NCBI GenBank assembly: GCA_015956445.1
Contig: WIUZ02000004.1
Coordinates: 1,364,001 to 1,428,000 of the forward strand
DNA from: Thelephora terrestris
Taxonomy: Eukaryota > Basidiomycota > Agaricomycetes > Thelephorales > Thelephoraceae
Reading direction: 5' to 3'
DNA: 64,000 nt
This document shows, in pieces, positions 1-64,000 of this stretch (the stretch's first letter is position 1; the number at the start of each line of letters is the position of its first letter). The translations under genes were made by a program, and so were the position numbers. The notes under the pieces are model-generated. The model ran no database searches and had not been told where the DNA came from. It saw only the letters and a program-made list of their open reading frames with translations.

Positions 1-80
1 GTAACGTTATACAGGGGGAAAAGAGTGGAAACCGGGGGCCTATGACAACAATACAAGAACTGTACGTGCGTACGCAAATA

Positions 81-1266
81 CTAGCCATCTGATGCGCTTA
101 TTAACAGCTTGGTTTGAACGGTACACTTGGTTTCGTCCTGACACGGGGCAGTGCGTCCTAGATTCTTGAACAGAGGGCCTATAAAGTGAACCGGTGAGCG
201 GTAATTATTCTCAATACGAGAGGCATGCTTACCGAGTGGACCATCTTCCATATGACATTCTGAGCCCACACAGAACTGTCCGAACTTGTTGACCGGCCAT
301 TTCTTGTCACCCCAATAGCCACCAAAATTAAGCCAACCTGGACCCTCCGAAATCTCGAGGGCCCCTCCGATCCCAGCACCAGGTGCAAGCGCAAGCGCAC
401 CGCTCGACGGAGTATACCAGAATCCTCGGAAATTCTTTGTGACGTCCCACAAGGGTCCCTTGTCTGTCTGGTCTTTCAAAATGTCGAACGGGATATGTTC
501 GTAATTATGATTGCCCGAAGTCTTAACATCCGTAATCAGCAACAAGACGAAATCGCGATAGTTTACATGAATTGGGACGTACCGCGTAGTTGGCATGGGT
601 GCCTGTCGCGGTATAGGAGACAGGACGAACTCCGATCTTCTCTACAGCAGAGTATTTGAAGGCTGAGCCACTAGCGTGTTCGGAATAGTAGACGACATCG
701 GGGACACCGTTGATGAATCGAACCATGGTATGCTCCCAATCTCCGACATGATTGCCGAATCTCAGGCCAAGTACACTGGATTTCATACGAGTCGATTAGA
801 TGAAAAAAAGATCTAATTGCGCTACTTACGCATTGCCGAAGTTGAAAGAGTAGAAATAAAAATAGAAGGCGTCAGTGATTCCTCCGGGTTTCTCCACGAC
901 GATGATGGTCGCAGGCGCAACGCTGGTACCGTTTACAGGCTTGCCAACGACGGACGTGAAGAACGGGCTTTTGTGGGCGAGGGCGTCTTCGACTGCTGTT
1001 AGATAGACGTTGTGGTCGTAGTTGGGTAGCGTCTGGAGGGTTGGCGGTCCGCCGACGGCCGCGAAATTTATTTCTGGGATAACCTTCAGAAGATGGGTTG
1101 CAACGTCTGATGGCCAATAATCTTCTTTCGAATAGAGGTACGACAAGGGAGCGAATTTGAGGACAAAGTCTGGGAAGTTGCCGGCGCACTTAACGGGGGC
1201 GGCGTCGACAACGGCGACACGGGCAGTGAGATAGATCAAGAGGAGCGGGATGGGGATGATGACCAT
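81..1266 (-). CDS. VPS62: Vps62/Tda6-family secretory protein
   Basis: Three exons, 1266-830, 775-583 and 521-81, join in frame to a 356-residue protein. It opens with a hydrophobic signal-like stretch (MVIIPIPLLLIYLT...) and then shows features I associate with the fungal Vps62 family: FAPLSYLYSKEDYWPSD near residue 35, GNHVGDWEHTMVRF in the middle, YTATGTHANYA and the following DQTDKGPLWD. In yeast, Vps62/Tda6 is linked to vacuolar protein sorting; its biochemical activity is not known. Both introns are about 55-60 nt with GT..AG ends, and both joins keep the phase. The gene diverges from the S41 peptidase gene across about 445 bp. The family call is from motif recall, and a specific function is not shown by the sequence. 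Confidence 0.82.
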
Positions 1267-1711
1267 GGCTCACTAGGCCGAGCGGGACAAGGGGGTATTC
1301 GTATTCTCACCAAGCATTTTAACCAAAGGTGAGAGGGTGTCAATTATGGGCGCAAACTGGGAAAGTGCCGAGTAAGATGACCGGAGCCGTCAAGACCCAG
1401 AGCACGTTTCCAAAGGGATCAGAACCAGAACTGTGGGTTAGGGGCGTTCGAGCGTCGAGGCCAGGTCTGATGAAGATCACGAGGATGCAATGAACAAGTA
1501 CCGTAGCCCATAGACTTGCACGGGCGTGCGCGCTGTTCGAGCTAGGCGGAGGTTGATCGCAGGAATGTTGCGCAACGATCGGACCGACGCACTGCAACTC
1601 ATCGAAGCCGTCATCACTCTTTACTCGGTAGTGGGGATATAAGCAGGAATGCCTCCGCCAATTCCACCAGACTCTCTCTTCTGGGGGACATCCCTCCTTG
1701 ATCTCAAAGAA
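1267..1711. promoter_or_regulatory. Divergent intergenic promoter region
   Basis: This stretch lies between two genes read away from each other. A TATA-like TATAAGC sits at 1638-1644, 74 nt before the ATG at 1712 of the peptidase gene but only 5 nt before an in-frame ATG at 1649. That favours 1712 as the start. No open frame here looks coding. Confidence 0.5.
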
Positions 1712-4103
1712 ATGTTTTCTCGCACGCTCGTTTCACTAGTCACTCTTTTATTCTCCCTCTCTGCTCTCCCGGGCCTTTCCCTGCCAGCTACCAAGAATTT
1801 ACAGGCCTCCGACCCATGTGCCACCATCGCCGGCCAGAAATGGGTCGCCCCAGCTGACGTTCGCGCATGTTTCACCTCGTTTCCGGTCGACCCAGTCGAA
1901 CAGGCCAATGTAGGCGGCACTCATAACCCGCCTTAATCCCACTCTCCCCCATTGACCTCTTTTTCCAACAACTAGATTGTAACCGCTTCTACCAGGATTC
2001 TAGGCTTCCACACGTCCGTCAATTACCAGATCAGGGCTCCTCAACCGTTCACTGTCGACGTTCACGAGGACATCATTGGCGACCTCCAACGAATCAGCGC
2101 AACCCAATACCAAAACGACCTTGACTTCCACATCGACGTTTCACGCTCTTTCAAGAGGTTGGGTGACGGCCACGCTGCCTACGTCAATCTCTGTTACGAC
2201 GGTATGGTCCCCCCTTCAACTCCCCTGCGTCTCGCTGACCTGTTTCCTGCCTAAGGTCTCTACGTCAATTACATTCCTTTGCCCCTTGTCCACCTCACGG
2301 ACAACCTTGGATTCCAACACGTCCACATCGCTCCTGAGGCTTTCAAAGTAGCCCAGGCAGAGTTCCCCGACCAGATCGATTTCTGGCAGAATGCTCTCCC
2401 CGGAGGCCTCAAGGGCAACCTCGAATCTGTATGTGAACAGGACCGCTCCCCTGCTTTTATAAATTCACGGAATCCAGCTCAACGGTGCCCAAGTCCTCCT
2501 GATCGATTGGAAGCCCCCTTACGTGGCTGTGGATGAGAATGCTGCTATCTCCGGTGGCTATCAGGGTTTTGGAACCCGCCAGAACTCGTAAGTTCGTGTT
2601 CCAGTTGGAATCAATGCGCAGAAAAACAACGTTCATATAGCTTCTTCTCGTCCTACTCGCGCGCCGCGAAACAATGGAGCTACGTTTTTGGACAATTCGC
2701 TAGTCAGTCGCTCCCTCTCAGTGACTTTGTCACATTGACCGTCCTACGCGAGGGAAAAATTGTCCCGGATACTTTCACCGTGAGCAAAATTGAAACCTTT
2801 CTGGACTTCACCCGAGGTTTAATCATCACCGATACCCTCAGATTCCGTTCCGCTCTCGCATTTCTACTTCGGCAGTGGCTTGGGCTGATAGTCCCTCCTT
2901 CCGTGCTAATAACTGCAAGGCTACCAACGGTACAAACGGCGTCGACTACTATGCTTCTACTCCCAATAATAACGACGACAGCACTGCCCGTGTTCAGCAG
3001 CAGCCGCAAATCTCCCCCGCTGACCGTCGCAAGCACCTCCTCAATGTTATTCTTGATGTCACTCCTCCGTCAGACGTCCCTCTCCCTCCTGAAATAGCCC
3101 CCGCCTTGCCACCATTGGGTGGAAGCTACTCCGTCGCCCAGTTTTACTACTTGAACGACACTCAGACCGGTGTTTTGGCTCTTGGTAGCTTCAGTGCCGA
3201 ATCGTTCAGTGACCTCCAGCAAAGCCTCCTCACGGGTTTACAGAACCTCAAGACAGCTGGTGCTAAACAACTCATAGTCGACGTCACCAACAATGGTGGT
3301 GGGTATATTTGCATCGCCCACTGGCTTCACCGCATCATCGCCGGACCCAAGGACACCACGGAGCCCCAGGCAGGTCTCTACACTGAGGCTCGTGCTCAGC
3401 CACTCGCGCAAGCCATCACGGCTGCTATCGCTGATGGGGCGGATCCCGATGGGCATCTGATGTATAATCCCATTCACTGGGCTTTTGCCAACAACACCCT
3501 CTTCCCAGCAAAATACGACTGGCTCGAGGACCCCGTCAAGAAGGTTATCAACGGCCGCGATGATCTCTTCAGTCAGAAATTGGGCCAAGAATGCCAGCCT
3601 TTCGCCATTGACCCCCCTGCTGAGGGACTGTTCGACTCCAAGAAGGTTGCCATCGTTGGCAATGGCCGTTGCGCATCTTCTTGCTCCTTGTTCTCCGTGA
3701 GTTTTCTACCCTCTTCGCCCTCGCCGTTGGCCCCACATAATTCTAAGCCAAATCGAATAAGATCGCCATGAACAAGCTCGAGGGTACCAAGACTGTTGTC
3801 TTTGGTGGGCGCAGCACCGTGAGGCAGCAATACTGTGGTACCGTTGGGGGTCAGTCGACCGATTTCCGCACTCTGAACTCTGAGATCAAGACGGTAAAGT
3901 TGACTGGCAATCCCCTGGCACCTCCTGACTTTCTCACCAACTCTGTCGTGGGTATTACCTGGAGGCTGGGTTTCGGCGTTTGGAACCCAGAGGAGCCCGA
4001 GGAATGGCAGGATCACCCTGCAAATGTTCCCCTTGATTTGACTAAGGACAACATCAACAATCCGCTTGCTATCTGGAACGATGTCATTGAAGCTGTGTTC
4101 TGA
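1712..4103 (+). CDS. Secreted S41-family (CPAF-like) serine peptidase
   Basis: Seven exons (1712-1909, 1976-2201, 2256-2428, 2478-2587, 2641-2779, 2842-3696, 3762-4103) give 680 residues. The start at 1712 yields a classic signal peptide (MFSRTLVSLVTLLFSLSALPG). The C-terminal half has the S41 tail-protease core: LALGSF, then LIVDVTNNGGGY, and NGRCASSCSLFS, whose serine cluster is the likely nucleophile region. The N-terminal domain (DPCATIAGQKWVAPADV...) matches the fungal CPAF-like secreted branch. Such proteins are presumed extracellular peptidases, but their substrates are unknown. The intron at 2780-2841 is needed: read-through gives a poor frame, while splicing joins FTVxx... to IPFRSRISTS and onward without a break. 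Confidence 0.88.
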
Positions 4104-4426
4104 TTTACTCGCAGTGTCCGCGTTGCTGCACGTTATCCGCTAGCCCTTTTAGCAATCGTTTAAGTTGTGTTTAGCACCCGATATTTGAAATTCCACTCCT
4201 TTTGCATCCGACCCTGGTCCCTGGTGCGATTTTGATGCGAAGATTACACATGCTTGTGTGGTGTGTATCTATGTCGTGGAACGGGGGCGTCGGATGAGAT
4301 GGAGAGCGTAAGCAACCGAACTCTCGGCTACTTTGGTCGAATGGGTCCAAAGAGGAAAGTATACCATACAGCCTTCGAGATAGATACACGGAGTAAGATA
4401 ACGCACACAAAATACAGCAGGAGAAA
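4104..4426. other. Convergent intergenic region
   Basis: This is the 3' flank of the S41 peptidase gene and of the facing small membrane protein gene. I see no gene here. Confidence 0.5.
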
Positions 4427-5036
4427 CTAGGGACGAGGGGGTTCGGAACGGCCGTACGAGACCTCCGCCGTTCCGATGGCGAGTTCACCGCCAAACTCGG
4501 AAGGAGGATGTTTGTAGGGCGATGGCATGGTGATGAAAACGGAAATATTGCAGTCGGTAGTGGCTGGGTTTGACCGTGGACCGTAGTTGGAGTCGAGATG
4601 TTGTGTGTTTTCATCCGTGGTCCTACCGAAGGACATCCACTCCGTGTCCCTATTCTGCGAGGTGAGCAGAGCCGGAGTGCGGAGCCGGTCATGCCCGTAT
4701 GTCAAGTTGAGAGGCTGCAGCCACCTGAGAATCGGAGGTAACCAGAAGGTAAAAGTGAAGGCGTACCAGGAGGTCCTCCCATTTCGAAGTTTGTTTGGGA
4801 TGCCCGTCAGCCCACACCTCCCATATAATCGGGGGCTCCGCACAGGCCCCGAGGGGGATTATCTCTCTCCCTTCCGCCGCCTGCTCAAACTGCCGCAGGC
4901 GTTCCAGACGGCGAGGATCGCGCTTGTAATAGTACAGAGTTACACAGGTGACCGATGCGAATAGTGCGAAGAAGGAAATGATCAACGTGAACACAATCGT
5001 CGTTGGGACCCCGGCGGCGGCTCCGTTGCTTGCCAT
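4427..5036 (-). CDS. Small single-pass membrane protein, family A
   Basis: Two exons, 5036-4767 and 4714-4427, give 185 residues. A short N-terminus is followed by one strong membrane segment (TTIVFTLIISFFALFASVTC) and a basic stop-transfer patch YYYKRDPRRLERLR. Then come PPIIWEVWAD, KWEDLL at the exon end, and a tail with ISVFITMPSPY and AIGTAEVSYG. I do not recognise a named family. The gene at 18113-18806 has the same order: membrane segment, YKR, FWDVW, DWDTFV at the same phase-0 intron position, VSVMITMP and VGVTEV. The two are therefore paralogues. The short motif before the C-terminus suggests a conserved cytosolic interaction site, but this is inference. Confidence 0.78.
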
Positions 5037-5569
5037 TTTGGAGGTGAGGAAGGTGGGCGGAGGGCGTGCGCCGGTTTTAGGGCTAGAAGCGGCCCTGATG
5101 GTGAGGGTGAGGGTAAGGGCGTGGTGGGCGTGTATACGGCCAGCTTAGGTGAGACGAGGATGGGTGACCCAACCCTGCGTCATCAAACCCAGTTCGGCCG
5201 ACGTCATCCGCGACACCAATTGAACCTCGCGTGCCTTAACGGCATCGTAAATCATCCAGGCGTTGCTCGCTAAATATTAGATTCACCGTTTTCATCCGCT
5301 TGTCTGCTCGAAAAATACTTGACTTCTATCCTCGACTTGCGGGTTCTCTTTTACTAGCCAGCAGAGTAATTCGACACGTGTACAGTTGGGTGCCCAGTTA
5401 ATATTTACACGCCTCTTCTGGCAGAATTTTGTGATGGTTAGTTAGCAAGCCAGCAGCCCCTCATCGACATCGAAGGGACTGGCGAAGCCCCGGATCAAAA
5501 GATAAGCGTCCCCCTTCTTTTGCATGCCAGTCAACCGTGGATGGAAATGAGCTCGCGAATGAAAAAAGA
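5037..5569. other. Intergenic region
   Basis: Upstream of the small membrane protein gene and downstream of the tRNA on the same strand. I find no coding frame or recognisable repeat. Confidence 0.45.
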
Positions 5570-5674
5570 GGGCTTGACCGGGAATTGAACCCGGGACCAC
5601 CTGCAATTGAACATGCCCTTGCAATGCAAGGGGGAACACCCGAAGCAGGTATCATACTACTAGACCATCAAGCC
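5570..5674 (-). tRNA. tRNA-Pro (anticodon CGG) with 33-nt intron
   Basis: Read on the minus strand, GGCTTGA (5674-5668) pairs with TCAAGCC (5577-5571), the discriminator base is C, and the B box reads GGTTCAATTCC. The anticodon stem CCTGC/GCAGG encloses the loop TTCGGGT, so the anticodon CGG lies at 5642-5640. A 33-nt intron at 5638-5606 sits directly after position 37, the standard place for eukaryotic nuclear tRNA introns. The intron contains the near-perfect hairpin CCCTTGCA-T-TGCAAGGG. After removal a normal 72-nt cloverleaf remains. Confidence 0.93.
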
Positions 5675-6041
5675 ATTGGCGGGTATTGCTTTTTATGTAT
5701 TATATACCTGTTCCATTAGACTTTAATGGTCTTGACACTCGGCTGGCCCAAGCCGGGTCCCGGCTCCGAGCATCATCTGTTTGATCAAGCAATTGCAGGT
5801 GAGTAGGCAGATGGATCCAGCGACGATAAGTATACAAGGAAGAACGGCGGCTTTGGTCCGGCCACGTAGAGTTGTTCACACTGGGCCGGGTCTGGTCGTC
5901 TCCGGCTGATGATTTCAGTTTGGAGGGTTTGTCTCCATTTCCGTGAACTGCGTCAGGGGAACCCACTCTTAGCCGCCCTACATCACTAGTAGCCGAGAAA
6001 ACAACTTTCCTTCCTCCTCTCTCCGAGACTCGTCGGTGGCC
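5675..6041. promoter_or_regulatory. Upstream region of ABC transporter gene
   Basis: Holds the 5' flank of the tRNA gene (minus) and of the ABC transporter gene (plus). No coding sequence is supported. Confidence 0.4.
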
Positions 6042-12066
<6,025 letters not shown>

Positions 12067-12289
12067 CCTTGATTCACCAGAACGTAGAATTACCTAGATG
12101 CTTTCTTATTTTCCCGCCTGGGGTCCAGGAAAAATACGCACAACGAATATCCCGGATAGAACCCTTCATAAGAGAATTGTGGAAACTCTCAGATTCGGAC
12201 ATGTTTTCAGCTACTGAAAAATTATATATAACCAGAGAAAATAGCAATACAGTAAACTAGCGAAGTACAGGAAACCGAAAGACAGAAAT

Positions 12290-12836
<547 letters not shown>

Positions 12837-13172
12837 TGTGGTGGTAGTTGTTGTTGTTGAAGGTGGTGGTCAAGGTGGAAGGGATGGCACAGGGGTAAAT
12901 GCGACGAGAGGAGTTATCGAGGGGAGGAATGAGGAACATGATTGCTCTCTTTTAAAGCGCGCCAGGACGCGATCACGTGCGCGCTTTGGCTCTTTTGATG
13001 TGTGCCCGATCAACAAACCACCCGCACAAATAAACGTAAATACCATCACGTGAGGTGACACAGTTGCGTCGTATATAATGCAGGCGCGTGGCTCTTGCTG
13101 TCGATCATCCGTCTCTTTCAGACCCTCCGCCACAAGCACTTTCCCTCTCTCAACAACCGCCTCTTATCAAGT
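12837..13172. promoter_or_regulatory. Bidirectional H2A/H2B promoter
   Basis: The 336 bp between the two histone start codons. TTTAAA at 12951-12956 is TATA-like for H2A (minus), and TATATAA at 13072-13078 serves H2B, about 95 nt before its ATG. Between them lie GC-rich words with CACGTG and CACGTGAG cores that could bind bHLH-type factors. A shared promoter fits the equal dosage needed for the dimer partners. Confidence 0.7.
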
Positions 13173-13728
13173 ATGCCAGCTAAGCCATCCTCCACTGCCG
13201 GAAAGGCTCCCGCCTCTACCGCCTCCAAAGCTCCCGCCAAGACCACTTCGGATACTAAGGCCAAGAAGGCCACCAAGACTTCCACTGGTACTGACGGTGA
13301 AGCTAAGAAGAAGCGGAGAAAGACCAGGAAGGAGACCTACTCCTCCTACATTTACAAGGGTACGCGTTTTCTCGGCTTCGTCGACGCGACTTGTTTCTCA
13401 CCAGCCGCTTCCAGTCCTCAAGCAGGTCCACCCAGACACTGGTATCTCAAACAAGGCAATGGCCATTTTGAACTCATTCGTCAACGACATCTTTGAGCGC
13501 ATTGCTACTGAAGCTTCCAGTACGTCTTCCTTTCCAAATGCTTCGGCTCGGAACGAGTTTGCTTACACTTGCTTCCTAGAACTCGCCTCATACTCGAAAA
13601 AGTCAACCATCTCATCACGAGAAATCCAGACGGCTGTTCGTCTCATCCTTCCTGGTGAATTGGCCAAGCACGCCATTTCCGAAGGAACCAAGTCGGTGAC
13701 CAAGTTCTCCTCTGCCGGCGCCAAGTAG
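13173..13728 (+). CDS. H2B: Histone H2B
   Basis: Exons 13173-13359, 13415-13519 and 13580-13728 give 146 residues. A Lys/Ala/Thr-rich tail ([15 protein letters not shown]...) leads into [17 protein letters not shown], then [52 protein letters not shown] and [15 protein letters not shown]. It pairs with H2A in the nucleosome, and its gene is head-to-head with the H2A gene. The ATG at 13173 lies in the context AAGTATGCC. The splice joins restore the invariant K-VLKQVHP and ASKLASY sequences exactly. Confidence 0.97.
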
Positions 13729-14282
13729 ACTCTTCAACTATCTTTTGGATGGTTTCTGGCTCTGTATTTTATTCTCGTTGTATTTGTCTATTTTTTACTT
13801 TCGCTTGCTATGACATATAATCCGACTTCAACATCAGAAACTTTGTGGGTTGAGAAACTGCCCTGGACCTGTCATGAATTAGACTGTTTTTCGGGATCGC
13901 AAACAACTTTTGGACAGTACAAAATACAAGAGGGTTCGGGATGCGTTGCGTCTACAGGTGGTAACTAGGAAGCTGTACGGGTGAGGTTAGCAAAGAAACG
14001 TTGCACGGCGTAGTACGCCAAGAAGAGGCTGGCTCTGGCTAGCAATAAATATTCATACATATGCCAACCCTCCACGCACGATCCGCAGAACGACGGAAGT
14101 TGGGTAAGGCGGTGGGGGAACGGGCGTTGAAGTTGAAGGAGGAATTGGCCCGGGGGCGGGTGAGGACGATGGTTCGTGTTGAATCTCCCTGTATGTGCAG
14201 TTTGGGAAAGAAAGAGGGGGAAAAAGAATGAAATGAATGATGAATTCCCCCAATGAGAAATCCGAAAGGCCCGATGGGTTTC
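13729..14282. other. Convergent intergenic region
   Basis: 3' flanks of H2B (plus) and TPS2 (minus). I see no gene. AATAAA-like words occur near 14043 on the plus strand. Confidence 0.4.
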
Positions 14283-17200
14283 TCACAGCTTAGCCCCTTC
14301 AGCGGTCTCACTATCGAGATTCACGAGCCCAAGCATGTGTTCAACGATCTGCGAGGGTGCGTTCACGTGCCAACTGGCGAGCGTCCTTTTGCTGCTCACT
14401 CCTACGGCCGTCGTGAATACCGCTTCTTTGAGGATTGCCAATTCAACTGGTTCAAATTTCCGTTTGGGGTCCAGTGATGTGACGGAGACCGGTGGCTGGA
14501 GGATGGCCTTGGGTTCATCTTCCGGGAAGAGGATGAGGGCACGGAACATGTCCTCGTCCGTCTGAGCACCAGGCAATCAGCACGTGTTGCTATCGGAAGA
14601 TTGGGAGGGAACGGATTCGCACCTTGTCATCACCAGCGCAGAAGATGAACTCGGCATCTGGGTTTGTATACAAGATCCTCTTGACGATCTCACCCTGTGA
14701 ATAAATAATCGGGAGGTGTCCCATCGACGCGGAGAAAATAATACTGACCTTGTTGATAGCGATAGGTCTGACTTCCAGGTTCTTCTTACCGACGAGAACT
14801 ACAGATGGGACGATCAGTAACTTGTAATCGAGAAGAAGTCCGGGAGATAAAAGGCGATGGCGAGGGAATCGGAACACGAGATCGTGATTGCGGAGAGATG
14901 GGAACCCGAGAAGATGACATTGAAGCAGACTCACCTTCGATCGGACGTTTTCGCGACAGGTTATTTTCGAGAAGATCTTGACACTGCCTACACTGGAAAA
15001 GACCCCACTCCGGATCTGAGGCGCGGTAGTGCCAAGTGACGGAACTCTTCTTGACTTCAATGTGGCTTCCGGTCGTCCTCTACAGGAAGAAGGAAGGCGA
15101 TCTATCATGTGAAAACCGCCCGTAGGGAACACAGCGCTCACCTCAGTGTAGTACTTGAAAATCTCTTCGACCTCCCCCAACCAGCTCATATCCAGCACCT
15201 CTGTGAAATTTGTCCACTTTGTCTCACCAGGAGCACGCATGAAACCGCCGTGTTCAGCAGACATGCCGAGGCCTTTGATATGTCCGAGGTGTTGCGTCAA
15301 AAAGTCGCCATCACGGCCAGAGATGATGTACACCAAGTTCTTGGGGTCCGTGCACAATTTTTCGAGCGCCTCGAGAGTTGGTTCAGAGGGAACGGCCATA
15401 CTCGGGGTCTTCACGATCGGCGTCAAGGTACCCTATAACGGAAACATGAGAACTTTGCCGAGTTGTTTTCGAAGGGCTTCTCCGAGCAAAACTCACATCG
15501 TAATCAAAGAGGAATAGCCTCTTCTTCGCCTTGAGGTAACATTCCTCCAATCTGTTTTTCTCCATGAAAGGTGTCTGCCTGGCCATAACGTTTTCGTGAC
15601 CCATCTGCTTAAGAAGCATCTTGACCAAAGTCGCAGCCCAAGAATGACTAGTGTGGAGGTTCACGACCTCGTACATCTTATCGTGCCTCTTGGCTTTCTC
15701 CTCTGAGCTCATTGTGAGGCCGCGGTGGATCGCGGCAGCGACATCGACAAGACTCCACGGGTTGATCTGGAGGGCCTCGGACATGTTGTTCGAAATACCC
15801 ATGAATTCTGAGAGAATGAGCGGACTCTTCTTGGTCCTTTCCTGCGCAATCACAAACTCCATCGATGTGGTGTTCATACCATCGCGGAGGGGAGTGATGA
15901 GAGCAAGGTCAGCGGCAGACAAGAGGGCATAGAACTCGTCCTTCTTGATCGTTTGGTGGTAATGGTGGACGGGGATGAAGTCCAGAGAACCATACTCTCC
16001 GTTGATGTGAGCGACAAGCTCGGACACTTGGCGCTCCAGTTTCGGAGAATCCGTCAAGGCAGGGGAGGTGACCTGGATAAGAACAACCTTTCCGATCCAT
16101 TGCGGATAATCTTGCAGCAGTTTTTCAAAGGCTCGCAACTAAGGGCGGAAAGTCATGTCAGAGTCTTATCGTACAAGAAAGGGTCACGCTAACCTTCTGT
16201 ACAACACCCTTGACAACGTCGAGCTTGTCACGGCCGACGATGATTTTCTTACCCTCATACAGAGCATGGAGGGCATCGAGTTTAGGCTGGATCCCTGGAC
16301 GGAGGATGTCTCGAGAAACACGGGCGGAATCGATACCGACGGGGCTGTAGTTCACGGCGGCAACGTGACCTTCGACATCGATACCTTTCTGGTTGGAGCT
16401 GGTTTCGTAACCGCAGACGCGGATGCAGGAAGAGATGAAATGACGCTGGTAGGAGTAGGTTTGGAAGCAAATGAGATTGGCGCCGAGCATCCCATCGAGA
16501 ATCTCCTTTCGACCTGGATGACGTAGGCCGTTAGCAAACTAGGCCAACGATAAGCGAGCAAAACTAACGAGGAAGGCATCTGAACACCTCAGAGCTTGGC
16601 CAGGGTGTGTGCACAAACAAACCGATCACCGCTTCCGGTAGCAATTGACGCAAGAGCTTCGGAACGAGCAAGAGGTGATAATCGTGAACCCAGATAAGGT
16701 CGCCAGGTGTATAGATTTCGGCTATCCTCTTCGCAAAGATGGCGTTGGTTGCCGCATAGGGAGCCCAGTACTTGTCAGCAGACGCATATTCAGTCGCGAC
16801 GTCCTGCCACAAGAGGTAATGGAATAAGGGCCACAAAGCTGTTTGGGAAAATTGGTGTGAGAATTGAGTCCACGAAGGGAAAATGATCCGGGAAGGGAAA
16901 AATGGCGGGTAAATGGAGAACCGTACTCTCTTTGCAATAGCCTTCGTAGTGACCGTGGGCGTCCTTTGTATCCACCCAAACCGGAATATAAGTTGTCTTT
17001 CTCTCATCATCCGGATCAGCTTCCCGAGGTTGATAAGTTTGGAGGGACTTTTCCAAAGCCAAGCGATCTTCCTCTGTGATGCTGCTCAGAGGCACGGTCG
17101 TATCTGGCTGATGGGTGTTCTGGATGTCACCGGTCCAACCGACGATCAGTTGTTCACTCGGGGCCTCGAGAGAACGAATGCCGCTGGTCATGGCGGCGTG

Positions 17201-17527
17201 ACCCTGACGGATGGAGAGAGACCACTTTGAAGATGTGGTAGGGTCCTCGGCAATGGGCAAGGGGACGGGTTCAGCCTCTGGATCTATGGTTATGCCTTCG
17301 ACTGCGGCGGGTTTGGATGGTGGGGTTTGAGGGGGGCTTGGAAGATTCCCCTTGGCGGTACCGTGGACGAGGGAAGAGACGACGGGAAGATAATGACATA
17401 TGTGGAGGACGCGGCCAGAGAGTTTGACACCCTTAGCTGTGAGATCAGCCTGTAGCTGAAGGATTTGTTTGCGAACGTCCTCGAGAGGGACTTGGGTCGG
17501 TGGAGGGTGTTGAGAGAAGCTATCCAT
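14283..17527 (-). CDS. TPS2: Trehalose-6-phosphate phosphatase (GT20 plus HAD domains)
   Basis: Nine exons give about 920 residues, close to yeast Tps2. The N-terminal half is a GT20 (trehalose-phosphate synthase-like) domain: VGWTGDIQ, WVHDYHLLLVPKLL, FVHTPWPSSEVFR, GRDKLDVVKGV, TPLRDGMNTTSMEFV. The usual N-terminal SNRLP-like motif of active TPS1 reads CHYLPV here, so this half is probably inactive. The C-terminal half is the HAD phosphatase: FLFDYD joined by splicing to GTLTP (DxDGT nucleophile), IISGRD, and FCAGDDKTDEDMF. It removes phosphate from trehalose-6-phosphate in the cytosolic TPS complex, supporting stress tolerance. The eight introns join FDYD|GTL and GDDK|TDED exactly at the catalytic motifs. 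Confidence 0.95.
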
Positions 17528-18112
17528 GGGGATGGGAGAGCGGAGGAGAGGAGATGGAGAGAGAAGGAGCAGGCGATTGGAGAGACTTATAAACCATTTT
17601 CTAAGGAGGCAGAACCGGAAAAGGAAGGTGAGGATAGCATTTCATTAAAGAACGATCGTCGAATTTGCGCAAGAACGTTGTCTGGAAGAAAAAAAAGCGT
17701 ATAAATATCGAGAAGATTTACCCATCGACAAAACTTTTTGGACCGTTCGGGGAAACCGGAAGATCATCAATCTCTTGCGTTTTTTCCTTGCCATATCCTA
17801 CCACCTCTCGTCGTTTTCTTAACCCCACGTTCGTTCGATGACGAGTGATTACATATACCGGAGGCGATCGGATTGAGGGAATGAAGGAGATAAGATGATA
17901 AGATACAACGATGTATAGTAATGCGGGATAGATGTGCATATACATCTTATGGAATATATAGACATCCATCATGAGGTGATTGTGGTATGGTATGGTATGC
18001 AACTGTAATGCGGAGAGCAAGAAGAGCGATTAATGGTGGCGGGACAACGAACGGAAAGCAAAAAAAACAAGCAAGCAGAGGAAAAACAAAAGGGACGGGT
18101 ACAAAAAATCCG
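17528..18112. other. TPS2 upstream region
   Basis: Upstream of TPS2 (minus) and downstream of the second small membrane protein gene (minus). Purine-rich near the TPS2 ATG, AT-rich further out. No gene is supported. Confidence 0.4.
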
Positions 18113-18806
18113 TCATCCGGTCCATTTTACTTCTGTCACGCCGACATGGTATTCATTCCGATTCTGCATAGCGTCCTGTTCTTGAGGACGTCTTGGCATA
18201 GTGATCATGACCGATACATGGAGGCTGGTGTCTGCCGGCGGATGTCGGAAGAACAACCGGCGTTCAGGGCTTTCCAAAGAACCAGGCGGTAAAACGTGGC
18301 CTTGGACGTATTGTGGCGGCGCAAAGAGGTGAGAAGGGGGAGAATAAGGATATACAAGTGATGCTGAGAGGGGCTGGGGCACTTGTCAACCAACTGGATC
18401 GACGACGACTGGAACGTGGCAAGGACACGCGACTGACCACAAACGTATCCCAATCACTAACGTCCCTACTTGTCTCCTCGTCGGGGACATGCTGATTGAG
18501 AGGTGTCCAAACGTCCCAGAACTTTGGTTTGTGGGAAAGTCGGCCAACGGGAGCGGAGCGTTGATAGTGGGGGTTTAGTGAGTTTGGCAGGGGTCGGCAC
18601 CTCTTGTAAATGATGGCGATTACAAGCCCAAACACGGTGAAACCGAGAGCAATGAAGGCAAAGACGAGCGGAGGAGTGTTCCCTGGGACGAATGGGCCGT
18701 TGCCATCCGCAGTTCCGAGGGTACTGGTGGTCGGCTGGGTGTCTGCAGCTGTGAATGTCAAGGGATCGGCTCCCATGTGTTGCGATTGGGGATCGTCGTG
18801 GGACAT
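18113..18806 (-). CDS. Small single-pass membrane protein, family A paralogue
   Basis: Exons 18806-18438 and 18373-18113 give 209 residues. A Thr/Gln-rich N-terminus lacking a clear signal peptide precedes one membrane segment (PLVFAFIALGFTVFGLVIAI), the basic patch YKRCRP, and then KPKFWDVWTP. The first exon ends in DWDTFV at a phase-0 intron, exactly as KWEDLL does in the gene at 4427-5036. The tail has HVSVMITMPRRP and YHVGVTEVKW, matching ISVFITMPSP and LAIGTAEV in the paralogue. The long N-terminus before the membrane segment may face the lumen or the outside, with the W-rich part in the cytosol by the positive-inside rule. I know no function for this family. Confidence 0.78.
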
Positions 18807-19525
18807 GGGGGAGGATGTACGTCTGGGAGACAGAGGAGGGGGGAGAACGAGGAAGAGGAGAGCAGTGAAATATAAGTAAGGGAAAAGAAGGAGAAGAGTC
18901 GCCGAGTCTCCACCAGCCGCTCAAGGAAGGAGAACAACTAGCACTTCTTCCGTGATGGAGAAATGGACTTCTTCCTCTTCCATGCGTCTTGTTATGTGGA
19001 TCCCTCTATTCCACGCTGGGTCCACATCAGATTCCTTGATCCGAGTCCCATTTGCGCCAGAAATACGAAGCCGGCGGGGCTGCAGAGGGATCCAGTTTTG
19101 CAGAGGGAGAAATAGAAGACGAACGGAAGAAGGAGAAGGTCAAAGCTAGAAGATGATGAAACGTCAGATTTATCATCTTCCCCGCCGCCTGTCAGATCGA
19201 CCCAATCCCGAAATCCGGGTCGATCCGTTTTCTGGTTCAGCTCCCGCTTAGAGCGCCCAGGCCCCGTTCTTCTCGACCGACCACGGGGTATGAATGGAGA
19301 TTTGGCTCGCCGGTCCAAATGCAAGCCTAAGTAAGTACGCGCTTTCACTCGCACACAAAGGGGTCACACAGATCGCCGTTCTATAATCGCCTCTGTCATC
19401 GATTTAGAACAATCAATCACCGCCCTGCCTCAATGTGGTAAGGCTGTCATCACCCCTCCTCCCATTTAAAGCCTTCCGTCCGCTGGGTGGCGGCTGCACG
19501 CTGGTTTCCTTCGCCCTCGTCCATC
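18807..19525. other. Intergenic region
   Basis: Divergent flank between the small membrane protein gene (minus) and the MAG-type gene (plus). TTTAAA near 19465-19470 lies about 60 nt before the downstream ATG. A 120-codon minus frame at 18992-19354 lacks a convincing start and family likeness. Confidence 0.4.
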
Positions 19526-20979
19526 ATGTATTCCTCAGCCCCCTGTCTGGGACTCTTTGCTTTGGTTGCTCTCTCTGTTCTCCTGCCTGCTCACGCTCAG
19601 ACCTACACTGCGACCTACAACCCAACCAGTCTACCCGACCAAACCGAAAACGGGCAGACTGGCACAAACAATTGCGGCACGGGAAGCAGTCAAAACTCTA
19701 CTTGCCAGAATCTATACAGTTCGTCTCAAAATTTACATCAGACCGACAATTAGCTAACGCCCCACGATCTCTAGTAAACTCCCTTGAGGACTTTTGTCTT
19801 TGGGGACCACCCGAACCTGGTCCGAATTCGGTCATCGGCAACACTGAGGTCCGCAGCATTTCGATTTTTGAAACATATTTATGAAACGCACCCCCCGCTG
19901 ACATTGAACCACCCAGGCAATCGTCGTCTCGTATTGCATCAAGGTACGTCTGCGCTGACAGAACGGTCCCCACCCTTACTGACGTCCGTTTGCTTGGCAG
20001 TCCGGATATGGGACTCGCCTGATTCCTGCAGGATCGATTACGGGAGCTCACTTTGTTCAGACCCCTGATTACGTCCAGATCACTGGCGTCGGTGATCTCA
20101 CCTCTTTGAATATACCTGCCGGTGATGCAGGTGGCGAGCTCGACCCTCACGGTGCTACTGGCAATGGTGCTTTCTTACGTGTACTCGTCCGCTCTTTCGC
20201 TCAATCACCTTTCTAGGTAATCCCGTCGGCGGCTTGGTCTTTTCCAGCGCCTTCAACAACGGCCAACTGCAGCAGTTGCATGAATGGACCGTTCGTACCA
20301 CCTATTTCACAAGCCTGATGTTCACTGACTCGCCTGGCTAGAATTTCATGTCTGCCTCGGAGTTTTGTATCCGTGCTTGCAAAGAAGAGGCTCAAGGTCC
20401 TGCCCTGTGCAACCATATTTACGATGTCATGGGTTGCGCATGGAATATGCCTGGTAACTATAGCTCAGGCGTGTTCGAAAGCTGCCTGGGTGACAGTGGC
20501 ACGGTAAGCACACGTGTAAACAGCATGACAGCAACTTGTTCACCTCCGCTCGTCGGATAGCCTATGGGTGTCTATGGTGGTTCTACTTTCCACCAAGGGG
20601 ACCCTGTAACTCCTCCAGCGCAACCTGCTCCTTCCTCGTCGTCGTGCCAAACAGTCACTGGCCTTGGCGGACTTGTCGTCACTAGCTCCAGTGTCAAACC
20701 ATCTGCCACGAGTGCGTATACTGTCCTTGTGCGTCCTGCACGTACTCAATCCTGGATCTCCCAGGTGTACCTGTTTCTGTAACCCCCACCCCTAAGCCGA
20801 CTGCTGTACGTCATTCCTCTTTGCTCGTGAATCATGTCATCGCTGATTTCATTTCCACCGCTCAGACCAATAGTTCCGGAGCTACTAACGGCGGCTCCAC
20901 CATTAAGCCCAGGCTGGACTTTATCGGCCTTGGCTCTCTTACGTTTTTCATGGGCTGTGTCGCTGTAATGATGGCCTGA
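19526..20979 (+). CDS. Macrofage-activating-glycoprotein (MAG)-type secreted/GPI protein
   Basis: Nine exons (19526-19718, 19775-19848, 19917-19943, 20001-20166, 20217-20290, 20342-20503, 20561-20711, 20765-20805, 20866-20979) give 333 residues. A signal peptide (LGLFALVALSVLLPAHA) is followed by a Cys-containing domain with FCLWGPPEPGPNSVIGNTE, IPAGSITGAHFVQTPDY, GGELDPHGATG and CNHIYDVMGCAWNMPGNY, and PMGVYGGSTFHQGD. The Ser/Thr/Pro-rich end and a final hydrophobic run (GLGSLTFFMGCVAVMMA) suggest a GPI-anchored cell-surface protein. I recognise this as the basidiomycete family annotated by that name; its role in the fungus is unknown. The third exon is only 27 nt. Confidence 0.87.
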
Positions 20980-22125
20980 TTTCTTCACATCTGGGTTCTA
21001 GTCAATGACTTTCACGCATTCAGATCATGGACATTCCTGCTTTTGCACTTTTGGATTGGACTTTTGCTTACTTACGATGAACGACTGTCCGTAAGCTTAC
21101 ATCGTGTACGCGCGCGGTACCTGTTAACGAACGTTTGAGAGCTTTTGAACAAGGTGGAGAGACCCTGACTGTGAAGACCGCGCAACGGTGCCTTGGCGGC
21201 CTTAGAGGCCCTGAGTCCGACGTGCACAGCGCTTGCAGATGGATCGAAGCCTACCGGACTCGGTTCCGACCTCTGAGTTGCAGTCGAAAATTATTGACGA
21301 CGAGGACACGCTGTGGACGTTTGTGGAGACAGCTGAATTTTCGGGGTTTACGTTGCAACCCCCTAATCACATCCTGAGCTAGACTTGAATGGAAGGGTAA
21401 ATTGGGCGCTCTGTACCATTTTCTGTCACTTGACAGAATGCTGGCAGGGATCCGCCAACAACACCAGGCTGAGTGTCCCAGCCGCAAGTCGATAACACAA
21501 AATCCGGCAACAGTATGTGAGACCGGTATACTTGCATGGCACTGGCGGCTGGCCATCCTCTTACGATGCCACGTCTTACGACTCTCCTCATTTTGTTTGC
21601 CGAGGTGAAATGTTGGAGCGAAAGCAGGCAGCTGAACACGAGTTCGTTCGAGATCTCACTGGGTGCAAGGAGGCATAGGTCTCTCGGAAACTATCATAAC
21701 AGCGTCTGAAATGATTGCATGGAAGGATATTGAAACCATTCAGTTGAGACACTCCTTGCACCCTCGTTGCCCGGTCGGAGAACTTTTAGATCGTACCATG
21801 TCGCTTATGTAATTCGCCCAATCTCTTCCCATAAAAATGATCATGAATTCGCGATTGCTGGCCGTGACTTGCTGTCCTTCCTCCTCCCCTTCTCCCTCTT
21901 CCAGACTGTGAGTGTCTAGCCTTCTCCGTTCTTTCATATGATGAGAATCTATCTGCAAAACGCTTATGACGTGTTTCGACACCGTGGAGCTATCCCTTCT
22001 GGGATCAATTCAAGTCTCTGACCCTTTTAAACCGCGTCTATCGAGACCTTATACGTGTCAACTCGTGTGCTGACTCTTGGTTTCCCCCCTGTTAGACTCT
22101 CCTCCCAACTCTCCTACATTTAGTG
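20980..22125. other. Intergenic region (1.1 kb)
   Basis: Between two plus-strand genes. It holds the ERG6 upstream region (TTTAAA near 22025-22030, about 100 nt before the ATG). Short frames on both strands have no family likeness. No repeat is evident. Confidence 0.4.
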
Positions 22126-23280
22126 ATGGCTGACGCTCGTTCGACCGACCGTATCGGCAACTATACAAAGTTTTGGGACAAGGACATGCAGAACGAAAAG
22201 TCTGAGGTCCAGGGTGCCCGTGTCGACAACTACGCCGAAGTTGTAAACGGTCAGTCTCTACCTCTTACCATTCGTTCACCAGCTAATTGTTTGTATCGTG
22301 ACGTGTAGGCTACTATGATGGTGCTACCGAACTGTACGAGTTCGCCTGGGCTCAATCATTCCACTTCTCTCGATTTAACAAGGGCGAAGCTTTCAACGCC
22401 TCTCTCGCCCGCCACGAACACTACCTTGCCCTTAGGATGGGTCTCAAGCCCGGCATGCGCGTTCTGGACGTCGGGTGCGGTGTCGGTGGTCCCGCACGTG
22501 AGATCTCCAGGTTCGCCGACGTCAACGTCGTCGGCTTGAACAACAACGCTTTCCAAGTCGGCCGCGCAACCAAATACGCCAAAGAAATAAACCTTCAGGA
22601 TCAGGTCCGGTTTGTCAAGGGTGACTTTATGGACCTCGTTGGTCAATTTGGGGAGAACTCGTTTGATGCCGTTTATGCCATTGAGGCGACTTGCCACGCG
22701 CCTACTTGGGAAGGCGTTTACGGTCAAATCTTCAAGGTCCTTAAGCCCGGAGGAATCGTGAGTGTAGCCCAAGTTTTGCTCTCCTGTTTTTTGACCTGAC
22801 GTCGTCTTCCTCAAGTTCGGTGTGTACGAATGGTGCATGACAGACGAGTGGAACCCATCCAACCCAGAGCATAAGGCTCTCGCTCACGAAATTGAGCTCG
22901 GAAATGGGATCCCGGAGATGCGCCCCTTGTCAAAAGCTCGGGCGGCCCTTACCACAGTCGGGTTTGACGTTGAATACGAAGAGGATTTGGCGGAGCGGCC
23001 GGACGTGGTGAAGTGGTACTACCCACTCGAGGGTGATATCTGGAAGGCCCAGACCGCTTGGGACATGCTTACCGTTTGGGGGACTTCCTGGAGCGGTATG
23101 CTCATCACCCATACCATCATGTGGATCATGGAGCTTTTGGGTCTGCTGCCCAAGGGAACATTAGAGGTCGTGCATTCCCTCAAGTCAGCAAGGACCGGGC
23201 TCGTGAAGGGGGGTCAGATGAAGTTGTTCACTCCTATGTACCTTGCTATCAGCAAGAAACCACTGAATCGGGACTCTTGA
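22126..23280 (+). CDS. ERG6: Sterol 24-C-methyltransferase
   Basis: Exons 22126-22249, 22309-22757 and 22816-23280 give 345 residues. Seen in order: [20 protein letters not shown] (sterol-binding signature), SAM motif [37 protein letters not shown], and A(I)[11 protein letters not shown] with the IF(K)VLKPGG motif split by the second intron. The C-terminus has the membrane-associated stretch [19 protein letters not shown]. The enzyme adds a methyl group from S-adenosylmethionine to C-24 of the sterol side chain in ergosterol synthesis, at the ER or lipid droplets. Length matches the family. The ATG at 22126 gives the family's short N-terminus. Confidence 0.96.
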
Positions 23281-23390
23281 TACTTTTGTCGTTTGCTGTC
23301 GCGTAGTTTGTTCGTCTCATTGCTAGATTTTATCGTTTTTTTCTACTTGAAAAATAGCCTATAACACATCACCTTGAGTGTGATTAGTGA

Positions 23391-23570
23391 GTGACTGGGT
23401 GACTATCCACACGGCTCTACATGGTTCTAGACATATTTTTCGAGCCTTTTAAGGGAGATGATGGGACCCCGACCGCTCTGTAGGGTCAGGAACACCGCGA
23501 AACTCGGCAACTGGCACCCTTCTACGACGGATATAATTATGTCTAGAATTGTGGATAGTCACCCACTGTC
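23391..23570. repeat. Palindromic MITE-like repeat, copy 1
   Basis: About 180 bp with inverted ends: GGGTGACTATCCACA on the left (from 23398) and its complement TGTGGATAGTCACCC at 23550-23564. Inside these, TTCTAGACATA and TATGTCTAGAA form a second inverted pair. The centre carries GACCCCGACCGCTCTG, AGGGTCAGGAACACCGCG and AACTGGCACCCTTCTACG, which recur in copy 2 and in shorter form near 57.9 kb. It has no coding capacity. This fits a non-autonomous DNA transposon, though no clear target-site duplication was seen. Confidence 0.6.
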
Positions 23571-23740
23571 CGTGGGATGTACACAGTGTACACTCGAATC
23601 TAGGTGAATATTTGTGGACCGTTAAGGAAGGCGAAGGACCCCGACCGCTCTGGAGGGTCAAGAACACCGCGAAATGCGGGAACTGGTACCCTTGTACGGC
23701 GGATACTGTCTAACCTATTCCTGCGGACAGTCACTCAGTG
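23564..23740. repeat. Palindromic MITE-like repeat, copy 2 (tandem)
   Basis: Directly abuts or slightly overlaps copy 1 and repeats its whole layout with divergence: TCTAGGTGAATATTTG, then TTAAGGA, then GGACCCCGACCGCTCTGG, AACACCGCGAAATGCGGGAA and ACCCTTGTACGGCGGATA. Its own ends are inverted: CACTGTCCGTGGGA on the left and TCCTGCGGACAGTC on the right. Cores of copies 1 and 2 are about 172 bp apart. Confidence 0.55.
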
Positions 23741-23949
23741 TCGTGCCATACAAGAGAAGGTGAAGACAATCCGATTTAGAGCCATTGTTTATGGATACAG
23801 CAAAAGAACGGGCCGTGGGGAACACGGGTAGTAAAAACATGGAGGTATGATCGACATTAAAACGTAGTGAAGAGTCCTTGGAGAGTTTCGTGCACATAAA
23901 CAGAACAACCGAGGCAAACCTGACCGTCCTTTTCGCTCACCGAAAAGGT

Positions 23950-26166
23950 TCATCTTCTCATTCTCTTGGGATCCGGACCTCCGTTGTCTTCACCAGCAAC
24001 GAAGAGATTTCCGAGCGGTTCTCGCTTCACAGTGTTCGCGCCACCGACGTTACCGTTTCCTTTGAACCCGTTGACACCGTTAGCGTTTCCACTGTTCCCG
24101 TTCGTCGGCATGGTTGAGAGACCCATTCCGGTCGAGGCGCGTCTGAATCCCGATCCGCCCGGTCTGTTCGCAAAAAGTTAGTTTTGGCCCGCGATTGTGG
24201 GGGAAATCGGTGCTTACTGTTGTTGCGGGTGTTGAAGCATCGAATCTGCAGGACGTTTGGAACCTACCCCGGAATGGTTCTGGTGGATGAACGTTTCGTC
24301 AACTATTCGCATATGACGACTGCTAGAAGTGAATGATACGTACGGGACCAGGTGGGAAAGTGAAGCCTCCTGCTGAAGGTCTGCTGTTACCAGGGCCGGA
24401 AGGTTGGACGTCAGAGGTCGAGTTGGATGGGTTCGTCCTGGTTCCGTTACCGTTACCGTTGGAGCGTACGTTCGGAAGCGGCTGGAAGTTGACTTCCTTC
24501 TTGCCATTGCCGTTAGGATTGACGACCCCCGGTGTGGTGGATTTGACAAGGTTAGTCCCCCCTGATCTCTGAGCCGAGTTGCTATTCCTGGGACCGGTGT
24601 TACCAGCGTCGTTGTTATGACCAGGGACAGAGACCGCGCCATCTCGTTGGGCAGAAGCAGAAGCACCGAGACTCGGGACGGAGGAGGTTCCCTTCCGTTG
24701 GTCCATGTTCCCCGAAGAATTATTGGCCTCTAGAAATCCAGAGTCGTCGTGATTCGCAACGGATTCGTCAGCTTCAAAGTCGATTGGGCGACCCAGGTCC
24801 ACTTCAAGGTCGATGTCGAAATCCCCCATCATCCACCTCTCATCTTCTGACTCGAAGAACGTTATATCGTCCTCCCCGGCCATGTAGTCTACATCCATCG
24901 AAGTCGTAGGAGGCTCTGAGGTCTCAGGTTTCGCAGCGGGCTGTTGCGGCTGCTGTTTCGGGGCAGGAGGTGGAACATTCGTGGGTGGGTTCTTCGGAGG
25001 TGGAGGTCTGTACACGTTGCTGGTAGCATTTCCAGCGTTAGGCGCAGGGCGTGAGCTGTTATGCTGTGAGGGGTTCTTCGGCCTCGAGGTGATGTTGGTG
25101 GCAGTATTTGACTGGACCGGGCGGTTGGTGTTGATGGTCGTGTTGTGTCCCGATGGCTGCTGCGGCACGTCTTCGGGTTTGGCAGGCTGGTCATTGCTGG
25201 TAGGAGCGTGGTGTTGATTTGTGTTGTGGTTTCGGGGGTCAGGCTGATTGATTGGCGGCGGTCCGGTCTTTGCTTTGACGAGATTCGGGTCAGGCTTTTG
25301 CTCGACGAAATCAGGTCGACGATGCAACGAATCCTTGTCCAATTTGGGCTATCGTGAAAAGGGGGATCATAAGGATCAGCGGGAAGGGACGATAAAGCGA
25401 CGGTCCGCGATAAAGGGATCAACTCACTGGTGGGGGAGCCTTGATCTTATGTATTTCTTTGGTGTATTCCTTGTCGTAAAGGCAGTTTCCAAGAAGGTTT
25501 CCAAAGTTACGCAAGGCTCTCTTTAATGCATCGGTTACGGCCTCTTTCCGACACTGGAAGTTTAGACCCGGGGGTAAGGTAAGCGAGAAACGAGCGAGAT
25601 ATGGGACCTGGCGCGTAAAGTACCTTGTCAAAAGCAGCAGCTTTGCTCTTGGAGTTCTCCATCATTCCATATCCAATATCTTCGTGGTATACGCCATCTC
25701 TGAGTGTGACTCGTACGGTTGCGGCAATCCCAATGGTATGTCTCTGTGTGTTTGGATCGTAGTCCGCGAAATCACAAGTGACGTTCACGACGGCAGTGCT
25801 CCAGCCGTTGAAACCAAACACTTCGTTAGCGAGATTGATGACTTTCCAACCCTCGGTATAGGTAAGCTTCATTCCGTTTCCTCCCGGCCGTGTGGAGATG
25901 AATTCTGGGCCCAGTTTCTGGTTTAACTTGGCTTGGAGGGCTGCGAGCTTCGTCTCTGTGTCCGCAGAGAGGTTGAGGAACGCGGAATCGTTGGAAGTAC
26001 AAGAGAAGGCGTCTTGAGGGTGATAAGTTCCGTGCATGGTGGGATTAAAAGGTGCTGGACGGTGTGCGGATATCGATTCGTGCTGGTATGTCGAATAAGG
26101 TGTATGGGGTCCTTTAGCGCGAGTTCGGTAGGAGTCCAAGAGTTGTTTACTGAGGGGTTCAGACAT
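23950..26166 (-). CDS. RAD52: Rad52 recombination mediator
   Basis: Five exons (26166-25624, 25553-25428, 25348-24344, 24279-24218, 24163-23950) give 649 residues. The N-terminal DNA-annealing domain is clear: [68 protein letters not shown] and [17 protein letters not shown]. The rest is a low-complexity Pro/Asn/Gly region with [10 protein letters not shown] and short acidic blocks. It ends in NGNxNG repeats and DPKRMRR. Rad52 loads Rad51 on ssDNA and anneals strands in homologous repair. The last exon has no ATG of its own and is supported by the splice phase and its stop at 23950-23952. The repeat pair lies just downstream. Confidence 0.93.
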
Positions 26167-26558
26167 CTATCATGAAGGTCAAGAAGAAAGAGAGATAACG
26201 AAAGTGGTGACTCCAAGGTGAGGGAATAAATGGTCAACCTGCGGCGTGGCGGGGGGACGGAGTCAAATTGCCGGACGAGACTAGGTCACGTGACAACCGT
26301 GTGGGTGTCTCGTGACTCTTGTTTTTTATGGGCCCCCAGTTTTTCGCCACACAGTGTTTTTCAATGGTGATCAGCATCGCAAGCGAGGGGAAATATAATT
26401 ATCGGGGGTAACGAAGACAACGCCGACAACGGAGAACAACACACACCGGTTTCGCCCTGGTAACCGACTCGATCTTCCTTTTGTCTCATAACTTTCATTC
26501 TTGATCAGCCCGCCACATCCCTCTTCCTCTTTCCCTCCATCTTCTACCCTACCCTCTC
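26167..26558. promoter_or_regulatory. Divergent promoter region RAD52/MAPK
   Basis: About 390 bp between RAD52 (minus) and the MAP kinase gene (plus). It includes TCACGTGACA at 26285-26294, an E-box-like CACGTG. No gene is supported. Confidence 0.4.
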
Positions 26559-28145
<1,587 letters not shown>

Positions 28146-28737
28146 CGTCGCCCGGCTAACTCACACGCTTCGTTTCCGTTTCATCATCTTAATCGCAAAC
28201 AAACCTCACCAGGTGTACAAGTATCCTTTCCTTTCGTTTAGCCCCATCCATTTGTCTGTCACTATCTCCTCTGCTGTTTGTATCATGGAATTGGTTGGCC
28301 CAAGGGGATACCACGCTAGAATCAATCACAGTCCGTTTCAATCAAAGCCGCGCCAAGACAGTTTAGGAAGTAGGAGTCTGTTGAACGCCTGTACGTTTCT
28401 GATCAAGCTGTATCTACTTCCGAAATAAAACGACCCACGCTCTGGTGCGTTTTAAACGTAACAATGAACCCCACCCGTTCGTCGCAAAACAATCGAGAGC
28501 AATCACAGAAATGATACGCAAAAGAGGGAGGAGAGAGACGGTTGGAAAGGACAGGGATCGACGAGTAGCAAACATATGCGAACACAGAACAAGAACGGCA
28601 AACGGGGGCGGACAGAGAAGACGTGGGGCGCCAAGAGGGGGTAAGAAATATAAATGCAATGGGAAAGGGAATAAGAATGTTGGAAATAATGAGACTCCTA
28701 CTCCTGCAATCAGGTCATCGAGCGCAAACATGAGTTT
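28146..28737. other. Convergent intergenic region
   Basis: 3' flanks of the MAP kinase gene and of the G3BP-like gene. No gene is supported. Confidence 0.4.
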
Positions 28738-30261
28738 TTAGGGTTTGGGACCACGTCCGCGACCTCCTTGGCCCCTTGGTCGGTATCCACCACGGCCATC
28801 ACTACCGCCGTTCATGCCCTGCCCAGGTCCTCCACCCCGGGGCCTACTCACTGGCCTCTCTCCGCGTTCCTTCTTGGTCTCAAATGTGATTCGTGGGGTC
28901 CCATCAACTTCGTCCACCCTAACACCACCTTGGCCACCAGCGCCCAGGGGGAGCGAAGTTATGATGGCACGTCTTGCAGATTCAACCTTCTCGAACTCGA
29001 GGAAGGCGCACGCCTTGCTGCGGACGATCTCAAGTTCCTTGATGGGTCCAAAGCGCGAGGTGACGTTCCTCAGCGCGGGTTCCGTAACGCTTTCCACCAC
29101 ACCCTACAAACAGGATCGGCGACCGCTGGAGGACATAAGATTGTTTCACATACCTTGACAAAACAGTGGGGATTTGTGATGTTTTGCGCGGCAATGTATG
29201 CGGGATGTTGATTGCGGCCGGGTGCGGGAGAGGGAGACCCGGAGGCGTTGGGTGGAATACTCGTCACCGGAACCTCGGAGACACCTCTTGACTCCTGTGC
29301 AACGGCAGAACCCCATTTCTTCGGGTTGGTAGCAGCGAGGTTGGCCCATGTCTTTGGTTGAGGAGGAGCCTGTTGCTGAGGAGGTTGAGCCTGAGATTGT
29401 GTTTGTTGAATAGGTGGCGCAGGGGAAGGAGATGATTTTGGAATGGAGACGGGTGCGAACTCAGGTGCTGGGGTGGAAGGTGGTTCAGGAGTAAGGGGAG
29501 CCGATGGTGGGGCAGGGGACTTTTCGACAGGAGTTAGCTCAGGTTCTGGGACAGGCTCAGGTTCCACGACAAGGGGGGTTTGATCACCATTCGTCTGAGG
29601 CTCGGGAATAGGCTCCGGCTCGAGCTCCGGTTCCTCCAATGGTGTAATTGGGATGGGCTCGACAGGCTCCGGAGAAGATTCCGAAGGAGAGGTGGGAGCT
29701 GGGGCAGGCTCAGGAATGGGAACAGGCGAAGCGGCGGGCTTCTCATCGACCGATGCCTCCTCCTCACGTTCCTCTTCGCTCTCAGCAGTCTCCTCCTTGA
29801 GGAAACGGAAGATGTCATTCAGGACGAAGTATCCATTCGGCTGTTCCGCGAGGAAAAACGTCTGGACAAACTTTTTCCAAGGCTCTCCACGATTGGACAT
29901 TTCACCGATGACCTGGATGATGATGCCACCGTTCGCGGACGACTGAGCGTCAACGGAGTGAATAAAAACCTTGCAATCCTCGAACCCAATGGCAGTGATA
30001 CGATTGTGAATTTCCTAAGGATGATGGTGAGTCACATCTCGGATCGTGTGTGGCGGTCATGAAAACCGCGCGCGTGTGTACCTGTTGACCATATGCTGGT
30101 TTACCATCCTCGCCCTCAGTTCCATGGATGAAGGTCGACGACTTGGTGTAAAAACAGTGCAGACGATGAGGCTGCTTATTCACGTATGTGTAATACTGTG
30201 GCACGAATTGCCACCCAACTTCCGAAGGAACAACATTGCTGTGGATTGATGGAGAAGCCAT
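28738..30261 (-). CDS. G3BP/Nxt3-like NTF2-RRM-RGG protein
   Basis: Exons 30261-30082, 30014-29154 and 29103-28738 give 468 residues. Domains in order: NTF2-like (VGWQFVPQYYTYVNKQPHRL, IITQVIGEM-like region, FVQTFFLAEQPNGYFVLNDI), a long Glu/Pro-rich disordered middle, an RRM (HCFVK joined to GVVESVTEPALRNV, FGPIKELEIV, CAFLEFEKVESA), and a Gly/Arg-rich tail ending GRGRGPKP. This is the layout of G3BP/Bre5/Nxt3. Relatives form stress granules and serve as cofactor of the Ubp3 deubiquitinase. It acts in the cytosol on mRNPs. The function of this copy is inferred from its architecture. Confidence 0.9.
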
Positions 30262-30549
30262 GACGAGAACTGTGCGGTGTCAAAAAAAGAGTAGAAAATC
30301 AGGCAAATAAATAAATAAAAGATAGAAATCCTCCTGAAACGACCTACGATGCGACAGATGAGCTTGTGGGAGGATTGGAAGAGGGATGGACGACCTATAC
30401 GACCTCGAGGCGAAGAGTGAGTGGAAGAGTTGCAGAAAAACTGCTTACGTAACCTAAGCACCCGTCCGTAAATATTTGTTTATTTTCGATATTTCGTCAT
30501 TCCATCTTTGGAAGTGCCCCGCCGACGCTCGTCTCAAGAAACATCGACC

Positions 30550-33500
30550 ATGTCGAGAACGAGTAGAAACATCAGAGTATTTCTCGTGCTGCTATTTATT
30601 CTAGCAGTATGCATGCATAACAGTCACGTCACTGCCTTCGGTGCAGGAAATATCCCTAGGTGAATATTTGCTGATTCTCTGGATCTTATCGCAGCGCTCT
30701 GATAGCGACCTAGCTTCGCCTATCTTGAAGGCAGGGCATTCAGACACGGCGACATCGTGCGTAGTCTTTCCGTTTGCTGTCTGATCTCTTCTTTACTATT
30801 ACGTCTGAATAGGAAGATACCCTCGGCAAACTCTTCAAGAAGGGGGGTGGTGGGCTTGGGGTCATTGGGAGCCTGATTGGAAAAGGTGGATCAAAGTTTA
30901 ATAACCTCGATGTTAAACGCGTGTACTTCGGGTTGGTTTCGTCCCCGTGCTTTCCGTGCTCCCTTGCTAACATCCTGGGCAGTAATTGGCTTCGAGATTA
31001 CAGCCAGGTCTGGCCAAGAAATCCTCACCTAGCTGATCGTGGCTCATCAGTTGACCTAGGCTGTGGATATCGCCGGTCTCAAGAAGTTGCAACTCCAGGT
31101 TCGTAGATCCTTAAACAATATGCTTGCGACTAATTTTCTTGTCAGAGCATCATCAACTTGTGCATCGCACTTGGTTTCCTTGCCCACGGCTATGCAACGG
31201 GTGAATTTGAGGTTACAATCGACCGCCTCGGATGTTATCTCCCGGTCCGTTTTTGCCACTCAGGCCGTACACATACTCACGCTCGTTTCGGTGCAGACAG
31301 AGCACATAGATAATCCCAAGGGCTACGGGGAAGGTGACGATGCGCGAAAATATGATGCGCGCCTCCGCGGAGTAAGTACTGGCCAATTTTTTCTGCTCCA
31401 TTTTTTCTGATTCCTATATCTACAGCCTGTTGATGTATGTAACGCTCTGGCATATACCCTTGCCGGGTTCCTAACGCAACCTCAGCCCAGAGAATTGGAA
31501 ATCGATCTTCGGACTGGAATGAAGAATTACATTGCTAATGGTCAGTCCTGCAAGTTTGCCTATATCTCTGCTCTCACACGTAATCCTTGCAGAGGATGGT
31601 GGGTGGGATACAAGTAGAGCCCTCGTTCGCAAAACCCTGGCGGAGTGTATTCGGCGCGGTCGGGCTCAACGTGCCAATGGCCAAAAAGCCGACGAGTACG
31701 AGGCATACAGACTTCTCGGCCAGGCTGTAAGTGTTCAAAGCGTCTCCCGCAAGCGTATGAAGTCACATTTCCGTTCCTTAGTTACACACCTTGGAAGATT
31801 TCCCTGCCCACTCAAACTTCTGCGAACTTGCCCTCTGGTCGATGGGCTATACCGACGTTTTTCTTCACGTTGGAGATCAGGTGAGGATTCAAGCCCCAGG
31901 TGGAAAATGGGTCGCCCCATTAGTCACAGGTTTGAACAATAATCTGTCTCCACCGGACCGCTATACTCACGAGACCTCCAGGAACATTTGGATCTAGGTA
32001 ATTGATTGGTGTGCCACAAATCAAAACTCGGCCTGACCATTCAACCCAGCGATTTCATCCACAGTCTCTTGGGGGAGGCTACGGACCACATCGTGAGCTC
32101 ACCATATCTGTCGAGGGTAGGACTCTTAACATTCTCCCCATCAGAGTCAAGCGTCTGTCACAGATCTGAATGCAGAGCTAGACAATGCGAAGAGGAAAAT
32201 GTCAGGCGGTGCTCGCGGCCCAGGAGATAATACCCAGTCTACCTTTTCAACCCTACAAGACCTGCTCTCTGCAATCCCGTCAGGCGGTGGATCAGATATG
32301 AGGAGCGATCTTCAAGCGATGGAAAGGATTCGCGCTGAGGGCGGCTCCATGAACGGTAAACCACCTGAGGAGCTCAGCCCACAGGAGTTGCACGCGAAGT
32401 TGTGGGCAGTCCTAGTTATTCGGGACAGGAGTATGTCTTGACGACCCTCTTCGCTCCTGACGCATGACTGATACCTCTCTGTGCCCCCAGTCATGAAGAA
32501 GATTGAAAAGACAATTGGTATGCGTCATTTTTCGCAGAAGCCACCGACAGAGGATTAACAGCGCCGCAGAGCGGATCCCGGGTCTTGGCCCCTTGATTGA
32601 GAAACTGACGGAAACTATATCCGGTATGATAAAAAACCACTCACACGGGCGTTGGGTTAACAGATTTCCGCCACTACAGTATTTGTATTCACGACCTTAG
32701 AGGTAAGCACCGTGGTACCGCAGGCGATGATGGGCGGATGGGTTAACATTTTTCATCGCAAAGCCAATACTAAAACCGCTGATGAAAACGGCCACAACCG
32801 GCCTCATGGCAGCCTCTGGTGAAGTAATCGACAATCATGATCAGTACGAGGTTAGTTATAGGCGATCATTCGATGGAATGTAGTAACCCTTATTCGCTAT
32901 TTTCTCAGGTTTTCAATATTCCCACCGCGGTAAGCGCTTCTTGAGGGAGGTCATAATCTGATAAACGCTCATGGGCTCGTACAGTCGGATCCTACCCATT
33001 CCTTCTTGAGCAAAGATCACTTCGTGAGTGCCTGCAATGTTTCCTGTCTGGATCGCAAGTTGATGGCGCTCCCTCAGAACTTGATACTGAATGAGCCTGC
33101 TGGATCCATAGCCAAGATCATCGTGGTACGAGATTGTTTTCAATGGAGGGGGCCAACACACGGCTAATATAACACTCAGACACACACCGTAACCCTGGTT
33201 GTTAGGGCTTGGGATGACTCAAACATGAACGTTCACAATGTAACCGAAGAAATCTTGGAGGCATTGTGAGACCCGTATTCATTTCCTGCCTTGCAGGGAC
33301 CTAAATGTTGCGCAGCTTCCATCCAGACTTCCACAACACCAGATCTCAGGTGCAACGAGAGATGATGAAATACATGTATACCTGGATAAATGGGTTAGGT
33401 GAAAGCAGGAAAAGGTCCACGCTCGAACGGTTGCGCAAGGAGGCTGTGAGAGATCATAGGAATATCCGGCTCGCGGGCGAAGGTGGAACGGGCGGTGCAG

Positions 33501-34159
33501 AGGGCAGCGCTGGGCAGAATTATGGACACCAGGCCCAAGCTTCCATACAAGGCTATGTTCAAAACCTTACGGGTGTCGGGGGCGGTCGGCCATCAGGTTC
33601 GCTCTCATCATTCGCTCCGAGCTACGGTGGTGGCGGAAGTGGAGGATTTCCCAATATTCCCAATATTCCCGGAATCCCGAGTCAATTGCCCAACCTTTTC
33701 GGTGGTTCTGGGTTTGGAAACCGAGATGTCCCCGAAGAAGCACTTCCTCAGCCCAGCCCTTATGCGTCATCTTACGCCCCTGCCCAACCTCTATATGACG
33801 GTGGAGGGTATCGGCCTGGTCCACCGGAGCCCATTTTAGACCAACCTTCGACCTACGGGTCACCTTATGCACCGTCCTATGCGCCCGGCTATCCTGGCCC
33901 CCCTGGAGGAGGTTACCCACCTTCCTACGATCAACCTCCCCCACAGTTCGAGCAGTTTGGGTTTAGCGGCGGAACCGGCGGATACAGCGAAGGCGAGGGC
34001 GGTTTCAGCGGTGGTTTTGGACACGGTTGGCCTTCGGAACCGCAACCACAACAACAGAACGAGGGAGGGGGCCCAGGAGAGTGGCAGGGCGACCGGCCGT
34101 ATGGGTTTTCTGGAGTTGGCCCCGGATTCCCTGACGCTGAGCGAAGATTCGGATTCTGA
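30550..34159 (+). CDS. het-c: Het-C heterokaryon-incompatibility-type protein
   Basis: I trace about 22 introns from ATG 30550 to the stop at 34157-34159. A signal peptide (IRVFLVLLFILAVC) leads to AFGAGNIPSFAYLEGRAFRH, the start of the Het-C domain, then GDIEDTL, VYFGNWLRDYSQAVDI, RGPVDPRELEIDLRTGMKNY, LGQALHTLEDFPAHSNFCEL and DFIHSLLGEATDHI. The C-terminal quarter is a Gly/Pro/Tyr-rich tail. In Neurospora and Podospora het-c alleles control vegetative incompatibility, and recent work on the wider Het-C/HET-C-like family links it to membrane-active effectors. Whether this copy has an allorecognition role is unknown. A 9-nt exon (CCTGTTGAT, 31426-31434) supplies P-V-D of the conserved RGPVDPRE. 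Confidence 0.9.
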
Positions 34160-34521
34160 GCCATGATCGGGGAGGATGATGGGAAAACGAAGGTGATCGT
34201 GTGGTAGCGAAATGGGTTGGCTACTGATTGATATGTACTTGTATTCAGAGGGAACACGGGTTACTGCTCGGATTAAATCATCAACATCTTGCGCAAAGCT
34301 TCGGGAAACTGGAAGGTAGATTGATAAGAGTGTGGAGGTCGCGAATATAAGAAGCCAAGAGAGGTATGGTACATATTGGGAGGGGAGGGTTGGACATATA
34401 CAAGCACACGATGATATAACAAGATCGAAAGCGGGGGTTGTTTTCATTATACTAGGAAATGAGGGGGTGGCAAGGCTGTCAAAGTTGCAAGCAAAGGGAC
34501 GACGTGCGACAGGGGGCGAGA
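34160..34521. other. Convergent intergenic region
   Basis: 3' flanks of het-c and of the conserved unknown gene. No gene is supported. Confidence 0.4.
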
Positions 34522-35127
34522 TCATTTAGAACGCTTCACGATTGTCATGAGTCCTGGGACACTTATGGCCTGATCAAGGGCAACGGGTCTCCCAGGGTCA
34601 CGCCTATCGGACCGAGTGGCGTTGGCGGAGTATTGGATCTGGCGAAGAGTCAGGGGAACACATTGTAAAGTCGTTGTTGGTTGGAGGATCTGACCTGGAC
34701 TTTGTACGGACCGTCCTCGCCGGTCTTTTGAGGAGTAATGGAAACGTTCCAGCTGTTTATAATGGTCATGGACTAGATTTGGAGGGTAATACCGAGTCAC
34801 GGCGTACTGTTCATCGACCAGGACGTTGGCGCCGATTTTCCGTGCTTGCTCGAGGAGGGTGGAACGACATGCGCGCAGGAGCTTGGGGACGTCGACGCCA
34901 GATGCGCAGATGAACTCATCATCGCGGTTCATGGGTATCTTGGTAGCGGACATCGCCCCAGGTAGAGAAGGATGGGTGATAGGTGCAGGTCCTGAAGAAG
35001 ATGAGATCGGCTTGCCATGTCTTAGCCTACGTATCCGAATGAGAGCTTGTGAGATATTGTAGAGAGAAAGGCGGGCGGTGGATATCCTTGGTGAAGGAGG
35101 AGGGGAGGAAGGAGATCTTGTAGACAT
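34522..35127 (-). CDS. Conserved fungal protein of unknown function
   Basis: Spliced exons 35127-34808, 34752-34695 and 34638-34522 give 164 residues. An unspliced 201-codon frame runs through both introns because 55 + 56 nt is a multiple of three, but it replaces the middle exon by a wrong frame. Splicing yields HWNVSITPQKTGEDGPYKVQ followed by IQYSANATRSDRRDPGRPV and ALDQAISVPGLMTIV, which I recall as a shared C-terminal signature of small Agaricomycete proteins. The N-terminus is Ser/Pro-rich; the middle (DVPKLLRACRSTLLEQARKI, GANVLVDE) could form a small alpha/beta fold. No function is known to me. Confidence 0.7.
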   Translation of the reverse strand: MSTRSPSSPPPSPRISTARLSLYNISQALIRIRRLRHGKPISSSSGPAPITHPSLPGAMSATKIPMNRDDEFICASGVDVPKLLRACRSTLLEQARKIGANVLVDEQYAVTRYYPPNLVHDHYKQLERFHYSSKDRRGRSVQSPGQILQPTTTLQCVPLTLRQIQYSANATRSDRRDPGRPVALDQAISVPGLMTIVKRSK

Positions 35128-35402
35128 TTAGGAAAGGTATGAAGATAGGGTCAAGCGCTAACATAACCTCATATTTATCTGGCGGCACCAGCACACCCGC
35201 AAAACACGACGGAAGCGCATGTCCGGAATTGGATGAAAGCGGAAACCCCCGAGCTTACATAATATTTGCTATATTTTTTTCTGCCAAGGTTCCTTCCTAT
35301 TTCGTTCAACATCCAGGCAGGTTGTGTGGTGTTTGCGAGAGAGATCGTCTGGTCACTCTCCGCCCATCCGTTTCCTCCTCCTCCTCTCTCTCTCTTTCCT
35401 TA

Positions 35403-38193
35403 ATGACTGCTCCCACGATGGCAGACCTAAACATGCCCGCCACTCACAGCACCGAACCCCATCCTTATCTTCATGAACCAGTTTTGTACATCTCCGGATT
35501 GCCTTCCTACGTTACAGACGACGAGATTGCCCTCGTCTTTCAGCCATGCGCAAAGTTTCGCCTCAAGATCAACAGAGAGGATCCTCACCAAGAGCTCTGC
35601 GGGACCATCGAGTTCCAGTATTTGGATCGAGGTCATTTCCGTTCCATCCGTTTCAGATCTTCACACAAATCAACTGGCTAACTCTAAACCCCCTGCAGCC
35701 GAGAAAGCCCTTGCGTGTCTTCATTCCAAGCCTTTCCCTAGTCTTAACCCTCCTGCGAACATCGTGCTGTCGCCATATCCCCCAACCGATCCCCCGACAC
35801 CCTTACCGCCCGCCTCTGCTACCCCCCGTCTCGTCAAATTCCTCCCGACTTACTATACCGACTTCCAGCTTTACGATGTCTTCAGGCCATTTGGTGCGCT
35901 AGCAGCAGTCAAAACACGTGTTTCGTTCGCGCAGGAGACTGCCATGATTGAGTTTTGGCGCGAGGACGACGCGCGCAAAGCGGAGGACGGCATGTATTGT
36001 GCCCAGATCGACGGCCACAGTATCGCAATCCAGAGCTATCAACCTCGGAGAACAAGTGGTTCCATCAGCGATTTCGGTCTCGGTGCCTCACCGTTTGTCA
36101 CTTCCGGGTACCCCTACCCCGTGAACCAGGTATTTTCATTCCCGCAAGCATGCCCACCTGAATCTCATGGTCCTCGTCAAGTATTCACCTCCGCGAGCAA
36201 ACTTTCACACCGTACGGGCAAGTTTTGTTCACGGTCCTGGTCAGCAAGTCCAACTTGCACCCTTGAGTGGTCCTGGCTCGAACAGTCACAGCGGGCTGAT
36301 CGACCCTTGTAATCTCTTCATCAAGGTTTGGGCTGTCGCACTTCCCACCTCTAATGGTGCAATTGATGCGCATTTCACGTCAGAACCTTGACACCTCCAT
36401 CACCTCAAATGCGCTCTTTACCCACTTCCGTCCGGTGAGTCCCTATCAATGTGAAATTAGGCCGATCCTTATTTCTTCTGGATAGTACGGACATATCGTC
36501 AGGTAGGCTTCTGTGCGTGGTGCAGACTCACAATCTAAACACCGACTAGCGCCCGAGTGATGCGGAATGAGGCAGGCGACAGTCGAGGGTTTGGATTCGT
36601 TTCATACCAAACCCCCGATCAAGCTTCCGCTGCGATGCACGGGATGAATGGCGCTGTCTTGGAGAAGAAAACGATCATCGTCAGACTACATGAGCCGAAA
36701 CAGTTACGCCAGGAGAAATTGGCCGCTCGGTTCAGCGGACACAACGGTCACCCGCGGAGCGCGAGTGGCGCCACTAGCCCAAACTTGAGTGAGTGTGGCG
36801 ACAGTTACGTTGGATGGCCGAGCCCCAGCTCCCACCCTGCAATTCTTGGATCCCCAACCTCCTCACTCATCGACAGAGCTCCGGAAAGGCAAAGACGCGG
36901 ATCTGGGAGCTACTATCAGGTTATTCCCTCCTTCATCGCTGCTTGTTAACCTCCTTAAGCTGACGTACACCTCAGGCTGCGTTGTCGGGTAGTCTGAATG
37001 TTCCGCTTCAGTACGACAGCTTATCAGCATTATCCCCGGTCGTTCGTAAGGAGGTCCTTTCTGGGGAGCTCACAAGGCGGATCAAAAGCATGGGTGCAAT
37101 TCGTAACGACGAGGTTGAGCCAATCGTGGACTCAATTGTCAGCTTGTCCCTCAGCGATGTCGTTTCCGTCATACAGGATCCTACCAAACTTGCGGACCGC
37201 GTGCGAGCAACTAAACCACTCTCCTCGCCGTCACCAGCCCCTTCGCAAGATTCCCGCCTCTTGGATCCCGTAACAAGTGCGGCCATTGCTTCTGCCCCAG
37301 AGCACCCCTCGACTCCAGTCTCTATCCCAGGATCCGCCGCAACGCCTCCACGAACTTCTTCCCCTTCTGGATCGTTGCACCTTACCTCGGAGCGCGAACG
37401 CATGGTCCAAGCTATCAGCAGGTTGGAGAAATCGCAGATTGCGGAATTGACCGACCTGCTGATGAGTCTTCCCAAACGAGAACGTGCTCTTTGCTTGTTC
37501 AACACCGAGGTGCTGAGGGCAAAGATTGCCGATGCAAAGATCGTCCTTGAAGCCGCCGAGGAGGAAGAGTCGGTTCCTGCTCCTGCACCTATTCCTGTAA
37601 CTCCTCAGAAGAAGGTTACACTCGTCGAAGTCAGCACCCCTGAAACTCCTGATCTGTCGTCTCGAGGACCATCTGTTGCTGCGTCTCCCGCCCCTCAAAC
37701 GCCAGGCACAAGCACCTCCAGCCACAGTTTCGATGCTCTTTCCAAAATGCCATTCATGAAGATTCACGACCTCATCAACTCGGGCGCCAATCTCCCTTCA
37801 CTGAGCGTTAGCCCGGAGCTGATAGAGGAGACCAACCAATGGGTTGCTTCTATTTCCGCCCACTCGCTCCCAACGTTCAAAGAGCAAGCTGGCCGCAAAT
37901 GGTAGGAACCACGCAGCCATAACAGTTGACCTTGATTTTAACTCACCCGATACTTTACTAGGCTCGCTTCCCTCAAGGCGAATGGCATCAAGAAAGGAGT
38001 GAGTCCCTATCAGCCTTGCAGTACCCCTAAATCTCAACCTATCCTCGTGTAGATCAAGGTCGTCAGTCACTACATGACACAAATCGACGAAGAGGAAACC
38101 AGGGCCTTGGCTCACGTCTCTTGTTTGTACCCCATCGTGGCGAAGCACAGGGCGTTACAGATCGGAGCAGAAAACAACCTTCCCATCGCCTAA
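35403..38193 (+). CDS. RRM4: Rrm4-like RNA-binding protein (3 RRM + MLLE)
   Basis: About nine exons give roughly 775 residues, close to the 792 of Ustilago maydis Rrm4. RRM1 begins VLYISGLPSYVTDDEI, RRM2 is LVKFLPTYYTDFQLYDVFRP with AMIEFWREDDARKA, and RRM3 is NLFIKNLDTSITSNALFTHF with GFGFVSYQTPDQASAAM. The C-terminal half has MLLE-like helices: VVRKEVLSGELTRRI, then RMVQAISRLEKSQIAELTDL with KRERALCLFNTEVL, and a last helical block before KWLASLKANGIKKGI. Rrm4 carries mRNAs on early endosomes along microtubules, docking through MLLE to PAM2-like motifs of Upa1. The gene predicts endosome-coupled mRNA transport here. RRM2 lacks aromatic RNP residues typical of strong binders. Confidence 0.85.
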
Positions 38194-38654
38194 AGTGCGC
38201 TACATCCCAAAATACACCAACAGGACTCACATAGGTACTATCAGGAACCTCGCGTAGTTGACCCACGCGTTACCATCTCGCTGCTCTTCATTTTTGGTTC
38301 TTTTCTTCACCTATTATAACGGCGTTTAAATATTCCCTTCCACATTTGCGCACCCCTCACACAGCTATAGGGTCCGAGTTCTCTTCCCCTTATACCTAAT
38401 GTCTTTTACGTTTCCTCGGAAAACCTCCGTTCACCTTCACGAGCTTGTAATGACCCTGTCGCACTTTTCTGTACCTCAAAACAGCCGACCATCGTGGGTG
38501 ACGACGCGTTCACGCGTTCGATCACGTGGCGATGGCGGACGCGCCGTCGGCGTGTTCGTTGAGCTTTTTAAGTTACTGCTTCCGTAACAGGGCTTTGACT
38601 CTAACTTTCGACCATCATCCCCGCCACCTTGAATACCTGACCCTCTCGTTTCAA
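38194..38654. promoter_or_regulatory. Region between RRM4-like gene and MAD3
   Basis: About 460 bp with both genes on the plus strand. It contains ATCACGTGGCG at 38521-38531 (E-box-like CACGTG) upstream of MAD3. No gene is supported. Confidence 0.4.
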
Positions 38655-40261
38655 ATGTCCAAATTTGATGCAGCGGGAAACGAGGTTGATGTGTTCAGTG
38701 ACGCTCCGGCAATTGTCGATTGCGATGTGCTGGAAGCCGCCAAAGAGAACATTCAGCCACTTGCTTCTGGCCGCCGCGTAACTGCATTGTCTGCGATCCT
38801 GAAGACCCCACACGCTCAGCGAGAGGCCAAACTTGCAGAGGCGAGAAAGCGGCATCGGATGAATGTACAGATCGCTTTGGACGACGAGGATGACGATCCG
38901 CTGGAGGCTTATTGTCGATTCGTCTATTGGACTTTGGAAAACTACCCTCAAGGCCCCAGCGCAGATAGTTGTTTGCTGGAACTCCTCGAGGAGGCCACTC
39001 GTGTCTTGAAAGACGATCGAGATGGTATCTGGAGGTCGGAACTGAAGTATCTCAAGTTGTGGGTCCTCTATGCAAGCTATGTCGAGAAACCCTCCATGAT
39101 CTTCAAGTTCTTGCTGGCGAACGAGATCGGAACCGGACATGCGTTGGTGTACGAGGAGTACGCCGGGGTTTTGGAACGTATGGGCAAGTAAGTCTACCAG
39201 GCCGCCTGTCACTCCGAGAACAAACTCACGATCGGATCGTGCGTAGGACGAGCGAGGCGGACGAAATATTCCTCCTTGGTATCAACAGACAGTCAGAGCC
39301 ACTCGAGCGTCTCAAGGCTAAACATACAGAATTTCAGAAGCGGTTGATGATATCCCTCGCCGCACCTCCACCAGAAGAAACCTCAACACCTGCCGTAACC
39401 AAACGTCCAGCGTTGGCCCCTTCAAAATCATCTCACAAGTACAAGGCAGGATCAATATCTGGCGGACTTCCCGTGACTTCTTCCGCTCCTATTCAATCTC
39501 GACCGAACGCTCGGCCACAGGTTTTCGTGGATCCAGACGGTTCGGAGGGTCGGGCTGTTCATGTCGAGGAAGCCATTGCCTTCCCGGATATCGGGACTCG
39601 CAAGGCCCGCGTGAAGGAGAATGTCAGGGAGGTGAGCAAGATGGCCGGGACGACACTCAAGCAAGCGGGAAAGTCCAAGCGCATCGCCTCATCGGGGGCC
39701 GCACCAAAGTTCGTCCCTTTCCGCGACCCAGAGGTAGACGGAAACGCGAACGGGAATGGGTCCATGCCCCCTCCACCAGTTCCCGCCAACCCATCGAGAA
39801 GGTCTCAGGATGGTGCGGTTCCCCCGACACCATCACGACGTGCTGCATTTGTGCCGTTTAAGGACTCCGACGGGGAAGTCCAGGATCAGAGTCCCTCGAG
39901 GAAAGGAGGATTTACGCCGTTTAGGGATGCTGGGCCAGAAGCTCAGCAGACACCTTCGCGGCGAGCCGCTTTTGTGCCATTTCAAGATGGGGATGGGGAA
40001 GTCCCCGTGCCGTCCACGCCGAAGTTTACACCATATCGAGATGAGGTGATGTCTGTTAATCTTCGTATCTCCACGGCTCACCTCACCCTGTTTTACCAGG
40101 CCCCATTGACACCATCTTCTTCGAGGGGCCCCAGCCTCCAAGATTCAGTCATGAAGCCCAAATGGACCGCCGACTGTGGAGTTCCGATGTCTTCAGAAGC
40201 CGAGGTACTTAGAAAGGACCCATTCAAGAACTACGACGACGCTATCAAGCCAGACGACTAA
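38655..40261 (+). CDS. MAD3: Spindle checkpoint protein Mad3 (BubR1-like, no kinase)
   Basis: Exons 38655-39187, 39247-40045 and 40100-40261 give 497 residues. KEN box 1 is at residues 30-32 (AAKENIQP). The TPR-like Bub1/Mad3 homology domain follows (DPLEAYCRFVYWTLENYP, LWVLYASYVEKPSMIFKFL, YEEYAGVLERMGK, IFLLGINRQSEPLERL). KEN box 2 lies at 39614-39622 (VKENVREV). No kinase domain follows, so this is Mad3 rather than Bub1. Mad3 with Mad2 and Bub3 blocks Cdc20-APC/C until kinetochores attach. After KEN2 come five hexamers FVPFRD, FVPFKD, FTPFRD, FVPFQD, FTPYRD resembling ABBA motifs. The start at 38655 puts KEN1 at its usual distance from the N-terminus. Confidence 0.93.
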
Positions 40262-41032
40262 CCTCACGTCAGCACTGGGAGCTTTCTTGGTCCCATGACC
40301 ATAGGGTTTCATCTCGGACGCTCCGACCACGCCGTAGGGGCCCCCTTTCTTCCACTCTCTACTCACCACTCTCCGCATGCACTCTTCTTATCTGCACCTA
40401 GGTAGCGTTTAATTTGGCGGCGTTTCCTTGCTTGTGTGTACCATAATCTTACGCTTAACCTCGATATCTTACCCACCCGCGATGAAAGACGGTCGAAATT
40501 GATGATCGACTGCAAGACGCGCTAGAGTTCTATCCGTGTACCATTGAAACCGAGATCGCCGCATTGGATCCGGTGTGGACTTATCCCATGAAACGCCAAG
40601 CGTAGACCACAACCAATGGGGAGGTAGCGGTGAAAATGCTCGCCTTCACAGCCTCGCGTGAGGAGAACACATGCACGCCAAGAGCTGACTGTCAATCCAC
40701 CCTAACTATCCTATAACCAATTAATAACATACCATATACAGAAGCCCTAGTTACAGAAGCGGCACAAAGAGCAGAAGCTTAGATGCCAAGTCCACGAGGT
40801 TAAGTGAAGGACGGTAGTCATCGTGCATCATGAGTGAACTCGTACACGGAGGGAAAACAGAAAAGGGGGAGGTGCAAAGAGAGCGCAATACAAAGCGTAA
40901 GGAGTGATTAGGGGCAGGATGGACATCATGCCTGGGTGTAGAAAAGGTCCGGAATAGATAGAAATAAATCGTCCAGATTGGAAAAAATGTTTGGAATATT
41001 GAGGACTCGAGGCTGGTGGGTGGGTTTCACAG
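40262..41032. other. Convergent intergenic region (0.8 kb)
   Basis: 3' flanks of MAD3 and of the mucin-like membrane protein gene. Short frames only, with no recognisable gene or repeat. Confidence 0.4.
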
Positions 41033-42708
41033 TCATCTGCCGTTGCCTGGGGCCGAAGACGACGAGTTTCGATTAAAGGGATTCGAAGGGGATTCCGATA
41101 TTTTACGGGGGGACCTATCCAGCCAGGTCCTCGTGCCATGGGGATTAGAGAGGCTTGTAGACGACATCGAGGGCTCAAACCCGGATTCATGTTGGGGTGA
41201 TTGGATCGAGGGGGAAGATCCGAAATTATGTGTGGTGGCCAAGTATAGGGGTTCAGGGGGGATCAAGGGCACATCGGAATTCGCGGAGGCGCCCCGACTA
41301 TGGCCTTGTCCTTGATTTGGCACGAAGGTCGGGAGGTCGTTTGAATAGATAGACCCTTCGCTACGGATGGTCATGGTGTCTCCGCTCCCATCGCGTGATC
41401 GGAGTACGGCTTTGCTTCCAGAGGCGATGTTTTGCTGACCAGAGGAAGAACCCATCACATCGTCGATGATGTTGGACAAATTGATATTCGAGCTCGCAAG
41501 GATGGGGTCGACCAATCTACTGCTGTCGCTGGGGGGTGGCCAGACCCCTCCCTCATGGAAGATAGAGCCAGTATCTGAAGCCCGAGGCCGAAGTAAGCGG
41601 GGACTCTGGTCAGAGCTGCCGCTACGCAAAACGTTGGAATATGGACTCTCAACGCGACGAATGCTAGAGGGAAGTGGGGTCGGTGCATTGGAGGTTTGGC
41701 GCGAGTAAGCGTAATCGTCGTCGAGATCTTCGCCAGCTAAGAGCATAGTTCGTGGCTTCGGCTCTGACGTTGGGAAAAAACCCTTCTTTTTGCTCTGATG
41801 CCTGCGGTAGAACAGAACAATCGCCGCGACCAAAATGAGAAGCACGAGCCCGCCAGCAACGCTACCAGCGATAACGGCAGTCTTTTCAGAAGAGGACATT
41901 TCATTGCCAGGGTCACCGATCGTTGTCGGGATCAGTACATATGACTATAAAGGAGTGAGCAGGCGCAGTGAGACAGAGTGGAAGGCATACAGTCGTGGGG
42001 CTCCCGTTGATGGTCAATACGACAGCGCTGGTGATTGTGGTATCTGGGCTGTACGTGAGGGATGTCGAACCCAAGAACCCAAGCGACTGCGACGGCGGCG
42101 GGGTAATTGAGGATCCAGGCGAAGATGTGTAGGAAGGTATTGAGGTAGTCGAACTACTTGCGCGGGAGGTCGTGGAGGGTGGGATTGTAGAGGGTGTCTG
42201 AGACGGAGACTCTGAGGTTGAGGAATTTATCGTGGGGCTTGACCCGTCAGTACTGGTGCTTGGAGGTTGGCTTAAGGAGGGGGATGCAGGGTCCCTACCA
42301 GCGCAAATCAGTGGGCAAATTTTGAGTGACGGGTCTCTGGCACATACGAAGTAGATGGCGTATCCAACGGAAGGGCGGTGGATATGCCAGGACCGCTTAA
42401 CGAGGGAGTGAGGTCTGAAACTTGCCGCGGCTACAAAGCCAAGTTTTTATAATGACTTCTGGTCGAGCGAAAACAACACTTGCCACAAAGATGGGAACAT
42501 TTCCGGTTGGAGTTGAATCAGGAGGATTGGCCAAATAGGCCTCTGCAGCGTGAGTTTGGTGAAGCTGAGCCAGTCGCTGGTATCCTAGACGGGGCGGTTG
42601 ACCAACGACCATGATTGGGGATAGTCCGACTGGCGGGGGGTCGCTGGTCCAGGTAAAGAACAAACAAGGAAAATGGCAAGTGCGGTAAACTAAAGGGGTG
42701 AGCCTCAT
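41033..42708 (-). CDS. Ser/Thr-rich single-pass plasma-membrane protein
   Basis: Exons 42708-42480, 42414-42348, 42294-41991 and 41944-41033 join in phase to 503 residues. An N-terminal ectodomain (TWTSDPPPVGLSPIMVVG) is followed by a long Ser/Thr/Pro mucin-like stalk, then EMSSSEKTAVIAGSVAGG, a membrane helix (LVLLILVAAIVLFY), the stop-transfer RRHQSKKK and a cytosolic tail of about 240 residues. This layout is common in basidiomycete surface sensors of the WSC/mid2-like sort, but there are no Cys-rich WSC repeats here. I do not recognise the tail. The 5' exon is the least certain part: the signal-like stretch from ATG 42708 is weak. Only 106 bp separate this start from the PIMT gene. Confidence 0.7.
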
Positions 42709-42814
42709 GCGCAGCACGTGACTTTACTAGGCTGTGAATGAATTATCAGCGGCCCGACGGATACTTATAATTCCGTTAGCTTGTCTAGAACCACCACCAA
42801 CGTCTTCCCCAATA

Positions 42815-43748
42815 ATGGCCTGGAGATGTAGCGGTTTGACTAATGTCGAACTTATCGAAAACATGTCTAAAAATGGCCTTATCAAGTCAGCAAGAGTTAG
42901 AAATGTGCGCAGGATCTGCCGTCTCGCTGATCATTCGATCACCATACCTGATCCCCTCCTCTCTCCAGGCGATGAAAAAGGTTGACAGAGCGAATTACGT
43001 TCTAGACAAGAGAGAGGCATACGAGGACGCGCCTCAGTAAGCATCAAATTTCTCCTGTTTGAACTACCAACACTTGTTGATCCCGACGGGTGTTAAGGCG
43101 AATCGGTCACGGTGCAACGATCTCCGCCCCGCACATGCACGCTCATGCGTCAGAATATCTACTGACCTACCTCCAACCCGGATCGAAGGTCCTAGACGTC
43201 GGTAGCGGCTCGGGCTACCTTACTGCCATATTCCATCATCTCGTTTCTCCTGGGGATGGTCAGCCAGCAGGCAAGGTTGTGGGCATCGATCACATCTCTG
43301 AATTGGTTGACTGGTCCGTCGAGAACCTGAAGAAAGATGGACTTGGCCCAGCACTCGAAAGCAGTCAGATTGAGATGGTAGTGGGGGATGGTAGGAAAGG
43401 TAAACAAATCAAGTAACAAACTTCATGAAACTTCTATTCATCCCTATACGTAGGTCATGTTGCTGCCGGTCCTTACAACTGCATTCACGTCGGAGCAGCT
43501 GCTCCGACGATACCCCAGGAACTAATCGACCAGTTGGCTCAGCCCGGGAGGCTCTTCATTCCCGTTGGTACCGGAGTTCAGGAGATCATTCAAATCGACA
43601 AGGATGACAGTGGAAGAATCAACCAAAAACGCCTCTTCGGGGTCACGGTACATTAATTTTGTTCCCTCTGCACATTTGACCTAACTCATCCCTCCACCAG
43701 TACGTTCCTTTGACAGACCAAGACAAACAAAGGCGATCTCCTCACTGA
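42815..43748 (+). CDS. PCM1: Protein-L-isoaspartate O-methyltransferase
   Basis: Exons 42815-42904, 42969-43036, 43098-43399, 43454-43647 and 43701-43748 give 233 residues. Seen: [28 protein letters not shown], the family signature [23 protein letters not shown] motif [16 protein letters not shown], and [16 protein letters not shown]. The enzyme methylates isoaspartyl residues in aged proteins so they can be restored. Length is usual for the family. The donor at 42905 (GTGCGC) was chosen because it gives [15 protein letters not shown], matching the family spacing; GTTAGA nine bases earlier is an alternative. Complete, cytosolic. Confidence 0.93.
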
Positions 43749-44033
43749 TTGAGGTGCACCTGATAAGTCGTGTAGCACCACAGATCAGGCTCCAATGTAC
43801 GATAAATGCCATGAAGTATATTATCCGACTTTACCTTTCGACCACCAAGCCCAACTCATGACCCTCGTCGACAGTGGACGCCCTGAATACCCGTGATTGA
43901 CTCTGATCGGCGATCGGTCCATTCGGCTACGGTTAAACACACATTGGGCGTTCGGATTGCCGCTTAGGTTTCGAGCCGTCAAACACTCAGAAAGTCGTGG
44001 AGATAATCCTTAATGCACACGAAAGTACCAATG

Positions 44034-45555
44034 TTAGAAATACCTCCTCACCACGCCATCGTCTCCTGCAGTCCAAATAGCCGCGTTTTCGGTTACCCTC
44101 ACCATCCTCACAGCATCGCAATCCGAGCCTATCAGCTCGGTATGGACCCGAGGTCCATCCGGCCGAACACCGGCGACGTAAGGCAAACCGTCCTCTGTAG
44201 CAATAACGAGCTCCGTTTCAGTCGGAGGACCACTTATTCCGAGGCTTTCGATGGACGCCCGGTTCCGCGCGAAAGAAGTCAATGGAGCCGATAACTGTCG
44301 AGTGTCGAACACCGTGACCACCCCATCAGCGGAGCCCGTTACGAGCATGTCGTGGGCGGCGGAATAAGATATGGAGTTTAGTGCTCGCTTCCCGACCTCG
44401 TAGCTGTGCACCGATTTCTTGGCCGCAAGGTCAAAGACCTCGAAGGATCCACTTTGCAGAGCAGCGAAAACGACCTTCCCCGTGGTCTCGACCTCCCGTG
44501 GGTCGATAAATGCGCTAGCTTGCGAGGCTGATTCCGTTGGGTGGTCTTCCCCGTCGGGATGCGGTCGCCCGAACACTGAGTTTCCTGTTTCGCCCAAACT
44601 GATTGCGTTGATGCCCGTCCACCCCGCCGAACCGAGAGCATTAATCGACTTTCCACCGCTGACATCCCATAATCTGATGGTGCCGTCCTAAATAAGAGCG
44701 TCAACATGCGGCCCAACCAATCTGCATGAAGCACGCTTGACGAACCTTCGCAGATGATAACACATTCCTCCCTTTTGATACGATTGCCGTGTCCGTGACA
44801 ACACGAGTGTGCCCCTTGAGGGTTCGGACAGGAGACACGGGATCGGCAGCTTCAACTTGCTCAGCTGGAAGGATGTTGAGTGTGAAATCCGCTCCTGCAG
44901 TCAGAAGCACCCGCGAGGACGGAAAGAACCGCAGCGAGGACACATAGGATACGTGGACGTTTGGGATCACGTTCTGGAACTTCTTCGTGGGCACGGATGT
45001 AGATTCTAATATCACCGACCCGTTCTCGTACCCAGTGGCGATTTGCGACCCGTCTGGGGATACATCAAAAGCGGTTATTTTGGTTGGCTGTACCGCAAAG
45101 CCGGTCAGAAAGTGGTGACATCGGTAAAGCTGTAGGTACATACGATCTGCGGGTTCGAATTTGTTTTTGGAGAACGAAATGTTCTACTCGGAACGACCAC
45201 TCTCGTTTTTGTGACGCCCAACTGCGGACAAGAAACAAGATACGAGTGCTTGACAAGCGAAAAGGGGTCCCCAGGTTTGAGAGCCTGAGGCGGGACGGAG
45301 ATTGGATCCGAGGCGTACCTGGTCTCCGCGTTCAATTTCAACGCCATCTCTCCCCTTGAGCAAGACGAGATGACGGTCCTTCTCGTCAAGTTCTGCCCGT
45401 ACCTTGCCATGAACCGAAGGTTCGTTGTGGTGATAACATGATATCCAGAAATCGTCAGAGGGTACTGTCCCCTCTCGAACGTCCGTCATGACAGCCTCGA
45501 AATCATGCTGCACCGTGGTGATAGATAAGAAAATATGGTTCGCAGTCGTGCTCAT
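44034..45555 (-). CDS. WD40-repeat protein, PAAF1/Rpn14-like
   Basis: Exons 45555-45319, 45221-45144, 45087-44746 and 44687-44034 give 436 residues. WD-type blades can be picked out: ITAFDVSPDGSQIATGYENG, VSSLRFFPSSRVLLTAGADF, LKGHTRVVTDTAIVSKGRNV, DGTIRLWDVSGGKSINAL, and later SYSAAHDMLVTGSADGVVTV with FDTRQ, ending AAIWTAGDDGVVRRYF. Layout and the early non-WD segment suggest PAAF1/Rpn14, a chaperone of the 19S proteasome base ATPases, but WD40 proteins are hard to place by eye. The second exon (LGVTKTRVVVPS...) is the least certain. Confidence 0.72.
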
Positions 45556-45836
45556 GGCGAGTATGTGCAATAGATATGACTCAAGCACGGATCGGAAGCA
45601 AAAGGAGATGCGGAAGTGAAGGTGTGGTGTGTTTAGGTTGCGATTGCGCATACTTAGTATGGTAGAATACTGTGTAAATCACGAGCTGATCGGCATACGC
45701 GTACATGCACACTTGGAAAAGAAAACCAGGAGCAGCCAGCGAACAAGGGAATAGGGTTGTCAGAAAACCTAGTGTCGACCTCCAAGCCTCGAAAAGACCT
45801 TGAGAACAATGGACGCGAAAGTTGAGATGAGCTTCG

Positions 45837-46757
45837 TCAGGCGAAAATCATCTTGTTGGTATCGCCGCCAATGTGAGGTACGGCGGCGCGGTATTGGTCT
45901 ATCTCCTCATCGAGGTCTTTGGCGGTGGCTCGCTTTTTGGTCAAACGCGCCGGCCCCTTTCGGGTCTTCTTCCTCTTTGTTGGAACAGCCTTCGGTTTTG
46001 TGACAACCTCTGCAGGGGGCGCTGGAGCCTTCTGAGTTTGCTGTTTTGGACCTTTAGGCCTACAAAACGGGTCCAAATGCACGGTCAATATGAACAGCAC
46101 TAGAGCGTGCGCTCTGGCGGAGGGAGAGGCTCTTACGGGGCAGGGCCTTTTACCGGTGCTATATTCATCCTTTCCAGCAGAGACATCGGCCGTGATGACT
46201 GAGACGGTACTACTTTCGTTGCTGGTGAACTTTTCGGAGGGATTGCCGCGTCCTTGTTCACGATAACTTCTACCCTCAACGGTCGTTCTGACACCATAGG
46301 TGTGAAGCAGCAACTTGGAGACAGGTCAAGCCACTCACTGTTGTCCACGAATCGTCCGTCATATTTATCAGCGGCCAAAGTCGCGTCAGCGTCTCTCTGA
46401 AAACCAACCAAAGCCATTCCCTTCGGCAATCCCTTGTCGTTATAAAACAGGATGACCTCTTTCGTAGGCCCGACAGTCTTGTTGAATAGATCCTTCGCGT
46501 CGTGAACACGTCAGTCTCAAGTTCAAGGAGTCGACGAGTCGCTTGTAACCTACAGAAACCTCTTGGAGGGTCACATCTGGCGGCAACCGGCTGATGAGGA
46601 TCTTGCTGCCAGGCTCTTTGGTAGTGTGTGGCGTTCCGGACCCGCTACGGTCGCCACCCTTCCACGCAGGAGATGGCCCCTGAGCTTGCGCTCCGATGAC
46701 AGCCCTCTTCGCAGTACGATAAGCGTGTATCCTGCTATGATGACCTCCTGGCGACAT
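45837..46757 (-). CDS. ALY/REF (Yra1)-like RRM export adaptor
   Basis: Exons 46757-46554, 46492-46339, 46287-46137 and 46059-45837 give 243 residues. A basic N-terminus leads to one RRM: SKILISRLPPDVTLQEVSDL, FNKTVGPTKEVILFYNDKG, PKGMALVGFQRDADATLAAD, and RPLRVEVIV. The C-terminal part is Lys/Pro-rich (KRKKTRKGPARLTKKRATAK) and ends with LDEEIDQYRAAVP, resembling the C-terminal helix by which Yra1/ALY binds the helicase Sub2. It would act in the nucleus in TREX-linked mRNA export. Family assignment rests on the RRM plus the C-terminal LDxEIxxY-like helix. Confidence 0.8.
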
Positions 46758-46950
46758 TGTCAACACAAGGAGAGTTGTTGATCGGAACCGGACTGTTCCA
46801 GATCGAGAAAGAGGAATCCGAAGTCAAAATAGGCATACTTGACTGGCGCGACTGTTACAGACGTGATCGATATCGTGTTACGGTAAAAATACAAGAGTCA
46901 AGAGAAAAAGAAAAGCGATAGAGAAACTACACTACACTCGTCGACGCGTC

Positions 46951-48736
46951 TTAATTGCCGACACCGTTGCCTCGCTCGAGGTCAGATGGGGTGAGCTGTT
47001 CAGCCCTACTCCTTGACGGTCCCCGAGGGAAAAGCGGCCTCGTGACCATTGCGGTAAGCCTCGACATCGCGGAGGTGTTATTGCTATCGTTGATTTGAGG
47101 ATTCGCCTCCCGAGCGTCGTCCGCCTTAGCTTCGGTTTCTTGCTTTGGTGGCGCGGCCGTCGTAATCCTGAGAAGTGAAGTATACGCTGACGTATAATAT
47201 ATCAGTTGTCGGTCAAAGCAAGTAAAAGAATGAAACTCACGTTGTCGGCATACGGGGCAGAACCACCCCTTGGCCCTCCTCTTCCTTCTGTTGCCGCCCT
47301 GGGTTTGATTGAGTTGAGCTTGGGCCGTGGACCCTGGGGCCTCGTCTTGCGGTCCAGGGGCCTCTGTGGTCCCAGCATTGATCTCGTTATTGTCCCCAGT
47401 GGGAGCGGGCTCCGTTTCCGTGTGAGTAATCGCACCCCCAGCGCCAAATTCGACCATGTTGACTGCGCACTCGCGGCACGCGACCAAATGGCGGCAGGGC
47501 AAAAGTACGACCTCGCGCGGCGAGGAAAGGCAGACGAGACATTCAGATGTAGGCTCATCGTCCGTTGGCGGAGCAATAGGAGGGTAAGTATGACTGGCAT
47601 CAGAGGGCGGATGGGGGATCTGAGTGTTCTGTGAAGATAGACCGTAGATCTCATGAAGGTGGAAAGTGTGGGGTCCAATCTGGAAGAGGGTGAGGGCTAT
47701 ACGACCACAGATACCCTGGATTACTCACCGTTGCCTCCCTTTTGACCACATGGACGATCCAAGGGCGCTTATCCTCCTCACTCTCGGGAGGGGCCACTCC
47801 GGTGCGAACGACATGGAGATAGGTCAGTTGCTCGTTGGCGGATGCGAAGCTGTGGCCGTCCTCGTCCAAGGCGGCGAGTTTGATGATGAGCCTAACACCC
47901 TCCTCCTTTGTACCGTGGGGGCTCGCATCGTTGGAAGCGGGGGGCTCGGCGTCGACGACCGCCAATGCAGGACCAGATATGGATTGTGTCCGGTGAGACT
48001 TACGACCAATGAAGTCGGCGAACCTCTTCTTTTTGGCCATATGGGTGTTTCCCTGTTGGTTGTTTGTTTCCTTCCCTTCTGACTTGGCCTCAGGGGCAGG
48101 GCGGTCAACCTTGTCAACATCGTCTAGATTATCGAGCTCTAAAACGGCGCCGTGTTCCAATCCCAGCATTTGACAGAAACCTCCATCGGCGACGGTATCG
48201 AAGATAGAAACCTTGGTAGAGCCACTGGTGGAGGGGGTATCCTTCGCGAGTGGGTGACCAGGAGAGAGGACGACATAAACCCGGATGCCGCACTTCGGAG
48301 CATCACAGTCGTACTCGAATTCTAATCCGTGAGCGTGGAGGGGCTGCTCGGCGTTAGATGTGTCATCGGCTGCGGAAGGAGTGAGAGGGGAAAGTCGAAG
48401 ACTGGGTCGCTTGAGGTTCACAAGAGCTTGAAGGGTGGTTGTCGGTTGGGAAGCCTGGTAGACACCGTCAGTCTCGAAGACAAAGAGCAGGACGAATGTA
48501 TATAGTACCTCCTTGCTCTTAGCAACCCAACTCTTGACGATCTCTGGTGTCAACTCATCGACCACGGTCTTGTCCTGCGATATCTCGGTCCACTCAGGGC
48601 CCGACGAGACGATCCCTATGTTAGGGCCAAAGAGGGTGTCATGCTTCTTTTGAGGCCGAGTTGCGTCCTTGGGGACAGTTTCATTCTCCCGAACACCGGT
48701 TGTGTCATTGGTGGCATCTGGTCGATGAGTGGACAT
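46951..48736 (-). CDS. Mahogunin-like RING E3 ubiquitin ligase
   Basis: Exons 48736-48509, 48454-47729, 47679-47241 and 47186-46951 give 542 residues. The middle has FEYDCDAPKCGIRVYVVLSP, typical of the MGRN1/RNF157 domain ahead of RING, and IGPHTFHLHEIYGLSS. The RING is CLVCLSSPREVVLLPCRHLV, then CRECA, and after a long low-complexity insert, FCPVCRQPYTSLLRI. The insert of about 60 residues between Cys pairs is unusual in length. The first intron (48455-48508, 54 nt) has no stop and is a multiple of three, so an 18-residue hydrophobic insert would result if it were kept. Predicted to ubiquitinate membrane or trafficking cargo; substrates unknown. Confidence 0.85.
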
Positions 48737-49073
48737 TGCAGTTGCTGCGCGTGAGGCCCGAGAGTCGGTGCGGGCGAGGTAAGGGGAGACTTGGATGGAC
48801 CTGGTGCGATTCCAGGTGGCGTATTGGTGGGTGTCTAAGAGGTAAAAGGAAGAGTGGAGCTGGAGGGGAATGTGTTACAGATGGCGGGGAAACTCACACC
48901 AAGAGCTCGCTAATGATCCCATGTGGTCGGCTTCGTGATGACCGATGGTAACCTCCTCACATAAACATACCCACGTTTCCGGAAACAATAGCGATTGATA
49001 AATGCCATGTGTATGGCCTACATAACTTCATGCGATTTGTGTGAAACGAAAGCAACAATACAACTAAAACAGC
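48737..49073. other. Intergenic region
   Basis: Upstream of the RING gene and downstream of the uL15 gene, both on the minus strand. No gene is supported. Confidence 0.4.
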
Positions 49074-49694
49074 TCAGGCAATAAGCTTCACTACACCACC
49101 AGCTTCCTTGATTTTTTTCCTGCAAGAAGATAGGATTGGTGATCAATTGTTGCCGGATAAGCAGGCCTGATAATCGGAACTCACTCAGCCTTTACTGAGA
49201 CAAATCGGGCCTTGACGATGAACGGTAAGTTGGGTAGCCTGGGTTCAGGAATCAGTGGTGACCCAAAAACCACGCGTGCATTCTCGATACATACTTTCCA
49301 TTGCCCAAAACCTTGCCGTAACCATGTAGGAGGGTATCAATCACTGGGACGACCTCGGAAGTCTCTGTCAGACCCTCCTGTTCCTCCGCAGGAACCAATG
49401 ACCACAGTTTGTCGACGTTGATGATCGGTCGCCAGTACTTGTTCCTTGTTAAGTGGAAGTGCCGCATACCAACTTTTCCGAAGTAACCGGGGTGATACTT
49501 GTCAAAGTTGATCCTGGAAAATTATCGGTCAACCCCCAAAGCCGAAGTCCAACTAAAGAGCGAGCGTACCTGTGGTGGTGCATACCACCAGCAAGACCAC
49601 GACCTCCAGGGTGCTTTCTGTGCTTTCCTACACGCCCCTTTCCTGCTGATACATGGCCGCGGTGTTTTCTTGTGTTTGAGAATCGGGTAGGCAT
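49074..49694 (-). CDS. RPL28: 60S ribosomal protein uL15 (L27a/L28)
   Basis: Exons 49694-49570, 49513-49295, 49238-49185 and 49119-49074 give 147 residues. It starts [20 protein letters not shown] and carries [15 protein letters not shown] and [20 protein letters not shown], then [15 protein letters not shown] and [20 protein letters not shown], ending AGGVVKLIA. This is the universally conserved uL15 protein of the large subunit, Rpl28 in yeast. Complete and of normal length. It shares a 409-bp divergent promoter with RPB11. Confidence 0.97.
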
Positions 49695-50103
49695 TTCCTG
49701 TGTTTGTCGTTAGTCCTTGGGTACATCCAAACGTCGGAGTCGTCATCCATCCAATCCGCCCGTTCCGCCAACACGATAGCGGCGTTAATCGCACGCCAGT
49801 AGCTAGAACAGGCGTCTGGGATGGAATCAACGACTCGTGGGGCACATACCCTAAGATTTTATGGGCCGTTGTCTTGATGGGCCGTTTACTGAGGATGAGG
49901 GATTGTGGACCGGCAAACTCCGAAGATCCTCTTCCCTTTCCCACACACTGAGTGAGTACCTCCACCTCATGTCTTACTTCACATGATGCAGGCTTCAATG
50001 CCAAACATTTATTGTCTGTGAATTCAGCGATGATCACACTCGTGTTCTGAAACCTTGCTCTCGTTTTGCTTCACCGGCATCGACTGATCACCTTCAGGTC
50101 AAG
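49695..50103. promoter_or_regulatory. Divergent promoter region uL15/RPB11
   Basis: The 409 bp between two housekeeping genes read in opposite directions. No TATA-like word is obvious. It holds short pyrimidine-rich runs near both starts, as usual for ribosomal protein genes in fungi. Confidence 0.4.
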
Positions 50104-50636
50104 ATGAACGCGCCAGCGCGTCACGAACTTTACGTCCTCGAGGAAGGCGAAAAGCCGTAGGTTATGTGATCGTTGAATGTGGATCTCCCGAATCATCGCC
50201 CACAGAGTTGAGGTAACAGATGACACCAAGATTCCCAACGCTGCTACGATCAAGGTCGTGAAGCAAGACCATACTTTGGCTAATATGGTCCGGGGGTACG
50301 TCTGATGTCCAGTTTTGTCCGCGTCCCGGCGTTGAGGTTTGACTCAGGGAGCTCTTGAAGATGGACAATGTTCTTTTCGCTGGTTACAAGGTCCCGCACC
50401 CCCTCCACCCTTACTTCCTAATCAAACTCCAGACGGACGGGTCAGAAACACCAGTGAAGGCTCTAGGTCAAGCGTGCACCAAGCTTATCGGTGATCTGTC
50501 TTCTCTGGAGCAAAAGTTCCAGCGCGAGTTCTCGTTCAAGGACGCCAGAGTTGACGGTCCTATTGGTGACGATCCCTATGGCACAGGTCCTGGAGGACAA
50601 GCCTGGGGCACTAACCGCGACTACTTGGACTTTTGA
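50104..50636 (+). CDS. RPB11: RNA polymerase II subunit Rpb11
   Basis: Exons 50104-50156, 50206-50295 and 50348-50636 give 143 residues. Seen: MNAPARHELYVLEEGEKP, then DTKIPNAATIKVVKQDHTLA, NMVRGELLKMDNVLFAGYKV, PHPLHPYFLIKLQTDG and TPVKALGQACTKLIGDL. These are the alpha-subunit-like dimerisation motifs by which Rpb11 pairs with Rpb3 in assembling Pol II. Relative to yeast (120 residues) it has a Gly-rich C-terminal extension (DDPYGTGPGGQAWGTNRDYL). Confidence 0.96.
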
Positions 50637-51794
50637 TTTCGGTTCTCGTTACTCGTGTGTATGATTTACATTTGACAATTCAACGCGTGCACCACACACC
50701 CCCAGCTCTTGACGTTCGTTCGTCTTTCTTCTGGGGTTTAGTCTCCTGTTTGTTGGTCCGCCTTTCAACCCCACCTGTGATCTCCTTTCCTGCGCAGGTG
50801 TGCTCATCAACAGGATGTTCCCATGCACCCATGCTGGAATGTTGTTCTGGAAGTGAGTTCTGTGCCAAACGAGTATCCCCTCCTCCTGACCGCCAGCCAC
50901 CAATGGGTGGGCCACGCTGTTCCCATGCACCCTAAGCACGCCACGCCCCACTCTACTCCACCAGGAGGTCCCTCAGGTTTTGCAACGTAGATGGAGGCTA
51001 ATCACTTGGGCACCCAGATCGCCTGCCTGTCCGCAGCCGGACAGTGTTACTCAGCGCGGTCGCCACGACATCCCCACGCTAACACCAACCTTACGCATGG
51101 CACACCGACCCCGAAGGAGTCCCTTGCCCCCCTAAACGCGGCAATGGTGTGATTAGCCTAACCCACCCACGACGAGCATGTACCTTCTCCCACGCCATCC
51201 TACGGGCGATGACGCGCGCCGTACGGCATTTATCTGCTTTTCCAACTCGTATGACCATTCCTGGGCATTTGAAACGACCTTCCCCGTGTTATTCGGATGC
51301 GGAAACCAACTGTCGACTTTGACCGAGTAGCGAATCATGCGGTGGGCGTGGCTTGCTCGGCGGCGCTCGTTCTCCTCGCTCAAAACACACCTTTCCGCTC
51401 ACCCCGCTGGTGGGACGTTCACCGCCCGTCGTCGATGTAAGTGACAATCGCACTGCCACAACATCGAGGGACATTGGCGGCGCCCGTAACTTAACCGATG
51501 TTGTGTTTCCGATGCAATCTGCGGTTTCCACCTATCCCTCCAAAAACACCTGGAACATGCCAATGGAGCAGCCTATGCTGATGCGAGTATAATCAGGGCG
51601 CCGCCCAACCTTGCGCGCACAAATTTCGTGCGATCCTAGGATTCCGGCGAACCTACCACACAGACTCGCCTGGCGAGGAAAACTCGTGAGCACAGACAGT
51701 ATTTTTCTATAATAGTGGACCAGGGTACCAGGAATCCACCACCCATTATCCGCATTTCGGGTAAATTCAAGCGAAATGGACACAAGCGCACATG
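50637..51794. other. Convergent intergenic region (1.2 kb)
   Basis: 3' flanks of RPB11 and MTG1. TGTTCCCATGCACCC-like words occur twice, near 50816 and 50920. Short frames at 51153-51531 (minus) have no family likeness. No gene is supported. Confidence 0.4.
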
Positions 51795-53750
51795 CTAACT
51801 AGTACCCGCGCGCCGTGCAGCCAACTTTGCCTTTACTTTCCTGGCCCTCTTAGCCATCGTGACCTCCTTCGCTCGCTTTTTCTCCTGGGTGGAGCTCACC
51901 TCCCCTTCCTCTGTCTCTAGAGTTGACAAGTACTCGTCTATGTGCCGCTCCATATGTCGCTGGACTTCTTCAGCTGTTTCCGGCGCTCCGGCGTCATTAA
52001 TAATATCCCATTCGAGATCGAAGCCCCAGCCGTTTCTGGTGGACGAACGGGGAAGGAGCGGAGCGGGCGCCTCGGCGGCGGCAATTAGACCACCTTGGTC
52101 TCTCCACCAGCGCAGGAACCATTGGGCAGCCCTAGTATGGTCTGGTACGCCACCCCGCTTCAACATATTCAATCTCCGGGAGAGTAGATTCAGGAACTCG
52201 GCGAGATCATTCGTCGGCGGTGGGGCAGAGCCCGGATCTCCGGTCTCCGAATGAAAAACTCGCCGATACGCAGGGTCTGTGTGATGATTGAGACTGTCAC
52301 GCGCCGATCAGTGGACCCGTGATGAACTGAAGATCGCACCGTTGGGGTTCAAGACGTTCAGTCTGTATAGCAGATAGGCGGCCAGTGTTTCGACGTCGTA
52401 TAACCCTTCTTTGATCCCAGCTACCCTGCGTTCAATACATTTTTGGCTCATCTTCATCGGGCCGCACGCACCTATAAGCGCCAACTTGACCCCTCGCTCT
52501 GCGCCTCTCTCGCCTTTCCCAATAAACGGAAGCATCACGCCTGGAGAGTCATAGGCGTACATCAACGGATCCGGACATAACTTCAACCGAGTCGGTACGG
52601 TGCGAGTCAGTCCAGGCTGGGCAGACGTTCTCAGCGCTTTCGGCGTCGCTGTTCGGAGGGGGACGAATAGCGGCCGAGGTTCCGGTGATCAGCTAAGTCC
52701 GGAATAGTCCAAGGGTGCTTCGGAGTCACTTACGTCCACGTATTCCAGCATTCCGTAGCGCATTCAACAAAGTAGACTTTCCCACATTAGGCATCCCAAC
52801 AACAAGCACATTCAGTTCGGGCATGTGCGGATAACGTTTCGCGACATCTGAGTTGGAAAAAAAAAAGTTTGTTCAGCGGAGCTTCTTCCACATGATCGAT
52901 GTGTTACGTGAACGGAGAGGGAAGGGACTGACTGATCAACAAATTGCTCAAGGACCTGATGTCTCGAGGGCGGTGCCAGCTGGCAAAGAAAAACGTCTGA
53001 TCCGGAAATTTCGCCGTCATCGCCTTCTGAAACGGCTGTCACATCGCAGTAAAGGAGGACGGGTTAGGCGCATAGATAAGATATAGCGACGCGCAGGAGT
53101 TCCGCACCTCGATGCCCCACTCTGGCACTAGGTCTCGCTTGCTAAACACCACAACGCGCTCGCAAGCAATTCTCGCACCGCCGGCTGCAGTAGGGCCCAC
53201 AGCTGAGTCAGCGGGCCCCATGCGTTCCGCTCTCCACTTTTGCAAGGCACCTGAGAGGTTTCGTTAGTTGTAGGCTAGCATTATCGTAGAGGCCAGTAGG
53301 CCGTGTGCATAAAGGAATAGGGTTGAAACGCTCCAAGTGCTTGTAACGGCCCACCAGTTGGGCGCTACGCGGGAGACAAGGGCGCCGTGGTGCTGGTGAA
53401 AGAATTTGTCGCGGACCATATAACTCCAACAAAAAGCGGTAGGCTCCTTGGCCGCACATCAGAGGGAGCAACAGTGAACCCTCTGGCCGCAGCTAGAAGT
53501 CTGCTCTCTCACTGGGCTACCCTGGCCGGTGTGGCTGTCGTGTACAAGGGGGGATCAAAAGGAGAGTCAACGAACCTTCAAAGGTCCTATTGATGCTCGT
53601 CAGAGGTAGTCTGGCATCACGTAGTTCGAGCACTACGTCGGTTTTCTTCAACAGCGCAGGCAGCTGCCGTTTAAATTGGTTCATATGACCGGGGAACCAT
53701 GACGGAGGAGCGGGCAGGGTGGGAAACGGGATATGCTTCAGCATAATCAT
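51795..53750 (-). CDS. MTG1: Mitochondrial ribosome-assembly GTPase Mtg1
   Basis: Exons 53750-53576, 53250-53108, 53035-52933, 52847-52734, 52648-52328 and 52276-51795 give 445 residues. The order of motifs is that of a circularly permuted GTPase: WFPGHMNQFKRQLPALLKKT and DVVLELRDARLPLTSIN, G4 VVVFSKRDL, then G1 VGMPNVGKSTLLNALR and G3 AYDSPGVMLP. The C-terminal region (MKRGGVPDHTRAAQWFLRWW-like and a basic end) is as in YlqF/RbgA/Mtg1. The protein works in late assembly of the mitochondrial large ribosomal subunit. The first intron (53251-53575) is 325 nt, far longer than others here. Confidence 0.9.
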
Positions 53751-54363
53751 AATCCAAAGACTGCTGCGTAGCAGTAGGGTATATCAACGTAGAAAGCGTC
53801 AGGAGACACCGCCAGATAGCCCCAGGGTGAGATGAGACAGGAGGTAAACCAGCGCCCTTGTAAACTTTGAACACGTAGGCAGCCTCGTTTGGAATAGCCT
53901 CGTTTGAACCGCAGAGATCCCTGAGACACCGCCGCGCGGCTGCTCGCAAAGTAGGGACAAACGCAAGCACCGAGCGAGAGGCTCGTGAGACCGGGAATGG
54001 ACTTGGACGCGAAAGTTCAAAACGAGATCGCGACTCGTGCACGTGGCGCGGGACAAACAACCGTTGGGGGAGTGCGGAAAGAAATTCATCACTTTGAAAT
54101 TGTCATTCTGATATTCTAGCATAAAGATGGATGGAATTCAGATAGCAATATATCGCTATGGTATGAGACTACGAAAAGGCAGAGCAACTCGACAAACGAG
54201 GAACATGAACAAGTCAACATCAGAAGAAGAAAATTACGCTAAAACCCTGCTATGCATACAAAGGAAACGGGAGCTGGTCAACATACACGATAAGGAGATC
54301 AAGCCTGCGCCCGGCGGTAAAGGCAGATATAACAAAGTCGCAACGGGTGTACGCACGACCACT
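53751..54363. other. Intergenic region upstream of MTG1
   Basis: Between MTG1 (minus) and the 3' end of the basic coiled-coil gene (minus). A 129-codon minus frame (53671-54060) overlapping the MTG1 start has no family likeness. No gene is supported. Confidence 0.4.
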
Positions 54364-55206
54364 CTAGATCCAATCCTCCTTTGCAAGACCAACGCCATCG
54401 AAGTTCTTCCCGCTCCGGGTCTTCCTCTCCTGGAGAACCTGTACCTCATCAAGGTTGATCAACTTCTCGGATGGCGGTGGTGAACCCTCGACCCAACCCT
54501 TCCAACCCTTCCTCACTGCCACGCGTTTCTTCCTTGGACGGGAGCGCATAGACTCTTTGAACGTTTCCAGATCCAGATCCTCATCATCGTCCGGAGTCCG
54601 TGGTCTCTTGGAAGAGGTATAGGATGTTACGGAGGATGCAGGTCCCGGTGTTGAGCGGGGCGAGGCGACTATGGGGGACGAAGGCATCGGAGGAGGTGTG
54701 ACTGATCTCCCGCGCTGGTTGGTAGCGATGTGGATAGTTGGTCTGGCGCGCCAGAAGGAGGCAGTTTTCGGTGGGACGGTCTGAGCGGTATGGGTTGCTA
54801 CGATGTGAGAGACGGGTGCTGACGACTGTTTGTCTGGTTGGACTGGGGGAGCAGATAAGCCGGCCTTTTCAGCTTTCTGTCGCAACCGTTCCGCAGCTTT
54901 CGCCCGCTTTCTCTCGCGATCCCTCTCCCTCTTTTCCTTCTTCTTGTCCCTGCGCGATAGCTGGTCCTTTTCCACCTCTTTATAGGGCGGAACGCCGTTG
55001 AGAACGCTGGTAAGTACGTCTCTTGCAGGTGGCCGTGGGTCGAAATAACCAGCGAGAACGGTCGTCGCAGTCCTGCGATGACGATGGTGAATGGGTATAG
55101 CGGGGGTAGTATAGGGCATGATGACTGCCATGGGGAGGGGAGGGAAAAGTGAGTTGGAGTACGGCGGGGGACGGATTTTAAATGAGCGGATGCCTTTCTG
55201 AGGCAT
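54364..55206 (-). CDS. Basic coiled-coil protein of unknown function
   Basis: One intronless frame of 280 residues, rare here. After a Pro-rich start comes VLAGYFDPRPPARDVLTSVL, then a dense Lys/Arg/Glu helix (LSRRDKKKEKRERDRERKRA), likely coiled coil and nuclear-localising. A Ser/Pro-rich stretch follows, with KRPRTPDDDEDLDLETFKES, and the end holds EKLINLDEVQVLQERKTRSG and KNFDGVGLAKEDWI. I do not recognise a family. The composition suggests a nuclear, perhaps RNA- or chromatin-associated, protein. An internal ATG (MAVIMPYTTP) 25 codons in could be the real start. Confidence 0.65.
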   Translation of the reverse strand: MPQKGIRSFKIRPPPYSNSLFPPLPMAVIMPYTTPAIPIHHRHRRTATTVLAGYFDPRPPARDVLTSVLNGVPPYKEVEKDQLSRRDKKKEKRERDRERKRAKAAERLRQKAEKAGLSAPPVQPDKQSSAPVSHIVATHTAQTVPPKTASFWRARPTIHIATNQRGRSVTPPPMPSSPIVASPRSTPGPASSVTSYTSSKRPRTPDDDEDLDLETFKESMRSRPRKKRVAVRKGWKGWVEGSPPPSEKLINLDEVQVLQERKTRSGKNFDGVGLAKEDWI

Positions 55207-56816
55207 GGAGAGACTTACTTTCGGCAGCGGCCGAGGTGCGCGGATTCTGATGGACGGCGGCTCAGCCGTGGGGGCTCTGCATTCTTCTAGAACATATCCT
55301 GAGCCTTTTATTGTTCACCCAGCGAGTGTTAGTAGGATGCCCTCCAAAGTTCGTGCTGCGCCGTGGCTCATGACCTCACCTTTGCTTTTTTGTCCCACCA
55401 CAGACGGACCTACCCTTTACGTTATCGCTGATTCGATCCACATCCCCCCAAAATCACCCAGAAACGTCTCATCAACACGTTTGATCAACTTTTCTTTGTT
55501 CCGGTTCATGGCGACAAACAATTTTATACCAAGTCCCCTTTCCGCTCCTCCTCTTCTGGAATCTACGCCCTTTGTCCGTGCAAACCCATTACCAGTGCTT
55601 GGTCCTATTCCACTTTCCCTCTTTTATCATAAAACTTATACCCGTTTCATATCCAGCCATTGCGCGCGTGTTCCCCGCCATAGCACCGACGAATCTGCGC
55701 CCCACACGTTTTTATCCTTGACCCGTGCCAGGCTGGGATTCTCTCGTCGATCACTGATCGCTGATGGCCCTTTCCCGCCAGACCGGTCGCCACCCTGGTC
55801 CTGGTCGGGACCACATTAATTTCAGGTCATGGTCCAGGCCCGCTGCACGAGAGCTGCCGTTCAGCATCCCTCTCAATCCCCAGCGAACTTGAAAATCCTC
55901 TGCCTAGTTCCTCTCGGCGCTATTCGGGTCAACTTTCGGCTCGTGCCGCTGCAGTTCAATGGCGCCGACTTCTTTGCCCCGCCACCGCCTCACCTGTGCC
56001 TGTCGCTCCGTTCTCCTCGTATCTGGGCCTCCCGCCGGCATACACGCCTACCTGGAATGATCTCAACTGGCGACGGGCAATACAAATGACCTGTGACCAA
56101 TCTTTGATCCATGTGGGACGAGGATGGAAGTAAATTTAGCACCTTTTGTGACATCGAGTCGGCCCTCAGTCACCCACCAACCCACAGACCTGATGGCACC
56201 CGCGGCCAAATCTATTCGCTCGCGACCGCATCTCGCCTGAGCGCCGCTACACATGCGGACCATCCCGTTCACCAGGCGACCAGATCATTCACACAGGTGC
56301 CGAACACAGCGCCATGGGGCCGTTGAATCGCTTTGATAGTTGTCGTCTGCTAGACCGTGTTCGTCGACTTGTTCTGTTGACTCGCCATTCCTAGCACTGC
56401 CACGATCCGGGACCCCGGCGACTAAGCCAATCGCGGATCCACCTCAACACCACCAAGGTAAACTTTGTTCACAATCATGGTCGTATGCGCGGTTCTCTCC
56501 TCGTATTCCGCAGAGTCATGACCGCGTGCGAGCGCCGTGTTACAGAAACGATATGATTTGCCCCCACTTTGTCGTTCACAGACCAAGTCCGTTTACTGAT
56601 AATTCAAGGCTTGCTAGGAAACATTGTGACCTCGTTTCATCTTGTAAAACCGGGGCGTGGTTGATGTGATGGTCGGAGAACTCGCGGGCTCTTTGGTCCT
56701 AAGGCCATGCGCTTCCGAGAAACGGGCACACGTCATGGGAATCCATATTATTGTTTCATGGGTACCCGTTGGCGCTCGTGTATTTGGGGTCGTTACAGAA
56801 GTCAATAGGATGACGC
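55207..56816. other. 1.6 kb without a supported gene
   Basis: A 204-codon plus frame (55205-55819) and shorter open stretches up to about 56.3 kb exist, rich in Ser/Pro/Arg/Leu with many pyrimidines. One has protein-like text (YLGLPPAYTPTWNDLNWRRA near 56.05 kb), but frames do not join with credible splice sites. It may be a decayed gene or a long 5' region of unannotated RNA. Confidence 0.35.
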
Positions 56817-57493
56817 CTACTGTGTCTTTATATTACGTGCAGCCTGGGCCACACCGACGGTAGCCTGCCACCAAAACCCGAAGGCTAGACCTATGATGCC
56901 ATGAAGGATACCCCAGGCGATCTCGGGGGTGAGGTTATTCCTGTAGATCAGGTACGGTTATACCTGTGCTTGCGGGAGAACACCGAGGACACTTACGCCT
57001 CAAATTGGGGACCAAAGCTAATCGGGATAAACCGAGGAGCTTGGAGAAGGACCGTGAACACGACAGTGTGGTACAGCGAAAGTCCCATGGCCACCGCACG
57101 CTTTCCGGGGAAGAACTCTGCGGAAGTTCATTTCTTAATATGGGCAGAAGTTCCGTCGAGCAATCACTTGCCTGGAAGACTGTAACACAAGAGTGAAGTG
57201 ATACACGTGCCTAAGCTTATCGCGTTCAAGAGCTACGGCATGTGACGAAGTAGTCTAAGTTCGACGACAGTGATTCATTTGGAAATTACACACCTTGACC
57301 AGCACCAGAGTGGTGTTGTTCATGCCCAAGAATGGGAGCGACTGCGGGAACCAGAGGCCCTGGACGATAAGGGGCGCCTCCAACAGTCCATGAAGCAAGA
57401 ACACAGCCGAACTAGCTGACGTCAGTGATTGGGCTATAGCTGCTCCAGCCACGAGGCTTACAGCGGATGCCTTAGGTTAGGTTGAACGGACAT
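56817..57493 (-). CDS. Four-helix small membrane protein (unknown function)
   Basis: Five exons (57493-57462, 57411-57294, 57232-57172, 57117-56997, 56940-56817) join in phase to 151 residues. Seen: MSVQPNLRHPLSAVFLLHGL, PLIVQGLWFPQSLPFLG, NNTTLVLVKLLNAISLGTCI, TSLLCYSLPEFFPGKRAVAM, LYHTVVFTVLLQAPRFIPI, EIAWGILHGIIGLAFGFWWQ. The pattern gives about four membrane helices with a short loop LPEFFPGKRA. I recall similar unnamed Agaricomycete proteins with the same order. The third intron (57171-57118, 54 nt) begins with GC: CCAG|GCAAGT. Without it the frame is lost. The function is unknown. Confidence 0.78.
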
Positions 57494-57894
57494 TTCGATC
57501 GGTGACGAGGCTGACACACGAAGAAACGGAAGAAGACACCAAGTGACAACGAATCGAAAGATGGAAGCAAATCGATCACGTGGGACCCATCAATACTCAG
57601 CCGTGATTCGACGGTTTCTCACCCCATATTGAATCACGGAGAGCAACAGAGCATTTTCTTTTCGGAGGTAGATTGAGTTGATTAGTTGAGTCTGTATCCA
57701 GGCAATACTTGAAGCGAGCGAATAAAAGCGAGCCAATTGAACGTGAAAAGCTCCCGTCTGTTCAATCACCCTATTGAACCCCAGCGGTTTCCGATTGCAT
57801 TTCCTCCATATGAACTGGGTGGCTGGGTGAACATTCTGAAGGTTATGCCGTGTACGCAGACGCGTTAACAAATAGCTAAATTCCTTCAATGGAA

Positions 57895-58010
57895 AATAGA
57901 GATCCAGACCGCTCTGGGGTCAGTCGGGGCACCGCGAAACTCAGCAACTACTATTAGTGACACCCTTCTACTACCTGGACTTATGGGCAGTAGGTAGCTG
58001 TGTGACTGAC
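57895..58010. repeat. Degraded copy of the 23.5-kb repeat family
   Basis: Carries AGACCGCTCTGGGGTCAG, GGCACCGCGAAACTCAGCAA and ACACCCTTCTACTACCTGGA in the same order and spacing as the cores of the two copies at 23.4-23.7 kb. The inverted ends are poorly kept. Confidence 0.5.
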
Positions 58011-58549
58011 CTAGGACGATATGTATGTATACCAGTCACGAAAGGGTGCCACTCGCCGGATTTTGCGCAGTCCGAGACTCAAAGCAGTAGCCGAGGTCTC
58101 TGCGTTAGTACACTCGCTCATTATCCTCGGAAAAAGGGAAAAGTTTTCAGTGACTATCAAGGTGCCCATGGCAAAAATCCATTGGAGAAAATTCAGGCGG
58201 TTTTCGGTCTGCGGTCATGTGGTTGTAAATACATCTCAATTACTATTGGTAGTACGGGATCCCGTCCGTCTTTATCTCCACCACGAACGAGGCCTTCTTG
58301 CCAGCACGATGACTCTACATCCAGCAACAGCCCGAGCATCTACGGCAAGGGAGTAACGGGGTCCCACGAGCAAGACTCAACCAGAACAGGTGCGTTGTGT
58401 CGGACGAATCGGCGAAGTCGGTGCTGAAAGCATGTTAGCGATTAATGCGTGGTGCTTGGGGTGGGGCATATGGTATCGCCACGTCCGGCTCCCCAGCCCG
58501 AGGACCTTCGTGGGGTCTTGAAAACTTTTGAGAGAAACCTGGAGATTTC

Positions 58550-58670
58550 AAAACTGACCGCCTGAGAACATCGAACAGAGTCCCAGACAGCGGTCGGGGT
58601 CCTGACGGTTCCTCTTTTCAGCCGGGTTATTTGGACGGTTTGAACGCCAGGGGTAAGTCACTCAGTCGCC
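58550..58670. repeat. Fragment of the same repeat family, opposite orientation
   Basis: AGCGGTCGGGGTCCTGACG near 58597-58615 is the complement of the core GACCCCGACCGCT, and TAAGTCACTCAGTCGCC near 58651 resembles the end motif GTGAGTGACT. The right half of the core is missing, so this is a fragment at best. Confidence 0.35.
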
Positions 58671-58787
58671 CGGTAGTATCCTCATTGCCCGTGGTAGAAA
58701 TTCCAAGTAATATGAAAATTGATCTGCGACTGCCGTGGTATAGTTTACATGGGGGTATCAGAAACCCAACAAACACGAAGATGTGGC

Positions 58788-60227
58788 CTACTGCTGGTTC
58801 ATAATCACAACTTTCAAGTCGTCGCCTTTCCTGACAGCCTCCAACGCGTCCACGCTCCTGGTTAGCGGGAATGTAGCGGTGATCATCGGTCGGAGATCAA
58901 TCCTTTTTTTGCTCATCAGGTCAATCGCTGCTTGGTAACATCCAGCCGTATAACGGACGGTCCCAATCACGTCTATCTCCTTTGCAACAATTGAGAACAT
59001 CGGGAAGGGCGTCACGGCTTGGCCCAGACCCGCCTGGACATCTGGAACAAGCCGGGAGCTCAGGATCACCGCTATGGGGGTGGGTGGGTTAGAGAACACA
59101 CTCACAGGTGCCACCCATGTGAACAAACGACATTCCGGCATGCATAGCCGCCTCCGCTCCGGACGCCTCGACAACAACATCCACGCCCCACGAATCAACT
59201 CCGGCTTCGGCAAGCGCGGAGACCTTCCAGGCCTCTGCCCATTCGTGGTAACCCTTACCTTCGGGCTTAGGGGGGACCACAGACACGTAGTCCGCACCGA
59301 ACCCTTTTGCAAATTCCACTCGTTTCTGTAGGATATCGAACGCGAGAATTTTTGATATGCCGAACGCCTGGGCGACTGCGATGACCATACATCCCAAAGG
59401 ACCACAACCGCTGCATTCCGTAATCAGCGAATCTCGCGGAAATGAAGGTGATGGATCCTACAAAATAGCTAGCGTTTGCCCTCCGGAGAACCGCGCGCGC
59501 TTTGCCAGCTAAGGTATCGCCGTGGAATCGGTCACCAAAGCACATCACGCTAACCGTAAACGCATACCTGAACTGCCACTGCCAGGGGTTGGATGCAGCC
59601 TGCCTCCTCCCATGAGAGGCTACTAGGAATTTGGACCGCGAGGTCCGACTCGCAAGCGAAATATTGTGAAAGCGCTGCCCAGAACTCGTGACCACGGGAT
59701 CTCGCCCTTTATCGGTAATCAAACTTACTGCCCGGGTTTCCAGGCATGGATGCCTGTTTGAAGAAGCGACAGACGTTCGTCTTGCCTATCCGGCAGTTGT
59801 AGCATCTGTAATACGCCTTAGGGTCTCAGAAAGTCGCATCGGAGACACTTGGCAAGCTTACTTTCGGCAGAATCGAGTGGGTTCGATCGCTACGCGGTCC
59901 CCGACTTTGAGATGTACAACGTTGGGCCCGACCTTCACGATTGTGCCAGCGGACTCATGGCCCAGCACCTGTGGCTCCTTGATGAAGTTGTGACCGACTC
60001 CACCGTGGGAATAAGTGTGTAGCTGGGAACATAAATGTTAGCAAAGACAGGCGATGAGGTAGTTGTAAGGGCCTGGCGCTAACATCGCTACCACAGATTC
60101 CGGTCGCTTCAACCTTTACCAGCACGTCGTCGTCACCGACTGGCGGAACGGGCATGTCGCGAATCTCGACGGTCAACGACCTCAGGAGCACGCAGGACCT
60201 GTTTGTAGTAATCATGTTGATGGTCAT
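58788..60227 (-). CDS. Zinc-dependent sorbitol/xylitol dehydrogenase-type enzyme
   Basis: Seven exons (60227-60084, 60022-59862, 59805-59729, 59674-59568, 59508-59462, 59410-59106, 59071-58788) give 374 residues. Catalytic zinc site: [12 protein letters not shown] and [10 protein letters not shown]. Structural zinc site: four Cys in [16 protein letters not shown]. The nucleotide-binding fold follows with [18 protein letters not shown] and an Asp at ILAFDI, pointing to NAD rather than NADP. The end [10 protein letters not shown] is typical of fungal xylitol, sorbitol and arabinitol dehydrogenases, which oxidise polyols to ketoses in the cytosol. Which polyol is used cannot be told from sequence. 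The next genes are an MFS transporter and an aldolase, suggesting a catabolic group. Confidence 0.9.
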
Positions 60228-61132
60228 CGTTCCCTGGAATTATTCTGGACGGCGTTTAGAGATGGGGAATTAGGTGAAAGGGGCGGATTGAGATCATTAG
60301 CCCCAATCCAAGCCTTTTATCGCGTGCTAAAAGCCAAGGGGGAAAATTGGTGTCAGCTACCTCCAGTTCCTTCCGCGGATCCGTTCCGGTGGCGAAGTTG
60401 GGAAGCCCGTCTCGATCAGGACGTACACGATCGCAAGTCGGATGCAGTTGGCTCAGGCCCAGGGATTAGTGAGGAGCGGCAGTTCCGACCGAAGATCTCT
60501 CAGTACGAGTCAGAAGATGTGTAATTTTGACCACCTTCGCGGTCAGTTGACGAGAAACGGGCTTAGCCCCGAGGCCTTATCGATAACTGGCTGCAGTATT
60601 GCTTCCGAACGGGTTTCCAACGTGAAGGCAGATCCATCTACTCTTTCCCCTGGATGTACATAAGTAATTTATAGCAAGTTCTAGATCACGTCTTCATGAG
60701 CCTCGTTCTGATCAAATGAAGATGTGGTGAATGTACCACCCCCTTGCCCAACTATGCCGGAGTTCCAAGGGACCCGTGCTCTAATGTATGTACGGAAGAG
60801 TTCCGATGAGATATAAAAGGTCTGGTGTTGGCACTGAGAAGAATCTAATATGCGGATCTGTATAGGGTCCCATGTGCGGAGCATTTAACGTACGTTATCA
60901 AATCGCTTGCACTTGACCGGAGATATTTGGTCACGCACCATCGGTGGACTCACCTCGTGCGAACGAGCAACACACCCAGCATCTCCACCAGGAACGAAAA
61001 GGTGAGCTAGTTTTGATAAGTACGGCATCACGAACGGAAAGATTGTGTACATGAATCAGTCACTAAACAAGAAACCGTGGGCTAAGCTAAAACAGTGACG
61101 AGAGCACGCCGACAGGATAACGGATCTAAAAT
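60228..61132. other. Intergenic region (0.9 kb)
   Basis: Upstream of the dehydrogenase gene and downstream of the MFS gene, both minus. No coding frame or repeat is supported. Confidence 0.4.
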
Positions 61133-63459
61133 CTAAAGGAGGTATCGGAATTTTCTTATGAGCCGTCTCTCCTGATCAGCGGTTGCGTTGACCAAACTGA
61201 AACAATGTCAATGAAAAGTGCGCACAAATAGGAGAGACGCCACACACTTAGCGGACTTTGTGATTGTTTTTTCATCAGCCCCGAATACCTCCACCTCGCC
61301 ATTTTCTAGTTTTTTATTCAGATAGACGAGGTATTGGCGATAAGCTGAGCGTCCGTCAGTAAGTCTTATCAATGTGAGTGGCAAGGACTGACCTAAACCG
61401 ATCGCAAGGGAGAGGGAGAGCAAACAGAGCTCAGTGGTGAAGCTTCGCCAATATCTCGGCGCCCACTTGGACGGCCACAGGTACGAGGCGGGGATTTGTC
61501 CAATGTTGGCAAATCCGTTGACTATCGCAATGGCGGCCGCACGTTTGACCGGAGGACGGGGAAGACTCGTGCTAACCCATCCGAGTAGGAGAATTCCACC
61601 TGGAAACACATCGAATATTATGTATAACCTCTAACGTGAAGCGAATAGAAGTTACCGCTGTAGCCCATGCACATTCCAAACAGGGAGATGTATTTTCCGG
61701 CGGTAGTCTTGGCTATGAAGAGGTTGGAAAATTGCATCGCAATAGGGGTATGTCCACCCACCTGTAAGGGCGACCACATAACCGAGGAGAGCGAAAGCAT
61801 AAGCAAGGGCGATATGGAAATACTTTTCTCCAGTGCGGTCCGAATGCCAAGAGTTCACAAGGGCAAAAACGGTGGCGAATGCCCAAGGGGGGAAAGTAAG
61901 CAACAATGTGACCGTGGTATTGAATCCAAGGGTTTTGGTGATGCTCGGGAAGTACTGGCTGAACGACAGGCCCATAAGATAGGTAAAATACATCAAACTA
62001 GTGGGGAACACGTTCAGAATTCGAGAAGAGGAGAGGGTTCACTGACTTACGCCAATGCCCAAACTTTGATGTCGGTGACCGCAAGTTTCAGTCCATGGAG
62101 AACTCCTGAACCGGATCTCTCGGCTTCGTCAGGGTTGTCAACGAGACCAACGTCTTTCACAAGTCGACCCTGAGCAATGCGAAGCTCCCTTTCCGAGAGC
62201 CATCTCGTACTGTGCGGGACTAGATCGGCTCCGCTCCAAAATGTTGTAAGGATGTATGGCTCACCTAGAAGGGTAATCCGCAAGGATGAACGGAACAAGG
62301 AGCCCGAACGCGACGGTTATGGAACCTTCGATGATGAAAAGCTATAAACGATGAGCTGGCGCCTGCCAAGGTAGTGGGAGGGAACGAACCCATCGCCATC
62401 CCCGGATGCCCCTAGCCCCCTCCATTCCACTCAGTACACCAGCGGCAATTAACCCGCCCAAACCTTGAGCCATCATGTTGCCTACATTCAATCTGCCGAG
62501 ACGTGAGCCCAAGAAACAAGGCACGGCGTATTTGAGCTCGTACACCGCAATTCTGAAGCCGACTTCCTTCCTTGTATACCATCGGGAGAGGTAATAAATA
62601 GCACCGGGATAGAACGCGGCCTCTGTGATAACCGTCAAGCCATGCTGATGGAAGAGAGATATACTTGCCTACAAAGCCCAGGAAGAAGCGACAGACGACA
62701 ATCTGAGAGAAGTTGTTACAAAGCTGTTGTATGGATTAAATAAGTACCCGAACCGCTGGGGAAAGGTGGGGGGGTCTTACCGAAGTCAAAGCCGAGATCA
62801 AGCCCCATGTGACGGTCACGAAAGCGAGGTACAGCCGAGGGGTCGGAACAGTATTCATAACCAAATTCGAGGGCACTTGCATCTATGTGCAGGGTCAGCG
62901 CCAGTAGCGAACTCAGGGTTTCTATAAGCCTACGAAAATATAACCGGCAAAGAGGACGGACAACGAAGTGGCGTATTGTGTGTCATTGAGGTTCAAGTCC
63001 TGCTGGAGGCCCGCGAGGCGAGCATTGGCCAAATTGCTGCGCTGTGACGGTCTGTTAGTGGTACCTAATTCGGGGAGACGGAATGAATGGTTGGAGACTG
63101 ACGTCCTGTATATGAAATGGTTAATGGGCGGATCGGAACACGGTAGTGCCAGGAAATGCTTACGAGGAAGTTTAGGATGAACAACTGTGTTATATCAAGA
63201 ACTGCGTTAATCACTCCCCCTCAAGCCAAAAAGACAGGGGGCGAACGTACGATCATCAACACGGGCTGATGAACGCGACTCGGTACTCAATATTCGGTAA
63301 TCACGCGTTGGGAAAGCGGTCAGAGGGACTCACGAGACATCGGGTGTCGATTTTATTAACGAGGCGGCGTTCCTCGTGCTCGTCCCAGTCTCCGAGGGTG
63401 GCGGTTTCCTCAGGGGCTAAAGGGGAGGCGTTGGAATTGGCTGACTTGGAAGAAGTCAT
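61133..63459 (-). CDS. DAL5-family MFS anion transporter
   Basis: Sixteen exons give 502 residues: 63459-63334, 63265-63251, 63184-63164, 63105-63103, 63041-62934, 62882-62781, 62723-62669, 62622-62544, 62492-62390, 62341-62265, 62209-62051, 61997-61762, 61712-61656, 61599-61393, 61344-61248, 61196-61133. Family marks: RCLPVLMILFILNFLDRSNL, NARLAGLQQDLNLNDTQYAT, VCRFFLGFVEAAFYPGAIYY, LSRWYTRKEVGFR, LGGLIAAGVLSGMEG, IEGSITVAFG and an end FRYLL. About 12 helices. The ACS family (yeast Dal5, Tna1, Vht1) imports allantoate, nicotinate, biotin or sugar-acid-like anions with protons. Three consecutive exons of 15, 21 and 3 nt code PVLMI, LFILNFL and a single D of the DRSN motif. One intron (62668-62623) is GC-AG. 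Confidence 0.92.
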
Positions 63460-63784
63460 CGCTTGGGTGTGCAGGGTCGGCCACCAAGCGGACCGGGGAA
63501 CGGAGTGCGCTCTTAGTGAAAGACGACGGCGAACCCGAACAAGGGACGCTCAACCTGACCCACTCACTGCGAGATGTCCGCCGACAGATCATGACATGGG
63601 CGCAATTCAAATCGCATCATGTCGCTCTCGGCTTCTTTGCTTTCCCGAAAAGGAAAGGACGTGCCGAGAGCACCAGCGACCAATTGGAATGGAAATGTGA
63701 TCGGGAGGATCTGTTCCGCACCATCTGATATATATAAATCACACTTCAGTTCTTTCTTGGTCCCGTATCAGAATCCGCTTCAGA
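63460..63784. promoter_or_regulatory. Divergent promoter between MFS and aldolase genes
   Basis: 325 bp between the two starts. TATATAAA at 63731-63738 lies 47 nt before the aldolase ATG. The two genes could be co-regulated, consistent with a catabolic pair. Confidence 0.6.
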
Positions 63785-64000
63785 ATGCCCCCCGGTAACT
63801 TTGGGCTCCATAAACTCCTCCGGGACGGCAGGGAGGCAAAGAAACCTATCGTTGGTATGTCGCAATAGATTCTATTCGATAGGTGATCCTCACGATCGCT
63901 TCGCTCGTCTGAACTGTAGGTTCCTGGCTGATGCTGCCTGGAGCATCCCTCGCGAGGATGATCGCACAGATGGGTTTCGACGTGAGCATTACCCTGCTTA
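63785..64000 (+). CDS. HpcH/HpaI aldolase-type enzyme (5' part only)
   Basis: Exons 63785-63854 and 63920-63981 are in the window; the third lies beyond it after a GTGAGC donor at 63982. The readable part, PGNFGLHKLLRDGREAKKP, then IVGSWLMLPGASLARMIAQM and GFD, fits the start of HpcH/HpaI (2-keto-3-deoxy-sugar-acid or 4-hydroxy-2-oxo acid) aldolases, where GxW is followed by the helix leading to the DxEH motif. These class II metal enzymes split 2-keto-3-deoxy acids to pyruvate and an aldehyde. The call rests on about 44 residues. Confidence 0.72.

Follow-up and report, generated by a model that had tools for sequence, protein, structure and literature searches.

Exons of 3 bp have been described in the Drosophila homothorax (hth) and troponin T genes and in the NCAM gene of mouse and rat, according to the account in PMC7392893. 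In fungi, 3-bp microexons have been attributed to the NACHT-ANK (NLR) genes of Tuber melanosporum by Iotti et al. 2012, as cited in PMC10197012, PMC4986451 and PMC3689799. These Tuber reports sit uneasily with a statement in a 2024 paper on Trichoderma that functional microexons were previously undescribed in filamentous fungi (PMC11121469). Other fungal genes come close to this size: among the P450 genes of Phanerochaete chrysosporium, which include microexons, the shortest exon is given as 6 bp (PMC1184071), and among the bglA genes of basidiomycetous yeasts as 5 bp, two of these genes also having GC-AG introns (PMC9142197). Exons of a single nucleotide are described as verified in plants, in APC11 of Arabidopsis and in VPS55 genes (PMC4674806, PMC8831610), and intron definition combined with resplicing has been suggested for that of APC11 (PMC4674806). 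In the relevant portions of three further papers (PMC4014442, PMC3990503, PMC8022950) microexons appear only as a setting of the read aligner.

The window, a 64,000-nucleotide stretch of the Thelephora terrestris genome (contig WIUZ02000004.1, positions 1,364,001 to 1,428,000), includes a complete and intact gene that runs on the minus strand from nucleotide 63459 to nucleotide 61133 and consists of 16 exons and 15 introns, with 502 codons and no internal stop. The introns are 46-68 nt long and are GT-AG throughout except for one GC-AG. The gene model was built by visual inspection and then by script, and a 501-base query from the gene region found a single match in the 40.6-Mb genome. A 500-amino acid version of the protein matched PF07690 (MFS_1) with an E-value of 1.2e-35 and 123.5 bits, well over the curated cut-off of 33.4. 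The top NCBIfam match of the final protein was TIGR00893 (D-galactonate transporter subfamily) at 191.5 bits; this is so far under the cut-off of 395 that the protein can be considered a relative of this subfamily and not a member. No match was obtained at E 0.01 when the single protein, in its 500-amino acid version, was compared with PDB using phmmer, and a search of viral contigs for relatives confirmed none. The sequence identifies it as an intact gene with many introns for a fungal MFS transporter of the DgoT/SLC17-like type (anion:cation symporters), with H+-coupled anion transport as its predicted activity.

The 5' portion of the gene is a chain of very small exons. Exon 1 (63334..63459, 126 nt, codons 1-42) starts with the ATG at 63459, and its donor is the one picked in the spliced alignments described below. 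It is followed by intron 1 (63266..63333, 68 nt, GTGAGT...CATCAG), exon 2 (63251..63265, 15 nt, CCCGTGTTGATGATC, coding for P V L M I, codons 43-47), intron 2 (63185..63250, 66 nt, GTACGT...ACACAG), exon 3 (63164..63184, 21 nt, TTGTTCATCCTAAACTTCCTC, coding for L F I L N F L, codons 48-54), intron 3 (63106..63163, 58 nt), exon 4 (63103..63105, 3 nt), intron 4 (63042..63102, 61 nt) and exon 5 (62934..63041, 108 nt), which starts with R S N L A N A R. Exon 4 is the codon GAC, Asp55, and lies between CATATACAG and GTCAGT, as an earlier sequence-only reading had described. The coordinates which that reading gave for the minus-strand exons of 15, 21 and 3 nt are exact, while the flanking introns, for which it gave 58-69 nt, measure 68, 66, 58 and 61 nt.

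The remainder of the gene consists of exon 6 (62781..62882, 102 nt), exon 7 (62669..62723, 55 nt), exon 8 (62544..62622, 79 nt), exon 9 (62390..62492, 103 nt), exon 10 (62265..62341, 77 nt), exon 11 (62051..62209, 159 nt), exon 12 (61762..61997, 236 nt), exon 13 (61656..61712, 57 nt), exon 14 (61393..61599, 207 nt), exon 15 (61248..61344, 97 nt) and exon 16 (61133..61196, 64 nt), which ends in FRYLL followed by a TAG stop. Two boundaries were revised: exon 7 now starts at 62723, the first choice having left out seven residues that the paralogs possess; for exon 11 an acceptor at 62203 (-0.7 bits) was rejected in favor of CCGCACAG, at 62209, which scores 5.1 bits.

The residue encoded by exon 4 has a counterpart of known importance. 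A profile made from the protein and four paralogs matched Escherichia coli DgoT (PDB 6e9n) with an E-value of 3.9e-17, and in the alignment, in which residue numbers were counted from the printed start, Asp55-Arg56 correspond to DgoT Asp46-Arg47 and Glu144 corresponds to Glu133. The TM1 Asp-Arg pair and the TM4 Glu of the DgoT/SLC17-like proton/substrate site are thus found as D55, R56 and E144. The earlier proposal that exon 4 provides an Asp of central importance for function is borne out: Asp55 lies in TM1 and aligns with DgoT Asp46, a residue needed for proton-coupled transport whose replacement in the D46N mutant is reported to abolish or greatly reduce active transport (PMC6532931, PMC10149257). 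DgoT is a bacterial, SLC17-like H+/anion symporter, and for the fungal protein such a role is putative. Bacterial and archaeal relatives were fetched with peptide patterns that exclude the DRSN motif, its D included; among the best 80 of at least 592 confirmed prokaryotic relatives, Asp55, Asn58 and Glu144 were conserved in all 80 and Arg56 in 76, while position 57 (S) varied. The DRSN motif, which had been called invariant, is therefore so at D and N, nearly so at R, and not at S.

A separate observation concerns the GC-AG intron, intron 7 (62623..62668, 46 nt, GCAAGT...TCACAG). It splits the codon for Glu144 in phase 1, the last base of exon 7 being the first base of that codon, and as a consequence both proton-relay residues of the protein are located at exon borders; this is probably a coincidence.

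To the 3-nt stretch an AG is immediately adjacent on one side and a GT on the other, and each of the two introns has a donor, a branch-point-like motif and an acceptor of its own: GTAAGC...TTAAC...ATACAG in intron 3 and GTCAGT...CTAAC...TCACAG in intron 4. Donor and acceptor weights were trained on 109 paralog introns, and the branch-point matrix was set by hand. Left out of this training set were 7 of the 116 paralog introns, all longer than 90 nt (93-141 nt), which are the least reliable because they lie at or beside alignment ends; the other 109 are 42-87 nt long. An unsupervised training on pairs of ORFs was dropped after it drifted, probably to shadow ORFs, with AAG as 288 of its 662 acceptors, and homology-guided introns were used instead. 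Measured against the 109 paralog introns, intron 3 ranks at the 74th percentile in total splice score and intron 4 at the 60th. Of the individual elements the donor of intron 4, GTCAGT, is the weakest, at the 23rd percentile; the identical hexamer starts intron 14 of the same gene, at 61392. Introns 3 and 4 are not visible duplicates of each other, as their alignment score of 31 compares with 29.7 +/- 5.1 for shuffled sequences and was equaled in 207 of 500 shuffles.

These characteristics could in principle be fortuitous. Exon 4 would then be unused, introns 3 and 4 would be a single 122-nt intron, and the product would be a protein without the Asp, or else the gene would be decaying. The ends of the 122-nt stretch are themselves a good donor and a good acceptor (7.0 and 5.3 bits), the PF07690 score is barely affected by the loss of D, going from 123.5 to 119.8 bits, and a single paralog of the 11, L048, carries Asn at the D position. 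However, the internal acceptor, donor and branch-point-like motifs would all have to be coincidental. The 122-nt stretch was put through 20,000 dinucleotide shuffles that left its ends in place. With both introns required to be at least 42 nt long, an AG-GAY-GT exon occurred in 55 of them and the observed score was reached in none; when any codon was allowed, such an exon occurred in 1,158 shuffles and the observed score was reached in 1. In real DNA from the window and 19 loci of the same genome, 945 GT...AG pairs 115-130 nt apart had comparable sites, and 108 internal AG-NNN-GT were found in them; GAY was the codon in 7 of these, and exon 4 itself was the sole case in which both introns reached the observed score. 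The 3-nt exon is more than chance. The conservation of D in the 80 best prokaryotic relatives and in 10 of the 11 paralogs, together with the intact remainder of the gene, also argues against an unused exon or a decaying gene, and we consider this explanation very unlikely.

Eight further MFS loci (L055-L062) provided sequence for the intron training and the real-DNA control only and are outside the paralog models. One of them, L055 (G000 C48:7000-11000, on a contig of 18.7 kb), includes a 3.9-kb stretch with an MFS_1 match that is 99.9% identical to a stretch of C12 in L056 (G000 C12:995500-999500); the two may stem from a recent duplication, or the contig may be an allelic or redundant one.

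Other ways of joining exon 3 to exon 5 were enumerated, with GT/GC...AG introns of at least 20 nt. None of the 12 in-frame, stop-free splicings with one intron restored DRSN, and among the 20 with two introns only 2 did; when both introns had to be at least 40 nt long 4 splicings were left, and DRSN resulted from the choice of exon 4 only. Retention of intron 3, of intron 4, or of both leads to truncated frames of 93, 70 and 86 codons, respectively. The joined reading LFILNFL-D-RSNLANARL aligns with the paralogs with no gap at D.

The paralogs were modelled at 11 places of the same genome with a home-made splice-aware protein-to-DNA aligner. When the 11 paralog proteins were aligned back to the window, all of them picked introns 63163-63106 and 63102-63042 and placed GAC between the two. 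With exon 4 forbidden, 10 of the 11 queries gave the 122-nt intron and a one-residue gap at D, which cost about 13 score units, and the L048 query gave a different, poorly matching alignment that cost 7.8; the aligner applies a mild penalty to introns that depart strongly from 55 nt in length, long ones included. The window protein, with the Asp that 10 of the 11 share, served as the guide for the paralog models. This guidance cannot have created the residue in L044, L045 and L051-L054, since in these six it lies inside an exon with no intron nearby.

No 3-nt exon occurs at the site of exon 4 in any of the 11 paralogs, and the family therefore lends no comparative support to exon 4 as an exon. 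It does include other small exons in the same portion of the protein. L046, L047 and L048 have in common a 10-nt exon in TM1, from codon 47 phase 1 to codon 50 phase 2, with splice sites that are good in most cases (G000 C1 ~2.48 Mb, C59 ~298 kb). In L049 a 9-nt exon, GAAACATCG (1154-1162 of the reverse complement of L049, which lies on G000 C6 within 323500-326500), is found inside the DRGNI motif, with introns of 49 and 51 nt on either side. The closest paralog by score, L050, carries the Asp on a 20-nt exon in TM1 and has an intron one codon upstream of the position of intron 3. A search of the genome for the pattern RSN..NA found 5 places, one of which is the window gene; the other 4 (L009-L012, on the matching strand) have no transporter-like TM1.

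The aligner can also invent 3-nt exons. It placed one in a divergent stretch of L049 that is taken to be an artefact, as its donors are weak (0.5 and 2.3 bits); the alignment that includes it is 5.5 score units above the version without it.

As plain counts, codons 31-60 of the window gene and the 11 paralogs together have 12 distinct intron positions, compared with 2-10 in each other 30-codon bin.

Taken as a whole, the splice signals and the reading frame make it very probable that exon 4 is a genuine 3-nt exon for Asp55, flanked by two ordinary short introns and, as we infer, normally always included. Introns 3 and 4, of 58 and 61 nt, would each be recognised whole by intron definition, a mode in which the size of the exon hardly matters. 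Because spliceosomes cannot occupy both introns at once across 3 nt, the introns would be removed one after the other, in either order. Whichever order is taken, the sites of the intron that stays second would remain whole, with GAC providing positions -3 to -1 of the second donor. Most likely the arrangement originated by intron gain, or by intron sliding, beside an existing intron, with no regulatory role; the tiny TM1 exons of the family, together with the lack of a 3-nt exon in the 11 paralogs, would fit such a gain or sliding event in the gene's own lineage.

The same 122-nt stretch could instead be resolved by recursive splicing or as a twin intron (stwintron), since it contains two introns with little between them whose removal would have to be sequential. 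In a ratchet point the AG of an acceptor directly abuts the GT of a donor, defining an exon of zero nucleotides; in a stwintron an inner intron interrupts a splice element of an outer intron. Here the AG and the GT are not juxtaposed but separated by GAC, and because the AG does not directly precede the GT this is not ratchet-point splicing. Recursive splicing in its strict sense, a question that the sequence-only reading had raised, thus has no AG-GT ratchet point on which to operate. The outer donor GTAAGC and the outer acceptor TCACAG are likewise uninterrupted, and the product of either process would lack the Asp. Either process is extremely improbable at this locus.

Skipping bears on the one-codon exon differently. 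Omission of exon 4 keeps the frame and deletes only Asp55, as predicted earlier, which leaves a protein of 501 amino acids with ...NFLRSNLANA... at the junction. If exon 4 were a cassette and its omission were controlled, the result could be a carrier without Asp55, uncoupled from protons, and splicing would act as a switch of activity. The loss of a single residue, the requirement of the aligned DgoT Asp46 for coupled transport (PMC6532931, PMC10149257) and the existence of alternatively spliced 3-bp exons, as described for Drosophila hth and the Tuber NLR genes (PMC7392893, PMC10197012), are consistent with this proposal. So is the donor of intron 4, which is under average, and since it is weaker than most some skipping is conceivable. 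On the other hand, the intron removed in skipping would be 122 nt long, while the 15 introns of this gene do not exceed 68 nt and 109 of the 116 paralog introns do not exceed 87 nt; the sites and branch-point-like motifs of both introns are within the normal range, and no skipping-specific element was seen in the sequence of the window gene. No sign of the regulated skipping that had been suggested was found in the sequence. Removal of the residue would also shift TM1 by one position, and for this reason the product is likelier to be a dead carrier than one with a second mode of action. A controlled switch is a most unlikely interpretation; under it, the same gene would give rise to coupled and uncoupled (or dominant-negative) carriers, by a one-residue splicing switch in a fungus.

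A one-codon exon of this kind has a practical side as well. Annotation tools that bar 3-nt exons would be expected to join 63164 to 63041 and produce a protein without the proton-coupling Asp. If RNA bears it out, exon 4 would offer a clean natural test of how small an exon can be for the spliceosome of fungi: an error takes away just one important residue, and its effect could show up as lost transport.

With exons of 3 bp, of 1 nt and of 5-6 nt already on record, exon 4 adds an example and not a mechanism: it is a well-supported further case of the 3-nt exons known in animals and in Tuber, at an unusually meaningful residue. With the exons of homothorax, troponin T and NCAM it shares the size of 3 nt and the preservation of the frame. 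All of these belong to animal genes; those of homothorax and NCAM are described as alternative, and that of homothorax is the start of a longer exon. The APC11 and VPS55 exons resemble exon 4 in being ultra-short and required for a normal protein, and the sequential, intron-definition splicing proposed for APC11 is of the same kind as that proposed here; they differ in that they are of 1 nt, from plants, conserved across land plants and verified with RNA, and in some VPS55 genes the exon is reported to be alternative. The P450 genes of P. chrysosporium and the yeast bglA genes are, like the gene in the window, fungal genes with many short introns and tiny exons, but the exons described there do not go down to one codon. 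In T. melanosporum, codon-sized exons are likewise found in fungal genes. Many of the Tuber exons are described as alternatively spliced and as diversifying a sensor domain, whereas in the T. terrestris gene just one codon is concerned, at a position that is conserved and important for catalysis, and its inclusion is apparently constitutive.
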